Shown here piece after piece: positions 1 to 64,000 of a stretch of 64,000 nucleotides of DNA. The DNA is from Pantoea ananatis LMG 2665 (lineage in GTDB: Bacteria > Pseudomonadota > Gammaproteobacteria > Enterobacterales > Enterobacteriaceae). The position numbers were made by a program, and so were the translations under genes. How positions within the stretch are numbered: position 1 is the stretch's first letter; each line of letters opens with the position of its first letter. The notes under the pieces were generated by a model that did not search any database, had not been told where the DNA came from, and saw nothing but the letters and a program-made list of their open reading frames with translations. The stretch covers positions 186,001-250,000 of the forward strand of contig NZ_JMJJ01000005.1 of assembly GCF_000710035.2 (NCBI RefSeq), given 5' to 3'.

Positions 1-227
1 GCCACAATGTTGGCCAGCGTCGTTTTGCCCAGCCCGGGAGGGCCAAAAATCAATAAATGATCCAGCGCATCACCACGCAGTTGTGCCGCCTTGATGAAAA
101 TTTCCATCTGCTCACGCACCTGCGGCTGGCCCACATATTCGGTCAGCATCTTAGGACGAATGGCGCGGTCGAGGCCCTCTTCTTCGTTAATGCTGGCAGC
201 GGAGATCAGGCGATCGGCTTCAATCAT
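1..227 (-). CDS. ruvB: Holliday junction helicase RuvB, N-terminal part (runs off left edge)
   Basis: RuvB is the hexameric AAA+ motor that, with RuvA, drives branch migration of Holliday junctions. Only the first 75 codons are present; the rest lies beyond the left edge. The start ATG is at 225-227 with a GAGGTAA ribosome site just upstream. The N terminus MIEADRL and the family block [13 protein letters not shown] are readable, and the Walker A loop [12 protein letters not shown] falls near residue 62. It follows ruvA by 8 bp in the same direction, so the two are cotranscribed. Confidence 0.97.
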
Positions 228-235
228 GAATTACC

Positions 236-850
236 TCAAATAGCGGCGCGGAGCGCTTCACGGATCAACGTTTCGCAATCCGCGTCAGGACGGCCAACTT
301 TGCTGATCATGCGGCTCGCTTCCTGCGGTTTATACCCCAGCGACACCAGCGCTGCAACCGCTTCCGATTCTGCATCGTTGGTCTCTGGCTCCGGGCCCGG
401 CGTGGTCAGCGTAAAGGCCGAATCGCCGCCAAACAGATCGCCATGCATGCCTTTAAAGCGGTCTTTCATTTCCACCACCAGACGTTCAGCGGTTTTCTTG
501 CCCACGCCCGGCAGTTTAACCAGCGCGGCAATCTCTTCCTTTTCAACCGCCGTCACAAACTGCTGTGCCGACATGCCCGACAGAATGGCCAGCGCCAGCT
601 TAGGCCCAACGCCATTGACTTTAATCAACTCACGGAACAGTGCACGTTCCTGCTTGCTGTTAAAGCCAAACAGCAACTGTGCATCTTCGCGCACCACAAA
701 CTGAGTAAAGATCACCGCCTCGTGATTAAGATCGGGCAGCTCATAAAAACAGGTCATTGGCATATGGACTTCATAGCCGACACCGTGCGCCTCCAGCAGC
801 ACCAGCGGTGGCTGCTTTTCCAGAATAATGCCCCGTAAACGACCAATCAC
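236..850 (-). CDS. ruvA: Holliday junction branch migration protein RuvA
   Basis: RuvA is the tetrameric junction-binding subunit that loads RuvB. The 204-residue product begins [15 protein letters not shown] and matches the usual family length (about 203). The N-terminal OB fold is followed by helix-hairpin-helix motifs ([11 protein letters not shown] near residue 80, [17 protein letters not shown] near 113) and the C-terminal domain III (ALVSLGYKP) that contacts RuvB. It is the first gene of the ruvAB operon; a LexA-type operator lies about 53 bp upstream. Confidence 0.98.
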
Positions 851-893
851 CTGAAGCCTTCCTTATCCAAAGTATGTGGCGGAATTTATACCA

Positions 894-920
894 TAAAAAA
901 GGCTGGATGAATATCCAGCC
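894..920 (-). terminator. Rho-independent terminator after ruvC
   Basis: Read on the minus strand, an 8-bp stem GGCTGGAT/ATCCAGCC with a short loop is followed by a run of six T and then ATGG. It lies 27 bp past the ruvC stop and ends the yebC-ruvC transcript. The same palindrome forms the LexA-type operator of ruvAB. Confidence 0.75.
903..918 (-). promoter_or_regulatory. LexA (SOS) box upstream of ruvAB
   Basis: The 16-bp palindrome on the minus strand is CTGGATATTCATCCAG, fitting the CTG-N10-CAG LexA rule and close to the E. coli ruvA operator. Its position 53 bp before the ruvA start matches the SOS control of ruvAB known in E. coli. No -10/-35 pair was assigned with confidence. Confidence 0.8.
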
Positions 921-946
921 TGATAGCGATGACGACGTAAGGGTTG

Positions 947-1474
947 TTAACTCTGACGCAACCGGCCGCGGGTCAGCACCAGCTTGCTGTCACTCATGCG
1001 CGCCGCGTTTTGGGCCACGTGACAGTGCGTGATGGCGATAGCCAGCGCATCGGCGGCATCGGCCTGGGGATTCGCCGCCAGTTTCAGCAGCGATTTCACC
1101 ATGTGTTGCACCTGACTTTTTTCTGCGCCACCGGTGCCAACGACCGTTTGCTTGACCTGGCGCGCGGCATATTCAAACACCGGCAGATCATGGTTAACCG
1201 CCGCCACAATCGCGGCCCCCCGCGCCTGCCCCAGTTTCAGGGCAGAATCGGCATTCTTCGCCATAAACACCTGCTCGATAGCAAAAAAATCCGGCGAGAA
1301 CTGCGTAATGATTTCGCATACTCCGGCATAGATCAGCTTCAGACGCGCAGGCAACTCTGTTGTGTTGGTACGAATACAGCCGCTGCCCAGATAAGTGAGC
1401 TGGCGGCCAGTCTGACGAATCACCCCATAACCGGTCACGCGTGAGCCAGGGTCAATCCCTAAAATAATCGACAT
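947..1474 (-). CDS. ruvC: Holliday junction resolvase RuvC
   Basis: RuvC is the dimeric endonuclease that resolves Holliday junctions by symmetric nicks. The 175-residue product starts [18 protein letters not shown]7 of the IDPGS motif is the first catalytic acidic residue, FAIEQVF near residue 65 supplies the catalytic Glu, and [14 protein letters not shown] near 138 the C-terminal acidic pair. It lies 36 bp downstream of yebC, as in E. coli, and ends before a terminator separating it from ruvAB. Confidence 0.98.
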
Positions 1475-1510
1475 GACGCGTCTCCAGCCTGAGCGTGTAG
1501 CGGTACAGCA

Positions 1511-2254
1511 TTAAAGCGTTTCCGCCACCTCGTCGGAGATTTCGCCGTTATGGTAAACCTCCTGCACGTCGTCACAGTCTTCCAGCATATCGATCAGGCG
1601 CAGCAGTTTAGGCGCGGTTTCCGCATCCATTTCGGCTTTGGTCGAGGGGATCATGGCCACTTCCGCGGAGTCGGCTTTAAAGCCCGCCGCTTCCAGCGCA
1701 TCGCGCACCGTGCCCATCTCTTCCCATGCGGTAAACACGTCAATCGCGCCGTCATCGTAACCGACCACGTCTTCTGCGCCCGCTTCCAGCGCCGCTTCCA
1801 TCACCGCATCTTCGTCATGACCGGGTGCGAAGGAGATTACGCCTTTTTTGCTGAACAGATAGGCGACGGAGCCATCGGTACCCAGGTTGCCACCCGTTTT
1901 GGTGAAGGCGTGACGCACTTCGCCCACGGTACGGTTGCGGTTGTCGCTCAGGCACTCAATCATAATGGCCGATCCGCCCGGACCGTAACCTTCATAAATG
2001 ATGGTTTCCATGTTGGAGTCATCTTCGCCACCTACGCCGCGTGCAATGGCACGGTTCATGGTATCGCGCGTCATGTTATTAGACAGCGCTTTATCCATTG
2101 CCGCACGCAGGCGCGGGTTGGAGCCCGGATCGCCGCCGCCCAGTTTGGCAGCCGTGACCAGCTCACGAATGATCTTCGTAAAGATTTTACCGCGCTTGGC
2201 GTCCTGAGCGGCCTTACGGTGCTTGGTATTCGCCCATTTACTGTGTCCAGCCAT
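1511..2254 (-). CDS. yebC: YebC/TACO1-family protein
   Basis: The 247-residue product begins [21 protein letters not shown], the signature of the YebC/TACO1/PmpR family. Members have been described as transcription regulators and as translation factors that relieve ribosome stalling at proline-rich stretches. Other conserved blocks are [15 protein letters not shown] (near 84) and [14 protein letters not shown] (near 120). It is followed by ruvC, and a 239-bp gap with no recognisable signal separates it from nudB. Confidence 0.95.
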
Positions 2255-2493
2255 GTTGCATTTTCTCCGATCTTTTACTGGGTGCAGGCTATCTTACGTG
2301 CGAACGTGTCCCCAGGCCGTACCCGCAATTCCCACGTACAGAAGTACGATCCGTTGCGGTGCGCTGGCGGTGGACACCCTCGCGGCGCCGATTACGCCTG
2401 ACTGTCGATATTGTTCGGTGCGTTCATTGAAAACCCACCCGATTCATAAAACCTAATGCCTTCGCCACGGGAAAAACGCGCAGCGGCGAGCAT

Positions 2494-2925
2494 TCAGATA
2501 AATTCTTCAATCGCCTGGCGATTACTCCAGGATTTCGTGAGGGCAGCGGCGGCGGCGGGATCGAGCCAGCGCGCGGCAAGATGCTCGGTGAGCAACAGAT
2601 CACGCTCTGTAGGCAAGGCCAGCCTGAACCAGTGTTCACGGTTGTGCGTCGTGCCCGGCGCATAACGATGACGATAGTGCGGGAAAATCTCAAAGTCGAT
2701 TTCACGCTGACAGTCTTCAATCGTTAGCTGCTCGGCCTTTACATCAATCCCCAGCTCCTCACCGACTTCTCGCTCGGCCGCCTGCAGCGGACACTCATCC
2801 GCTTCCAGGCTGCCGGTGACCGATTGCCAGAAATCCGGGTCATCACGGCGCTGCAGCATTAACACCCGGCCACTGTCCTGCGCCACAATCACCACTAACA
2901 CAGAAACCGGATGTTTATACGGCAT
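2494..2925 (-). CDS. nudB: Dihydroneopterin triphosphate diphosphatase NudB
   Basis: NudB removes pyrophosphate from dihydroneopterin triphosphate, an early folate step. The 143-residue protein carries the full Nudix box from G38 (GSLEADE, then REVGEELGI), which binds the catalytic Mg ions. Its start shares one base with the aspS stop (TAATG), giving tight translational coupling. The aspS-nudB-yebC order is the enterobacterial one. Confidence 0.96.
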   Translation of the reverse strand: MPYKHPVSVLVVIVAQDSGRVLMLQRRDDPDFWQSVTGSLEADECPLQAAEREVGEELGIDVKAEQLTIEDCQREIDFEIFPHYRHRYAPGTTHNREHWFRLALPTERDLLLTEHLAARWLDPAAAAALTKSWSNRQAIEEFI

Positions 2926-4703
2926 TACTTCGTCTCAGACTTGTCTTTCTTGACGACCTGAATGCCTAACTCAAGCAGTGACGCCGGATTCGCTTCGCTT
3001 GGTGCTTCCGTCATCATGCAGGCCGCTGCCGTGGTTTTCGGGAACGCGATAACGTCACGAATATTGTCGGTACCGGTTAACAGCATCGTCAGGCGATCCA
3101 GACCAAATGCCAGGCCTGCATGCGGCGGCGTGCCGTACTTCAGTGCATCCAGCAGGAAGCCGAACTTCTCACGCTGTTCATGCTCTTCAATGCCCAGAAT
3201 GCTAAACACGGTCTGCTGCATGTTACCGTTGTGGATACGCACAGATCCGCCGCCGACTTCATAACCGTTGATCACCATGTCGTAAGCATTCGCTACGGCC
3301 TGGGTCGGATCGGCTGCCAGCTGTTCCGCACTCATCTCTTTCGGTGCCGTAAACGGATGGTGCATGGCAGCCAGCCCACCTTCGTCATCTTCTTCAAACA
3401 TCGGGAAGTCGACAACCCACAGCGGCGCCCAGGCTTTGTCGTCGGTGATTTGCAGGTCACGTCCCACTTTCAGGCGCAGTGCGCCCAGCGCATCGGCCAC
3501 CACTTTGGCACGGTCGGCACCAAAGAAGATGATATCCCCATCCTGCGCGCTCGTGCGGCTGAGAAGGGTTTCAACGATATCGGCATTAAGGAATTTCGCC
3601 ACCGGACTCTGTACGCCCTCCAGGCCCTTCGCACGTTCGTTGACCTTCATCCAGGCCAGGCCTTTGGCACCGTAAATCTCAACAAATTTGCCGTATTCAT
3701 CAATCTGCTTACGGCTCAGCTGCGCGCCGCCGGGAACACGCAGCGCGGCAACACGGCCTTTCTCGTCGTTAGCCGGGCCAGAAAACACCTGGAACTCAAC
3801 GGTTTTCAGCAGATCACCCACGTCCACCAGCTCCATGGGATTACGCAGGTCGGGTTTGTCTGAACCGTAGCGATGCATGGCTTCGGCAAAGGTCATCTGC
3901 GGAAACTCACTCAGATCCACGCCCTTCACGCTCTGCCAGAGTTCGCGAATCATGCGCTCCATAATTTCACGCACCTGAGGTGCGGTCAGGAAGGAAGTTT
4001 CCACATCGATCTGCGTAAATTCGGGCTGACGGTCTGCGCGTAGGTCTTCATCACGGAAACATTTAACAATCTGATAATAGCGATCGAAACCCGACATCAT
4101 GAGCAACTGTTTAAACAGCTGCGGTGACTGAGGCAGCGCATAAAATTTGCCTTTGTGCACGCGGCTCGGCACCAGGTAATCGCGCGCGCCTTCCGGGGTG
4201 GCTTTCGTCAGCATCGGCGTTTCGATATCCAGGAAGCCAGCGTCATCCATAAAACGACGGACAAAACTGGTGATCTTAGCGCGAGTCTTTAAGCGCTCAA
4301 CCATTTCAGGACGACGCAGATCCAGATAACGGTACTTCAGACGTGCTTCTTCGCTGTTGGTCTGGTTAGAATCCAGAGGCAGCGGTTCAGCACGATTGAT
4401 GATGTTCAGCGCGTGGGCAAAGACTTCTACGTCACCCGTGGCCATGTCGCTGTTTCTGTTTTTTTCGTCACGGGCACGCACGGTGCCGGTAATCTGGATA
4501 CAGAATTCGTTACGCAGTTCAGATGCCAGTTGGAAAGCGTCTTGATGATCGGCATCGAAAAAAACCTGTGCGATGCCTTCACGGTCACGCATATCGATAA
4601 AAATCAGGCTTCCCAGATCGCGACGACGGTTGACCCAGCCGCAAAGCGTGACTTGCTGACCTACATGAGACAGATTGAGCTGTCCACAATACTCTGTACG
4701 CAT
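2925..4703 (-). CDS. aspS: Aspartyl-tRNA synthetase
   Basis: AspRS charges tRNA-Asp with aspartate. The 592-residue product begins [18 protein letters not shown] and has the N-terminal OB-fold anticodon domain ([15 protein letters not shown]), class II motif 2 ([16 protein letters not shown] near 217), the bacterial GAD insertion domain, and class II motif 3 ([13 protein letters not shown] near 530). The length is typical of the bacterial type. It is first in aspS-nudB and diverges from yecE. Confidence 0.98.
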
Positions 4704-4923
4704 AACACTATCCTTTTAACTTCGCCGCTGCAGCTGACAGCACCAGGCCGCGTCACCTTGTGGGGTGCTGTCGCAAAAAAGGCCGCTATTATAATGGAAA
4801 AAGGCAAACAGGATAAGTGGAGCCACGTTAAAGCGCGGCATTTCCTGTTCGCTTTTCACCTGTTTGCGTCAATATACTGCGTTACAGGATAATTACCATC
4901 ACACTCAAAGGCGGGAATCAGGC

Positions 4924-5745
4924 GTGACACTTCGTATTGGTTTGCCACAATGGCATCACGCGCACTGGAAGCGATGGGGAATCGAAACCCTGGCTGACTA
5001 TGCGCGTTATTTCGGCACGGTGGAAGGCAATACCACATTGTATGCGCTGCCTGATGCGGAAACGGTCCTGCGCTGGCGGGATATGACGCATGACCAGTTT
5101 CGTTTCTGTTTTAAATTTCCCAGCAGCATCAGCCATCAGGCCGCCCTGCAAAATACCGACGACTTAGTAACGGATTTTTTTCGCCTGATGGCACCGCTCG
5201 CCGACCGCATGGGTCAGTACTGGCTACAGCTGCCCGCCAGCTTTTCCCCTGCGCAACTGAACGATCTCTGGCGCTTTCTGGACAGCCTGCCCACCCATTT
5301 CTCCTACGGCGTCGAAGTCCGCCATGCCGCCTTTTTTGCCAAAGGCGAGGCTGAGCGCGCGCTGAATCGCGGCCTGCTGCAGCGCGGCGTCAATCGTGTG
5401 GTGCTGGACAGCCGTCCGGTTCATGCCTCAACCTCGCAAAGCCCGGCGGCACTTCACGCCCGCCAGCAAAAGCCTCGCGTTCCGCCCCATGCACTGTTGA
5501 CCGGTTCGCGCCCCATGATCCGTTTTGTCGGCAGTGACAACCTGGAAGAAAGCCTGCCACTGTTTCAAATCTGGCTGGCCAAGCTGGCCGAATGGCACAC
5601 GCAAAGTGACCCTCTGGTGTTTATCCACACGCCCGATATGGGACAGGTGTTTCCGCTGGTGCAGGCGCTCTGGCCGGCATTACAAAAAATTGATGCCAGC
5701 ATCGGTCCCGGACCTGACTGGCCGCAACAGGATTCGCTATTCTGA
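4924..5745 (+). CDS. yecE: DUF72 family protein YecE
   Basis: The protein belongs to the DUF72 family, a TIM-barrel fold of unknown biochemical role. A GTG start at 4924 is chosen because the product then begins TLRIGLPQWHH, aligning with the start of E. coli YecE (IGLPQW), and AAGGCGGG lies about 9 bp upstream; an in-frame ATG at 4864 would add 20 unconserved residues. Conserved blocks include VEGNTTLYALP, FRFCFKFP, YGVEVRH and the C-terminal QQDSLF. Length is 273 residues. Confidence 0.92.
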   Translation: MTLRIGLPQWHHAHWKRWGIETLADYARYFGTVEGNTTLYALPDAETVLRWRDMTHDQFRFCFKFPSSISHQAALQNTDDLVTDFFRLMAPLADRMGQYWLQLPASFSPAQLNDLWRFLDSLPTHFSYGVEVRHAAFFAKGEAERALNRGLLQRGVNRVVLDSRPVHASTSQSPAALHARQQKPRVPPHALLTGSRPMIRFVGSDNLEESLPLFQIWLAKLAEWHTQSDPLVFIHTPDMGQVFPLVQALWPALQKIDASIGPGPDWPQQDSLF

Positions 5746-5799
5746 TAGCGATGGGCAGCCTCGCCCCCTCTGGTGATATGAATAAAAAAGGAATCAATG

Positions 5800-6195
5800 A
5801 TGATTAGCGCGTTATATGTGGTTATCGGTGCATTACTGATAATGAAGTTCACCCTCAATGTCGTCCGCTTTCGGCGTCAACATCACGTTGCTTTTGGGGA
5901 TGGCGGTCATCACGACCTGAACAGGGCCATCCGCATTCATGGCAATGCCGTTGAAACCATTCCCCTGGCGCTGCTGCTGCTGATAACGCTTGAGATGAAC
6001 GGGGCGGATGTCTGGATGGTTCACCTGACGGGCATCGTGTTTTTTGTTGGCCGTTTTTTGCATGCTTATGGCCTGCGTAATGACGTGATGAGTGGACGCA
6101 AATACGGCATGATGCTGACCCTGTTTGGCCTGAGTGGAATGGTGATTTTTAACCTCATCTATCTCCCCTGGCAACTGGTGCTCAGCCTGCATTAA
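5800..6195 (+). CDS. yecN: MAPEG family inner-membrane protein YecN
   Basis: This small protein (131 residues from the second of two adjacent ATGs) has about four hydrophobic segments and the MAPEG signature: RIHGNAVETIP near residue 45 and MVHLTGIVFFVGRFLHAYG. MAPEG proteins include glutathione-dependent membrane enzymes, but the role of YecN is not established. AAGGA is 8 bp before the ATG at 5800 and 5 bp before that at 5797, so 5800 is slightly preferred. It lies between yecE and cmoA as in E. coli. Confidence 0.9.
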   Translation: MISALYVVIGALLIMKFTLNVVRFRRQHHVAFGDGGHHDLNRAIRIHGNAVETIPLALLLLITLEMNGADVWMVHLTGIVFFVGRFLHAYGLRNDVMSGRKYGMMLTLFGLSGMVIFNLIYLPWQLVLSLH

Positions 6196-6208
6196 TGTTG
6201 CGGCTTAA

Positions 6209-7968
<1,760 letters not shown>

Positions 7969-7971
7969 CCC

Positions 7972-8596
7972 TCAGCGGCGAGACAGCGCCAGTTTCGCCG
8001 CAAAACCAATAAAGACGCAGCCCGTTAAACGGTCCATGATTTTGACTATTCGTGGCCGTTTTAACTGCTCAGCAAAATAGTGGCTGCTGCCGATCAGCAC
8101 CGTGCTCCAGGCCAACCCCACCAGCATGTGCGTCAACGCCATCAGGCTGCACCAGATCGGGACAGAGGCGCCCTGCGGAATGAACTGGGGCAAAAAAGTC
8201 ACATAGAAAACGCCCACCTTGGGATTCAGCAGATTCCCCAATAATCCACGCGTGAAGCAGGCAAGATGACGTTGCTGAGCCGCGGCCTCGGCATGCATTG
8301 ACACGTTTTGGGCGCGCGGATGCCACAGCAGCTTAATGCCCAGATAGAGGAGGTAAGCGGCGCCAGCCCACTTCAGCAGGTTATAAGCCATCTCCGACGC
8401 CAGCAGCAGCGCGCCTAATCCCAGCCCTACCGCAATGCCCCAGAGCAAACCAGCCGGTTGCCACGCCCAGCGCCGTGGCACTGGCACGCTGCCAGCCCTG
8501 TGCGGCGGCCGATCGCAGGATCAACGCCGTATCAAAGCCCGGCGTCAGGGTCAAAATAATAATAGCCAGCAGGAAAGAGAGCAACGAAGCCGTCAT
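7972..8596 (-). pseudogene. LysE/RhtB-family amino-acid exporter broken by a +1 frameshift
   Basis: Two overlapping minus-strand frames together encode one exporter. The N-terminal frame starts at ATG 8596 (MTASLLSFLLAIIILTLTPG, the family start) and fails after GVATGW; the second carries on with LLWGIAVGLGLGALLLAS, LKWAGAAYLLYLGIKL and LLNPKVGVFYVTFLPQF to the stop at 7972. Removing one A from the AAA at 8447-8449 joins them as GVATGW-LLWGIAVG in a 207-codon frame, the normal RhtB length. GGGGA lies upstream of ATG 8596. It is either a recent pseudogene or a sequencing error; the reading frame is otherwise intact. Confidence 0.85.
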
Positions 8597-8742
8597 AAGC
8601 GTATCCCCGGTAAACATCCGCTCACAATAACAAGCGGTTTTTTGTCTGTACAGCCAGCAAAACCCCATTAGCTGCTACCCTTTTAAGGGCTTTATCAACG
8701 GGCCGGTCACGGCCATGATTTATGCAATCAGGAGCAACGTTT

Positions 8743-9837
8743 ATGAAATTTATTTTCTCGTCACCGCGCAAATATGTGCAAGGTGCAGGCGTACTCGATG
8801 AACTGGGGAGCTACGTCACCGAACTGGGTACTCAGGCTTTTGTGGTCGCGGACGATGTCGTCTGGGGACTGATCGGTGAACGGGCTCAGGCCACGCTCAC
8901 AAAGGCGGGCATGAACGTGGTGCGCCAGCAGTTCAACGGCGAGGCGTCCAGTAATGAAATCACCCGGTTGAGCCAGAAGGCGCAACAGCAGAACTGCAAC
9001 GTGGTCATCGGGCTGGGCGGCGGTAAAACGCTGGATACCGTTAAGGCAGTGGCTGATGAGATCCAACAACCGGTGGTGATCGTTCCCACGATTGCCTCTA
9101 CCGATGCGCCCTGTAGCGCACTCTCCGTTATCTATTCTGACAGCGGCGTGTTTGAGAGCTACCGCTTCTACAATAAGAACCCCGATCTGGTGCTGGTGGA
9201 TACCGCCGTCTGTGCCGCTGCGCCTGCCCGCCTGTTTGCCTCGGGCATTGCGGATGGCCTCGCAACCTGGGTGGAAGCCCAGGCGGTAGCCCGCAGCCAT
9301 GCCAAATCGATGGTCAATGGCGATCCGACCATTGCCGGGCTGGCCATCGCCCGTGCCTGTGAGGAAACCCTGCTGACCTGGGGTTACAGTGCCTATGTTG
9401 CCGTTTCGGAAAAACGCGTGACGCCGGCGGTGGAAGCTGTGGTGGAAGCGAATACCTTGCTGTCGGGCCTGGGATTCGAAAATGCCGGCCTGGCAGCTGC
9501 GCACGCCATTCACAATGGTTTTACTGCTATTGAAGGCGATATCCATCATCTCACCCACGGCGAGAAAGTGGCCTACGGTACCTTAACCCAGATGGTGCTG
9601 GAGCAGCGTCCGGACGAGGAGATCGCACGCTACATCCGTTTCTATCGCTCGATCAAGATGCCCACCACCCTGAAAGAGATGCATCTGGAGGGCGAAAGCT
9701 GGGAAAATCTGGTGAAAATAGGCGCACTGGCAAACAGTGAAGGCGATACGCTGAAAAACCTTAACCCCAACCTGGCACCGGAGCAAATTGCCCATGCGCT
9801 GCTGGGGCTGGATGCGTTCAGTCAAACGGTAAAATAA
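8743..9837 (+). CDS. gldA: Glycerol dehydrogenase GldA
   Basis: GldA is an NAD-dependent, Zn-dependent group III polyol dehydrogenase oxidising glycerol to dihydroxyacetone. The start at 8743 (MKFIFSSPRKYVQGAG) follows AGGAGCAACGTTT. The nucleotide-binding loop GLGGGKTLDT is near residue 94, PTIASTDAPCSALSV near 117, and the metal-ligand regions are ASGIADGLATWVEA (near 167), AAAHAIHNGFT (near 250) and the HGEK block (near 269). Length is 364 residues. It faces the next gene convergently with only 3 bp between stops. Confidence 0.93.
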   Translation: MKFIFSSPRKYVQGAGVLDELGSYVTELGTQAFVVADDVVWGLIGERAQATLTKAGMNVVRQQFNGEASSNEITRLSQKAQQQNCNVVIGLGGGKTLDTVKAVADEIQQPVVIVPTIASTDAPCSALSVIYSDSGVFESYRFYNKNPDLVLVDTAVCAAAPARLFASGIADGLATWVEAQAVARSHAKSMVNGDPTIAGLAIARACEETLLTWGYSAYVAVSEKRVTPAVEAVVEANTLLSGLGFENAGLAAAHAIHNGFTAIEGDIHHLTHGEKVAYGTLTQMVLEQRPDEEIARYIRFYRSIKMPTTLKEMHLEGESWENLVKIGALANSEGDTLKNLNPNLAPEQIAHALLGLDAFSQTVK

Positions 9838-9840
9838 CGG

Positions 9841-10686
9841 CTATTCCGTCACCTCAGCGGGTTTATCCCAGTACTGGTATTTATAGACTGCGCTGAGGTG
9901 GCGTTGAATCGTCCCTTTCTCGAACACTTCCGTTTCATTCAGATAACTCAGCGTGCAGTTGCCCTTCTCATCCCAGAACTGGCATTCATCCACGGTGCGC
10001 AATGTGCTGACGTCTGTCGTTGCGGTGCCATTCAGGCGCCGTTCCCGCCACTGGTTATCATAGGTGTAGGTATCTTTGCGGCGGGCAGAGGTCGAACGGG
10101 TGACCAGGCCTTGTGGATTCCACTCATAACGGTATTCCCCGTTGCTGACGGGATCGGTACCTCGCGCAATACTTTTTAGTAAGTGGAAACGTTTATCATA
10201 ACGGTAAGTCGTATCCGTAAACCCGTCTTTACCCATGCTGATAAATTTATCCGATGCGCTGATGATGTTGCCGTTTTTGCCCTTCTGCCACTGAATGGTG
10301 CCCTGACGGTTATCGACCACCACTTCACTGCCCTGCTTGATGACTTTAACCAGATAGGCATATTCCGCAACCCAGCCGTCCTGAACCCGAACCAGGTGCT
10401 GTTCCATGCTCAGGATGACGTTACGCTCATTTTTGTCATAGCTGATGTCCGCCACCAGCAGATCGCCACAGCGATCAAACTGCCCCAGTACCCGTTTCTG
10501 TGAGTTGACGTCTTTACCAAACTCGCCGGCGATCACCTGACGCACCTGACCTTTGGCACTGCCGCCCAGCAGGATCCAGTTATTGCTGTTGGTCACCGCT
10601 TTACTGTATGGCTGACATGAGGCTGCGGCCCATGCGGTGGGAAAGGAGAATAACGTAATCACAGCGGACAGCAGAACGCATCGCAT
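9841..10686 (-). CDS. Secreted protein of unknown function
   Basis: The product (281 residues from ATG 10686, GAGGTGCACACC upstream) begins MRCVLLSAVITLFSFPTAWA, a clear Sec signal peptide with cleavage after AWA or AAA. The mature part is rich in Tyr/Trp and short beta-like repeats (YRYDKRFHLL, EYRYEWNPQGL, YTYDNQWRERR, YKYQYWD) reminiscent of YD-type or YnfC-like periplasmic proteins. There is no lipobox. Two Cys pairs may form disulfides. I do not recognise the family and assign no function. Confidence 0.75.
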   Translation of the reverse strand: MRCVLLSAVITLFSFPTAWAAASCQPYSKAVTNSNNWILLGGSAKGQVRQVIAGEFGKDVNSQKRVLGQFDRCGDLLVADISYDKNERNVILSMEQHLVRVQDGWVAEYAYLVKVIKQGSEVVVDNRQGTIQWQKGKNGNIISASDKFISMGKDGFTDTTYRYDKRFHLLKSIARGTDPVSNGEYRYEWNPQGLVTRSTSARRKDTYTYDNQWRERRLNGTATTDVSTLRTVDECQFWDEKGNCTLSYLNETEVFEKGTIQRHLSAVYKYQYWDKPAEVTE

Positions 10687-10839
10687 GGTGTGCACCTCGG
10701 ACGTCAATGTCGTAAACGGTTTACCCTAAATAGCAGGAACCGACGGATGATGGAAAGCGGAATTCTTCTCTCAGCGCCAGCAGCGACTGAATTCAGCCTC
10801 GCGGGCACGACGATAAAGGGCGCTGAAGGAATTTTGGGC

Positions 10840-10868
10840 AAAAAATACCCCAGCAAATTTACTGGGGT
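10840..10868 (-). terminator. Rho-independent terminator after cutC
   Basis: On the minus strand CCCCAG, an 8-base AT-rich loop and CTGGGG are followed by TATTTTTTG. It lies 60 bp past the cutC stop and would form the 3' end of a MicL-like small RNA. Confidence 0.85.
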
Positions 10869-11160
10869 TTGGTACTTGCAAACATCACGTCATCAATCGG
10901 CGTGCTGCGCGGCAAAACTGGTCATGAGTCAAGCCACCCGGGCGGTATTCATTTGCATCACACTTTTCATTGCCTCAACGACATCGCCATCGACGCAGTA
11001 GCGGCTGAACTCATCAATTTCGGCTTCGGAACACATGGAAACACCCACTTTACGGTAGCGCATCGGGGATGCCACAAGGTGGCTGGCCGAGCTGTGTACC
11101 TCGCGAATATCCGCATCCAGAAACTTTTGCAGGTTGCTGAGGCGAACGCCAGCACCGGCC
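10840..11160 (-). ncRNA. micL: Candidate MicL small RNA from the 3' part of cutC
   Basis: In E. coli MicL is transcribed from a sigma-E promoter inside cutC, is about 308 nt long, is processed to an 80-nt 3' product, and represses lpp through Hfq. Here a sigma-E-like promoter lies inside cutC at 11168-11196 and a strong U-tailed terminator lies 60 bp past the cutC stop. The predicted transcript from about 11160 to about 10843 is near 318 nt, close to the known length. Identification rests on position, promoter and terminator, not on sequence alignment. Confidence 0.55.
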
Positions 11161-11681
11161 ATAATGATTGGACCTGCGCTGTATTCATTAAGTTCCCTCA
11201 ATAATGCAATTCCGTTTTCCGCGCTTTGTTGCTGGCCAGATGTCAGGATGCGCCTGACGCCAAAATCCGTCAGCACATCAAGCGAACGCTTGGGCCGATG
11301 GCACAGATCGAAGGCGCGGTGAAAAGTCACCGCCATCCCGTCGCACAGGGCCATGATTTGTCGCATCTGACTGGCATGGATATTGGCATCTTCATCCAGC
11401 ATGCCCAGAACGATGCCGGGAAAACCCAGCTCACGGATACGCGCCACGTCTGACTTCATCGTTTCAAATTCACGGCTGGAATAGCAAAAGTCGCCACCGC
11501 GAGGGCGAACAATAGGATGCACCGGAACTGAAATGTCACGACGGGCGACCTCCAGCATGCCTGCAGAAGGCGTCAGCCCGCCTTCACGCGGCGCGGCGCA
11601 AAGCTCTATGCGATCGGCTCCCGCCTGCTGGGCGGTTAATGCACAATCCACCCCATAGCAACAAATTTCCAGTGTCGTCAT
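10929..11681 (-). CDS. cutC: CutC family protein
   Basis: The 250-residue product starts [21 protein letters not shown] and has the CutC TIM-barrel blocks [18 protein letters not shown] (near 21), [15 protein letters not shown] (near 53), VTFHRAFD (near 117) and [10 protein letters not shown] (near 136). CutC was linked to copper tolerance in E. coli, but that phenotype has since been attributed to MicL RNA from the same locus. A candidate MicL promoter is seen inside this gene. It diverges from a PatB-like aminotransferase gene. Confidence 0.94.
11168..11196 (-). promoter_or_regulatory. Sigma-E-like promoter inside cutC
   Basis: On the minus strand GGAACTT (11196-11190) is followed after 17 bp by TCCAAT (11172-11167). 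The -35 matches the sigma-E consensus exactly; the -10 is a weaker match to TCTGA/TCAAA. It lies in codons of cutC, as does the MicL promoter in E. coli. Confidence 0.5.
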
Positions 11682-11767
11682 TGTCTTCTCCTTTACATGG
11701 CTTCCTGTTCACGCCAAATTCGTCAGGTACGCTTATCCCTTAGAACAGTTTACGTGGAAAACTAACT

Positions 11768-12910
11768 ATGACATTCAATTTTGACCAACGGATAGACCGC
11801 CGTCACAGTGATAGTCTTAAATGGCACAAATATGCGGGTCAGGATATTCTGCCACTGTGGGTCGCCGATACGGATTTCCGATCGCCTGAGCGTATCATTG
11901 AAGCCATTAAAGCCCGCGTTGACCACGGCGTTTTCGGCTATGGCGATAAGCCCCAGGGGTTGATTGCGGCCCTTATCGCCCGCTGTGCATCACGTTATCA
12001 CTGGCAGGTCGATCCCGAATGGGTTGTTGTCTTGCCCGGCGTTGTCTGCGGCTTAAATCTGTCGGTCCGCGCCTTTACTCAGCCACCGCAAGGTACCGTG
12101 GCACCCTTACCGATTTATCCCCCTTTTCGCTCTGCCGCTAAACTGGCGGAACGCGACCAGCTGAGTCTGCCATTAATATTACAGGATGGGCGCTGGGTCA
12201 TGGACCTGAGCGCGGCCGAAGGGAAAATGCAGGACAAAAAGCTGTTGATGCTGTGCAATCCCCAGAATCCTGGCGGTACGGTTTATCGCCGGGAAGAGCT
12301 GGAGGCCCAACTGGCGTTTGCCCAGCAGCACGACCTGATTGTCTGTTCTGACGAAATCCATTGCGACCTGCTGTTAACAGAGGGCCTGCAACACATCCCG
12401 TTCGCCTCCCTGAGCGACGATGCCGCCCGGCGCAGCGTCACGCTGCTTTCGCCCTCGAAAACCTTTAACATCGCAGGCCTGGGCGCATCCGTCGCCATCA
12501 TCCCTGACCCGGTACTGCGTGAACGTTTCAACGCCGTCCGCCAGGGCATCGTTCCCTCGGTTGATATTCTGGCACTGGTGGCCGCAGAGGTTGCCTGGCG
12601 CGACAATGATGACTGGCTTGATGCACAGCTGGACTATCTGCGCGGTAATCGTGACTGGCTGGTTGAACAGGTCAATGCGCTCCCCGGACTCTCGATGGTG
12701 TCACCAGAAGGCAGCTATCTCGGCTGGATTGATGCCAGCGCATTGCCGGTTGCCAGCCCGGCACTCTATTTTGAAAAGTACGGGCTGGGTTTCTCACCGG
12801 GTCGCGATTTTGGCGATGATCGTTTCGTGCGTATCAACTTCGGTTGTCCACGCGCACTGCTGGAAGAAGCGGCAAAGCGGCTTAAACGCGCGGTTGACGC
12901 CCTGGGTTAG
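11768..12910 (+). CDS. PatB/MalY-type PLP aminotransferase (C-S beta-lyase)
   Basis: The 380-residue product is a fold-type I PLP enzyme of the MalY/PatB group, which cleaves cystathionine and related thioethers to a thiol, pyruvate and ammonia. It starts MTFNFDQRIDRRHSDSLKWH, with LPLWVADTDF near residue 28, LCNPQNPGG near 161, CSDEIHCDL near 195 and the PLP-binding lysine in SPSKTFNIAG near 231. The last block, FVRINFGCPRALLEEA, carries the carboxylate-binding Arg. It overlaps the yecM stop by 4 bp convergently and interrupts the usual cutC-yecM adjacency. Confidence 0.88.
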   Translation: MTFNFDQRIDRRHSDSLKWHKYAGQDILPLWVADTDFRSPERIIEAIKARVDHGVFGYGDKPQGLIAALIARCASRYHWQVDPEWVVVLPGVVCGLNLSVRAFTQPPQGTVAPLPIYPPFRSAAKLAERDQLSLPLILQDGRWVMDLSAAEGKMQDKKLLMLCNPQNPGGTVYRREELEAQLAFAQQHDLIVCSDEIHCDLLLTEGLQHIPFASLSDDAARRSVTLLSPSKTFNIAGLGASVAIIPDPVLRERFNAVRQGIVPSVDILALVAAEVAWRDNDDWLDAQLDYLRGNRDWLVEQVNALPGLSMVSPEGSYLGWIDASALPVASPALYFEKYGLGFSPGRDFGDDRFVRINFGCPRALLEEAAKRLKRAVDALG

Positions 12911-13467
12911 GACTGCTCACTGGCCACGATCTCTTCCAGGCTCCACGGGTGAAACTTTATCGTGGTTTCCCCGTCGGTTACTGCGAGGGTAGGATTAGGC
13001 AAACGTTCATTTTCCCCTTTTGGCGAGCTGGTCTTGAACGAAATACCGGGTTGGGACAGCGCATGGTCGGACAGCAACGCCATTGCCCGCATCCCAAGCG
13101 TTTCTGGCTCGCCCCTTAATACCACTTCCACATGCTCCCAGCCTTCATGGCGATAGCGTTTCTCGCCGGGCCAGGGTAACTCCACCACGTCGATATGCCA
13201 GCCGGCAATCTGGAGCGGCTGATGCAGTTTGAACAGGCAGACAGGACGACCATTGATCATCGCTGCCGAAAATTGCTGGCCCATTTTCGCCAGACCCTGC
13301 TGCCAACGTTCGGCGGTGGTGTTCTGGTGACAGCGAACCGCGACATGATCGACATCGAGTCCGGCATTATCTAATCCGAGTCGCTGTGAAAAACTTTGTA
13401 ACCGTTGTTCGAAAGCGGCCAAATCTTCGCGTAAATCGTCCAGTTCTGATGGAAAGGTGGTGCTCAC
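12907..13467 (-). CDS. yecM: VOC-fold protein YecM
   Basis: The 186-residue product matches E. coli YecM along its whole length: DVDHVAVRCHQN, TAERWQQG, MINGRPVCLFKLH, VVELPWPGEKRY, EGWEHVEVVL, TSSPKGENERLPNPTLAVTDG and the C-terminal TTIKFHPWSLEEIVASEQS. YecM resembles vicinal-oxygen-chelate metalloenzymes structurally; its substrate is unknown. It is transcribed away from argS, unlike many operon partners. Confidence 0.93.
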   Translation of the reverse strand: MSTTFPSELDDLREDLAAFEQRLQSFSQRLGLDNAGLDVDHVAVRCHQNTTAERWQQGLAKMGQQFSAAMINGRPVCLFKLHQPLQIAGWHIDVVELPWPGEKRYRHEGWEHVEVVLRGEPETLGMRAMALLSDHALSQPGISFKTSSPKGENERLPNPTLAVTDGETTIKFHPWSLEEIVASEQS

Positions 13468-13780
13468 GGTTGCCTCTGCCCCTCTAAAGTTTACAGACTT
13501 AAATATCGTAACTCATTGTTAGCATTAAATCCTAAACGACATAATGGTGAGATTCATCTTATTTACGTGATTCTTTTCCATTAAAGCAGATAAATTACGC
13601 TTTCAATTCAGACTTATCTTCTTTTTAGATCCACCCTTAAGTTGACAAAAACCACCTAACCATCTGTTTAAATTGACGTTAATTAATGCCATAAGACAAT
13701 TCCCATTTACCGCCAACATGATTGCAGCCGCGTCACCTTTCTTATAAATTTGCATCAATACCATTATAAGGAAAGTTTTT
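13468..13780 (+). other. AT-rich intergenic region with no confident gene
   Basis: This 313-bp stretch between yecM and a small membrane-protein gene is much richer in A+T than its surroundings. It probably holds the divergent promoters; TTGACA occurs near 13640, but no -10 at the right spacing was assigned. No RNA gene was recognised. Confidence 0.5.
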
Positions 13781-13900
13781 ATGACTATGCTCATCGTAGT
13801 GGCAACATTGATCGCACTGATGGGATTTGCCCTTGCGCGCCACTGGAAGGTGCGAGAAGACAAAAGCGTTAAAAATGCGCGCCGCGCGCGCCGCCGCTAA
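13781..13900 (+). CDS. 39-residue single-pass membrane protein
   Basis: ATG 13781 is preceded by AAGGAAAG at good spacing and opens a 39-codon frame to TAA at 13898-13900. The product begins MTMLIVVATLIALMGFALAR, one hydrophobic segment, followed by a polar stretch and a very basic end (NARRARRR). This is the usual architecture of small inner-membrane proteins with a cytoplasmic cationic tail. I recognise no family name. It is followed by the argS leader in the same direction. Confidence 0.7.
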   Translation: MTMLIVVATLIALMGFALARHWKVREDKSVKNARRARRR

Positions 13901-14096
13901 TCCTTTGGGAAACATTCTCAGCTCTGTTTCTCCGCGTTTATCCAGTTACTGACTCAAGCTGACAATTCACGTATACTTTTCCCCTCATTTTTTTCCGTTC
14001 TGCCTGGTGATGACTCTGGTTATCGCCTCCGGCAGAATGAGGATGAAGCGCGCTGCGCTGTCAGCGTGCTTTTCTTAGCATATGTAAGGTAACCCG

Positions 14097-15827
14097 GTGA
14101 ATATTCAGGCGCTTCTTTCCGCAAAAGTCAGTCAGGCTATGGTGCTGGCTGGTGCTCCCTCCGATTGCGAACCTCAGGTTCGCCAGTCGGCCAAAGTTCA
14201 GTTTGGTGATTATCAGGCAAACGGCATCATGGCCGTGGCTAAAAAACTGGGCCAGGCGCCGCGACAATTAGCTGAAACTGTTATTCAACATCTGGATCTT
14301 ACCGGTATTGCCAGCAAGGTTGAGATTGCCGGACCCGGGTTTATTAACATCTTTCTCGATCGTGGCTGGCTGGCAGAACATGCCAGGAATGCCCTGCAGC
14401 ATCCGCGACTCGGCGTCGCCCGCGTTGAACCTCAGACTATCGTCGTAGATTACTCTGCCCCGAACGTCGCGAAAGAAATGCACGTCGGCCACGTCCGCTC
14501 CACCATTATTGGTGATGCCGCTGTCCGCACTCTGGCGTTTCTGGGCCATAACGTCATCCGTGCCAACCACGTTGGCGACTGGGGAACGCAGTTCGGTATG
14601 CTGATAGCTTTCCTTGAGAAACAGCAGAACGAAAACCATGCCGAAATGGCGCTGGCTGACTTAGAAGGGTTTTACCGTGAAGCCAAGCGCACCTACGATG
14701 AAGATCCGGAATTTGCAGAGCGCGCACGTCGCTACGTGGTGAAGTTACAAGGCGGCGATGACTACTGCCGACAGATGTGGAAAAAGCTGGTTGATATCAC
14801 CATGAGCCAGAACCAGCATATCTATGACCGCCTTAACGTCACGCTGACCCGCAAAGATGTCATGGGCGAGAGCCTTTACAACGACATGCTGCCGGGTATT
14901 GTTGCCGACCTGAAAGCGAAAGGGTTAGCCGTTGAGAGCGAAGGTGCGACCGTGGTCTTTCTGGATGAATACCAGAATAAAGAAGGTGAGCCTATGGGCG
15001 TCATCATTCAGAAGAAAGACGGCGGCTATCTTTACACCACTACCGATATTGCCTGCGCCAAATACCGCTACGAAACGCTGCATGCCGATCGGGTGATTTA
15101 TTACATCGACTCGCGCCAGCATCAGCATTTACAGCAGGCGTGGACCATCGTGCGTAAAGCCGGTTATGTGCCTGAATCTGTGCCGCTTGAGCACCATGCA
15201 TTTGGCATGATGCTGGGTAAAGACGGTCGTCCGTTTAAGACCCGCAGCGGCGGCACCATCAAACTTTCGGATCTACTGGATGAAGCTTACGATCGTGCTT
15301 ACTCGCTGGTCAGCGAAAAAAACCCGGAGATGAGCGAAGAAGAGCGGCGTGCACTTGCGGAAGTCGTCGGCGTCAGCGCTGTAAAATATGCCGATCTGTC
15401 AAAGAGCCGCACCACGGATTATATCTTTGACTGGGACAACATGCTGGCGTTTGAAGGTAACACCGCGCCTTATATGCAGTACGCTTACACGCGTGTCCTG
15501 TCGGTATTCCGTAAGGCCGGTATTGAAGCCGACGCGATTCAGGCCGACATCACCCTGACGGACGATCGTGAAGCCCTGCTGGCTACACGCCTACTGCAGT
15601 TTGAAGAAGTCATTACTCAGGTTGCCCGTGACGGCACGCCGCATGTGATGTGTGCGTACCTCTATGACGTGGCTGGCCTGTTCTCCGGCTTCTACGAGCA
15701 TTGCCCGATTCTGGCGGCCGAAGATGAAGCGACCCGTCAGAGCCGGTTACAGATTGCTGCCCTGACCGCCAAAACCCTGAAACTGGGGCTGGACACGCTG
15801 GGTATCAAAACCGTCGATCGCATGTAA
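14097..15827 (+). CDS. argS: Arginyl-tRNA synthetase
   Basis: ArgRS charges tRNA-Arg. The GTG at 14097, preceded by AAGGTAACCC, gives the start [14 protein letters not shown] that matches E. coli. The HIGH motif appears as HVGH near residue 130 ([16 protein letters not shown]), and [10 protein letters not shown] follows near 160; the C-terminal DALR anticodon domain contains [15 protein letters not shown] near 458. Length is 576 residues. The 196-bp leader can fold with TTCTGCC pairing to GGCAGAA (about 14005-14039); no attenuator was established. Confidence 0.98.
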
Positions 15828-16131
15828 CCTCTTCAGGCGCTGAGTGCCCACCGTGGCCCGGCGCCTGCCTTCCCTGCCTTCCCCGCCGCCGCGTCATGAT
15901 TTCCGCGACCGCTGTTTTCGCTGCCTGCTCTGCCCACGATATGAATCGGCCCGCTATCGCCTGAAAACCAGACATCATGATGCATAGCAACGGACAAACT
16001 GGCCCATGCAGCCATAATGTCCTGTTTATCTGCGTAAGATCATGGGGTTATTCCTTTCTGATGCGCGCGCTCTACTATAAGCCCGCATTTCATCAGGTCT
16101 TGACCTGTTAACGAGAAAGGAAACTAAGTTG
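15828..16131 (+). other. Intergenic region argS-aqpZ
   Basis: The 304-bp gap starts with an imperfect hairpin (CAGGCGC 15834-15840 pairing with GCGCCTG 15861-15867) that lacks a T-run. Short open frames on the minus strand have no ribosome site and no recognisable family. The aqpZ ribosome site GAGAAAGGAA lies at its end. Nothing else could be supported. Confidence 0.5.
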
Positions 16132-16827
16132 ATGATTAAAAAAGCGTTTGCCGAATTCATCGGGACATTCTGGTTAGTCTTGGCGGGTTGTGGAAGCGCC
16201 CTGCTGGCGGCAACCTTTCCGCAAACCGGGATTGGCTTTGCCGGAGTGGCTCTGGCTTTCGGCCTTGCCGTGCTGACGATGGCTTTTGCTGTGGGTCATC
16301 TTTCGGGCGGCCATTTTAATCCTGCCGTCACGCTGGGTTTATGGGCGGGCGGCCGTATCGGATATCAGGCCATTTTGCCCTATATCATTATGCAGGTCGC
16401 GGGCGGTATCGCGGCGGCGGCCGTGCTGTATGTGATTGCAAGTGGTCAGTCTGATTTTGATGCCACCACCAGCGGGTTCGCGGCTAACGGCTTTGGCGAA
16501 CACTCCCCCGGGGGCTACAGCCTTTGTGCAGCAGTGGTCACTGAACTGGTACTCAGCGCCTTTTTCCTGATCATTATTCAGGGGGCGACCGATAAACGCG
16601 CGCCCGCGGGTTTCGCGCCCATCGCCATTGGCCTGGCCTTAACGCTTATTCATTTAATTAGCATCCCCGTGACCAATACGTCGGTAAACCCGGCGCGCAG
16701 TACGGCGATGGCGCTGTTCCAGGGAACCTGGGCCTTGCAGCAGCTGTGGGTGTTTTGGCTGGTGCCGATGGTGGGCGGTGTGGCTGGCGGATTGATCTCT
16801 CGTTTTCTGCTGCTAAGCACAGACTGA
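16132..16827 (+). CDS. aqpZ: Aquaporin Z
   Basis: AqpZ is the tetrameric inner-membrane water channel. The ATG at 16132 follows GAGAAAGGAAACTAAGTTG; the TTG at 16129 is not needed. The 231-residue protein has six membrane spans plus two half-helices carrying the NPA motifs HFNPAVTLG (near 61) and SVNPARSTA (near 184); the second is followed by the conserved Arg of the selectivity filter. Its position between argS and flhE differs from E. coli and indicates a local insertion. Confidence 0.96.
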
Positions 16828-16853
16828 TTTAATGCGAAAATGACTTCATTTTG

Positions 16854-16899
16854 CAGACCGGCAGCGATCGTGCACGCCTGCACGATCGCTGCCGGTCTG
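16854..16899. repeat. Perfect 21-bp inverted repeat between aqpZ and flhE
   Basis: Arms 16854-16874 and 16879-16899 are perfect complements around a CGCC loop. It lies between convergent stops, so it probably acts as a bidirectional transcript end or RNA 3' stabiliser; neither side has a strong T-run. Confidence 0.8.
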
Positions 16900-16922
16900 T
16901 CTTAACAATGAAATAATCAGGC

Positions 16923-17315
16923 TTACTGGTAATTAACCGTCACGTCTGTACTGACCACTTTCAGCCCGGGCGGTAAGCTGCCGCTTCCAGCGAAACCAAA
17001 CACCATATGCAATGTTTCATCCGCGGTCACGCCGGTCAGACCCCGCGTCGCGCCGTTGGCACCGTCCAGTTCGGTACAGCGCTGTGCCGCACAAAGCCGG
17101 ACCTGCAGGCCCGATGGCGCAGGCCGGGTGAGCTGATAGCGCCAGTTCACCACGGTCATTGCCCCTTTTACGTCGCCCGGCGGCGTTAAGGGCTGTGAGG
17201 ATTGCCAGCTACCGCGATTGGCCATCAGCGGGCCCGCCGCGCTGGCGCTCCAGGCGCCGTCAGCGGCCTGGGCAGACAGCGGCAGGAGCAGTGCAAACAG
17301 CATCATCGATCTCAT
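16923..17315 (-). CDS. flhE: Flagellar protein FlhE
   Basis: FlhE is a small periplasmic protein at the end of flhBAE that influences proton leak through the flagellar export gate and swarming in E. coli and Salmonella. The 130-residue product starts with a Sec signal (MRSMMLFALLLPLSAQA) and carries the family blocks VVNWRYQLTRPAPSGLQVRLC and RCTELDG; the Cys pair near residues 74 and 80 is conserved. It overlaps the flhA stop by 4 bp. Confidence 0.92.
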   Translation of the reverse strand: MRSMMLFALLLPLSAQAADGAWSASAAGPLMANRGSWQSSQPLTPPGDVKGAMTVVNWRYQLTRPAPSGLQVRLCAAQRCTELDGANGATRGLTGVTADETLHMVFGFAGSGSLPPGLKVVSTDVTVNYQ

Positions 17316-19405
17316 TGTTTGCCTCCGATGGTGGCGGTCATGCGAATCTGACGATTGTCGCTTAATTCCATGTTGGACAGCACCACCAGCTGCGGCATGT
17401 TGCGACGCAGGAAGCGCGCCAGTAACGCACGTAACGGATGGTTTACCAGTAAGACCGGCGGCGCGCCCATCATCTCCTGACGCTGTAAGGCTTCCTGCGT
17501 CTGGGCCAGCAGACGATCGGCAAGCCCCGGCTCCAGCCCACCACCGCCCTGCAGAGCCTGCAGTAACAGGCGTTCCAGCGTAGCATCCAGGCCAATAACC
17601 TGAACTTCACCGTTGCCCGGGAACCACTGTTGGGTGATTGCACGACCCAACGCGACACGCACCACGCTGGTCAACTCCTGCGGATCGCTTTGAACCGGCG
17701 CGTGCTCTGCCAGCGTTTCAATGATGGTGCGCATGTCGCGAATAGAGACGCGCTCCACCAGCAGGTTTTGCAGCACTTTATGCAAGGTTGTCAGGGTAAT
17801 GACGCCCGGCACCAGATCTTCAGTCAGTTTAGGCATTTCAGACGAGACGCGATCCAGCAGCTGTTGCGCCTCCTGGCGACCAAACAGCTCGCTGGCATAC
17901 TGACCAATCAGATGATTAAGATGGGTTGCCACCACCGTACTGGCTTCGACCACGGTAAAGCCCTGGATCTGGGCCTGCTCTTTCAGCGCGCCATCAATCC
18001 ACACGGCCGCCAGGCCAAACGCCGGATCGACGGTGGCTTCACCCGGCAAGGTGCCCGCTGCGGTGCCGGGGTTAATCGCCATCCAGCGCCCCGGATACGC
18101 GTCACCACTGCCAATTTCTACGCCCTTCATCAAAATGCGATAGCGGGCCGGCGGTAATTCCATATTGTCACGGATATGCACCACCGGTGGCAGGAAGCCG
18201 ACGTCCTGCGCCACCTTCTTACGGATACTGCGGATACGCCCCAGCAGTTCACCGTTTTGATTATGATCGACCATCGGAATCAGGCGATAGCCCACTTCCA
18301 TTCCCAGGGTATCTTCCAGTTGTACATCGGTCCAGGACGCCTCGGCCGATGCGGGTGTTTCCATAGATTTGGTGAGGCTGCTGGGTGATTCGACACTCTT
18401 TTTCGGCTGCATTTCGCGGCCACGTAACCACCATGCCAGCCCCAGTAAGGCCGCCGTAAACAGCAGGAAAACGAAGTTCGGCATGCCCGGCACCAGGCCC
18501 AGCAAACCGATTACGCCGCCGCTCAGCATCAGTACGCGAGGATCTTTAAACAGCTGGCCAACCATCTGCTCGCCGACGTCCTGATCGGTTGCCACGCGCG
18601 TCACAATAACACCCGCCGCAGTCGAGATAACCAGCGCCGGGATCTGAGCAACCAGACCATCACCGATAGTCAGCAACGTATAGGTTTCTGCCGCATGTCC
18701 TGCATCCATGCCGTGCTGCACGATACCGACCAACAGCCCGCCAATCACGTTGATTACCATGATCAAAATGCCCGCGATGGCATCACCACGTACGAACTTA
18801 CTGGCACCGTCCATTGAACCGTAGAAGTCGGCTTCCTGGGTGACTTCAGCACGGCGGCGTTTCGCTTCATCTTCACCAATCAGACCGGCATTCAGGTCGG
18901 CGTCGATGGCCATCTGCTTACCGGGCATCCCGTCAAGAACAAAGCGCGCGCCCACTTCAGCGATACGGCCGGCACCTTTGGTGATAACCATAAAGTTGAT
19001 AATCACCAGGATGATAAACACCACAATACCGATGGCAAAGTTGCCCCCGACCAGGAAGTGGCCAAAGGCTTCCACCACCCGTCCGGCGGCGGCGGCCCCG
19101 GTGTGGCCGTCCAGTAAAATGATACGGGTTGAGGCAACGTTGAGCGCCAGGCGCAGCAAGGTCGAAAACAGCAGGATGGTTGGAAACGCCGCAAACTCCA
19201 GCGTGCGCTGGGTAAACATCGCCACCAGCAGCACCATGATCGACAAGGCGATGTTGAAGGTGAACAACAGATCAAGGATGAATGGCGGTAACGGCAGAAC
19301 CATCATCGATAAAATCATGATGATCAGTACCGGGCCAGCAAGCACCTGCCACTGCATATCTTTGAAGTTGCCCGGTAGGCGTAATTTAGCGGCCAGATTA
19401 GCCAT
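17312..19405 (-). CDS. flhA: Flagellar export gate protein FlhA
   Basis: FlhA is the nonameric export-gate protein of the flagellar type III system, coupling proton flow to export and docking chaperone-substrate complexes. ATG 19405 (MANLAAKLRLPGNF), with GGAGAG upstream, matches the E. coli start. About eight N-terminal membrane segments include the FHIPEP signature area (FPTILLFSTLLRLALNVASTR near 67) and the cytoplasmic loop ITKGAGRIAEVGARFVLDGMPGK; the C-terminal half is the cytoplasmic domain ending in IRMTATIGGKQ. It has 697 residues and overlaps flhB by 8 bp. Confidence 0.97.
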   Translation of the reverse strand: MANLAAKLRLPGNFKDMQWQVLAGPVLIIMILSMMVLPLPPFILDLLFTFNIALSIMVLLVAMFTQRTLEFAAFPTILLFSTLLRLALNVASTRIILLDGHTGAAAAGRVVEAFGHFLVGGNFAIGIVVFIILVIINFMVITKGAGRIAEVGARFVLDGMPGKQMAIDADLNAGLIGEDEAKRRRAEVTQEADFYGSMDGASKFVRGDAIAGILIMVINVIGGLLVGIVQHGMDAGHAAETYTLLTIGDGLVAQIPALVISTAAGVIVTRVATDQDVGEQMVGQLFKDPRVLMLSGGVIGLLGLVPGMPNFVFLLFTAALLGLAWWLRGREMQPKKSVESPSSLTKSMETPASAEASWTDVQLEDTLGMEVGYRLIPMVDHNQNGELLGRIRSIRKKVAQDVGFLPPVVHIRDNMELPPARYRILMKGVEIGSGDAYPGRWMAINPGTAAGTLPGEATVDPAFGLAAVWIDGALKEQAQIQGFTVVEASTVVATHLNHLIGQYASELFGRQEAQQLLDRVSSEMPKLTEDLVPGVITLTTLHKVLQNLLVERVSIRDMRTIIETLAEHAPVQSDPQELTSVVRVALGRAITQQWFPGNGEVQVIGLDATLERLLLQALQGGGGLEPGLADRLLAQTQEALQRQEMMGAPPVLLVNHPLRALLARFLRRNMPQLVVLSNMELSDNRQIRMTATIGGKQ

Positions 19406-20549
19406 CGTTTGTGTTCTCTCCTGCAAAGTCCATCTCTGCCGGGACCGGCAGGTCTTTAGGTTTTACCGGGATCAGGCCGCCTTCGCGCTTCCAGCGACGT
19501 AGCTGCCAGACCCAGGCCAGCACTTCCGCGACGGCGCCATAGAGCGCACCCGGAATGTGTTGTCCAATTTCAGTATGTCGGTACAGCGCACGCGCCAGTG
19601 GCGGCGCTTCCAGAACCGGAATACGGTGTTCCGCGCCCAGTTCACGAATGCGTAAGGCAATATCCCCTGCGCCCTTGGCGATGACCTTCGGCGCGCTCAT
19701 CTTTTTCTCGTTATATTGCAAGGCAACCGAGTAGTGCGTTGGGTTGGTGACGATAACATCGGCTTTGGGAACATCGGCCATCATGCGACGTCGGGCGGCT
19801 GCGCGCATCTGCTGGCGGATGCGCCCTTTCACGTGCGGATCACCCTCTTGCTGTTTGTGTTCATCACGAATTTCCTGACGCGACATGCGCAGCTTTTTAA
19901 AATGGCTGTACAGTTGCCAGAAAACGTCATAGCCCACCATGGGGATCAACCCGAGCATGACCAGCGAGCAGCAGATGGCAATCATATCCATGCCGTGAAT
20001 CAGTGCCGTTGTCGGTGATTCGGCAATCAGACGCAGCATATCGGGCCAATGGCTCCAGACGTACCAGCCTGCAACACACCCGACCAGAATAGTCTTCAGG
20101 ATGCCTTTAAACAGTTCGGTCCAGGCCTGAGCGGCAAACATGCGCTTTAAACCAGACAGCGGGTTCAGTTTGCCAAAATCGACCTTAATGGATTTTCCAC
20201 TGATCACCACGCCGCCCAGCAGCATTGGCGAGGCAATCGCGACCAGAACCAGCCCGCCCAGCAGCGGGAGCAGCGCCGCAATGGCCTGCATAATCAGATT
20301 GCCCACATGCGCAATGATGATTTTGTCATCGGTCACCATGGCATGGTCAAATCGTAATCCGGTTGACACCATCGCGGCCAGCCGGTGGGCCATCATGGCA
20401 CCGCCGACCCATAAAATCATGATGCCGGCTAACAGCATCAGTAATGAGGTCAACTCGCGCGAACGCGGAATCTGGCCTTCTTCACGTGCTTTCTCAAGTC
20501 GGTGGGCCGTGGGCGATTCTGTTTTTTCTTCGTCGCTATTTTCTGACAC
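19398..20549 (-). CDS. flhB: Flagellar export switch protein FlhB
   Basis: FlhB sets the export switch from rod/hook to filament substrates by self-cleavage. The NPTH cleavage motif is present (IVTNPTHYSVALQY), as is the N-terminal block TESPTAHRLEKAREEGQIP. A GTG at 20549 is chosen because GAGG lies 7 bp upstream and the product then starts SENSDEEKTE like other FlhB; the upstream ATG at 20591 adds 14 unconserved residues. Four membrane helices precede the cytoplasmic domain. Length is 383 residues. Confidence 0.93.
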   Translation of the reverse strand: MSENSDEEKTESPTAHRLEKAREEGQIPRSRELTSLLMLLAGIMILWVGGAMMAHRLAAMVSTGLRFDHAMVTDDKIIIAHVGNLIMQAIAALLPLLGGLVLVAIASPMLLGGVVISGKSIKVDFGKLNPLSGLKRMFAAQAWTELFKGILKTILVGCVAGWYVWSHWPDMLRLIAESPTTALIHGMDMIAICCSLVMLGLIPMVGYDVFWQLYSHFKKLRMSRQEIRDEHKQQEGDPHVKGRIRQQMRAAARRRMMADVPKADVIVTNPTHYSVALQYNEKKMSAPKVIAKGAGDIALRIRELGAEHRIPVLEAPPLARALYRHTEIGQHIPGALYGAVAEVLAWVWQLRRWKREGGLIPVKPKDLPVPAEMDFAGENTNDG

Positions 20550-20654
20550 CACAAACCTCGGTTGGCAGGAATTCTGAGCATAGAATGCCAAATTTGGGTT
20601 TGGTTAAAGCGTGGATAAAACGTGAAAAATGCGCGCTCTTTCACGGATGGCAAA

Positions 20655-20690
20655 AGAGAAAAGAGAAGTGGCCTGTCAGAAACAGGCCAT
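20655..20690 (-). terminator. Probable terminator after cheZ
   Basis: On the minus strand GGCCTG and CAGGCC (20670-20675/20683-20688) form a stem followed by a pyrimidine-rich stretch, CTTCTCTTTTCTCTTTT. It separates cheZ from flhB. Confidence 0.55.
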
Positions 20691-20751
20691 CTTAGAAGGG
20701 GCGGCAATCGCCAACCGTTAACGGATCGGCGATGACCAGACAGACTCGCGG

Positions 20752-21393
20752 TTAGAAACCCAGGCTGTCCAGCAGGTCATCAACCTGGTCCTGATTCGCC
20801 ACGACGCCTGGCGCAGCAGCGTTTACCTGCGGGCCATTGAGCAGCGTTGTGCCAACCTGACGTTTCTCGGCGCTCACTTCTGGCATGTTTTCCAGCAGCA
20901 CCATCAACAGCTGGCGCTCGATTTCCTGGATCACATCCATCATGCGCTTGATGACCTGACCAGTAAGGTCCTGGAAATCCTGCGCCATCATGATGTCGAG
21001 CAACTGCTTGTTAGTAAAAGAGGTGTGCGTAGGCACTTCCCCTAAATACTCACGCGTATCCGTCACCAGCTCGCGCGCGTCGGCAAGTTCAATTGGATTT
21101 TCAAACCACGCATCCCAGCGTCCTTTCAGCGCAATCGCGCCCGCTTCCATTTTGTCCTGGTGCGGTTGCGCTGCTTCGACGCTGTTCAGCGCCCTGTCGG
21201 CCGCCTGAGCGGTCTTTTGCACTACATAGTCCAGACGGTCGCGGGCGTCAGGAATGGCTTCAGCAGCTTCTGCAATGGCCTGATCCAGCCCCAGCTCACG
21301 CAGACTGTCACGCAGCATGCGGGTCAGTGAACCGATGCGGGAAATGATATCGTGTGCCGCGGCTTGCTCAGCTGATTTCGGAAGGTCGCTCAT
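20752..21393 (-). CDS. cheZ: CheY-P phosphatase CheZ
   Basis: CheZ dephosphorylates CheY-P and so ends the tumble signal. ATG 21393 follows AAGGAGATGTG. The 213-residue product contains the long helical hairpin with the catalytic Gln in [17 protein letters not shown] (near 143) and the C-terminal CheY-binding peptide [12 protein letters not shown]. It is last in the receptor-cheR-cheB-cheY-cheZ run, 9 bp after cheY. Confidence 0.97.
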
Positions 21394-21402
21394 CACATCT
21401 CC

Positions 21403-21792
21403 TTACATACCCAGTTTTTCGAAAATTTTGCCCAGCTTTTCTTCAAGCGTGGCTGCAGTAAACGGCTTGACTACATAGCCGCTTGCACCCGCCTGAGCGG
21501 CAGCAATAATGTTTTCTTTCTTCGCTTCTGCCGTCACCATTAAAACTGGCAGGCTCGCCATGGCAGCATCGGCACGAATAGTCTGCAGCAGTTGCAGGCC
21601 ATCCATATTTGGCATATTCCAGTCAGAGATAACGAAATCGAAACCACCTGCTTTCAGTTTGCCTAGCGCATCAACGCCGTCTTCCGCTTCTTCTACGTTA
21701 TTGAAACCAAGCTCTTTCAGCAGGTTACGTACAATACGACGCATCGTATTGAAGTCGTCCACTACCAAAAAGCGCATGTTTTTATCAGCCAT
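21403..21792 (-). CDS. cheY: Chemotaxis response regulator CheY
   Basis: CheY is the diffusible regulator that binds FliM when phosphorylated by CheA. The 129-residue receiver domain has the acidic pair D12/D13, the phospho-acceptor D57 ([12 protein letters not shown]), T87 (VTAEAKKEN), Y106 and K109 (GYVVKPFT), all at E. coli positions. There is no output domain. It is followed by cheZ. Confidence 0.98.
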
Positions 21793-21832
21793 ATCTACTC
21801 CTGTGTTATCTCGCCCGGCAGGACGGGCCTGG

Positions 21833-22882
21833 TTATATACGCAATGCCTGTCCGGCGCTAATTTTCGCCAGCATGTGCTGGCTGATGTTGCTTAAATCTA
21901 CTACTTCGCTCACGCCGCCGCTGGCTATCGCCTCGCGTGGCATGCCAAAAACGACACAACTTGCTTCATTTTGCGCGATGGTCCAGGCGCCGGCACGATG
22001 CATTTCCAGCATGCCTGCTGCCCCATCGTTACCCATACCGGTCAGGATGACGCCGACGGCATTACGCCCGGCGTTAATCGCAACCGATTTAAACAAGACA
22101 TCCACTGAAGGTTTATGCCGGTTAACCGGGGGGCCTTCATTCAGCTTCACCACGTAGTTCGCTCCGCTGCGCCCCAGTTCCATGTGCATTGCGCCAGGCG
22201 CAATGTAGGCATGGCCGGGAAGAATACGCTCGCCATCTTCCGCTTCTTTCACCGTGATCTGACACAGCTTGTTCAGCCGCTCGGCAAAAGATCGGGTAAA
22301 GCCCGGTGGCATATGTTGCGTAATCAGCAGTGCCGGACTGGTGGCCGGTAACGGCTGTAAAACGTGGCGAATCGCCTCTGTGCCACCGGTTGATGAACCA
22401 ATGGCAATCAACTTTTCACTACTCAGCAACGGGCCGGCTTTCAGCGTGACCGGCGCGGGCATAACGTTACGAACATGCAGGCGCGCCCGGGCCGCCGCGC
22501 GAATTTTGTCGCCAATCATCTGGCTGTAGGCCAGCATGCCTTCACGAATGCCTAGCTGCGGCTTCGTCACGAAATCGATCGCACCTAACTCCAGCGCGCG
22601 CAGCGTGATTTCTGAGCCCTGTCCGGTCAGGGATGACACCATGACCACGGGCATGGGCCGTAAACGCATCAGTTTTTCAAGAAAGTCCAGGCCGTCCATG
22701 CGCGGCATTTCAACATCCAGCGTTAACACCTGCGGATTAAACTGTTTAATCAGATCGCGTGCCACTAACGGATCCGGGGCCGTAGCCACCATTTCCATAT
22801 CAGGATGACTGTTGATGATTTCGGTCATCAGTTGCCGCATCAGCGCAGAGTCGTCTACGCACATCACGGTAATTTTGCTCAT
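21833..22882 (-). CDS. cheB: Receptor methylesterase CheB
   Basis: CheB removes methyl groups (and deamidates Gln) on receptors for adaptation. From ATG 22882 the product (349 residues) starts [17 protein letters not shown]; the alternative ATG at 22885 overlaps the cheR stop. The receiver domain has D56 in [12 protein letters not shown], and the esterase domain has the catalytic Ser in [11 protein letters not shown], His in [14 protein letters not shown] and Asp in [12 protein letters not shown]. Translation is coupled to cheR through ATGATGA. Confidence 0.97.
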
Positions 22883-23754
22883 CATCTTTCCTTCGTCAGT
22901 CCATACACGGTTTGCCCACGCAGCCAAAACTCTTTACTAATCTGGCTGAAGTTCTCTGAGTGTCCGGCAAAGAGAATGCCGCCGGGCTTAAGCAGAGGAA
23001 CAAAACGACGTAGAATTTTTTCTTGTGTTTCTTTATCGAAATAGATCATTACGTTGCGGCAGAAGATCGCATCGAACGGTCCCGGTAAGGCCCAGTCATT
23101 TGCCAGCAGGTTAAGCTGGGTATAGTTCACCATGTTCGCCAGTTCGGAACGGACACGAACCATGCCAGCATGTGGACCTGTACCGCGTAAAAAGAAACGC
23201 TGTAACTGCGCGGGCGACAGCGTACGCAGCTCTTCCTGACGGTAAACGCCCGCCACGGCTTTCTCCAAAACCTGGGTATCGATATCGCTGGCATGTACCT
23301 GGAATTTACCCGGTCCCATGCCTAAGGTTTCAGCCAACGTAATCGCGATAGAGTAAGGTTCTTCGCCGGTGGACGCTGCCGTACTCCAGACGCTAAAATT
23401 TCCCTGACGTTTACGTGCATGCTCCGCAAGGATTGGAAAATGATGCGCCTCGCGGAAAAACGCTGTCAGGTTAGTGGTTAACGCATTAATAAACGCCTGC
23501 CACTCAGCACTGTTTGGATCATTTTCCAGCAGGGCCAGATAGCGACCAAAATCATCGATATTCAGCGTGCGCAGACGACGAACCAGACGGTTGTAAACCA
23601 TCTCGCGCTTGTGATCGGCCAGCACGATACCCGCACGCTGATAGATGAGCTGGCTGATACGGCGAAAATGGGTATCGGACAGGGGCAGACGCTGCACCAT
23701 TTGTGACAGCAGCGTCGTCGCTTCCGGTTGATCTAATAACGTCGATTTCTTCAT
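22882..23754 (-). CDS. cheR: Receptor methyltransferase CheR
   Basis: CheR methylates glutamates of chemoreceptors using SAM. The 290-residue product has the N-terminal helical domain, the SAM-binding block [16 protein letters not shown] near 123, the beta-subdomain that binds the receptor NWETF tail, and [18 protein letters not shown] near 225. It lies 82 bp downstream of a receptor that ends in NWETF, a suitable docking partner. Confidence 0.97.
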
Positions 23755-23836
23755 CTTTGCACCTGGCCTGAACTAAACCTGTTGAACATCTGCTGCTACG
23801 CCCAACCGCGTCTCAGCGGCTGGGCCATCCAGGCAA

Positions 23837-25513
23837 TTAAAAGGTTTCCCAGTTCTCATCACCGCGCGGTGATGGCTGGCGAATGCCTTCTGACGGACTT
23901 TCTAAACGTAAATTTTTTGCCGCCGTAGTCTTGTTAACGGCCTGCGTGACAATTTCTTTACCAATATTGAAGGCAGAAACCGCTTGTTTTAAGTTACTGG
24001 CCTGATCTTCCAGCGCCGCAGCGGCTGCAGCAGACTCTTCCACCAGCGAGGCGTTCTGTTGTGTTACGCGATCCATCTCCGTCACTGCCTGACCGACCTG
24101 GTCGATACCACGGCTCTGTTCGTCGGATGCAGAGGCAATTTCACCCATGATGTCGGTCACGCGCGTCACCGCACTGACGATCTCATTCATGGTATCGCCC
24201 GCGCTCTCAACCAGCACTGAGCCGGTGTTAACGCGACCAACGGAGTCTTCAATCAGGCCTTTAATCTCTTTTGCCGCCTGTGCGCTGCGCTGGGCCAGGT
24301 TACGAACCTCACCGGCTACCACGGCAAAGCCTCGTCCCTGTTCGCCAGCTCGCGCGGCTTCAACCGCTGCGTTCAACGCCAGGATGTTGGTCTGGAAAGC
24401 GATACCATCAATGACGCTGATAATGTCCGCAATTTTCCGTGAGCTGCCGGCAATTTCTTTCATGGTCGTGACCACGCCATCAACGACTTTGCCACCCTGC
24501 TGCGCGGTTTCAGAGGCATTCAGCGCCAGCTTTGAAGCCTGACGGGCATTTTCCGCATTTTGTTTTACGGTCGCGGTAAGTTCTTCCATGCTGGCCGCCG
24601 TTTGCTCCAGCGATGCCGCCTGCTGTTCGGTTCGTGAAGAAAGATCGTTATTACCGACGGCGATTTCGCTGGCCCCGGTATAAATTGCATCTGCGCCGTC
24701 TCGCACGGTGCTGACGGTGCGCACCAGAGAACGTTGCATGTCCTGCAGCGAGGTCAGCAGATCGCCAATTTCATTACGTACGCTAATGTTGATGGGCTGC
24801 GTGAGATCGCCGCCTGCGATGTGCTGAATATGTTCAATGCTCTCTTTGAGCGGTCGAATAAGCAGGCTGCGCATCAGATTCCAGACCAGCACAATCACCA
24901 ACAGCGTGACCAACAGCGTCCCTACAACCAGCATAATCATGCGTTGATAGGCGGCATTGTTGGCATCCACGCCCTGCTGACTGAGTTGAAGGTTGTAGTT
25001 AAGCCAGGCATCGTAGTCTTTCTGGAATTTGTCCTGATAGCTCTGCGTCGGCTGGTCTACAAACCCTTTAAAGTTACCGTTGCCAAGAAATACGATCAGT
25101 TCCGCGAGTCCGTCATGGAATTGCTTATAGTTTGCCTGCAGCGTCAGTACGTTTTCTGCACTTTTGCCTTTCTCAGAAAGATTGGCATTGAACATGGCAT
25201 AGCCTTCTTCCGCACGCTTTAATTCACTATCTGCCAGCGCCACCAGCTCTTTAACGGTGGCACCTGAGCCGGCCATTTGCCCATCCTGCAAATAACGGAT
25301 CCCGGCGCGGTTTAAGGTATTTCGCGCCTGTACCAGTGCGACCCAAGAGGTGCCCATGGCGCGTTGAAGCGTACTCAGACGTTGGTTATAGGCAAAATTT
25401 TCTTTATCTTCTGTCACCGTCTTATAGAACACGCCACCCGAAAAAATTTGCAGTAGCGCGAACAGTGCCAATACACAGAGAAGACCGGAGACAACACGTA
25501 CTCGACTAAACAT
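23837..25513 (-). CDS. Tsr-like methyl-accepting chemotaxis receptor
   Basis: A full-length transmembrane receptor of 558 residues from ATG 25513 ([12 protein letters not shown]). TM1 is near 8-30; the periplasmic helix has [13 protein letters not shown], matching the serine receptor Tsr ligand region with its three conserved Arg; TM2 is near 188-210, then HAMP. The signalling tip [24 protein letters not shown] block is present, and the last five residues are NWETF, the CheR/CheB docking site. A sigma-28 promoter lies 33 bp upstream. Serine sensing is inferred from similarity. Confidence 0.9.
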
Positions 25514-25545
25514 AGAAACCTCATTCATTAGCAATTCGATTCTGT

Positions 25546-25572
25546 TTATCGGCCCGGACGTGCGGAACTTTA
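25546..25572 (-). promoter_or_regulatory. Sigma-28 (FliA) promoter of the Tsr-like receptor gene
   Basis: On the minus strand TAAA (25572-25569), 15 bp, then GCCGATAA (25553-25546): an exact class III flagellar promoter. It starts a transcript 33 bp before ATG 25513 and could carry cheRBYZ as well. Confidence 0.88.
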
Positions 25573-25608
25573 CGGCCAGCGTGAAGACAGGTTCACGCTG
25601 GCCGTAAA
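25569..25608. repeat. Perfect 17-bp inverted repeat between the two receptor genes
   Basis: Arms 25569-25585 and 25592-25608 are perfectly complementary around GACAGG. The promoter-proximal arm includes the TAAA -35 of the sigma-28 promoter. No T-run follows on the minus strand, so it is not a standard terminator. Confidence 0.85.
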
Positions 25609-25624
25609 AAGAGGTTGGGGAAAC

Positions 25625-27187
25625 TTAAACGCGCGAGATTTTAAAGACAGATACGGCCTGGGACAGGGCGCTGGCCTGTTGCTCCAGCGCGGCGGCCGCG
25701 GCGGCTGACTCTTCGACCAGAGAGGCGTTCTGCTGTGTCACACGATCCATTTCTGTTACGGCCTGGCCCACCTGATCGATGCCGCGACTTTGCTCGTCAG
25801 ATGCAGAAGCGATTTCGCCCATGATATCGGTCACGCGTGTTACCGCGCCCACGATGTTATTCATAGTGCTGCCCGCGCTTTCAACCTGAAGCGAGCCGCT
25901 GTTAACGCGCGCCACTGAATCTTCGATTAACCCTTTGATCTCTTTTGCTGCCTGAGCACTGCGCTGTGCCAGACTGCGGACTTCACCCGCCACCACGGCA
26001 AAGCCACGGCCCTGCTCACCGGCACGCGCCGCTTCTACGGCAGCGTTAAGCGCCAGAATATTGGTCTGGAAAGCAATGCCGTCGATAACGCTGATAATGT
26101 CTGCGATTTTCTTCGAACTGCCGGCAATTTCCTGCATGGTGGTCACCACGCCATCCACCACTTTACCGCCCTGCAGCGCGGTTTCGGATGCGGTTTGTGC
26201 CAGTTGAGAAGCCTGACGTGCGTTATCTGCGTTCTGTTTTACCGTCGCCGTTAACTGCTCCATGCTGGCTGCCGTTTGTTCAAGCGAAGCTGCCTGCTCT
26301 TCCGTACGCGCAGACAGATCGTTATTCCCGGCCGCGATTTCACTGGCGCCGGTGAAAATGGCATCACACCCGCTGCGAACCTCACCCACGGTCGATACCA
26401 ACGAATGCTGCATCTCGTGGATACCGGCGGCCAGTTGGCTCATCTCATTGCGGCCTTCCACCAGAATGGGTTGCGTCAGGTCGCCAGAAGCAATGGTGCG
26501 AATATCCACCAGCAGACGTTGAAGCGGTTGAATCAAGAGCTGACGCAGTCCAAACCAGCAGCCCAGAATAACCACAATCACCAGCACGCCCACCATGCCG
26601 AGCATCCACATCATCTGCGTGAAGGCCTGTTGATTCTGCTCTGCGCCGTGTGCGGACAGTTCGCTTTGCTTCAGGCGCCATGCGGAATAGGTGGCCTGCA
26701 TCGCCTGCTGCTTCTGTTCAATATTTTGTTTAAACATGCCTTCCAGATCTTTCGCTTTCAGGCTGGCGATCATGCCGCGCAGACCGGTCAGATAGGCCTT
26801 AAAATCGTTTTGCAGTCGATCGCGCATTTCCGTATCTGCGCCCGGCGTTTCCGGAATCGCGTTAAATTCTGCCAGATACTGCTCACCTTTATTCGCCTCG
26901 TTAACGGCTTTCTCTGTCAGGCTGTCCAGCTGGCCGCCGTTCATTTGAGACGCCAGGCTGGTTTGCAGGCGCAACATTGCGCGGTTGAGGGTGGTACGAG
27001 ACTGGTTCAGCGCCATATAGGCATCGGTCATCGCCGCAACGTTCCGGGTGGAAATTTGTGACAGCGCAAAGGCCTCTTTATCATTATTCAGCGCTGACCA
27101 GAACAGGCTGCCTGACAGCAGCTGCATGGCACCGAAAAGCATCAGTACCGCGATAAGACTGGTCACGACTTTTATTCGTTTTAACAT
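25625..27187 (-). CDS. Methyl-accepting chemotaxis receptor without docking pentapeptide
   Basis: The receptor has 520 residues from ATG 27187 ([19 protein letters not shown]); a sigma-28 promoter at 27226-27251 lies between this ATG and the farther upstream ATG 27304, ruling that one out. TM1 is near 8-30; the ligand helix has [12 protein letters not shown] with Arg spacing like Tar/Tsr; TM2, HAMP and the conserved signalling tip follow. It ends VFKISRV and lacks NWETF, so like Tap and Trg it depends on other receptors for efficient methylation. Ligand not predictable. Confidence 0.9.
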
Positions 27188-27225
27188 CTTTTTCCCCGAG
27201 CATAATAAGTAAAGTGCAGGGGCTG

Positions 27226-27251
27226 TATCGGCGGGAAAGAGAGAGGGTTTA
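27226..27251 (-). promoter_or_regulatory. Sigma-28 (FliA) promoter of the first receptor gene
   Basis: On the minus strand TAAA (27251-27248), 15 bp, then GCCGATA (27232-27226). It lies 39 bp before ATG 27187 and probably starts the receptor-cheRBYZ transcript. Confidence 0.85.
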
Positions 27252-27422
27252 GTCAGCTTCAGCAAAAAAGTGGCAATTAGGGCTTTTGTAATTATTGATA
27301 TCAACTGAGGGTGTTTTTTAGTGGCTCAGGTCACAGACAACAGGGGGAAAAATGAGAGGTGAAAGCGATGTATGGGTTAAGCGGATCACACTGATTCAGG
27401 CTGCACACAAGACACAGAACCT

Positions 27423-27448
27423 CACGGGCCAGCCTGGGCTGACCCGTG
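27423..27448 (-). terminator. Hairpin after cheW, possible terminator
   Basis: CACGGG and CCCGTG bracket an inner AGCC/GGCT pairing, 9 bp after the cheW stop. The following minus-strand bases (AGGTTCTGTG) are not a clean T-run, so termination is uncertain. Confidence 0.45.
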
Positions 27449-27456
27449 AAGAAGGC

Positions 27457-27954
27457 TTATGCCGTACGCAGGTTGTCGACCAGCGCCATCTCTTCGCTGC
27501 TCAGCAGCTTCTCGATGTCAACCAGAATCAACATGCGGTCGCCGAGCGCCCCCAGACCGGTGAGGTACTCGGTGGACATTGTCACGGCAAACTCAGGTGA
27601 AGGACGGATCTGTTCCTGCGTCAACGACAGCACGTCAGACACGCCATCAACCACGATACCGACGACGCGGTTTTCCAGATTAAGAACGATTACGACCGTA
27701 TTCTCATTGTACTCAACGTCTGCCTGTGCAAATTTCACACGCAAATCGATGATAGGCACAATCACGCCACGCAGGTTCGTTACGCCGCGAATAAAATCCG
27801 GCGTGTTGGCAATGCGGGTTACCTGATCGTAACCACGAATTTCCTGAACCTTAAGAATATCGATGCCGTACTCTTCATCACCCAGCGTGAACACCAGGAA
27901 CTCCTGGCCCACGGTTTCGCCAGCAATTTTTGTCACGGTTGCCATTCCACTCAT
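27457..27954 (-). CDS. cheW: Chemotaxis coupling protein CheW
   Basis: CheW is the SH3-like scaffold linking receptors to CheA. The 165-residue product contains [22 protein letters not shown] (a stretch of the family signature near 18-40), [13 protein letters not shown] near 81 and [21 protein letters not shown] near the C terminus. It follows cheA by 23 bp at the end of motA-motB-cheA-cheW. Confidence 0.97.
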
Positions 27955-27977
27955 GTTATTTACCCTTTCGTTATCAA

Positions 27978-29978
27978 TCAGGCGGCAGCGCCGGCCACAC
28001 GTTTTTCACGGTTAAGTGACTGCAACGCCGAAACGTCAACAATCAGCGCCACGCTGCCATCGCCGAGGATGGTGGCGGCTGAAATCCCTGGTACTTTGCG
28101 ATAGTTGCTTTCCAGGTTTTTAACAACAACCTGATGCTGACCAATTAACTGGTCTACCAACAGGGCGTAGCGTTTGCCCGCGCTTTGCAAAATGACCACG
28201 ATGCCCTGTGTCGCTTCTGTTTTGGCATCTTTCACATCAAAGACGTTCCACAGTTCAACCAGCGGCAGATATTCGCCACGGACTTCCAGAACACATTCGC
28301 CACCCGCCAGCGGTTTCAACTCTTCTGCGCGAGGCTGCAATGATTCCATCACCGCATTCAGCGGCAGAATAAAGACTTCATCCGCGACGCGTACAGACAT
28401 GCCATCAAGGATGGCCAGCGTCAGCGGCAGCAGGATACGGATTGTGGTGCCTTTGCCCTGTTTAGAGGCAATTTCGACATGACCACCCATTTCCTGGATA
28501 TTCCGTTTCACAACGTCCATGCCCACGCCGCGGCCGGACACATCCGTGACCTGTTCTGCGGTGGAGAAGCCTGGCGCGAAAATCAACATGCCGACTTCTT
28601 CGTCGCTCATGTTTTCATGAACCGGTAGACCGGATGACAGTGCTTTAGCAAGAATACGCTCACGGTTGAGGCCCGCACCGTCATCGGAGACTTCGATACA
28701 GATGTTGCCGCCCTGATGTTCTGCGGACAGCGTCAGGTTGCCCGTCGCGACTTTTCCTGCGGCAATACGCTTATCAGGCGATTCAATGCCGTGGTCCAGG
28801 CTGTTACGCACCAGGTGCGTTAACGGATCGATAATGCGTTCAATCAGGCTCTTATCCAGTTCGGTCGAGCTGCCGAGTAAGGTCAGTTCGACTTCTTTGC
28901 CCAGTTTACTGGCCAGATCGCGAACCAGACGCGGGAAGCGGCTGAATACGTATTCCATCGGCATCATACGAATCGACATCACCGACTCTTGCAGGTCACG
29001 CGCATTACGCTCCAGCTGGCCCATGCTGTTCAGCAACTCGCCGTGCGCCACCGGATCCAGTTCGCCAGAGCGCTGTGCCAGCATTGACTGCGTGATTACC
29101 AGCTCACCCACCAGGTTAATCAGCTGATCGACCTTCTCAACGGCAACACGGATGCTGCTGGATTCGCTGGTCTTCGCCGGTGCGGCAACGCGCTTGCTTT
29201 CGCGTTTGGCTGCGGCAACGGGCAATTCGGTAACGGTCGCGGTCTGTACTTCGGCCACCTCAGGCTCAGCGGCGCGCGCTGTCTCGGCTGGGGCTGCGTC
29301 GCCCTCCTCCGGGAAGCGAATCTGGGATTCATCAATCACAAAACAGAGCACGGCGACGATATCGTCTTTGCCAACGCCCGTAATGTGGCACTCAAGCGAG
29401 TTGCTGCCTTTCTTGACATCGCTGATTGTGCCGAGGTTACCCAGCTCTTCCAGCATCAAATCAATGTCTTTTTCTTTCAGATCGACCAGTTGCAGATGAA
29501 CGCCATCGGCGCCTGCTTGCGCGGACTCTGCCTGACTGACCGGTGCATCAAGGGCAACCACCACCGGCGCTTCAACCGGCAGACCTTTAGCCTCTAACGC
29601 CAGCTGGCGTAATGCTTCACAGATATACTTGAAGCTTTCCGCGTTAGGCTCTTGCGCGGTTTTATAAGCATCGAGCTGTTCCTGCATAATATCTTTAGTT
29701 TCCAAAAACAGATTGATGATGTCGGTGCTGAGCTGCATTTCGCCGCGACGAGCACCATCCAGAATGTTTTCCAGGATATGGGTTGTTTCCTGTAAAACCG
29801 TAAAACCAAAGGTTCCTGCCCCGCCTTTAATGGAGTGGGCGGCGCGGAAGATGGCGTTAAGCTGTTCAGAGTCAGGTTCCTGGGGATCGAGTCCCAACAG
29901 GTGTTGCTCCATATCCGCTAACAGCTCATCGGCTTCATCAAAAAACGTCTGGTAAAAATCGCTGATGTCCATGCTCAC
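27978..29978 (-). CDS. cheA: Chemotaxis histidine kinase CheA
   Basis: CheA autophosphorylates in response to receptors and passes phosphate to CheY and CheB. GTG 29978 is chosen: GAGG lies 8 bp upstream and the product then starts with the E. coli-like [15 protein letters not shown] 29987, overlapping the motB stop, is the alternative. Domains in order: P1 with H48 ([15 protein letters not shown]), P2 CheY-binding, P3 dimerisation, P4 kinase ([31 protein letters not shown]) and P5 CheW-like to the end. Length is 666 residues. Confidence 0.96.
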
Positions 29979-29983
29979 GGGAA

Positions 29984-31258
29984 TCACCTCTGCTGTGAGG
30001 GGGCTGCTGTAGTGACCGCACCAGCCGACGAAGCTGACGGCGCGGAGGTTGTTTTAACCGCACCAGCCGATGACGCTGGCGGTGCAGAGGTTACTGTTAT
30101 CACCGTACCCGTCGATAAGGCTGACGGCGCGGGAGATACGGTTGTTACCGCACCAGTCGAAGACGCTGGTTGTGCGGACGTTGCTGTTTTCACCGCACCC
30201 GCTGAAGACGCGGGCTGCGTGGAAGTGCCTGTTTTCACTGTGCCGTTCGCCGGGGCGGACGGCGAAGACGCTGTCGTTTTCATCGCACCGCCTGCCGAGG
30301 CGGACGGTGCTGAGGTTGCGGTTTTCACTGCACCCGCTTTATCTGCTGCTGTACCGATGGAGGCTGAAGGTTCGGTAACTTTCTCAAACGCAGCCGGATC
30401 GCTAACCTGCACGGCATCACTTTCAGCATTCTCTTTCTCAATGGCGGCTTCGGTATCGTGGTTCAACACCAGCAAACTAATACGGCGGTTCACGGCATCA
30501 TCCCCCCCGCGGTTTTTCAGTTTCATCGTGTCAGCCATGCCGACAATACGAAGAATCTTTCCACCATCCAGCCCGCCAATCACCAGTTCCCGACGTGACG
30601 CATTGGCGCGGTCAGCAGAGAGCTCCCAGTTGCTGTAGCCTTTATCACCACCGGCGTACTGAATATCATCCGTATGCCCCGCGATACTGATTCGGTTTGG
30701 AATGTCGTTCAGAACCGGGGCAATCGCGCGCAAAATGTCGCGCATATAAGGTTCAACTTCTGCGCTGCCGGTTTTAAACATTGGGCGATTCTGACTGTCG
30801 ATAATCTGAATACGCAGCCCCTCTTCCACCATGTTGATGATCAAATGCGGACGCAGTGCTTTCAGGCGCGGGTCGGCTTCAATCAGCTGGTCGAGCTTTT
30901 CACGTAACCGGTTGAGGCGAATCTCATCCAGCTTGCGTTTCTGCGCATCCATATCCACAACCTTCTTAACTTCACCCTCTTTCTTCGTTGGGTCGTCACC
31001 GCCACCCGGGATAGGGCTGCTGCTGTCGCTGCTGCGTTGTCCACCCGTCAGCGCCACTTTTAAGGGCGTCTGAAAATATTCCGCTATCTGAATCAACTGC
31101 TGTGGGCTGGCGATCGACAGCAGCCACATCACCATAAAAAATGCCATCATCGCCGTCATGAAGTCGGCATAAGCGATTTTCCATGAACCATGCCCTCCTT
31201 CATGTTTCTTATGTTTGCGCTTTCTAATCAGCACAATTGGGCGATTGCCATGTTTCAT
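29984..31258 (-). CDS. motB: Flagellar motor stator MotB with long repetitive C-terminal tail
   Basis: MotB anchors the proton-driven stator to peptidoglycan. The basic N terminus, the single membrane span with the proton-binding D32 ([17 protein letters not shown]), the plug/linker and the OmpA-like domain ([42 protein letters not shown]) are all present. E. coli MotB ends near residue 308; here a further 117 residues form about eight imperfect 14-16-residue units of the [14 protein letters not shown] type. Motility function is expected to be kept because the core is intact. It overlaps motA by 4 bp. Confidence 0.95.
29987..30337 (-). repeat. Tandem repeats of about 45 bp encoding the MotB tail
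   Basis: About eight imperfect units encode Ala/Ser/Thr/Pro-rich peptides with the recurring core AGAVKT followed by a SAPSAS-like segment. The array occupies codons 308-424 of motB and keeps the frame throughout. Confidence 0.85.
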
Positions 31259-32142
31259 GAGGTCTGATCCGAAGTCTGTTTAGCCGGGTTCTTCGCGTTG
31301 CGTACGTGCTCTTCCAGTTCACTGAACGAAGGACGCTCGGCGGAGTAAAGCGTTTTACGGCCAAACTCGACGGCGATTTGTGGCGCATAGCCGTTCAGGC
31401 TTGAAAGCAGCGTCACTTTTACGCACTGCATCATCTTGGTTGTTTCTGCACATTTCTGACGTAACACTGACGCCAGCGGCGAAATAAAACCGTATGCCAG
31501 TAAAATCCCGAGGAAGGTTCCCACCATTGCATGGGCAACCAGCGCACCTAACTCTGCGGCTGGGCGGTCGGCTGACGCCAGGGCATGCACTACGCCCATC
31601 ACCGCGGCGACGATACCGAAAGCCGGCAGGCCATCGCCCACTGCTGCGATACTTTGCGCAGGAACTTCACACTCGTGTTCGTAGGTTTCAATCTCTTCAT
31701 CCATCAATGCTTCGATTTCGAAGGCATTCATGTTGCCACTGACCATAAGGCGTAAATAGTCAGTGATGAAATCTACTAACTGTTTATCGGCTAAGATGCG
31801 GGGATAATTAGCAAAAATTTCGCTCTGAGCGGGATCTTCAATATCGCGCTCCAGTGACAACATGCCTTGCTGGCGTGATTTCGCCATCAGGCGATACAGC
31901 AGCGCCATCAAATCCATATAGACCGCTTTGTTGTATTTCGAGCCACGAAACAGGAGCGGCAGGGCCTTCAGGGTCTTCTTGATCGATTTACCGTTGTTGC
32001 CCACCAGAAACGCACCGACGCCCGCCCCGGCGATCATCAGCAGTTCTGCAGGCTGGTAAAGCGCGCCAAGATGGCCGCCCACTAAAGCGTATCCGCCCAA
32101 CACGGAACCTAATACAACGATGTAACCTAAAATTATCAGCAC
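31255..32142 (-). CDS. motA: Flagellar motor stator MotA
   Basis: MotA forms the proton channel with MotB and contacts FliG. The 295-residue protein has four membrane segments ([70 protein letters not shown]) and the charged cytoplasmic loop with R90-type ([12 protein letters not shown]) and E98-type residues. Conserved prolines P173/P222 are in [12 protein letters not shown] and FISPLAS. It leads the mot-che run; its sigma-28 promoter lies inside flhC. Confidence 0.97.
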
Positions 32143-32213
32143 AAAAAATCCTTACGTCCGTAACGTGTTGGTCGACGTTAAGCCAGAAACCCAGGTGATG
32201 TTCACCACGTGGA

Positions 32214-32246
32214 GGCAAAAAAAAAGCAGCGGGATTAACCGCTGCT
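32214..32246 (-). terminator. Rho-independent terminator between flhC and motA
   Basis: On the minus strand GCAGCGG, six bases, then CCGCTGC, followed by nine T (32225-32217). It ends the flhDC transcript 27 bp past the flhC stop, but also lies between the motA promoter and motA. Confidence 0.88.
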
Positions 32247-32272
32247 GGATGACTTCCACATTGCGAACAAAT

Positions 32273-32851
32273 TTAAACGGCGTGTTTAACCTGTTCATCC
32301 AGCAGTTGTGGAAAGATATCGGCAGTATCTGCAGAAAGTTTACGTCTTTTTACGGCACGTGATGGTGGCTGGCACAGGCTGCAGACAAAGCTGCCAACAG
32401 GCTGATGTGCATGATTAATAAAGCTGCCGTTGCAGCTTTTACAATCCGATAATTCCAGCATACCGCTTTCGACGAATCGCACCAGGGTCCAGGCGCGTGT
32501 CAGCGCCAACAGCGGGCCCTCGTCCGATTGCGGGCACTGCTCAAGATAGAGGCGGTAGGCTTTGATTACCGCATCAATACCTTTGCTCAAACCGGTTTTC
32601 AGTAAGAAAGTCCAGGCGTTACAGAACATGGAAGCATGAATATTTTGTTCCCACGTCATGAACCAGTCAGTAGAGAAAGGCAACATGCCTTTAGGTGGTG
32701 GACTACCACGCAACTCTTTATACAGTTTAATCAGGCGACCGCGGCTCAGCTGCGTTTCGCTTTCAAGCATTTGTAACCGCGCACCCAGGGTAATCAGCTC
32801 CATGGCGAGCTGAATATCGCGCGCTTCCTGAACAATACTTTTTTCACCCAT
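32273..32851 (-). CDS. flhC: Flagellar master regulator subunit FlhC
   Basis: FlhC pairs with FlhD as FlhD4C2, the activator of class II flagellar promoters. The 192-residue product starts [20 protein letters not shown] and has the zinc site formed by four Cys in DCKSCNGSF and FVCSLCQPP near residues 137-160. Its start shares one base with the flhD stop (TAATG). The 3' end of the gene holds the sigma-28 promoter of motA. Confidence 0.97.
32317..32342 (-). promoter_or_regulatory. Sigma-28 (FliA) promoter of motA, inside flhC
   Basis: On the minus strand TAAA (32342-32339), 15 bp, then GCCGATA (32323-32317). The promoter sits in the last codons of flhC, as in E. coli, about 165 bp upstream of motA. 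Confidence 0.87.
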
Positions 32852-33201
32852 TATACCGCCCTCTTTTTAGTAGGCGCGGCGTCTTTAGACGCGCTGCGTA
32901 ATAAACGGCTGGATAACAAAATCCCGGTGTGGATCTGTTGCAAATCATCCACGCGAGATTCCTGCGTCAGGCGATTAATAACGGTGCTATCGGTAAAACG
33001 AAACTGACACACAAGTTGATTGGTCTCAGCTAATTTTACCATTTCAGGTAAGGTTAATTCTGACAACGCATCTGCCATCTTTTCATCGATCCCGAGGCGA
33101 AACATTGCCGAAGCTTTTTCCTGGTTAATTAATCGCTGCGCGAGCAGTAAATATGACAAGTTGATATCGTAAATATGTTTTAGTAATTCAGATGTACCCA
33201 T
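32851..33201 (-). CDS. flhD: Flagellar master regulator subunit FlhD
   Basis: FlhD is the partner of FlhC in the flagellar master activator. ATG 33201 gives [22 protein letters not shown], aligned with E. coli FlhD, with AGGATGG upstream; a further ATG at 33288 adds unconserved residues. The conserved Cys of the inter-subunit disulfide is in [10 protein letters not shown], and [20 protein letters not shown] is the family core. Length is 116 residues. A 250-nt leader with CRP and RcsB-like sites lies upstream. Confidence 0.96.
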
Positions 33202-33428
33202 TTTTCCATCCTGAGAGACGCGACGTAACTTACCGCAGATAACATCTCTGCGTATCGAGCTGCTGGTTGGTAAATCTAAAGATGGCAAAAATAATTAAAC
33301 ATAAAAGGCAAATGGTTCTGAGTGCTGCTTCTTTTTACGACCCTGTGTTTTGGGTCAGAAGTCAATTTTTTCAGTCCACCTTATTCTTAAGTCTTCAACC
33401 TTCTTCCGTGAGGCCTTCATACATTTTT

Positions 33429-33442
33429 TAAGACTAATCCGA
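33429..33442 (-). promoter_or_regulatory. RcsB/RcsAB-like box at flhDC
   Basis: The plus strand reads TAAGACTAATCCGA, 11 of 14 matches to the RcsAB consensus TAAGAATATTCCTA. It would lie at about +5 to +18 of the predicted flhDC start, as the repressing RcsAB box does in E. coli. Confidence 0.6.
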
Positions 33443-33453
33443 AAACAAGGCAA

Positions 33454-33460
33454 ATCTATA
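33454..33460 (-). promoter_or_regulatory. Predicted -10 of the flhDC promoter
   Basis: TATAGAT on the minus strand; the start point near 33447 would put the CRP site at about -70.5 and leave a leader of about 245 nt, like E. coli flhDC. No good -35 is visible, as expected for a CRP-dependent promoter. Confidence 0.5.
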
Positions 33461-33509
33461 TCGTCTGATCCTCACATACAACGACAGTTCAGTGAAATTT
33501 TGGATAAAG

Positions 33510-33525
33510 TGTGACACAGGTCACA
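33510..33525 (-). promoter_or_regulatory. CRP site of flhDC
   Basis: TGTGACACAGGTCACA is a perfect TGTGA-N6-TCACA palindrome, flanked by AAAG/CTTT, about 309 bp upstream of flhD. Flagellar synthesis is CRP-activated in enterobacteria. Confidence 0.88.
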
Positions 33526-34154
33526 CTTTTGAGCCTTTTTTCTTCAGAAATACTTTATGATCACATTTTGACTGTGTGTTTTTTGAGCGAAATTACGTTT
33601 TTTTTGTATGGATTTGTCCTAACCAGGACTTAATTAGCAACAAAACGGCCGCAAAAGCCAAATCAGACCGTTGAGGTCAGGTTTATGTTCACGAATGCAA
33701 TTTGTACCCTATTTAGAACCATTCAAAACCATAAAAGCAGTGGAATGTGCTGCCAGCAGAAACAATTATTTGTTTTTAAATTAGTCAGTTAGCGTTTTAC
33801 TGCAGAGTAAGGGGCAACAGCCATGTCCGGCAGGCGATGGGGATTAGGCGCGTTCTGGCAATCCGTTGTAAAGGGTGACAGCAAGGTGTTTAGAGGGTGA
33901 TCGTCGATGTAACAAGGAGTTACATTAATAACGTAAATGAATTGCAGGCAAGATAGTTTTATGCACTAAGAGTATCGGCCCGGATCTTCAAAACTTTAGC
34001 TTAACCAGGTAAAAATAGTGTTTTGACATTTTAATGGGTCATTTTGACAGCAAAAGTGCCGGAATAGTGTCCTGCCGCGGTACGGGACCGCCTTTGAGTT
34101 AAGGGTAACTGATTAAAACATAAGGAGCGTTTGCAGACGGCAAGCGAGGGTCAA
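33526..34154. other. Long region between flhDC promoter and otsA
   Basis: About 630 bp with no gene I can support. A 25-codon frame at 33823-33900 on the plus strand (start MSGRRWGLGAFWQ, weak AAGGGG upstream) is the only notable small frame. The region probably holds distal regulatory sequence for flhDC. Confidence 0.5.
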
Positions 34155-34190
34155 ATACGACAAACAGCAAGCCATCCCTGGCTTGCTGCG
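34155..34190 (-). terminator. Terminator after otsA
   Basis: A 10-bp stem, CAGCAAGCCA/TGGCTTGCTG at 34165-34188, is followed on the minus strand by TTTGTCGTATTTG. It lies 6 bp past the otsA stop. Confidence 0.7.
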
Positions 34191-34193
34191 GCA

Positions 34194-35630
34194 TCAGGCG
34201 AGTTTTGGAAATGTGGCCACTTTATTCGCCATTCCATGATCGGCGCTACGTGGCGCAATCTTTTCGAGATCGCGTAGGAAGCTTTCGCGCCATGCGGTGA
34301 TGTCGTTCTTACGCAGAACCGCCATCATATCGTTATAGCGAGAAATTCTTTCCGTGCGCGGCATAGTAATGGCTTTGTCCAGCGCAGCGGCCACCTCATC
34401 CCGGTCATAGGGATTCACGATCAATGCCGAGGTCAGCTCATTCGCCGCACCGGCAAAGCGGGACAGTACCAGTACGCCCGGGTCATCCGGGTCCTGTGCC
34501 GCAACATACTCTTTCGCAACCAGGTTCATCCCATCACGTAACGGCGTCACCAGCCCCACGTCGGTAAGACGGAAGATTTTCATCAACAGACGACGGTCAA
34601 AGTGCTGGTTAAGGTAGTACAGCGGCGTCCAGCCCAGCGTCCCATATTTACCGTTAATGCGCCCTGCTTCGGTTTCAAGCTGATGACGAATATCCTGGTA
34701 AGCCTGCACATCACCGCGTGACGTGGGCGCAATCTGAGAATAGCGAATTTTGCCGTGATGCTGAGGGAAGTTTTCCAGCAGCGCCTCGTAAGCCAGGAAA
34801 CGTTCTGGTAACCCCTTGGAGTAGTCCAGACGCTCACAGGCGATGATGTTGCGGGCATCGCCCAGCTCTTTTTTCATCGCGGCCATCTTCGGTGGCAACG
34901 GCCCTTCAGCCATCTCTTTAATGCTGTCGGGTTCAATCCCTATCGGGTAGACCTCTGTCATAAAGGTATTGCCATAGGCGCGGTGTTTCTTGTCACCCTT
35001 ATTCTGCAACTGGGTCAACTGGCTGACACTGTCGAGGAAAGCCACACGATCTGATTCTGTCTGGAAGCCCAGCAGATCGTATTCGCACAGCATCTCCAGC
35101 AGTTCCTTATGAGGAGGCAGCGCGTTGAAAATTTCCGGCGTAGGGAAAGGAATATGCAGGAAGAAGCCGATACGGTTGTTAATGCCAGCCCGACGCAATG
35201 CAGCGGCAAAAGGTAAAAAGTGGTAATCGTGGATCCACAGAATGTCATCCGGCTTAATCAGCGGCTTTAATCGCTGCGCGACCGCATCATTGACCTCACA
35301 GTAGCCTTCCCAGGCTTCGCGCTGGAACTGAACTAAGTCTAACCGGTAGTGAAAGGCGGGCCAGATAACGGTGTTTGAAAACTGGCAGTAGTAAAGATCG
35401 TATTCGTTCTGGCTCAGAGGGAAAGAGGCATATTCAATACCGTCATGTTCCATTACCGATACCGGATTTTCTTCTTCACCTGAAAACTCACTGATCTCAC
35501 CGTTCCAGCCAAACCAGAGTCCGCCCGTGCTCTTCAGCGCGTCCAGAATGCCGACGGCCAGGCCGCCAGCACCGGTTTTGTTCCCATTTGGCATGGCGAT
35601 ACGGTTAGATACAACCACTAAACGACTCAT
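34194..35630 (-). CDS. otsA: Trehalose-6-phosphate synthase OtsA
   Basis: OtsA condenses UDP-glucose and glucose-6-phosphate to trehalose-6-phosphate for osmoprotection. The 478-residue GT20 enzyme starts [27 protein letters not shown]; acceptor and donor blocks include [28 protein letters not shown] near 125, [12 protein letters not shown] near 263 and [16 protein letters not shown] near 360. It overlaps otsB by 4 bp. The otsBA order is that of E. coli, where the operon is RpoS-dependent. Confidence 0.97.
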
Positions 35631-36415
35631 AACCTACACTCCTTACCAATGTTGTCTTGCTCTAATTGTAATCGTGTTGTTTCAAGCCAGGCATAGACAT
35701 CCGTAACGTCATGTAAACGATAATGCGCCTGACTGGGGCCTTCCCCCACTTTTATAGAGATTCCCTGCAGGGCATTCACCGCAGCGAATCCTTTTTCATC
35801 GGTCAGGTCATCCCCGATAAACACCGGGATACGGCCTGAGAATGGGGCTTCCTGCATAAATTTATGGACGGCTGCGCCTTTATCAATCCCGGTGGGTTTG
35901 ATTTCTACAACGCATTTGCCGGGTTGCAGCGCAAGGCCGTTAAAACGCGCCACCGCAGCCTGAGCCAGTTGCATGACATCCTGTTCGTGCTGCGGCGCGC
36001 GACGGTAATGAAGCGCGAAAGCCATGCCTTTGGCTTCTAACTGCGTACCCGGCCACTGCTCCATCGCCTCCTCAAGCAGGCGTTTGAGCGGACGTTCAAC
36101 ATCATCTGGCAAAGTCACCCGATGCAGTTCGCCTGTCGCATCACGCCGTTCAGCACCATGCACGCCTGCTGCCGGTGCCCGCATAGGCGCCGCCAGCGCA
36201 TCCAGTTGTTCGACAGGTCGGCCAGAAACCAGCGCCACTGCGCCATGGCATAACGATGAGAGCCGTTGCAGTTCTGCGACGACATTTTCTGGAATGAATA
36301 CAGCATCGGGCTGGGACTGAATCGCTGCCAGCGTGCCATCGACATCAAAAAAGAAGGCATACAGACCGCCGCTCAATGACGGAAATGAGGCATCACTATC
36401 TGCCATCTGGGTCAC
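35627..36415 (-). CDS. otsB: Trehalose-6-phosphate phosphatase OtsB
   Basis: OtsB removes phosphate from trehalose-6-phosphate. The 262-residue HAD phosphatase has motif I FFFDVDGTLA near residue 21 (both catalytic Asp), VALVSGRPVEQLD near 61, GVHGAERRD near 84, the motif III region KCVVEIKPTGIDKGAAV, and motif IV IGDDLTDEKGF near 204. It is first in otsBA, translationally coupled to otsA. Confidence 0.95.
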   Translation of the reverse strand: MTQMADSDASFPSLSGGLYAFFFDVDGTLAAIQSQPDAVFIPENVVAELQRLSSLCHGAVALVSGRPVEQLDALAAPMRAPAAGVHGAERRDATGELHRVTLPDDVERPLKRLLEEAMEQWPGTQLEAKGMAFALHYRRAPQHEQDVMQLAQAAVARFNGLALQPGKCVVEIKPTGIDKGAAVHKFMQEAPFSGRIPVFIGDDLTDEKGFAAVNALQGISIKVGEGPSQAHYRLHDVTDVYAWLETTRLQLEQDNIGKECRL

Positions 36416-36762
36416 GTGTCTTCTCCTGTAAATAGGTTCATCATCAGGACATCACAGCAGAGGACGTTTCAGCAAGAGGTTGGCTCAAGGCCATGTGAAG
36501 TAAGGATACTGCGTGGTAAAACCCTGCAATTCAACAACCCTTTTTCAAAAAACAAATGTGTTTTGATGCTGATAAATCCGCTGGCTGCTATTGTCGCCCC
36601 ATAAAGTGTAGTCGCTAAATTTCGTTCTGCCAGGAATGTGCATTTCCTGTGCCAGCCGTCTCGCTTTCCAATGCCCTGGACTGGCCCGGACCGATCCCTG
36701 AGCGCATACCGTCTTTTTATCAAGCGCTCAACAGTGAAATAAAAGTGTAATAAATGGCCCTG
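36416..36762. other. Intergenic region between divergent otsBA and pmrAB
   Basis: No gene can be supported in these 347 bp. It must contain the otsB promoter; no clear element was assigned. The PmrA box begins just after it. Confidence 0.5.
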
Positions 36763-36779
36763 TTTAAGGTTTTCTTAAT
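36763..36779 (+). promoter_or_regulatory. PmrA (BasR) box
   Basis: TTTAAG-GTTTT-CTTAAT is a perfect fit to the PmrA direct repeat YTTAAK-N5-YTTAAK, with a further TTTAAT 2 bp on. A -10 (TAAAAT at 36799-36804) lies 19 bp downstream. It predicts autoregulation of the pmrAB transcript. Confidence 0.75.
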
Positions 36780-36929
36780 CTTTAATCAGCAGACTGTTTA
36801 AAATTATTGTCAACTCATTCGCGCGTACACGGATGGGCGGTATTTTGTTGGTTTCATGAACGCTTTTTAATCGGTGATAATAGTAATTAATGACTTTCCA
36901 TCCGTCCTGGATTAATAATTCCTTTCCGT

Positions 36930-37304
36930 ATGAAATCATTTTTTGGGCGTCGCTTTCCCATATTACTGATTACGTCCTTTTGGCAATGCGGCATTTTATG
37001 TTTTGCTATATCGCGACAGCTTTATTGCCCTGGCAAGGTTTTCGTCATACGGCGTTGCCATTCGTCTGAATGTGGCATTGCGTCAGGCAGTCTCTCAGCG
37101 TTATCGCGGCATTCGGTAAAGGTTACGCGTCGTTTGCCATCGATTAATAGGGTGAGATTCCCTGACGCAATAGGCGTTTACGTTGCTTTCGGTCACAATA
37201 GCCGGGGCGCTTGTCCTGTTCACCCCCGCGATGGGGACTCAAACACGCTTTATCTGCCTTTCTCACTGCCAGCGCCGATTCGTAAAGGGTTTCAGAACTT
37301 ATGA
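36930..37304 (+). CDS. Uncertain ORF coupled to pmrA
   Basis: A 124-codon frame starts ATG 36930 and ends in a 4-bp ATGA overlap with pmrA, the spacing seen for eptA-pmrA in E. coli. The N terminus is hydrophobic ([20 protein letters not shown]), but the rest is rich in Cys, Arg and Ser and looks like neither EptA nor any family I recognise. It may be a real small protein, or chance frame in a degraded leader where eptA used to be. The PmrA box lies 150 bp upstream. Confidence 0.3.
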
Positions 37305-37987
37305 AAATATTGATTGTTGAAGACGATGCCCTGCTACTTCAGGGGCTGGTACTGGCGCTGGAAGGTGCAGGCTACGTGTGCGATGGTGTTTCAACGGTCC
37401 GTTCTGCCGAAGCCCACCTTGCCAGCGGACTTTACAGCCTGGTGCTGCTGGATATCGGCCTGCCGGACGAAGACGGCCTGCATTTACTGCAACGCCTGCG
37501 TCGTCAAAAGCAGATGCAGCCCGTTTTAATCCTGACCGCACGCGATACCATTGAAGAGCGCATAGCCGGACTCGATGCCGGCGCTGATGACTATTTGATT
37601 AAGCCTTTTGCGCTGGATGAGTTGCTGGCACGGATTCGCGCGCTGATCAGGCGTCACGTCAACCAGGGCGATTCCCGCCTCGAAGTGGGTAATCTGTCAC
37701 TGGATATGACCCACCGCCAGATTCATCTGGATGACGTGCTGCTCGACCTGACGCCCAAAGAGTTTTCCATTCTGTCCCGGTTGATGTTGAAAGCAGGCCA
37801 TCCGGTTCACCGTGAGTTGCTGTATCAGGACATCTACAACTTTGATAATGAGCCCTCCACCAATACGCTGGAAGTCCATATTCATAACCTGCGCGACAAG
37901 GTGGGCAAAGCCACGATCCGAACGGTTCGCGGTTTTGGCTATGCCTTATCTCAGCCGCGCGCAGAAAACGAGTCATCACCCGAATGA
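37301..37987 (+). CDS. pmrA: Two-component response regulator PmrA (BasR)
   Basis: PmrA is the OmpR-family regulator of lipid A modification genes in response to Fe(III), mild acid and polymyxin. The 228-residue product starts [17 protein letters not shown]51 is the phospho-acceptor ([14 protein letters not shown]), K102-type lysine is in [10 protein letters not shown], and the winged-helix domain carries [17 protein letters not shown] and [17 protein letters not shown], nearly identical to E. coli BasR. It overlaps pmrB by 4 bp. Confidence 0.93.
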
Positions 37988-39051
37988 ATCCCTACCGTTC
38001 TGGCAATACCATGCGTTTCCGGCTGATGCTCACGATTGGCATGATCATGCTGTTTTTTCAGTTGATCAGCGTGGCCTGGCTCTGGCATGAGAGTAAAGAG
38101 CAGGTGCAGTTTTTGGTGGAAGCCAACCTGCTTAACCGCAACATGGATAAGCACGTGGATAAAGAGGTCCGTGAAGCCATCCTGAGCCTGGCGCTGCCCA
38201 GCCTGGTCATGATTAGCCTGACGCTACTGCTGTGCTATCAGGCGGTAAGATGGATCACTCGCCCGCTTTATCAACTGCAGCATGAGCTGGAAAGCCGGAG
38301 TGAGGTGAACCTCGAGCCGATTATCTTTGAAGGCTCCGTTCAGGAGATTGATGCCGTCACGCAGTCCATTAACCGACTTGTTGCGCGGTTGACCGCCAGT
38401 CTTGAACGCGAACGCCTCTTTACTGCCGATGTTGCTCATGAACTGCGTACGCCGCTCGCTGCGCTGCGTTTACATCTTGAACTGTTACAGCGCAACCAGG
38501 CCGTCGATACACAACCGTTATTACAGCGGCTTGATCAGATGTCTGGCAATGTCTCTCAACTGTTGCAACTCACGCGTGCAGGTCAGCAGTTCACCTCTGG
38601 CAGTTATCAGAATGTTGAGATAGTAGAGGAAGTCATCCTGCCGATGGAGGCTGAGTTGAGTGCAATGCTGGAGACGCGCGAGCAGACTCTGACCCTGGAG
38701 GTCGAGGACATGTTCCGGGTGAAGGGCGATGCCATCTTGCTGAGAATGCTACTGCGTAACCTGGTAGAGAATGCTCATCGCTACAGTCCATCGGGCGGAA
38801 ACATTACGGTGCGCATTGAGGCAACAGCCGGGCTGTCGCTCATCATTGAGGATGAAGGGAACGGCATTGATGAAAGTATGCGCGGTGAACTCAGTAAAGC
38901 CTTTGTACGCATGGATACCGGCTACGGCGGCATTGGCCTGGGGTTGAGCATTGTCAGCCGGATTGTCCAGCTCCATGGCGGACAATTCCTGCTGGAAAAT
39001 CGCCCAGATCGTTCAGGCTGCCGCGCCAGGGTAAACTTTGCTACTGCGTGA
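37984..39051 (+). CDS. pmrB: Sensor histidine kinase PmrB (BasS)
   Basis: PmrB is the membrane sensor for PmrA. The 355-residue protein has TM1 near 12-38, a short periplasmic loop with two ExxE motifs (HESKEQ, KEVREA) as in iron-sensing PmrB, TM2 near 62-85, HAMP, the phospho-acceptor block [19 protein letters not shown] near 144, the N box [14 protein letters not shown] and G boxes [10 protein letters not shown] and [10 protein letters not shown]. Its nearest known relative is E. coli BasS over the whole length. Confidence 0.92.
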
Positions 39052-39052
39052 T

Positions 39053-39172
39053 TTAGCCGTTGAACCAGCAGACCAGAAACGCAATCACTGTGCCGACGGC
39101 AATAAGCACGGCAAGATATTCGCTGAGGCTGCGAGACGGAACAGAACTGACGGATACGGTGGGGGTTTTCAT
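39053..39172 (-). CDS. 39-residue single-pass membrane protein
   Basis: On the minus strand ATG 39172 follows GGAGAG by 5 bp and opens a 39-codon frame ending at 39053. The product starts MKTPTVSVSSVPSRSLSEY and continues LAVLIAVGTVIAFLVCWF, one membrane helix next to the C terminus, then NG. Its stop lies 1 bp from the pmrB stop in convergent orientation. I recognise no named family, but ribosome site and helix make it credible. Confidence 0.65.
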   Translation of the reverse strand: MKTPTVSVSSVPSRSLSEYLAVLIAVGTVIAFLVCWFNG

Positions 39173-39413
39173 CGATCTCTCCAGTGATGTTTTATGCAGT
39201 ATCGCTTCCTTATATTAAGGAAACATTAACCTGCCGCGCCTTCAGGCTGCCCGCCAGGCGCGGGCGATCGATCCCTGCTACGCTAAATCATTCGTCTCAC
39301 ACCATGCCATCACCCCGCTAAAACCTGGCAACGGCCTGAAATGCCTTGTGTGACGTTGAAAACGATCGATCTCATCCCCACCTCTTTCCTTCAGACCAGA
39401 CAGGAGTAATTTT

Positions 39414-39953
39414 ATGGCTATCCAATATGCAGTGATCGCAGGCGGCTGTTTCTGGTGTACAGAAGCGGTCTTTAAAGATGTGATCGGCGTTGAGTCAGTG
39501 GAAAGTGGTTATACCGGCGGTGCGCGCCCTAATCCCACCTACGAGCAGGTGTGCAGCGGCGCAACCGGTCATGCCGAAGCCATTCGTATTGGTTTTGATG
39601 CTGAAAAGATCAGCTATGGCGATTTGCTGGACATCAGCTTTGCGACCCACGATCCGACCCAGCTCAATCGTCAGGGCAATGACATCGGTACACAGTATCG
39701 TTCCGCGATTTTTGTTGAGACGCCGGAGCAGGAAGCCGAAGCCAAAGCGGCCATCGCGCGTGCCCAACAGGATCATGCTGAGCCTGTTGTGACCACCATT
39801 GAACCGTTAAAAGCCTGGTATCCCGCTGAAGGTTATCATCAGGATTACTGGGAAGGCGCCGGTCAGCGCAACGGTTACTGCATGGCGGTGATTCCCCCCA
39901 AACTGCAAAAGCTGCGCAAGAGTTTTGCCAACCGCGTAAAAAGCGCGCCGTAA
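39414..39953 (+). CDS. msrA: Peptide methionine sulfoxide reductase MsrA
   Basis: MsrA reduces methionine-S-sulfoxide in proteins. The 179-residue product begins MAIQYAVIAGGCFWCTEAVF, with the catalytic Cys12 in GCFWC; SGYTGGARPNPTYEQVC near 32 and GNDIGTQYRSAIF near 88 are family blocks, and YHQDYW plus NGYC near the end are typical. AGGAG lies 8 bp before the ATG. It is a monocistronic gene beside pmrAB. Confidence 0.96.
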   Translation: MAIQYAVIAGGCFWCTEAVFKDVIGVESVESGYTGGARPNPTYEQVCSGATGHAEAIRIGFDAEKISYGDLLDISFATHDPTQLNRQGNDIGTQYRSAIFVETPEQEAEAKAAIARAQQDHAEPVVTTIEPLKAWYPAEGYHQDYWEGAGQRNGYCMAVIPPKLQKLRKSFANRVKSAP

Positions 39954-40093
39954 GCTCAGGCAACCCAGCGAATCTCCCCCTTCTGTTACGCTGTGCAATA
40001 TCGCGTTTTTGGCGCCAAAAAACCGCGATTTGCGCAGCCTTAACGCGATTCGTTCAGAGCTTAAGCGAATAGAAAAAAAGAGAAAAATAGTGC

Positions 40094-40122
40094 TTGACCG
40101 TTTCAGGCCGACTCCCTATAGT
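40094..40122 (+). promoter_or_regulatory. Promoter of tRNA-Ser
   Basis: TTGACC, 17 bp, TATAGT, followed by a GC-rich discriminator (AGCGCCCC), typical of stringently controlled stable-RNA promoters. The start would be near 40129, about 32 bp before the tRNA. Confidence 0.85.
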
Positions 40123-40160
40123 AGCGCCCCGTTGACCCAGCGCGGTCAGCAACAATTTGC

Positions 40161-40248
40161 GGTGAGGTGTCCGAGTGGCTGAAGGAGCACGCCTGGAAAG
40201 TGTGTATACGGCAACGTATCGGGGGTTCGAATCCCCCTCTCACCGCCA
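40161..40248 (+). tRNA. tRNA-Ser (anticodon GGA)
   Basis: An 88-nt class II tRNA with acceptor GGTGAGG/CCTCACC, D-arm, anticodon loop CTGGAAA (anticodon GGA), long variable arm, T-loop GTTCGAATCC and encoded GCCA end. It is nearly identical to E. coli tRNA-Ser(GGA). Its 3' 20 bases are duplicated 168 bp downstream. Confidence 0.97.
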
Positions 40249-40260
40249 CATTCAAAGAAG

Positions 40261-40291
40261 AGTCCAGACTAACCTCTGGACTTTTTTTTTT
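40261..40291 (+). terminator. Terminator of tRNA-Ser
   Basis: AGTCCAGA and TCTGGACT around CTAACC, followed by ten T. Confidence 0.92.
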
Positions 40292-40428
40292 GCATATTCT
40301 GCGCCGAGGGGGATGAGAAGCCCCGACCGGGGTTCGACAAAACGGCCCGCCGTTTTGCATGGCCGTCAGGCCACCCGAAGGGCGAGCGCAGCGAGTGAAT
40401 CCCCCTCTCACCGCCACATTCAAAGAAG

Positions 40429-40460
40429 AGTCCAGACTAACCTCTGGACTTTTTTTTTTT
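40429..40460 (+). terminator. Duplicated terminator
   Basis: Second copy of the same stem, here followed by eleven T. No transcript is known to reach it. Confidence 0.8.
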
Positions 40461-40509
40461 GCATATTCTCCGCCGAGGGGGATGAGAAGCCCCGACCGGG
40501 GTTCGGCGT

Positions 40510-40863
40510 CTAGATACCTTGATGCTTAGAGGTAAAGAGTTCAGGGCCGTTATCGCGAAGGAGTTGCAGCATCCGCATCACCGGTGGGCTCGGTGTGATT
40601 TCACCTCGCTCCCATTTCGATACGCTATCGACCGTCATGCCAAATGAGAGCGCCACAAGCGATTGCGACATTCCCCAACGCATGCGCACGTCTTTGATTT
40701 CAGTTGCTGTCATGGGCTTTACTGATGCAATACGGGCACGGAGTTCACGATTTTTTGCGCGCTTTGCTATGGACTCCACTTCTTCATCTGTTGCCAGTCC
40801 TAACGCGTGAAACGCTTTCGCATCTTCAAGTAGTTCACTCAATTCGGCGGGTTCAGTTTTCAT
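40510..40863 (-). CDS. HigA-type antitoxin (XRE family)
   Basis: The 117-residue product has a C-terminal helix-turn-helix: IKDVRMRWGMSQSLVALSFG, then VDSVSKWERGEITPSPPVMRML, the XRE signature with conserved WERG. The acidic N-terminal part probably binds the toxin. It overlaps the upstream toxin gene by 11 bp in toxin-antitoxin order, as in higBA. It lies directly against the duplicated tRNA end, suggesting acquisition by site-specific insertion. Confidence 0.85.
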   Translation of the reverse strand: MKTEPAELSELLEDAKAFHALGLATDEEVESIAKRAKNRELRARIASVKPMTATEIKDVRMRWGMSQSLVALSFGMTVDSVSKWERGEITPSPPVMRMLQLLRDNGPELFTSKHQGI

Positions 40864-41245
40864 TACATTTAACCTCTCTGACCATTCCGCTTCTGACGAG
40901 CAGGCTCATCACTTCACTATTTGCACGGAAAAACATTCTTGCCACATCCCTGTAGGTATCCAGCTGATCTTCATCGATTTCCCTGGCATATTTCCTCGAC
41001 AAGTTTTTAACCCATCCATCGTAATAAACCAGGTTGGTGCCTTGTCTGAAGAAGATGACCGTTCGCACGCCGCCACGCTTGCCTTGGTGAAGAGCAAGAC
41101 GCTTTTTAATAACGCCACCGCCTAAGTCAGCCTCAAACACGCCAGTAATAACGTCACCTGCTGCGTAACACAGGACGCTGTCTGTCAGACGCGTTTTTTT
41201 AAACACTCTGTCAAAACGTTTATGAACATAAAGCGTAAAACCCAT
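40853..41245 (-). CDS. RelE/HigB-type toxin
   Basis: ATG 41245, with AAAAGGGA upstream, gives a 130-residue basic protein starting MGFTLYVHKRFDRVFKKTRL. The block GGGVIKKRLALHQGKRGGVR followed by TVIFFRQGTNLVYYDGWVKN is typical of the RelE-like group paired with XRE antitoxins, which act as mRNA interferases. A further 56 codons upstream lack conservation. Regulation is read from the promoter/operator at 41273-41301. Toxic activity is inferred from family and partner. Confidence 0.82.
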   Translation of the reverse strand: MGFTLYVHKRFDRVFKKTRLTDSVLCYAAGDVITGVFEADLGGGVIKKRLALHQGKRGGVRTVIFFRQGTNLVYYDGWVKNLSRKYAREIDEDQLDTYRDVARMFFRANSEVMSLLVRSGMVREVKCNEN

Positions 41246-41272
41246 GAAAAGTCCCTTTTCGTTATGGCGAGA

Positions 41273-41301
41273 ATTATAGTAATGATTACTACACTTCACA
41301 A
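41273..41301 (-). promoter_or_regulatory. Promoter and operator of the toxin-antitoxin pair
   Basis: On the minus strand TTGTGA (41301-41296), 17 bp, TATAAT (41278-41273). A perfect 7-bp inverted repeat, TAGTAAT-G-ATTACTA (41277-41291), fills the spacer, well placed for autorepression by the antitoxin. Confidence 0.78.
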
Positions 41302-41520
41302 GCCAAAGGCCCCTGGTCTTACGTCCAAATGGGTCTGAAGCTATTTGTAAAAAGCAAGAAATCCAATCGGTGCGCATCGCCATTACCGCTGGCCATGAAT
41401 AACACCCGCCCACACTATCAGCGATTCAGATTACCCACTCACCTGTTCACGCCTTGCGTACGCGAAGTGCGAGCCGCTCCCCAAAAAATTACGCGCTACG
41501 AAATGTATTCCCTACCAATA

Positions 41521-41551
41521 CAAAAGGCCTACCGGTCTACCCGGCAGGCCC
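41521..41551 (-). terminator. Terminator after the SsuA-like gene
   Basis: A near-perfect 10-bp stem, GGCCTGCCGG/CCGGTAGGCC on the minus strand, followed by TTTTG. It lies 18 bp past the stop. Confidence 0.75.
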
Positions 41552-41568
41552 TTTAACACATTCACCTG

Positions 41569-42516
41569 TTACTTTTTATCCAGCGACCATGTCGCGCTGC
41601 GGACATCGACCTTCACCGGCAATAAACCAATTTGTGTAAATTTATCTGCCAGTGCCTGCTGCTCTTTGAAAACATCCGGCGTCATCCGCTCGGCCCCTAA
41701 GGGCATTCTTGCCAGCGCGCGCTGCCAGATAGGTTCGGGCAGGCCAGTCGAGCCAGACAGAATTTTAGCGGCTTCGCCCTGGTTTTTATTCGCCCAGCTG
41801 CTCAGCTTTTGCAGCTCTGAAAGAACCTCTTTGGCCTCGTCTGGATGACCTTCCGCAAATTTGCGGCTGGCCAGATAAAAGGTGTAGTGCGGTACCAGCC
41901 CCTCGGCATTTTTAAGCAGCCGCGCGCCGGCGGTGGTTTCTACTTCCGCCAGGTAAGGGTCCCAGATGACCCATGCATCTACAGCGCCTCGCTGGAAAGC
42001 CGCTCGCGCATCAGCAGGAGGAAGATAAACCGGCGTGATATCCTTGTATTTTAGCCCCGCCTGCTCAAGGGCTGATACCAGAAGATAATTCACATCCGAT
42101 CCCTTGTTCAGGGCGACGCGCTTGCCTTTTAAATCCTTGACACTTTTTATCGTCGAATCCGCAGGCACCACTATGGCTTCGGTTTGTGGATTTGCCGGTG
42201 AATGGCCCAGATAAACCAGGTCAGCCTGCGCGGCTTGCGCAAAAGTTGGCGGCGCATCGCCCGTTGCGGCCAGATCGATGCTGCCTATGTTGAGCCCTTC
42301 CAGCATTTGCGGTCCCGCCGGAAATTCCACCCAGTGCACGGCAATCCCCTGCTTTTTGAATTCACTGTCGAGCGTGCCCCGGTATTTCAGTAAGGCAAAA
42401 ATGTTGGCTTTCTGAAAACCGATATTCACTACCCTGGGTTTCTCTTCTGCGTGTGCCGTCACGATGCTGCTAATGTGCGCGACCGCAAGCAGTGCGCTGA
42501 ATATGATTTTTTTCAT
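41569..42516 (-). CDS. SsuA-like sulfonate-binding periplasmic protein
   Basis: A 315-residue ABC-type binding protein from ATG 42516 (GGAAAG upstream). The signal peptide starts MKKIIFSALLAVAHISSIVT and ends AHA. The mature part has the SsuA/NMT1 blocks VNIGFQKANIFALLKYRG, VEFPAGPQMLEGLN, LAATGDAPPTFAQAAQ, GKRVALNKGSDVNYLL and AWVIWDPYLAEVE. No ssuB or ssuC permease genes are in the window, so it would need partners elsewhere. It follows the fused regulator gene by 94 bp in the same direction and is the evident paralogue of that regulator's C-terminal domain. Confidence 0.9.
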   Translation of the reverse strand: MKKIIFSALLAVAHISSIVTAHAEEKPRVVNIGFQKANIFALLKYRGTLDSEFKKQGIAVHWVEFPAGPQMLEGLNIGSIDLAATGDAPPTFAQAAQADLVYLGHSPANPQTEAIVVPADSTIKSVKDLKGKRVALNKGSDVNYLLVSALEQAGLKYKDITPVYLPPADARAAFQRGAVDAWVIWDPYLAEVETTAGARLLKNAEGLVPHYTFYLASRKFAEGHPDEAKEVLSELQKLSSWANKNQGEAAKILSGSTGLPEPIWQRALARMPLGAERMTPDVFKEQQALADKFTQIGLLPVKVDVRSATWSLDKK

Positions 42517-42610
42517 GTCTCTTTCCTGAGTGGTGTTGTCGTCAGCGCAACATAGCAAATCAGGCCTCAACGCCTTAATGCATAAAACTTCTATCTTTAG
42601 TCATAAAACG

Positions 42611-44497
42611 TCATTGCGACCACACCGCGTCACGTACGTTAATCGCGCGGGGAAAGAGGCCCAGCGCGTAGAAACGATCCGCGATTCTTTGCTGCTCACG
42701 AATGATCGCCAGATTCATTGGTTGCGTCTGGTGGCTCCGCCGGGCCAGCGCCAGGCGCAGCGCGCGATCAGACATCCCCAGCTCCCCGGCCAGCAGCCCG
42801 GCGGCCTCTTTAGGATGGGCATCAATGTAGCGCCCCGTCTGCTCCAGCGCGGTTACCAGTATTTCTAAAAGGTCTGGAGACTGGTTCGCGAAGTGGCGAT
42901 CGGCAAGGTAGAACTGATGGTTATTCACCCGTCCTACGCCGTCGGCAATGACCCGGAGCTGTTCCCCTTTTTCTGCCTCGCTCAGCAGAGGATCCCACAT
43001 CATCCATGCATCAACGGCATTCAGATCGCTGGGCGTGAGCGGGTATTTAGGCGGCGCGTACACAATCCGCACGTCCTCTGGCGTCATCCCCGCCTCATCA
43101 AGGATTTGCAGCAGCAGAAAATGCACGTTGGAACCTTTATTTACGGCAATACGTTTGCCTCTTAAGTCTGCCATCTGGTTTATCTGACTGTGCTTAGCCA
43201 CCAGCAGCGCCACGCTCTGTGGCGCGGGCGGCTCCCAGGCGACGTACACCAGAGAACAGTGACTGGCCTGGGCAAATAAAGGCGGCACTTCGCCGGTGGT
43301 GCCAAAATCAATTTCCCGATGGCTCAGCGCGTGCAGCAGCTGAGGCCCGGCGGGAAATTCGCTCCACAGGATGCTGACGTTTTGCCCGGCCAGCTGCTGT
43401 TCAAGCTGCTGGCGCGCTTTGAGGATGCCAAGGTTGCCAAACTTTTGATAACCAATGCGCAACTCGCGCTCCTGCGCGCCCGTTGTTGACGCGGTGCGAA
43501 GGGTTGAAGTCAGGCTGCGACGCGGCTTGATGATGCCGTAATGGCCAAGATGCGTACGCAGGCTGTTACGGCTAATCCCCAGCAACGCCGCGGCCTGTAA
43601 CTGGTTGCCCTGGCTTAGTTCATAGGCATTTCTCACCAGTGCCTCAATGACGCGGGGATAAAGTGGCGTGTCACTGCACTGGATCTGCTGGCGAATAAAA
43701 TCATCAAGCGCATCCTGCTTTTGTACCCGCCCCGTGCCCGTCACCGTGCCCAGCCGCAGCTGTTGTGGTTCTACCTGCGGTGTTTCACTGAGCAGCACCG
43801 CGTTGTGTAATGTATTTTCCAGTTCCCGTATATTCCCTGGCCAGGAATGGGCCTTGAGCGTTTCCATTGCCTCGTCGCTTAGGCGCAGCTGCGGTCGCCC
43901 CAGTCGGCGCGCATAGCTTTGCAGAAAATAGTTAGCCAGAACCGGGATATCCTCACACCGCTGGCGCAGCGGCGGCAAGGCAACGCTGGCGACGTTTAGC
44001 CGGTAGTAGAGATCCTCGCGAAACCGCCGCTCGGCTATCGCAGTCGTCAGATCGCGGTTCGTCGCGGCAATTACCCGGACGTCAACCTTTACTGCGCGAG
44101 AAGATCCCACGCGGGTAATTTCCCTTTCCTGCAGTACGCGAAGCAGTTTGACCTGAAGGGGCAGGCTCAGCTCGCCGATTTCATCCAGCAGTAACGTCCC
44201 GCCCTGCGCGGCCTCAAACCAGCCACGATGACGGTCGGTCGCGCCGGTAAATGCCCCCTTCTCATGACCAAAGAGTTCTGATTCTGCCAGGCTCTCCGTT
44301 AGCGCACCGCAGTTCACTGCCATAAAGGGCGCATGGCGGCGCGGGCTGTGATGATGCAGATAGCGCGCCATCACCTCTTTGCCAGTGCCGGTTTCACCAA
44401 TGATTAATACGGTCGCGTCCGTGGGCGCCAGCTGATCCAGAATATGCCTGAACGCCAGGGAAGCAGGGTCAATTAAATCGGGGCCAGCGTGTTGCAT
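42611..44497 (-). CDS. Sigma-54 activator fused to an SsuA-like binding domain
   Basis: Numbered from ATG 44497 (AGGA 8 bp upstream; 628 residues), the AAA+ domain has Walker A GETGTGKE at 34-41, the sigma-54 loop GAFTGA at 81-86, Walker B LLLDEIGE at 102-109 and [10 protein letters not shown] near 219. A Fis-type helix-turn-helix ([20 protein letters not shown]) is at 298-317. From about 345 to the end it is an SsuA-like domain ([59 protein letters not shown]) close to the neighbouring exported protein but with no signal peptide. This SfnR-like activator has its likely sensor after the DNA-binding domain, an unusual order. A TTG at 44587 is a less likely start. Confidence 0.92.
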
Positions 44498-44579
44498 AGC
44501 GCGTTCCTGCTGAGTGAGTGAGAGAGCGCTAAAGATATCCCTTGTTGCGGCCAGAAACGAGCCGCTGCCCAGCGTGATT

Positions 44580-44626
44580 TGCTGCAAATACAGCAGTATC
44601 CTTCACATATTGCTGCATTTGCAGCA
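44580..44626 (+). promoter_or_regulatory. Two activator-binding palindromes (UAS)
   Basis: TGCTGCAAATACAGCA (44580-44595) and TGCTGCATTTGCAGCA (44611-44626) share TGCTGCA-N2-T-N-CAGCA. Their centres are 31 bp apart, three helical turns, and lie at about -129 and -98 from the predicted sigma-54 start. They are the probable sites of the divergent fused activator. Confidence 0.72.
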
Positions 44627-44689
44627 GCCGCCGCCGCCGCAATAAAAACCTATCTTATTGATATTAATAAATAAAAAACACTTAACCTG

Positions 44690-44706
44690 TTGGCACGTAT
44701 CCTGCT
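44690..44706 (+). promoter_or_regulatory. Sigma-54 (-24/-12) promoter of the sulfonate operon
   Basis: TTGGCACG-TATC-CTGCT contains GG-N10-GC (44692-44693 and 44704-44705) and matches the sigma-54 consensus at nearly all positions. The start would be near 44717, about 59 bp before the SsuD-like gene. The AT-rich stretch 44640-44685 could bend to allow looping. Confidence 0.8.
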
Positions 44707-44775
44707 TAGAGCTATATAACTGAAAATGAATTTTCTAATTGCCAATTTCAAATATCGTTATAAAGGAATCTGCTA

Positions 44776-45948
44776 ATGCCTGATACCGCTGAAAAAAACA
44801 TCAATCTTTTTTGGTTCTTACCGACACATGGTGACGGGCGTTATTTGGGAACCACCCAGGGCGGCAGAGCGGTAGACCTGCCCTATCTGCAACAGGTAGC
44901 CCTTGCCGCCGATAATCTGGGTTTCTATGGCGTTTTAATTCCCACTGGAAAAAGCTGCGAAGATGCCTGGCTGGTAGCCTCTGCGCTGGTGCCGATTACT
45001 AAACAGCTTCGCTATCTGGTAGCCGTCCGGCCGGGATTGCAGCCACCCAGCCTGGCGGCGCGCATGGCGGCTACGCTGGATCGTCTGTCTGAAGGACGTT
45101 TGCTGATCAATGTGGTGACCGGCGGCGATCCGGTTGAAAACAAGGGCGACGGCATTTTTCTCAGCCACGCTGAACGTTATCAGGTCACCCGTGAGTTTCT
45201 TGATGTCTATTCCCGCCTGCTTAAAGGAGAGAAAGTGGACTATCACGGGGAACATATTCACGTGGAAGGGGCTGAGATCCTCTTTCCACCGGTACAGGCC
45301 GAAGGTCCACCGCTTTATTTCGGTGGCTCATCCGATGAAGCGGTTGACGTTGCAGCCCGTCAGGTTGATACCTATCTGACCTGGGGCGAACCCTTAGCGC
45401 AGGTTGCCGCTAAACTTGAAGGGGTGCGGAAGCGCGCAGAGGAACGCGGCAGGACGCTTTCCTACGGTATTCGTCTGCACGTCATCGTGCGGGAAACCGA
45501 GGAAGAAGCCTGGGCCGCGGCGGATAAGCTGATCGCACATCTGGATGAAGACACCATCGCCGCCGCCCAGAAAATCTTTGCCAGAATGGATTCGACCGGA
45601 CAGGCTCGCATGAGCGCACTCCACGGTGGCTCGCGTGATGGACTGCGCATCGGTCCCAACTTATGGGCTGGCGTCGGTCTGGTACGCGGCGGCGCGGGTA
45701 CCGCGTTGGTGGGAAATCCGCAGCAGGTCGCGGAACGGATTCGGGAATACCAGGCGCTGGGCATTGATAACTTTATTCTGTCCGGTTATCCGCATCTCGA
45801 AGAAGCACACCGGGTTGCCGATTTGCTGATGCCGCTGTTGCCGCTTTCAACCCCTGCGGGAAATAAACAGCGCACGGTTAATACCGGTCCTTTTGGCGAA
45901 ACCATCGGAGGCGACCGTCGTCCCGAAAAACAGGCCAGTGCAAGCTAA
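44776..45948 (+). CDS. SsuD/MsuD-type FMNH2-dependent sulfonate monooxygenase
   Basis: A bacterial-luciferase-like enzyme of 390 residues that cleaves alkanesulfonates to sulfite and an aldehyde with FMNH2 and O2. It has [17 protein letters not shown] near 10, [18 protein letters not shown] near 52, [28 protein letters not shown] near 180, and [14 protein letters not shown] and [19 protein letters not shown], all E. coli SsuD blocks. An extended loop region near 290 is present. No SsuE-type flavin reductase is nearby. AAAGGA lies 8 bp upstream. Confidence 0.92.
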
Positions 45949-45963
45949 TCAGAGAGGCAGTGT

Positions 45964-47376
45964 ATGTCCGAGCAGCATATTGTCATTGTGGGTGGAGGAT
46001 TCAGCGGAACGGCGCTGGCCGTTCATCTTGGTCGTCTGGGCGGCCCGGGCCTGCGCGTCACGGTCATCGAACCCCGCGCGCAGCTGGCCCAGGGCGTAGC
46101 TTACTCGACCACCGATCCGGCGCATCGCACCAACGTCCCCGCCTCGCGTATGCAACTCGCCGGCGACGAGGAAGGCAGCTTTGAGCGCTGGTTCCGTGCC
46201 TCTGCCGCATTTGCCAGGGATGCGGCGGCTGAATGGCACGACGGCACGGTTTTTCCGCAGCGTAGGCAGTTTGGCCAGTGGGTCAGTGAACAGTTTAGTG
46301 CAGTAAAACAGCATTCCCCTGTTGAGCTGTTGCATGTGCAGGACCGCGCCGTTGCGCTGCGACAAGGTACGGTCAGCACCGCATCCGGCGCACATCTCGA
46401 TGCTGATATCGTGGTACTGGCCATCAGCCATCCCGCGCCTCAACTTCCCTCAGCCCTGGCCTCGCTGGCACCTCACCCGGCACTGATTGCCGATCCCTGG
46501 CGGGAAGGTGCCCTGTCACAGATTGCGCCTGACGACCGGGTTGCCATTGTGGGTACCGGCTTAACCATGTCAGACATGGTTGCGACCCTGGACCGTCAGG
46601 GACATCGCGGGCCAGTCACCGTCTTTTCCCGACGCGGTCAGCTTCCGCGTTCCAGCCTCACTGAGGACAATTTCAGCTGGCATCTTGGTATTGATTTCAG
46701 CAAACCTCTGGGTGTTCGCGCCTGGCTACGCCGGATCAGACAGGAAATTCGCCAGGCGGCGGCCAGGCACATCCCGTGGCAGGTGGTGTTCGATGAGGTC
46801 CGTCACAACGGTCAGGCGATTTGGCAAAGCCTGTCGCTGGATGAACAACGGCGTTTCCTGCGGCATCTGCGGCCATGGTGGGACGTTCACCGTTATCGGA
46901 TTGCCCCCCAGGTTGGGCAGGTGTTAAAGCACCACCAACGCAGCGGCACACTCCGCGTGCTCGCCGCACGACTGACCGCGGCGGCGGCGTTGCCCTCTGC
47001 CGTCAGGCTCAGCCTGCAGCCGCGTTTCGGCGGCGTACAGGCGCTGGAGGTGGACAAGATCATCGTCACCACCGGTCCTGCGCATGGCGCGTTGATTGAG
47101 CGCGATGCGTTACTCAACCAGCTGGCTCAGGATGGCGTTATTCAGTCCGATCCGCTGGCGCTGGGAATTCATGTCAATGCCCGGTCACAGACGCTAAACC
47201 CCAAGGGCCAGGCGAATCCTCATCTGTATGTGGTCGGGCCTGCGGCGCGCGGACGTTTTGGTGAATTAATGGGCCTGCCGCAGGTTGCCACACATGCTGA
47301 GGCCGTCGCACGCCAGTTGCTCAACCTCACTGATGACACGCGTCATGAGCGATGTCCCCTTTCTCTGACTAATTAA
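45964..47376 (+). CDS. FAD/NAD(P)-binding oxidoreductase
   Basis: The 470-residue product has the N-terminal FAD fold HIVIVGGGFSGTALAVHLGR near 5 and a second dinucleotide fold DRVAIVGTGLTMSDMVATLD near 194, with TNVPASRMQLAGDEEGSF near 52, typical of the FAD-NAD(P)-binding family (hydroxylase/HpnW-like group). The reaction is unknown; it could supply reduced flavin or oxidise an organosulfur intermediate, given its place 15 bp after the SsuD-like gene. GAGAGGCAGTGT precedes the ATG. Confidence 0.85.
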   Translation: MSEQHIVIVGGGFSGTALAVHLGRLGGPGLRVTVIEPRAQLAQGVAYSTTDPAHRTNVPASRMQLAGDEEGSFERWFRASAAFARDAAAEWHDGTVFPQRRQFGQWVSEQFSAVKQHSPVELLHVQDRAVALRQGTVSTASGAHLDADIVVLAISHPAPQLPSALASLAPHPALIADPWREGALSQIAPDDRVAIVGTGLTMSDMVATLDRQGHRGPVTVFSRRGQLPRSSLTEDNFSWHLGIDFSKPLGVRAWLRRIRQEIRQAAARHIPWQVVFDEVRHNGQAIWQSLSLDEQRRFLRHLRPWWDVHRYRIAPQVGQVLKHHQRSGTLRVLAARLTAAAALPSAVRLSLQPRFGGVQALEVDKIIVTTGPAHGALIERDALLNQLAQDGVIQSDPLALGIHVNARSQTLNPKGQANPHLYVVGPAARGRFGELMGLPQVATHAEAVARQLLNLTDDTRHERCPLSLTN

Positions 47377-47444
47377 TTTACCCCCCTTTTTCATCCCAAC
47401 GAAGTGGGCGGCCCGACAGTGCCGCATCCGCTCAGGAGTTTGCT

Positions 47445-48854
47445 ATGCCTAAACAACGTGAAATCCGCCTTAATGCGTTTGATATGAACTGTGTGGGTCA
47501 CCAGTCACCTGGCCTGTGGGCGCACCCTCGCGACCGCTCGTGGCAATACAAAGATCTGGAATACTGGACAGATTTGGCGGTCCTGTTGGAACGCGGTAAG
47601 TTCGACGGCCTGTTTATCGCCGACGTCTTGGGGATTTACGATGTTTTCAACGGGAATAATGATGCTGCTCTTCGCAGTGCCGCCCAGGTACCGGTCAATG
47701 ACCCGCTGGCTCTGATTACGCCGATGGCGATGGTGACAAAGCACCTCGGTTTTGGCCTGACCGCATCACTCTCTTTTGAGCATCCCTATCCGTTTGCCCG
47801 GCGCATGTCGACGCTGGATCATCTGACCAAAGGTCGGATCGGCTGGAATATCGTTACCTCCTATCTGGAAAGCGGAGCCCGCAATCTGGGACAGGTCAGC
47901 CAAACCAGCCACGATGCGCGTTATGACTACGCCGACGAATATCTGCAGGTGGTATACAAGCTGCTGGAAGGCAGTTGGGAGGATGATGCCGTGATACGCG
48001 ATCGCCAGCGTCATATTTTCAGCGATCCCAATAAGGTGCATCCCATTAATCATCAGGGAACGTTTTTCCAGGTACCGGGCATTCATCTGTGTGAGCCTTC
48101 GCCCCAGCGCACGCCTGTGCTGTATCAGGCAGGCGCATCCAGCCGCGGTAAAGCCTTCGCCGCACAACACGCCGAGTGCGTATTTGTTGCCGCGCCGTCT
48201 AAAGTGCTGTTGAAGAAAACCGTGGCTGATATACGTCGTCGTGCAGAGGAGGCCGGTCGCGATCCGCGCAGTATTCTGATTTTCAATATGCAAACGGTCA
48301 TTGTGGGGGAAACCGATAAAGCGGCCCAGGCCAAGTGGCAGGATTACAAACGCTATGTCAGCCATGAAGGCGCACTGGCGCTGATCTCCGGCTGGACCGG
48401 CATCGATTTCAGTCAGTACCAACCCGATCAGGTTTTTAAGCATCTGCATACCGATGCCATTCAGTCTGTTGTAGAGAGCTTCTCCACAGCCGATCCGCAG
48501 CGTGAATGGACGGTGCAAAACATGGCCGACTGGGTGGGCATTGGCGGCTTTGGCCCCCTGCTGGTGGGCAGCACAGAAACCGTTGCCGATGAACTGCAAA
48601 GCTGGGTGGAGGAGACGGACGTGGATGGCTTTAATCTGGCCTATGCCCTCACGCATGAAACCTTTGCTGATGTCGTCGATCTGCTGGTGCCGGAACTGCA
48701 AAAACGTGGCGTTTATAAACAGGATTACCAACCCGGTACGCTGAGAGAGAAGCTGTTTGCTAAGGGCGCCCGCCTTGAGCATCCTCATCCCGGCGCAGGA
48801 TATCGACGCACAACCTCGGTATCAGGCCGGGTTGTGCCTGCGGAGGCATCATGA
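47445..48854 (+). CDS. NtaA/SnaA/DszA-type flavin monooxygenase
   Basis: A 469-residue luciferase-like enzyme of the nitrilotriacetate monooxygenase group, which includes DszA (dibenzothiophene sulfone) and DmoA (dimethylsulfide). Typical blocks are LNAFDMNCVGHQSPGLW near 9, DGLFIADVLGIYDVF near 52, GRIGWNIVTSYLESGARNLG near 128, DYADEYLQVVYKLLEGSW and VLYQAGASSRGKAFAA near 225. AGGAG precedes the ATG. It uses FMNH2 from a reductase not found in this window. Substrate cannot be read from sequence. Confidence 0.9.
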   Translation: MPKQREIRLNAFDMNCVGHQSPGLWAHPRDRSWQYKDLEYWTDLAVLLERGKFDGLFIADVLGIYDVFNGNNDAALRSAAQVPVNDPLALITPMAMVTKHLGFGLTASLSFEHPYPFARRMSTLDHLTKGRIGWNIVTSYLESGARNLGQVSQTSHDARYDYADEYLQVVYKLLEGSWEDDAVIRDRQRHIFSDPNKVHPINHQGTFFQVPGIHLCEPSPQRTPVLYQAGASSRGKAFAAQHAECVFVAAPSKVLLKKTVADIRRRAEEAGRDPRSILIFNMQTVIVGETDKAAQAKWQDYKRYVSHEGALALISGWTGIDFSQYQPDQVFKHLHTDAIQSVVESFSTADPQREWTVQNMADWVGIGGFGPLLVGSTETVADELQSWVEETDVDGFNLAYALTHETFADVVDLLVPELQKRGVYKQDYQPGTLREKLFAKGARLEHPHPGAGYRRTTSVSGRVVPAEAS

Positions 48855-48930
48855 GGGGATTTAACGATCTGTTCGGATAGCCCGTCTGCCGCTGAGCAGA
48901 CTGACATCACGTCCCCTTGCCCGCTAATTT

Positions 48931-48963
48931 TACCGGATGCGTCACAGCGCACCCGGTATTTCC
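48931..48963 (+). terminator. Hairpin after the NtaA-like gene
   Basis: TACCGG-A-TGCG and CGCA-C-CCGGTA pair around TCACAG, then ATTTCCC. It suggests that the following transporter has its own promoter. Confidence 0.6.
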
Positions 48964-49087
48964 CTTATCTACAAAAATCAAATTAACTTATTGAAATTAA
49001 AGTAATAGTTATCACTTTTTGTTGTTTGTTTACATCGCGATTCCTGCATATAAAGGCGTCACCTGTACAGACAATAACGAGGATAAA

Positions 49088-50548
49088 ATGAGCACATTAA
49101 ATATCGATGACGATGCCGCGATCCCCTTACCTCACTCAACGCCCATTCGCTCCGTCAGCGACGTTGCAAAGTTGATTAATACGCAAAGTGAGAAAAACAG
49201 CTACGCACGCTGGATCGTGTTTCTGGCGTTAGGCGGCGTATTTCTGGATGCCTACGACCTGACCACCCTGTCTTACGGCATTGATGATGTCGTGAAAACA
49301 TTCAGCTTAACGCCCACATTAACCGGACTGGTCACCTCATCCATTATGATTGGCACCATTGTCGGTAATCTGGTCGGGGGCTGGCTGACGGATAAATATG
49401 GCCGCTATTCCGTCTTTATGGCGGACATGCTTTTTTTTGTGGTGTCCGCTATTGCGGCCGGCCTGGCGCCGAACGTCTGGGTACTGATTGGCGCGCGCTT
49501 TTTGATGGGCGTTGGTGTGGGCATCGATTTGCCTGTCGCGATGGCCTATCTGGCCGAATTTTCGAAATTCTCCGGAAAGGGGAATAAAGCGTCGCGGCTC
49601 GCCGCCTGGTGCCCCATGTGGTATGCCGCGTCTTCGGTGTGCTTTCTGATTATTTTTGGCCTTTACTTTCTGCTGCCTGCAGAGCACCTCGACTGGCTGT
49701 GGCGCGCTTCATTGCTGTTTGGCGCAGTGCCTGCCCTGCTCATCATTGCTGTGCGCAGCAGGTTTATGAATGAGTCTCCGCTGTGGGCCGCAAACCAGGG
49801 GGATTTAAGCGGCGCAGCGCGAATCCTGCGCGATTCGTACGGCATTCACGCGCACGAAGATAAGCGCGCTGAGCCGGCGGCCAAACCCGTCGCCCAGGCG
49901 GTCAGTTTTCGCGTCTTGTTTCAAAAACCTTACCGGGAGCGCACCGTTGTGGCGGCGGTGATGAACGCCTGTATTTCATTCGAATATACGGCGATCGCCT
50001 TTTTCCTGCCCTCTATCCTGGCGCAGTTTCTGGGGGCGGGCGTCTTTGAAACGATCTCCGCCTCGCTAGGACTTAACGCGCTGTTCGCCTTTACCGGCGG
50101 CCTGCTTGGCATGCGTCTGGCCTGGCGATTTCCGTCACGCCATGTTGCGATTGCCGGATTTGCCCTGCAGTTTATTGCGCTGATCTCACTGGCTCTGATT
50201 GGCCATCCTGTTGCAACCTACGGCGTCGTATTTGCCATTTTACTGCTGGGGCTGTGGTTGTTTGCTGAGGGCTTTGGGCCAGGAGCGCAGTTAATGATCT
50301 ATCCCGCCCTCTCCTATCCCACGCACATTCGGGCCACCGGCGTCGGTTTTAGTCGTTCCGTCTCAGGCATCGGGAGCGCGCTGGCGCTGTTCATTCTGCC
50401 CATATTGCAGGCGGCTTATGGCACCAATATATTCTGGATCGTGTCACTGGCCGCCCTTATTCCCATCATTTTCCTGTTAGTCGTCCGGTTTGAACCCACT
50501 CGTCACGATATCGATGACCAGTCAACACACGGAGAACACCATGTCTGA
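49088..50548 (+). CDS. MFS transporter (organic-acid/aromatic-acid type)
   Basis: A 12-helix major facilitator of 486 residues from ATG 49088 (CGAGGATAAA upstream). Signature motifs are GGVFLDAYDLTTLSYGIDD in helix 1, GNLVGGWLTDKYGRYSVF between helices 2 and 3 and ARFLMGVGVGIDLPVAMAYLAEF in helix 4, like sugar-porter and aromatic-acid families. It probably imports a sulfonate or another anionic organosulfur compound; this is inferred from the operon. Its stop overlaps the next start by 8 bp. Confidence 0.87.
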   Translation: MSTLNIDDDAAIPLPHSTPIRSVSDVAKLINTQSEKNSYARWIVFLALGGVFLDAYDLTTLSYGIDDVVKTFSLTPTLTGLVTSSIMIGTIVGNLVGGWLTDKYGRYSVFMADMLFFVVSAIAAGLAPNVWVLIGARFLMGVGVGIDLPVAMAYLAEFSKFSGKGNKASRLAAWCPMWYAASSVCFLIIFGLYFLLPAEHLDWLWRASLLFGAVPALLIIAVRSRFMNESPLWAANQGDLSGAARILRDSYGIHAHEDKRAEPAAKPVAQAVSFRVLFQKPYRERTVVAAVMNACISFEYTAIAFFLPSILAQFLGAGVFETISASLGLNALFAFTGGLLGMRLAWRFPSRHVAIAGFALQFIALISLALIGHPVATYGVVFAILLLGLWLFAEGFGPGAQLMIYPALSYPTHIRATGVGFSRSVSGIGSALALFILPILQAAYGTNIFWIVSLAALIPIIFLLVVRFEPTRHDIDDQSTHGEHHV

Positions 50549-51743
50549 GCCCGATTACACCTCACTGGCGGCGCGTTTCCGCCCCATCTTTGCCCGCATC
50601 GCCGAAGGCGCTGCCGATCGCGAACGGAATCGTACCCTGCTTCACGAGCCGGTTCGCTGGCTGAAGGCGGCGGGTTTTGGCACGCTGCGTATTCCACAAG
50701 CAAACGGCGGATTGGGTGCCTCGCTGCCACAACTGTTCCGCTTACTGACCGAGCTGGCAGAAGCGGATTCTAACCTGCCTCAGGCGCTGCGCGCGCACAT
50801 GGCCTTTGTCGAGGATCGTCTTAACCAGCCCGACAGTGAGGCGCGCCAGCGCTGGTTTAATCGGTTTATCGACGGTGATATTGTCGGGAGCGGCTGGAGT
50901 GAAACAGGCAGCGTTCGATTAGGAGACGTGAATACGCAGGTGTCGCCCGCCGCCAACGGCTGGCGGCTTGAGGGCGAAAAATTTTACAGCACCGGCACGC
51001 TGTATGCCGACTGGATTGATGTTTACGCTAAGCGTACGGACAACCAGCGCGATGTCATTGCGGTGGTCAGTACACATCAGGATGCGGTAGTGCGAGAGGA
51101 TGACTGGGACGGATTTGGTCAACGTCTTACCGGTAGCGGAACCACGCGTTTTCATCAGGCCGTTGTGGAACCTGCCCATGTCTATGATTTCAGCGAGCGC
51201 TTCCGATATCAAACCGCCTTCTATCAGCATGTCTTACTGGCGACGCTGGCCGGGATAGGCAGGGCTATCGTGCGGGACGTGTCACAGGGCGTAGCAAACC
51301 GAAAACGAATCTACAGCCACGGTAATGCCCGTCAGGTCAGCCAGGACGTGCAGGTCTTACAGGTGGTGGGACAGATCAGCAGTTGGATATGGGCAACCGA
51401 TGCCGCCGTGCAGCGGGCCACGCACGCGCTGCAACAGGCTTTTGATACGCACGTTCAGGGACAAGATGAAACGCAGATTCATGCCGCCAACGTCCAGGCA
51501 GAAGTGGAGGCTGCGAAGGCGCAGGTCGTGGCCGTGGATTGGGTGACGCGTGCGGCCAGTGAGCTGTTTAACGCGCTTGGCGCGTCAGATACGCGAGTGA
51601 GTAAAGCGCTGGACCGTCACTGGCGCAATGCCCGAACGATTGGCTCGCACAATCCGGTGATCTATAAAAGCCGTAACGTGGGCGACTGGGAAGTCAACGG
51701 GCGCGATCCTACCTTTATCTGGCAAATCGGCAGCGGCGAATAG
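50541..51743 (+). CDS. DszC/SfnB-type acyl-CoA dehydrogenase-fold flavoprotein
   Basis: A 400-residue protein from ATG 50541 (CGGAGAACACC upstream). The acyl-CoA dehydrogenase fold is clear: LKAAGFGTLRIPQANGGLG near 36, GSGWSETGSVR near 115, GWRLEGEKFYSTGTLYADW near 137, and C-terminal RHWRNARTIGSHNPVIYKSR near 365. The group includes DszC and the sulfur-starvation proteins SfnB/MsuC, FMN-dependent monooxygenases of organosulfur compounds. It is the last gene, coupled to the MFS gene. Confidence 0.88.
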   Translation: MSEPDYTSLAARFRPIFARIAEGAADRERNRTLLHEPVRWLKAAGFGTLRIPQANGGLGASLPQLFRLLTELAEADSNLPQALRAHMAFVEDRLNQPDSEARQRWFNRFIDGDIVGSGWSETGSVRLGDVNTQVSPAANGWRLEGEKFYSTGTLYADWIDVYAKRTDNQRDVIAVVSTHQDAVVREDDWDGFGQRLTGSGTTRFHQAVVEPAHVYDFSERFRYQTAFYQHVLLATLAGIGRAIVRDVSQGVANRKRIYSHGNARQVSQDVQVLQVVGQISSWIWATDAAVQRATHALQQAFDTHVQGQDETQIHAANVQAEVEAAKAQVVAVDWVTRAASELFNALGASDTRVSKALDRHWRNARTIGSHNPVIYKSRNVGDWEVNGRDPTFIWQIGSGE

Positions 51744-51758
51744 CGCCCCATCACGGAG

Positions 51759-51787
51759 ATAAAAAACCCGGCCGAAGCCGGGTTTTG
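51759..51787. terminator. Bidirectional terminator between sulfonate operon and phoH
   Basis: AACCCGGC-CGAA-GCCGGGTT with A-run on the left and TTTT on the right, so it works for both convergent transcripts. Confidence 0.88.
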
Positions 51788-51811
51788 GTCGCTACATGAC
51801 TCAATCGAACG

Positions 51812-52600
51812 CTAGCTGTAAGCATGCAAAGTGCGCTGACACAGCGCGGAACGCACGCAATCCTCTTTGCCAAAACGGACAATGCCCACCATCTCGTCCT
51901 CTTCAAAACGCGCCAGCGCGTCCGCGAGACCAGAAGGCACCCCAGCGGGCAAATCGCACTGGGTTATATCGCCGTTAACAATCACCGTGACGTTTTCGCC
52001 AAGGCGGGTCAGAAACATTTTCATTTGCGCAGCGGTAACGTTCTGCGCTTCATCGAGAATCACCACTGCATTTTCAAAGGTACGACCGCGCATATAAGCA
52101 AAGGGCGCGATTTCAACTTTGCCAATTTCGGGACGCAGACAATATTGCATAAAGGATGCGCCAAGACGTTTAACCAGAATGTCGTAAACCGGGCGGAAAT
52201 ACGGGGCGAATTTTTCTGAGATATCCCCGGGAAGGAATCCCAGATCTTCATCCGCCTGCAGCACCGGGCGCGTAACGATAATCCTGTCGATATCCTTATG
52301 AATCAGGGCCTCTGCCGCTTTCGCAGCACTAATCCAGGTTTTGCCGCAGCCTGCCTCGCCGGTAGCGAAGATAAGCTGTTTTGATTCTATGGCGTTGAGA
52401 TAGTGCGCCTGAGCTTCATTGCGGGCTTCAATCGGAGCACGATCGCGCACATCGCGCGCCATGCCAATCGAGTCCAGCCCACCCATTTGCACCAGCGAAG
52501 TGACCGATTCTTCTTCACGCTGACGATGACTGCGGGAGTCATTGCGAAGCACTCGTCTTGCTTCTCGACGCGCTTTGATCACTGCTTTCTGTCTTCCCAT
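51812..52600 (-). CDS. phoH: PhoH-family ATPase
   Basis: A 262-residue P-loop protein with a basic N terminus (MGRQKAVIKARREARRVL). Walker A is GEAGCGKT near 82, Walker B VVILDEAQN near 177, and TRLGENVTVIVNGDITQCDLP near 195 is the helicase-like sensor block. E. coli phoH is phosphate-starvation induced; its cellular job is unknown, though related proteins act as RNases/helicases. No confident Pho box was found upstream. Confidence 0.92.
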   Translation of the reverse strand: MGRQKAVIKARREARRVLRNDSRSHRQREEESVTSLVQMGGLDSIGMARDVRDRAPIEARNEAQAHYLNAIESKQLIFATGEAGCGKTWISAAKAAEALIHKDIDRIIVTRPVLQADEDLGFLPGDISEKFAPYFRPVYDILVKRLGASFMQYCLRPEIGKVEIAPFAYMRGRTFENAVVILDEAQNVTAAQMKMFLTRLGENVTVIVNGDITQCDLPAGVPSGLADALARFEEDEMVGIVRFGKEDCVRSALCQRTLHAYS

Positions 52601-53177
52601 AGTGGCACCTTACAGTTGGTTTCATTTCCCGCTCAGGCAACAAGCCCGATGCGATTACGTGAACGCTTTAGAGGTTTCAGTTGGCTTCCTTTAGAGCCGT
52701 GACAGGCCATGACGATTGATATCCGGCAGCAAAACAGCCAGGCCGTATACCGGTAAAAAAGGAGTGAGGTTGAAAAGAGAAAACACATTGCGGTGTAAAA
52801 GCGGTTGAGGAAGAAACCTCCTCACGGGTAAATGCGATATTTTTTACTGCTGAACGGCTGTAAAAACATCTATCCATGCGCGAACTCCAGTGTGAGACAT
52901 CAACACGCCCGATTACGCTTTCATAGTAAAGTGAACCATCTTATTGGTATTTTGCAACAGTATTTTCACTTTATTGAAAAATAAATATTCAACCATGCGT
53001 TAACGCCAACCTTACTTAAATTAAATTACGCAAGTATTACAGAGAGTTAGTTTATTTTTCAATGCAGCATCAACGGTTTAAAACGGAGCGCGAAAAAACA
53101 GGCGGAGGATAAAAAACCTGAGACAGAAATACGGCACGCTGGGCGGTCAGGCACAGAATGCCGTGATTAAAATTTAA
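52601..53177. other. Intergenic region phoH-efeB
   Basis: The 577-bp gap must hold the phoH promoter; TATTTTGCAACAG and an AT-rich tract lie at 52940-53050. No gene or RNA could be supported. GTGACAG and ATGACGA near 52695-52710 are spaced 10 bp apart, not the 11 bp of a Pho box. A CGGCA/TGCCG pairing near 53132-53162 may end the efeB transcript. Confidence 0.45.
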
Positions 53178-54467
53178 TCAGCTTTCAAGTAAGGACTGGC
53201 CCAAATAATGATTTTCATTGATAACGCCGGGTAATACAAAAAAGTATCCGCCGCCAAAGGGACGTATATACTCTTCCAGCGCTTCACCATTCAGACGGTT
53301 TTGTACGGTCAGAAAACCCAATTCTAAATCATGTTGATAACAAACAAACAACAAGCCCATTTCCAACTGGCCTGACGCTGAAATACCCGCCGAATAACTG
53401 TAGCCCCGGCGCAGCATCAGGCTGCTTTCGGTCGCAGGCGTGCGCGGGTTCGCCAGCCGAATATGCGCATCCAACGCAATGACATCGCCATCAGGATCCT
53501 GGCGATAATCCGGCACGTCGTGCTCGTTTTTCATGCCCAGTGGTGCGCCGCTTAATTTCTCGCGACCAAAGATCGTTTGTTGCTCACCCAATGGCGTGCG
53601 ATCCCACATTTCCACATGAAAACGGATCAACCTTACTGCCTGATAACTGCCGTGACGGGCCCACGCGGGTTCCGCCTGCTCTTCCGTTACCCACAGCAGC
53701 TTATCCATCAACGCCATGTTATGCGTATCGGGATTGGCCGTACCGTCTTTAAAACCCAGCAGATTAATGGGCGTTTCTTTTCCCGCGCTGCGCGCGGCAT
53801 GATCGGAAATAAAACCTTCCCGTCGCCAGCGAATGCCGAGCAAATCGGGCGTATGTTTCACCACATCACGGAGTGCATGAATCACCGTGTCCTGCGTGTT
53901 AGCACAGATTTGCAACAGCAGATCGCCGTGGCACTGATTTGCATCCAGAGAGTCGTTAGGGAAACGGCTCATGGCCTGCAGTTTAGCCGGCTTAAGCGCC
54001 GCCAGACCAAAGCGCGAATCAAACAGGGAATGACCGACGGAAACCGTCATCGTCAGGTTGTCCGGGGCAATCTCGGCCCCCAGAATGCCTGAATCCAGCG
54101 GCGGCAGCTGTGGGTTGGTCACCGCGGGCGCCATCCCGCCCCGGGTCAGAAACGCGATGCGCTGCGTAAGCAGTTTGAACAAACGCTGCAGTTCCTGCTT
54201 ATCGCGGGTCAGCACATCGAACGCCACCAGCATCATTGACGCCTGCTGTGGCGTCGTAATGCCGGATTGATGCACGCCATAAAAGGGCTGCACTTGCTGA
54301 CGCGCGTTCGGCGTTACCGTACCGGGCGAAAAGCTGTCCGGGTTTTCGGCGGCCGCGGCATGAAACGGACACCCACCGCTGACGGCCGCCGCGCCGCCCA
54401 GCATCCCCAGTCCTTTCAATAAACGGCGGCGCGATGGCTGGCTTAACGCCTTATCCTTATCCATCAT
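53178..54467 (-). CDS. efeB: Dye-decolorising peroxidase EfeB
   Basis: EfeB is the periplasmic haem peroxidase of the EfeUOB iron system. The 429-residue product starts [20 protein letters not shown]: a Tat twin-arginine signal. The DyP signature [10 protein letters not shown] (the essential Asp) is near 239, and the proximal haem His lies in [17 protein letters not shown] near 290. The haem-ligand and GXXDG motifs are intact. ATG 54467 shares a base with the efeO stop (TGATG). Confidence 0.95.
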
Positions 54468-55588
54468 CAATCCAGGCCTAAGGTGCCACGCAGCAGAGAA
54501 AGATCTTCCGCCAGGGCAGTAATCGGCCCTTTCAGCGCGGTTCGATCGGCTGGCGTCAGTTTTTCATACGATTCATAACCCTGACCGCTGCGGTATTTAT
54601 CCAGAATCGCGTCAACTTTCGCGAAATTGGCATCCACTTTTGCCAGAAGCGCTGGATTTGCCTGCTTCAGGACTGGGCGCAACAGCTCGACAATTTTTTG
54701 CGCGCCATCCACGTTCGCCCGGAAATCCCACAGGTCGGTACGGCTGTAACGATCTTCTTCGCCGGAGATTTTACTGGAAGCCACTTCTTCGATCAGCCCT
54801 GCGGCGCCGCCTACGACCTTGGCCGGGGGGAACGCCAGCTCGCTAACGCGTTTCTGCAAATCGCGCACGTCGTTGTTTAACTGCTCGGCATAGCCCGCCA
54901 TATCTTTGGTGCTATTATCGGCAAACAACGCTTTCTCAAGCCGGTGAAAACCGGTGAATTTCGGGTCTTCAGCCTTTTTCTCATAATCATCTTCACGGGC
55001 GTCAATGCGACCATCCAGATCGGAGAACAGCTCAGCTATCGGCTCTATACGTTCGTAATGCTGGCGCGTGGGGGCAAACAGCGCTTTGGCTTTTTCGATA
55101 TCTCCGGCTTTCACCGCATCCGTAAAGGCCTGGGTTCCCGCCACCAGCTGGTTGACTTCGTCCGTCACGTAGGCTTTGTAGGCGTTGATTGGCCCCGCCA
55201 GCTGCATCAGTTCTGTTTTACCTTTCTGCACGTTTTTGCCCGCGCCGCCCTGGACAATCAGCTTGCCTTTCGGATTCGTCAGCAGGCCGCAGGTCATTTC
55301 ATATTCGCCCGCTTCAAGGTTGGCGGTCAGTTTTTGACTGAAGCCGGGCGCAATATTTTCGCGCTCCTCAACCACCATCACCCCTTTCAGGATTTCCCAT
55401 TCCAGCGCCTTTTGGCTGTTGTTTTTGATCAGAAACTGAGTCTTGCCCGCCTGAACCGTCAGTGACATCGGTTCACACTGCTTGTCCGTGACACTCACGC
55501 TAACCTGTGGAATGGCTGCAGCCAGTGTGGAGCCGGAAACCGCCAGCAGCGAAGCCAGCACCGCGTGACGACGAAAACGCTTCTTCAT
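54467..55588 (-). CDS. efeO: Iron uptake protein EfeO
   Basis: EfeO is the periplasmic component of EfeUOB. The 373-residue product has a signal peptide ([20 protein letters not shown], ending AAA), an N-terminal cupredoxin domain with C37 and C99-type residues ([24 protein letters not shown]), then the M75 domain with the HxxE metal motif in [17 protein letters not shown] near 166. It follows efeU by 49 bp. Confidence 0.95.
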
Positions 55589-55637
55589 ATTTTTCCCTAT
55601 TCAGTCAGAGGCGCGCCTGACGCGCCTGGTAAACGCG

Positions 55638-56465
55638 TTAGCGCGCAGCGGCTGAGGTTCCAGCACGTGCAGGCATAACAAACAGTAATAATGCCGGAAT
55701 CAAATAAAGCAGCCAGACGGCCACTTCACTTACGCTGGGGGCTTCCTGATAACCCAGAATGCCTTCAAGCAGCGTGCCAAACAGTGAATGGGTCGATAAG
55801 GTGTTACTCATATCGAACGCCACCTGCTGAAAATGGTTCCACAGCCCGGCTTCATGAAAGGCACGGATAGCGCCAGCTGCCAGCCCCGCGGCCACCAGAA
55901 GAATAAAAAGGCTGGTCCAGCGGAAAAAGTGCGCCATATTCAGACGAACCCCGCCCCAGTAGATCAACATGCCCAGCACAACGGCCGTCGCCAGGCCAAG
56001 CACGGCACCCAGCGGCGGCGCATAACCGACGTCCTGAGTGAAGGCGGCCAGTAAAAAGAACACTGACTCCAGCCCTTCCCGGGCGACGGCAAGAAACACC
56101 ATCAGGACCAGGGCCAGGCCGCCCCCGGCTGATTTCTGTAAAGCCTGATCGACCGCCTGCTCCAGTTCCAGCTTGATATTGCGCGCCACCCGGCGCATCC
56201 AGAACACCATTGAGGTCAGGATGACGACCGCGACCACCGCAACAATGCCTTCAAAAAGCTCTTGCTGCTTCTGAGGAAACTCCCCTGTGGTCTGGTTAAT
56301 GACGATGCCCAGCGCAAGGCAAAGCGCAGCGGCAATAAACACGCCCGCCCACATGGCAGGGAACCATTGTGTGCGCTGCGTCCTTTTCAGGTAGCTGGCA
56401 ATAAGGCTCACGATGAGCGCTGCCTCCAGGCCTTCACGCAGCATGATGAGAAAGGGAACAAACAT
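55638..56465 (-). CDS. efeU: Ferrous iron permease EfeU
   Basis: EfeU is an Ftr1-like inner-membrane iron permease. The 275-residue protein has seven membrane helices and the two REGLE iron motifs: LREGLEAALIV at 9-19 and AREGLESVFFLL near 127. E. coli K-12 has a frameshift here, but this copy is intact. It is first in efeUOB; Fur and CpxR-like sites lie upstream. Confidence 0.95.
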   Translation of the reverse strand: MFVPFLIMLREGLEAALIVSLIASYLKRTQRTQWFPAMWAGVFIAAALCLALGIVINQTTGEFPQKQQELFEGIVAVVAVVILTSMVFWMRRVARNIKLELEQAVDQALQKSAGGGLALVLMVFLAVAREGLESVFFLLAAFTQDVGYAPPLGAVLGLATAVVLGMLIYWGGVRLNMAHFFRWTSLFILLVAAGLAAGAIRAFHEAGLWNHFQQVAFDMSNTLSTHSLFGTLLEGILGYQEAPSVSEVAVWLLYLIPALLLFVMPARAGTSAAAR

Positions 56466-56491
56466 CGCCGACCTCTTGAATGTTAAGCAGC

Positions 56492-56517
56492 GTAAATGGG
56501 ACGTAAATTTACGTAAA
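56492..56517 (-). promoter_or_regulatory. CpxR-like GTAAA repeats upstream of efeU
   Basis: GTAAA occurs at 56492, 56503 and 56513 (10-11 bp apart), with ACGTAAATTTACGT as a palindrome at 56501-56514. CpxR recognises GTAAA-N4-8-GTAAA, and E. coli efeUOB is under CpxAR; exact use here is inferred. Confidence 0.45.
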
Positions 56518-56524
56518 AACGAAC

Positions 56525-56543
56525 GATACCGATTATCATTACC
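56525..56543 (-). promoter_or_regulatory. Fur box of efeUOB
   Basis: On the minus strand GGTAATGATAATCGGTATC matches 16 of 19 positions of the Fur consensus GATAATGATAATCATTATC. It lies 60 bp before efeU and predicts iron repression. Confidence 0.8.
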
Positions 56544-56604
56544 ACTCAGAAAAAAACAAGTTCCTCCGTGAAATAATTTCGTAACTGTCTGTGCCAGACG
56601 CAGG

Positions 56605-56640
56605 TCAAAAAAAAGCCCGCCCTTTACAGGGCAGGCTTTT
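56605..56640 (-). terminator. Terminator after putP
   Basis: On the minus strand AGCCTGCCCT-GTAA-AGGGCGGGCT is followed by eight T. It lies 16 bp past the putP stop. Confidence 0.9.
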
Positions 56641-56655
56641 CAACACGTTCACGCC

Positions 56656-58140
56656 TTATTTAGTCTGGAATTCTGCCTCGGCAGCATCAAAGCGTTCAAT
56701 GGCAGCTGCAGAAGGTTCCCGGCCTGCCAGGCTGAAGACCACAATGGCGATACTGGCAAAAATAAAGCCCGGAATGATTTCATACAGGCCGAGCCAGCCA
56801 TACTGTTTCCATACCAGTACCGTGACCGCACCGACAATCATTCCCGCCAGCGCACCGTTGCGGTTCATGCGTTTCCAGCACACGCCAAACAGGACTACCG
56901 GTCCAAATGCCGCGCCAAAACCGGCCCATGCATAGCTGACCAGACCTAACACCCGGTTTTCGGGATTCGACGCCAGCGCGATGGCCACTAACGCTACCAG
57001 CAGCACCATGAGGCGCCCTACCCAAACCAGTTCTTTCTGGCTGGCATTCTTGCGTAAAAAGCCTTTGTACAAATCTTCCGTCAGCGCACTGGAGCAGACC
57101 AGCAGCTGGCAGCTGAGCGTGGACATGACCGCCGCCAGAATGGCAGACAGTAAAATACCGGCAATCCACGGATTAAACAGAATACGTGCCAGCTCAATAA
57201 AGACGCGCTCTCCATTCTGTGAAACGCCCGCAGCCAGAGAAGGATTATTGTGGAAATAGGCGATCCCAAAGAAGCCCACGGCCACCGCGCCCGCCAGACA
57301 GAGAATCATCCACGCCATGCCGATACGGCGCGCGGTACGAATGGAACGATGTGAATCCGCCGCCATAAAACGTGCCAGGATATGAGGCTGACCGAAATAG
57401 CCCAGTCCCCAGCCCAGCAGTGACAGCACGGCCACGAAATTCAGGCCTTTGAACATATCCACGTTTTCAGCATTTTTGGCCTCAATCACCGCCATCGAAT
57501 CGCTCCAGCCACCCACGGCGATAACCACGATGACTGGCGTCAGGATCAGCGCGAAGATCATCAGGCTGGCCTGAACGGTATCCGTCCAGCTCACCGCCAG
57601 GAATCCGCCCACCAGGGTATACAGAATGGTGGCGGCGGCACCGGCCCAGAGGGCGGTGGAGTAATCCATACCAAAGGTGCTTTCAAACAGACGCGCGCCC
57701 GCTACCACGCCTGATGCGCAGTAGATAGTGAAAAACACCAGAATCACCACGGCAGAAATGACCCGCAAGATTTTGCTGCGATCTTCAAAGCGGCTGGTAA
57801 AGAAGTCAGGCAGCGTCAGGGCGTTATCATGATGTTCCGTCTGAACCCGTAAGCGCCCCGCGACAATCTTCCAGTTAAACCATGCACCAATAATCAGGCC
57901 AATGGCGATCCAGCTTTCAGAGATACCGGAGAGAAAAATGGCACCCGGCAATCCCATTAGCAACCATCCACTCATATCGGAGGCTCCAGCGGACAGCGCA
58001 GTCACGACACTGCCCAGGCTGCGTCCGCCCAGAATATAGTCGTCGAAGTTTTTCGTTGAGCGCCAGGCAATAAAACCGATAAGCACCATCCCAAGGATAT
58101 AAATTAAAAAGGTCACCAACATTGGCGTACTTACTGTCAT
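56656..58140 (-). CDS. putP: Sodium/proline symporter PutP
   Basis: PutP imports L-proline with Na+. The 494-residue SSS-family protein has about 13 membrane helices. D55 and S57-type Na/proline ligands are in LSAGASDMSGWLLMGLPGA near 49, with GAWFNWKIVAGRLRVQTE near 84 and SAILAAVMSTLSCQLLVCSSALTEDLY (core AAVMSTLSCQLL) near 331 carrying the S340-type site. It diverges from putA across a 443-bp control region. Confidence 0.97.
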   Translation of the reverse strand: MTVSTPMLVTFLIYILGMVLIGFIAWRSTKNFDDYILGGRSLGSVVTALSAGASDMSGWLLMGLPGAIFLSGISESWIAIGLIIGAWFNWKIVAGRLRVQTEHHDNALTLPDFFTSRFEDRSKILRVISAVVILVFFTIYCASGVVAGARLFESTFGMDYSTALWAGAAATILYTLVGGFLAVSWTDTVQASLMIFALILTPVIVVIAVGGWSDSMAVIEAKNAENVDMFKGLNFVAVLSLLGWGLGYFGQPHILARFMAADSHRSIRTARRIGMAWMILCLAGAVAVGFFGIAYFHNNPSLAAGVSQNGERVFIELARILFNPWIAGILLSAILAAVMSTLSCQLLVCSSALTEDLYKGFLRKNASQKELVWVGRLMVLLVALVAIALASNPENRVLGLVSYAWAGFGAAFGPVVLFGVCWKRMNRNGALAGMIVGAVTVLVWKQYGWLGLYEIIPGFIFASIAIVVFSLAGREPSAAAIERFDAAEAEFQTK

Positions 58141-58583
58141 TTGTTTCTCCGTTATTATCCGATCTCTTGAGAGAAATCTTTTTCCTGCCCCCCTCGGAAC
58201 GTGAAGGCGTCAGGCTGTTACCGCATCAAGAGAAAGCGATTTCCCTTAAGGCGCGGTATCCTGCCGTAAAGGCACGGCGCACACAATGCATTTAACACAT
58301 CCGTCACATCAGTTTCACCTCTCAATCCCTTTTTAATGCTCACAGGTTGCGCCCGCTCACAATAAAGTTGCACCTTTGCAATGATTTCACCCTTTAAATT
58401 GAATGAGGTTGCAACTTTGGCGAGTTTTTTGCAGCAAGATTTGTGCCGCTTTTAAATGTTAATTAAAAAAGGGGTTTCAAAGTGTGCAACCGAGGTCACA
58501 TTTAACCTGGTTGCACAAAGTTGCAACATGGGTAATAGTGCAGCCCATGCTCTGGTCAAAACCGTTTTAAGGAAGAGAAAATC
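58141..58583. promoter_or_regulatory. putP-putA control region with PutA operators
   Basis: GTTGCA, the PutA ribbon-helix-helix motif, occurs at 58367-58372, 58408-58415 (GTTGCAAC, palindromic), 58485-58490 (as TGCAAC), 58510-58515 and 58520-58527. E. coli also has five PutA sites here. Without proline, PutA represses both genes; when proline-bound it moves to the membrane and frees them. The putA ribosome site AAGGAAGAG lies at the end. Confidence 0.8.
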
Positions 58584-61500
58584 ATGGGAACAACAACCAT
58601 GGGGGTGAAGCTGGATGAAGCCACCCGCAACCGTATTAAACTGGCGGCGCAGAAACTCGATCGCACGCCACACTGGCTGATCAAACAGGCGATCTTTAAT
58701 TATCTGACCCAGTTAGATGCGGGTGAAACGGTGGATGAGATCCCCCTGCAGCTTAACGACTCAGCGTCCGATGAGCTTGCCCCGGAAGAGATGGTTCAGC
58801 CCTTCCTTGAATTCGCCGAAAACATTTTGCCGCAGTCGGTCGCCCGCTCTGCGGTGACAGCCGCCTGGCGCCGTCCTGAAACTGATGCTGTTCCCATGTT
58901 GCTTGAGCAAGCGCGCCTTCCCGCCGCCCTGGCAGAAAAAACGCAGCAGCTGGCGCACCAGCTGGCCGACAAGCTGAGGCACCAAAAAGGGGCGACCGGC
59001 CGTGCCGGCATGGTGCAAAGCCTGCTGCAGGAGTTTTCACTCTCCTCTCAGGAAGGTGTGGCATTAATGTGCCTGGCCGAGGCTTTGTTGCGTATCCCGG
59101 ATAAGCCCACCCGCGATGCGCTGATCCGCGACAAGATCAGCAACGGTAACTGGCAGTCACATCTTGGCCGCAGCCCGTCACTGTTTGTGAACGCCGCGAC
59201 GTGGGGATTACTGTTTACGGGCCGTCTGGTCTCAACGCACAATGAAGTCAACCTGTCGCGCTCGCTCAACCGAATTATTGGCAAGAGCGGCGAGCCGCTC
59301 ATCCGGAAAGGCGTGGATATGGCGATGCGCCTGATGGGCGAACAGTTCGTGACCGGTGAAACCATCGCCGAAGCCCTGGCCAACGCCCGCAAGCTTGAAG
59401 AAAAAGGCTTCCGTTACTCCTACGATATGCTGGGTGAAGCCGCCCTGACGGCCAGCGATGCCAAAGCCTATCTGGTTTCTTATCAGCAGGCGATTCACGC
59501 CATTGGTAAAGCCTCAAACGGTCGGGGCATCTATGAAGGCCCGGGCATTTCTATCAAGCTGTCCGCACTCCATCCGCGCTACAGCCGCGCGCAGTATGAT
59601 CGGGTGATGGATGAGCTGTATCCAATTCTGAAGTCGCTGACCCTGTTAGCCCGCTCTTACGACATCGGCATTAACATTGATGCGGAAGAGGCCGATCGTT
59701 TAGAGCTGTCTCTCGATATGCTGGAGCGGTTGTGTTTTGAACCCGAGCTTGAAGGCTGGAACGGCATAGGTTTCGTGATTCAGGCTTATATGAAGCGTTG
59801 CCCGTTTGTGATTGATGAGCTGACAGATCTGGCCCAACGCAGCCGTCGTCGTCTCATGATTCGCCTGGTGAAAGGCGCTTACTGGGACAGCGAGATCAAA
59901 CGCGCCCAGGTGGAAGGGCTGGAAGGCTATCCGGTTTATACCCGTAAGGTGTACACCGACATTTCTTATCTGGCCTGCGCCCGTAAACTGCTGGCAGTGC
60001 CCAATCTAATCTATCCGCAGTTTGCCACACATAACGCGCACACGCTGGCCGCGATCTATCAACTGGCGGGCAATAACTATTATCCCGGACAGTATGAGTT
60101 CCAGTGCCTGCATGGCATGGGTGAACCGCTCTACGATCAGGTGGTAGGCAAAGTGGCAGACGGCAAGCTCAATCGTCCCTGCCGTATCTATGCCCCCGTA
60201 GGTACACATGAAACCCTGCTGGCTTACCTGGTGCGTCGCCTACTGGAAAACGGTGCGAATACCTCCTTTGTTAACCGTATTGCCGACACGTCCATGCCGA
60301 TAGACGAGCTGGTCGCCGATCCGGTGAGTGAAATTGAAAAACTGGGTGCCAGCGAAGGCACCCTGGGCCTGCCACATCCAAAGATCCCGCTGCCGCGAGA
60401 CTTATATGGCAGCGACCGGGTTAACTCTGCGGGTCTGGATATGGCTAACGAGCACCGCCTTGCTTCCCTGTCCAGTGCTCTGCTGAGCGGCGCGAGTGAG
60501 CCTTATCTGGCACAACCGCTTATTGACGGCCCTGCTGGTAGCGGAGAAAGCCAGAATGTGGTGAATCCGGCCGCGCCGTCGGACGTCGTCGGTACCGTTC
60601 GCCATGCCTCAGAACAGGAGGTTTCCCAGGCCATTGAGGCGGCGGTCAATGCCGGTCCTATCTGGTTTGCCACTCCGCCTCAGGAGCGCGCGGCCATCCT
60701 TGAGCGTGCAGCACAGTTAATGGAAGGTCAGCTACAGCAGTTGCTGGGCATTCTGGTGCGCGAAGCCGGTAAAACCTACAGCAACGCCATTGCCGAAGTG
60801 CGTGAGGCCGTGGACTTCCTCTATTACTACGCTGGCATCGTCCGCCTTGATTTTGACAACGAAACGCACCGCCCACTGGGACCTGTGGTCTGTATCAGCC
60901 CGTGGAACTTTCCGCTGGCCATTTTTACCGGTCAGGTCGCAGCCGCGCTGGCGGCCGGAAACAGCGTGCTGGCGAAGCCTGCCGAGCAGACGCCGCTGAT
61001 TGCCGCGCAGGCCGTTGAGATCTTACTGAGTGCCGGTGTCCCGGCTGGCGTCGTGCAACTGCTGCCGGGCCTCGGTGAAACCGTGGGCGCACAGCTCACC
61101 GGAGACGAACGCATTCGTGGCGTGATGTTCACCGGCTCCACGGCGGTCGCCACCCTGTTACAACGTAATCTGGCAGGCCGGCTGGATCCCCAAGGCCGCC
61201 CCACTCCGCTGATTGCTGAAACCGGCGGCATGAATGCCATGATTGTCGATTCATCCGCCCTGACAGAACAGGTGGTGATCGATATCGTCGCCTCGGCCTT
61301 TGACAGCGCGGGTCAACGCTGCTCTGCGCTGCGTCTGCTGTGCGTTCAGGAGGACGTCGCGGAACATACGTTGAAAATGCTGCGTGGCGCGATGGCGGAG
61401 TGCCGTATGGGCAATCCGGAGCGCCTGTCCACCGATATCGGCCCGGTGATCGATAAAGAGGCCAAAGCCAACATTGAGCGCCATATTCAGGCCATGCGCA

Positions 61501-62528
61501 ATAAAGGCTTTAAGGTGTTTCAAACGGCGCAGGATCATCCACAGGACAGCAAAGAGTGGGCAACCGGAACCTTTGTGAAACCGACGCTGATTGAACTGGA
61601 TAAGGTTAGCGATCTGACGCAAGAGGTATTTGGTCCGGTGTTGCACGTTGTGCGCTTCACCCGCAGTGGCCTGCCGCAGTTGATCGAACAGATTAACGCC
61701 TCGGGCTATGGGCTGACGTTAGGCGTCCATACCCGCATTGACGAAACCATCATGCAGGTCACCGCAGCGGCCAAAGTGGGCAATCTGTACGTTAACCGCA
61801 ACATGGTTGGCGCGGTGGTGGGCGTGCAACCATTCGGCGGCGAGGGGTTATCCGGTACCGGTCCGAAAGCGGGGGGCCCGCTTTATCTGTATCGCCTGCT
61901 GGCGAATCGCCCGGACAACGCACTCAGCACCACCCTCGCCCGTCAGGATGCTGAGCGCCCGGCCGACCATGCCCAGCGTCAGCTGCTGCTGGCAGCGCAT
62001 CAGGCATTGAGCGAGTGGGCAAAAGATAAGCCTCAGCTGTCTTCACTGTGCCAGCATTATGCCGAGCTGGCTCAGGCAGGCACGGTACGCCTGCTGCCCG
62101 GACCAACAGGCGAACGCAATACCTTCCTGTTGCTGCCGCGTGAGCAGGTACTCTGTCTGGCGGATAACGAGCAGGATGCTCTGATTCAACTGGCGGCGGT
62201 CACCAGCGTAGGCAGCCAGGCACTGTGGCAGGACGATGAGCTGCACCGCGCACTGCTGGGCAACTTACCGGCGACGGTGAAAAGCCGCATTACGCTCTCC
62301 AACGATCCCCTGTCTGCGCATTTTGACGCTGTTATCTATCACGGTGATGCCGACCAGCTCCGCAACCTGTGCGAACAGGTTGCGGCGCGCGAAGGTGCCA
62401 TCGTGTCGGTGCAGGGTTTTGCGCGCGGCGAAACTAATCTGCTGCTGGAACGTCTGCTGATTGAACGTTCGCTCAGCGTTAACACCGCAGCCGCGGGCGG
62501 CAATGCCAGCCTGATGACAATCGGGTAA
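58584..62528 (+). CDS. putA: Trifunctional proline utilisation protein PutA
   Basis: PutA oxidises proline to glutamate and represses put genes. Domains in order in 1314 residues: ribbon-helix-helix 1-47 (TTMGVKLDEATRNRIKLAA), proline dehydrogenase TIM barrel about 250-570 (GISIKLSALHPRY near 328, RLVKGAYWDSEIK near 427, YAPVGTHETLLAYLVRRL with the FAD/proline Arg pair), P5C/glutamate semialdehyde dehydrogenase about 640-1115 (NFPLAIFTGQ, ETGGMNAMIV, catalytic Cys913 in SAGQRCSALR) and the C-terminal flap. All three functions appear intact. Confidence 0.98.
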   Translation: MGTTTMGVKLDEATRNRIKLAAQKLDRTPHWLIKQAIFNYLTQLDAGETVDEIPLQLNDSASDELAPEEMVQPFLEFAENILPQSVARSAVTAAWRRPETDAVPMLLEQARLPAALAEKTQQLAHQLADKLRHQKGATGRAGMVQSLLQEFSLSSQEGVALMCLAEALLRIPDKPTRDALIRDKISNGNWQSHLGRSPSLFVNAATWGLLFTGRLVSTHNEVNLSRSLNRIIGKSGEPLIRKGVDMAMRLMGEQFVTGETIAEALANARKLEEKGFRYSYDMLGEAALTASDAKAYLVSYQQAIHAIGKASNGRGIYEGPGISIKLSALHPRYSRAQYDRVMDELYPILKSLTLLARSYDIGINIDAEEADRLELSLDMLERLCFEPELEGWNGIGFVIQAYMKRCPFVIDELTDLAQRSRRRLMIRLVKGAYWDSEIKRAQVEGLEGYPVYTRKVYTDISYLACARKLLAVPNLIYPQFATHNAHTLAAIYQLAGNNYYPGQYEFQCLHGMGEPLYDQVVGKVADGKLNRPCRIYAPVGTHETLLAYLVRRLLENGANTSFVNRIADTSMPIDELVADPVSEIEKLGASEGTLGLPHPKIPLPRDLYGSDRVNSAGLDMANEHRLASLSSALLSGASEPYLAQPLIDGPAGSGESQNVVNPAAPSDVVGTVRHASEQEVSQAIEAAVNAGPIWFATPPQERAAILERAAQLMEGQLQQLLGILVREAGKTYSNAIAEVREAVDFLYYYAGIVRLDFDNETHRPLGPVVCISPWNFPLAIFTGQVAAALAAGNSVLAKPAEQTPLIAAQAVEILLSAGVPAGVVQLLPGLGETVGAQLTGDERIRGVMFTGSTAVATLLQRNLAGRLDPQGRPTPLIAETGGMNAMIVDSSALTEQVVIDIVASAFDSAGQRCSALRLLCVQEDVAEHTLKMLRGAMAECRMGNPERLSTDIGPVIDKEAKANIERHIQAMRNKGFKVFQTAQDHPQDSKEWATGTFVKPTLIELDKVSDLTQEVFGPVLHVVRFTRSGLPQLIEQINASGYGLTLGVHTRIDETIMQVTAAAKVGNLYVNRNMVGAVVGVQPFGGEGLSGTGPKAGGPLYLYRLLANRPDNALSTTLARQDAERPADHAQRQLLLAAHQALSEWAKDKPQLSSLCQHYAELAQAGTVRLLPGPTGERNTFLLLPREQVLCLADNEQDALIQLAAVTSVGSQALWQDDELHRALLGNLPATVKSRITLSNDPLSAHFDAVIYHGDADQLRNLCEQVAAREGAIVSVQGFARGETNLLLERLLIERSLSVNTAAAGGNASLMTIG

Positions 62529-62554
62529 CGTCCTTCAGACCGATCGCTTACGTT

Positions 62555-62588
62555 AAAGGTTCATGCCCGGGCATGAACCTTTTTTTTG
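62555..62588 (+). terminator. Terminator after putA
   Basis: A 13-bp perfect stem, AAGGTTCATGCCC with its complement and no loop bases to spare, followed by eight T. It is 27 bp past the stop. Confidence 0.92.
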
Positions 62589-62608
62589 CGCTGAGCGTTG
62601 GGCGATAT

Positions 62609-62836
62609 ATGGATGGCCCTGGCATGATGAAACAGGTCGGCTGGGCACAGGCGGTGATCACGTTGCGGAGCAACGTCTGACGCTGGCTTGACGGGGTGGA
62701 AGGGATTGATCGTATTCACCTGATTCTGGGAGTGACGATTTTTCTGGTGTTTCCGTTTACCCGCCTTGTGCACATCTGGAGCGCGCCGGTCGAGTATTTC
62801 ACGCGCCGCTATCAGGTGATGCGCGCGCGTAACTAA
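62609..62836 (+). pseudogene. narI: Decayed 3' fragment of narI (nitrate reductase gamma subunit)
   Basis: One frame encodes MDGPGMMKQVGWAQAVITL, an in-frame TGA at 62678-62680, then [20 protein letters not shown] and [20 protein letters not shown] with [11 protein letters not shown] before TAA. This aligns with the last 75 residues of E. coli NarI ([43 protein letters not shown]), including the haem-ligand His in LVHIW. The frame is kept apart from the stop. No other nar gene is in the window, so it is the remnant of a deleted narGHJI operon. Confidence 0.85.
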
Positions 62837-62933
62837 GCCTGACCGCAATCCGGCCCGCTATCAGCGGCCGGCTTCATTGCGCTTTTTACACCACGCCTTT
62901 TTCTGTTCCCGCATCCTGCGCCACCTGCCCCGG

Positions 62934-64000
62934 TTACGCCGCCGGGTACACAGGCCGTTTTATCAGCGTCGGGAAGCGAAACAACGCGCGCCCGACGCCA
63001 TGATTTGTCAGCGACCAGACGGCAACGGACGCCAGTGAGCAGAGGGCGACAATGACCAGCGGATAGAGGCAGGCCCACAGCCACGAAAACCATGCCAGCG
63101 CAAAGAGCTGGTGGCGCTGCGCAAACAAAATGGCCGTCATGCCGAAATACTCAATAAAGATGCGATGCAGGACGTAAATAGGCAAGGTGTGACGGCCAAT
63201 CCAGTTGAGCCACGCCATGCTACTGACCTGATTTAACCCGCGACAGGCCGCTACGCTGATGAGGATGGCAAGAACAGATAAGAAGAGGCTTCTGTCGAAA
63301 TCGAACAGAGCGGGCAGGCCCGCCAGCAGCAGCAGCAGTAACAACCACGGCAGTCCGTTTTGCCTTCGCCACTCGCTTAAACGCAATATCTGCGAACACC
63401 AGAACGTGCCGAGCATGAAGAAAACAAAATACTGCGCCAGACTCTGCGGGCCCCAGTAGGGAATGATTTTTTCAACCGCCAGATAATTAAGCACTGCGGC
63501 CATAAGCAATAAAGGCAGGTTGTAACGTTGAAAAAGTTTGGCAAGAAGAAAGTAGATCCCCAGGGCATATAAATACCATGAGGTGCTCATCGCCAGAAAC
63601 GTCAGCGTCAGGAACTCAGAAAAGGTTCCCGCATAGGCCGCATTGATATTTTGTGAAATACGCTGCCCGGTAATTTCCGTTGAAATGCCCGTGATGGCCC
63701 CCCACTGAATGGCTCCCCACAGCAGATAGAGATAAAACAGATTTGTCATCCGGCTGGTCGCGATACGTTTCCAGGGGCGATCAATGATGGCATTTCTGGC
63801 CAGTAAACCCGACACAAAGAAAAACGCGGGCATGCGCAGCGGCGATAATAACGTATTAAACTGCACCCACATCTCTGCCACCCATTCACCTGCGGCCAGA
63901 TCTTTCACCCGACTTTCAAAACCGGGTAACACCGTGTGATACAGGACGACCAGCAGGATACAGATTCCCTTTAGGGTATTAATCCATGCAATATCTTTTT
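62934..64000 (-). CDS. YcfT-like membrane acyltransferase, 5' end beyond right edge
   Basis: An acyltransferase-3 family protein; 355 codons are visible and the frame stays open to 64000. Near the edge it reads WINTLKGICILLVVLYHTVL, containing the family's conserved His in YHT. SPLRMPAFFFVSGLLAR, NAAYAGTFSEF, STSWYLYALGIYF and LPIYVLHRIFIEYFGMT match E. coli YcfT at equal spacing. About ten membrane helices are present. Such enzymes O-acylate cell-surface glycans, but the substrate of YcfT is unknown. Confidence 0.85.
   Translation of the reverse strand, partial: KDIAWINTLKGICILLVVLYHTVLPGFESRVKDLAAGEWVAEMWVQFNTLLSPLRMPAFFFVSGLLARNAIIDRPWKRIATSRMTNLFYLYLLWGAIQWGAITGISTEITGQRISQNINAAYAGTFSEFLTLTFLAMSTSWYLYALGIYFLLAKLFQRYNLPLLLMAAVLNYLAVEKIIPYWGPQSLAQYFVFFMLGTFWCSQILRLSEWRRQNGLPWLLLLLLLAGLPALFDFDRSLFLSVLAILISVAACRGLNQVSSMAWLNWIGRHTLPIYVLHRIFIEYFGMTAILFAQRHQLFALAWFSWLWACLYPLVIVALCSLASVAVWSLTNHGVGRALFRFPTLIKRPVYPAA

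Follow-up and report, generated by a model that had tools for sequence, protein, structure and literature searches.

A putative sigma-54 activator with an SsuA-like domain behind its DNA-binding region lies divergent to an ssuD-like gene in Pantoea ananatis

The window analysed here is a stretch of 64,000 nucleotides from Pantoea ananatis LMG 2665 (contig NZ_JMJJ01000005.1, positions 186,001 to 250,000). On its minus strand lies a gene, referred to below as the fusion, that joins the domains of a sigma-54 activator to a C-terminal SsuA-like domain. It is flanked by a free SsuA-like gene and, on the opposite strand, by a cluster that starts with an ssuD-like gene. The features of this region are as follows, with positions counted in the window.

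40853-41314, minus strand: RelE-type toxin-like protein near the cluster (PF06296, 89.5 bits)
41569..42516, minus strand: free SsuA-like protein downstream of the fusion, with an N terminus that looks like a signal peptide by eye (family match, tree)
42611..44497, minus strand: fusion gene, sigma-54 activator with a C-terminal SsuA-like domain, 628 aa (one open frame, Pfam and NCBIfam matches)
42614..43474, minus strand: SsuA-like domain, residues 342-628, without signal peptide (position behind the helix-turn-helix)
43481..43522, minus strand: linker, residues 326-339, low-confidence and probably disordered (pLDDT below 50 in the structure model)
43541..43663, minus strand: Fis-type helix-turn-helix (HTH) region, residues about 279-319 (weak HTH_8 match and model helices)
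43751..44452, minus strand: AAA+ sigma-54 interaction domain and lid, residues 16-249 (GETGTGKE and GAFTGA motifs, Pfam)
44580..44595, no strand assigned: upstream site 1, palindrome TGCTGCAAATACAGCA (conserved across intergenic regions)
44611..44626, no strand assigned: upstream site 2, palindrome TGCTGCATTTGCAGCA (conserved across intergenic regions)
44691..44706, plus strand: predicted -24/-12 (sigma-54) promoter TGGCACGTATCCTGCT ahead of ssuD, the only perfect TGGCACGNNNNNTGC match in the window
44776..45948, plus strand: ssuD-like FMNH2-dependent alkanesulfonate monooxygenase, predicted target (TIGR03565, 606 bits, cut-off 518)
45964..47376, plus strand: FAD/NAD(P)-binding protein, predicted target operon (PF13454; adjoins ssuD in most loci)
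47445..48854, plus strand: NtaA/DmoA-family FMN-dependent monooxygenase (TIGR03860, 574 bits)
49085..50548, plus strand: MFS transporter (PF07690/PF00083)
50541..51743, plus strand: SfnB/DszC-like acyl-CoA-dehydrogenase-fold monooxygenase (best match TIGR04022, 249 bits, below the cut-off of 431)

Translation of the minus strand gave no stop between 42611 and 44497. This confirms the claim of an earlier note on this DNA that a single frame runs through an AAA+ domain, a Fis-type HTH and an SsuA-like domain without a signal peptide. The ATG used here, with AGGAA ending 6 nt ahead of it, is also the start residue in the alignment of close relatives, a few of which have longer starts; a TTG in the same frame is found 90 bp upstream of the ATG. 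A Pfam search of the 628-residue protein returned Sigma54_activat (PF00158, 233 bits), AAA_lid_14 (82 bits) and NMT1 (46 bits), and the AAA+ domain carries both the Walker A motif GETGTGKE and GAFTGA. The HTH_8 match of 20.4 bits (E 4e-4) fell just under the cut-off of 22; PF02954 is annotated in many relatives of the fusion, and the structure model places helices at residues 279-294, 299-306 and 310-319. Residues 346-627 matched the NCBIfam family SsuA_fam (TIGR01728) with 184.1 bits, above the cut-off of 163.5, and the narrower NF008588 with 233 bits, below its cut-off of 299. The AAA+ part was weak in a first structure model; a second was good over residues 341-628 (block means 86-97) and weak in parts of 61-172. 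As the genome also encodes RpoN (PF04552, 237.5 bits), the domains, together with the predicted sites and promoter described below, mark the protein as a probable sigma-54 enhancer-binding protein with a predicted activator function.

The same architecture recurs in other genomes. When protein databases were searched for it, the best 120 of 8000 scored homologues all combined the sigma-54 and NMT1 domains, and included proteins from Pantoea, Serratia, Erwinia, Rouxiella, Tatumella, Kalamiella, Gibbsiella and Brenneria. Genome samples were counted with three to four candidates scored per genome, so that the following numbers are lower bounds. In the window's family, at least 38 of 343 sampled genomes, from 19 of 154 genera, matched the fusion, always in single copy. 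It was whole in at least 37 of these genomes and broken in the 38th (G1000); among the sampled genomes of the other 135 genera, some of them very small, no match was found. A sequencing artefact is excluded by the presence of both domains in these homologues and by the whole fusions in the family. An even sample of the wider order yielded matches in at least 3 of 394 genomes, all of the window's genus. A phylum sample queried with the Azospirillum fusion yielded at least 14 of 398, of which two were fusions (the window's genome and a congener) and the others unfused activators. Of 72,556 plasmid records, 71 carry the fusion (Pantoea 65, Klebsiella 2, Methylocystis 2, Chimaeribacter 1 and Azospirillum 1). 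Outside the enterobacteria, whole fusions were found in two alphaproteobacterial genera, Azospirillum and Methylocystis. At 80% cover, a DNA-level copy was found in none of 5426 E. coli genomes, and a scan of genome contigs with generic peptide patterns recovered mostly distant activators.

Two of the loci appear damaged. In locus L179 (G1000:C23) the match to the fusion starts only at residue 190 and contains one stop, and the cluster seems to be decaying. A second copy of the cluster on plasmid pSS37A-Re-1 of Methylocystis iwaonis (L207, about 6457-9216) has an IS5-family transposase gene between an activator fragment and an annotated substrate-binding protein gene, apparently the result of a transposase insertion into a fusion gene. 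In public annotations the fusion appears either as a sigma-54 regulator or as an 'aliphatic sulfonate ABC transporter substrate-binding protein'. The latter name is misleading for a cytoplasmic regulator, and the present analysis corrects it for the several fusion regulators that databases name as transport proteins.

The gene neighbourhood was compared across 43 enterobacterial loci (five plasmid records, 37 genomes and the window, some of the same species). The ssuD gene was divergent and adjacent to the fusion in 42 of them, the exception being L179 with its broken fusion; in the Klebsiella locus L015 the annotation places a hypothetical gene of 38 residues in the gap. The free SsuA gene, which starts 94 bp downstream of the fusion in the window, was directly downstream in 12 loci, and in 7 others it stood at the operon's far end. 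It was not found within the fetched stretch of 24, although L015 has an annotated one that is cut by the far edge. In Pantoea vagans C9-1 (L009) the adjacent free SsuA is split over two frames and may be broken, and the fusion is intact. Genes of the MetQ/MetI/MetN-type methionine ABC transporter occur in the operon at many loci (L012, L014, L015 and others) and were not found in the window's cluster. An sfnG gene lies near the fusion in some of the 43 loci, and the Azospirillum and Methylocystis fusions also lie near ssuD, sfnG and msuE. The scan of eight cluster proteins in the window found an MFS carrier and no cognate SsuB/SsuC-type permease or ATPase.

The DNA between the fusion and ssuD contains the elements expected of a sigma-54-dependent operon, as predicted from conserved motifs. 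A GG-N10-GC element was present in 42 of 42 usable fusion/ssuD intergenic regions, a count that has no shuffle control. In 41 of these regions (the exception is L177) the two best TGYTGCANNTGCARCA-like palindromes keep a distance of 31-32 bp from each other and of 78-81 bp from the -24 element that follows them; in the window, TGCTGCAAATACAGCA and TGCTGCATTTGCAGCA lie 31 bp apart. The best palindromes match 11-14 of 14 set positions. Their summed score was 25.8 of 28, compared with 17.2 (sd 0.2) in letter-shuffled regions, where the shuffles kept letter composition only and the consensus was drawn partly from the same loci. Matches to the -24/-12 pattern with one mismatch numbered 19 in the window against 8.6 by chance, an approximately twofold excess. 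Allowing one mismatch, the palindrome occurs 18 times in the genome, and only the two sites described here neighbour each other, so the regulator looks dedicated to its own cluster. With 82 bp between site 1 and the ATG of the fusion, autoregulation is possible; no sigma-70-type promoter for the fusion gene was found upstream of it.

The same box, followed by a sigma-54-type element, occurs in Azospirillum before msuE and before the amidohydrolase/ssuD genes, and in Methylocystis before sfnG and ssuD. At four loci of unfused relatives (L182, L185, L187 and L188) TGTTGC-N4-GCARCA lies 99-103 bp before sigma-54-type elements upstream of msuE, and in two of the four it is also found upstream of sfnG. 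The box scan of 19 unfused and alphaproteobacterial loci, controlled by letter-composition shuffles only, includes several hits that resemble noise and left seven loci without a hit, among them L184, with an msu operon, and the Burkholderia locus L205.

How did the two halves of the fusion come together? The earlier note had named the neighbouring free SsuA gene as the probable source of the fused domain, and this was not borne out. The fused domain is 39% identical to the adjacent free SsuA, and it comes closer (46-52%) to free sulfonate-binding proteins from Azospirillum, Pseudomonas, Cupriavidus and others. In a tree of the SsuA half, 31 fused domains formed one clade (96/92) and 13 adjacent free SsuAs a separate one (100/99). 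This tree included 13 of the 17 adjacent SsuAs (without L009, which has two frames, L143, L146 and L150) and 30 of the 108 listed near-full-length free relatives (P0133-P0242 without the short P0222 and P0225). An AU test of a joint clade of fused and adjacent SsuAs was borderline (p 0.049), so that a very old common origin of the two is weakly disfavoured. The tree does not include P0131, a metagenome protein (58% identical, on a 1248-bp contig) that starts like a signal peptide and continues, in its second half, like the fused domains; its contig may be chimeric, or the protein may truly be a free relative.

Unfused activators share about 50% identity with the activator half and end shortly after the HTH (14 loci, with frames of 370-495 aa from stop to stop). 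These unfused relatives follow msuE-ssuD-SfnB-like genes in five of the 14 loci, from 12 genomes, and in Burkholderia pyrrocinia one lies divergent to msuE-sfnG-sfnB. The order at the former loci matches the msu-sfnR arrangement mentioned in the available text of PMC8234197, and from this likeness we infer the name SfnR; the activator half is likely of this type. In a tree with no characterised SfnR sequence it fell into one large clade with unfused SfnR-like proteins (100/99).

In this tree, the grouping of the 25 fused sequences alone was rejected (p 1.6e-5), with three intruders among them. One intruder, P0268, proved to be a fusion that loses its reading frame in the SsuA-like half, and a clade that counts it as fused was still rejected (p 0.001). 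When the other two, P0263 and P0283, were also included, a single clade was not rejected (p 0.41). Both are unfused and group with the enterobacterial fusions (99/100), closer to these than the alphaproteobacterial fusions are, which implies either a single fusion event and a subsequent loss or two separate events. The best tree sets P0263 and P0283 outside a group of enterobacterial fusions and P0268, with a support of only 40/10. The single clade of fused SsuA domains, which has long branches (Azospirillum, Methylocystis, L177 and L178), favours a shared origin of the alphaproteobacterial and enterobacterial fusions.

Both halves of the fusion are under strong constraint: dN/dS was 0.02-0.20 in the SsuA-like half (13 of 15 pairs computed) and 0.02-0.15 in the activator half (14 of 15), with several dS values saturated (over 1.4). 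In X. citri SsuA, according to the available text of PMC3839906, the sulfonate head group is held by Gln36, Gly68, Gly86 and Ser141, and Trp185 lies at the alkane chain. The corresponding positions in the fusion, Gln351, Gly384, Gly402, Asn457 and Trp501, show no variation among the 49 fused proteins. Four are identical to those of X. citri; the place of Ser141 is taken by Asn, which all 30 close free relatives have as well. The 13 adjacent SsuAs all have Asp here and the two canonical SsuAs have Ser. Elsewhere the fused domains depart from these 45 unfused proteins. Arg487, present in all 45, has become Leu in every one of the 49 fused proteins; the PADARAAF segment of the free proteins is replaced; and the hinge Glu, again invariant in all 45, has given way to Val in 46 of 47 enterobacterial fusions. 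This Glu corresponds to Glu106 of TauA, whose Ala mutant showed no measurable taurine binding according to the available text of PMC6906117. With this Glu lost, the ligand or the closure of the domain may differ from SsuA. A pocket that is kept while other conserved sites are lost fits a sensor freed from the transporter, and we predict from these residues that the fused domain binds a sulfonate in the cytoplasm.

Our best explanation, which we judge about equally likely to be right or wrong, is that an SfnR-type activator carries a C-terminal cytoplasmic SsuA-like sensor and that a sulfonate would switch on the divergent ssuD operon. The capture of a transport protein domain as a cytoplasmic sensor, as put forward in the earlier note, is thus kept as the best reading of the lack of a signal peptide, the conserved pocket, the position after the HTH and the SfnR-like setting; the proposed local source of the domain is not. 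Dimers would bind the two palindromes, which are spaced by about three helical turns, and would be brought to the promoter by looping. A sulfonate entering the cell would bind and close the two lobes of the SsuA-like domain, and this closure would promote assembly or activity of the AAA+ ring. The active ring would then open sigma-54 RNA polymerase at ssuD, and the desulfurization genes would be transcribed, with the sulfonate as co-inducer rather than inhibitor. Since the chain of the unfused relatives stops soon after the HTH, the extra domain would make a sulfate-starvation response depend on substrate as well; the placement of P0263 and P0283 means that a close relative does without the sensor. 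A fuller account, possible in our view but somewhat short of an even call, is that the signal path is inverted. The domain behind the HTH would read the sulfonate by lobe closure and gate ring assembly from the DNA side. In this account an SfnR-type gene would have been fused with one for a sulfonate-binding protein like those that Azospirillum, Pseudomonas and Cupriavidus have today, and the product would have spread through the Enterobacterales along with its operon.

The C-terminal domain could instead bind an end product or a signal of sulfur sufficiency (sulfate, sulfite or another oxyanion) and shut the activator off, the unliganded protein being active like its unfused relatives. These relatives are complete without the domain, oxyanion-binding proteins have the same fold, and with the hinge Glu replaced by Val in enterobacterial fusions the specificity may have shifted. 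We nevertheless consider this rather unlikely: the head-group site is of the alkanesulfonate-binder type, X. citri SsuA does not bind sulfate according to the available text of PMC3839906, and the predicted target operon starts with a sulfonate-specific enzyme. The invariant pocket, which all 49 fused proteins retain although they lost sites invariant in the unfused ones, makes it improbable that the domain is a scaffold for dimerisation or stability without a ligand, since a pure scaffold could do without its pocket. Control would then lie in gene expression alone, as for SfnR under CysB; consistent with this, SfnR-type relatives need no sensor, including the unfused P0263 and P0283 that group with the enterobacterial fusions.

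We give very little weight to the idea that the domain does not sense free ligand and instead reports uptake by docking to a transporter from the cytoplasmic side. C-terminal binding-protein-like domains do regulate the cyanobacterial NrtBCD/CmpBCD transporters, to judge from PDB entry titles, but the cluster proteins scanned in the window include an MFS carrier and none of the SsuB/SsuC type. The proposal that the adjacent free SsuA gene was recently duplicated and fused has the gene's position in its favour, in the window as in the 12 loci mentioned above. It is nonetheless extremely improbable: no free SsuA was found directly downstream in 31 of 43 loci, and the low identity and separate clades rule out the neighbour as a recent source.

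Among the open-licence papers that our searches listed, none described the AAA+-HTH-SsuA-like architecture or a sigma-54 activator with a sensor behind the HTH. Enhancer-binding proteins generally sense ahead of the AAA+ domain, according to the available text of PMC8657755, and a sensor behind the DNA-binding domain would be unusual for sigma-54 activators. Each part has separate precedents, namely a C-terminal solute-binding domain in regulators and the fold as a regulatory domain of transporters. If the sulfonate-sensor reading is true, a sensor-less activator would have gained ligand control by one fusion, the protein would be a one-protein sulfonate biosensor, and the control of organosulfur use in plant-associated enterobacteria would be explained.

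SsuA normally works in the periplasm. Compared with the SsuA proteins of E. coli (2x26) and X. citri (3e4r, 3ksj and 3ksx), the fused domain has no signal peptide and is joined to a DNA-binding activator. It also differs from the free proteins in the replaced PADARAAF segment and hinge Glu. SfnR of Pseudomonas putida and P. aeruginosa is a sigma-54 activator of sulfone and sulfonate genes that has the AAA+ domain and the HTH without an N-terminal sensor, and its expression is under CysB as part of the sulfate-starvation response. The fusion resembles it in that the fusion and its unfused relatives lie beside msuE, ssuD/msuD and sfnG genes, and that unfused relatives from such loci share about half of their residues with the activator half; it differs by the roughly 290 residues of SsuA-like domain behind the HTH. 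PspF likewise consists of AAA+ domain and HTH only, and activators of the HrpR/HrpS and PspF type are controlled by partner proteins or by expression, not, as predicted for the fusion, by an attached ligand domain. HrpR and HrpS also have only these two domains and no N-terminal sensor, according to the available text of PMC8657755. SgrR and DsvR use another solute-binding protein family and another DNA-binding domain than the fusion. To our knowledge they have no AAA+ domain and no sigma-54 dependence. They are similar in that a C-terminal solute-binding domain (SBP_bac_5) is part of a transcription factor with an HTH, as described in the available text of PMC13060122. The C-terminal regulatory domain of NrtC/CmpC (PDB 9uai, 9uak and 8wm7, by entry titles) has the same broad fold as the fused domain, and is part of a transporter rather than of a transcription factor.
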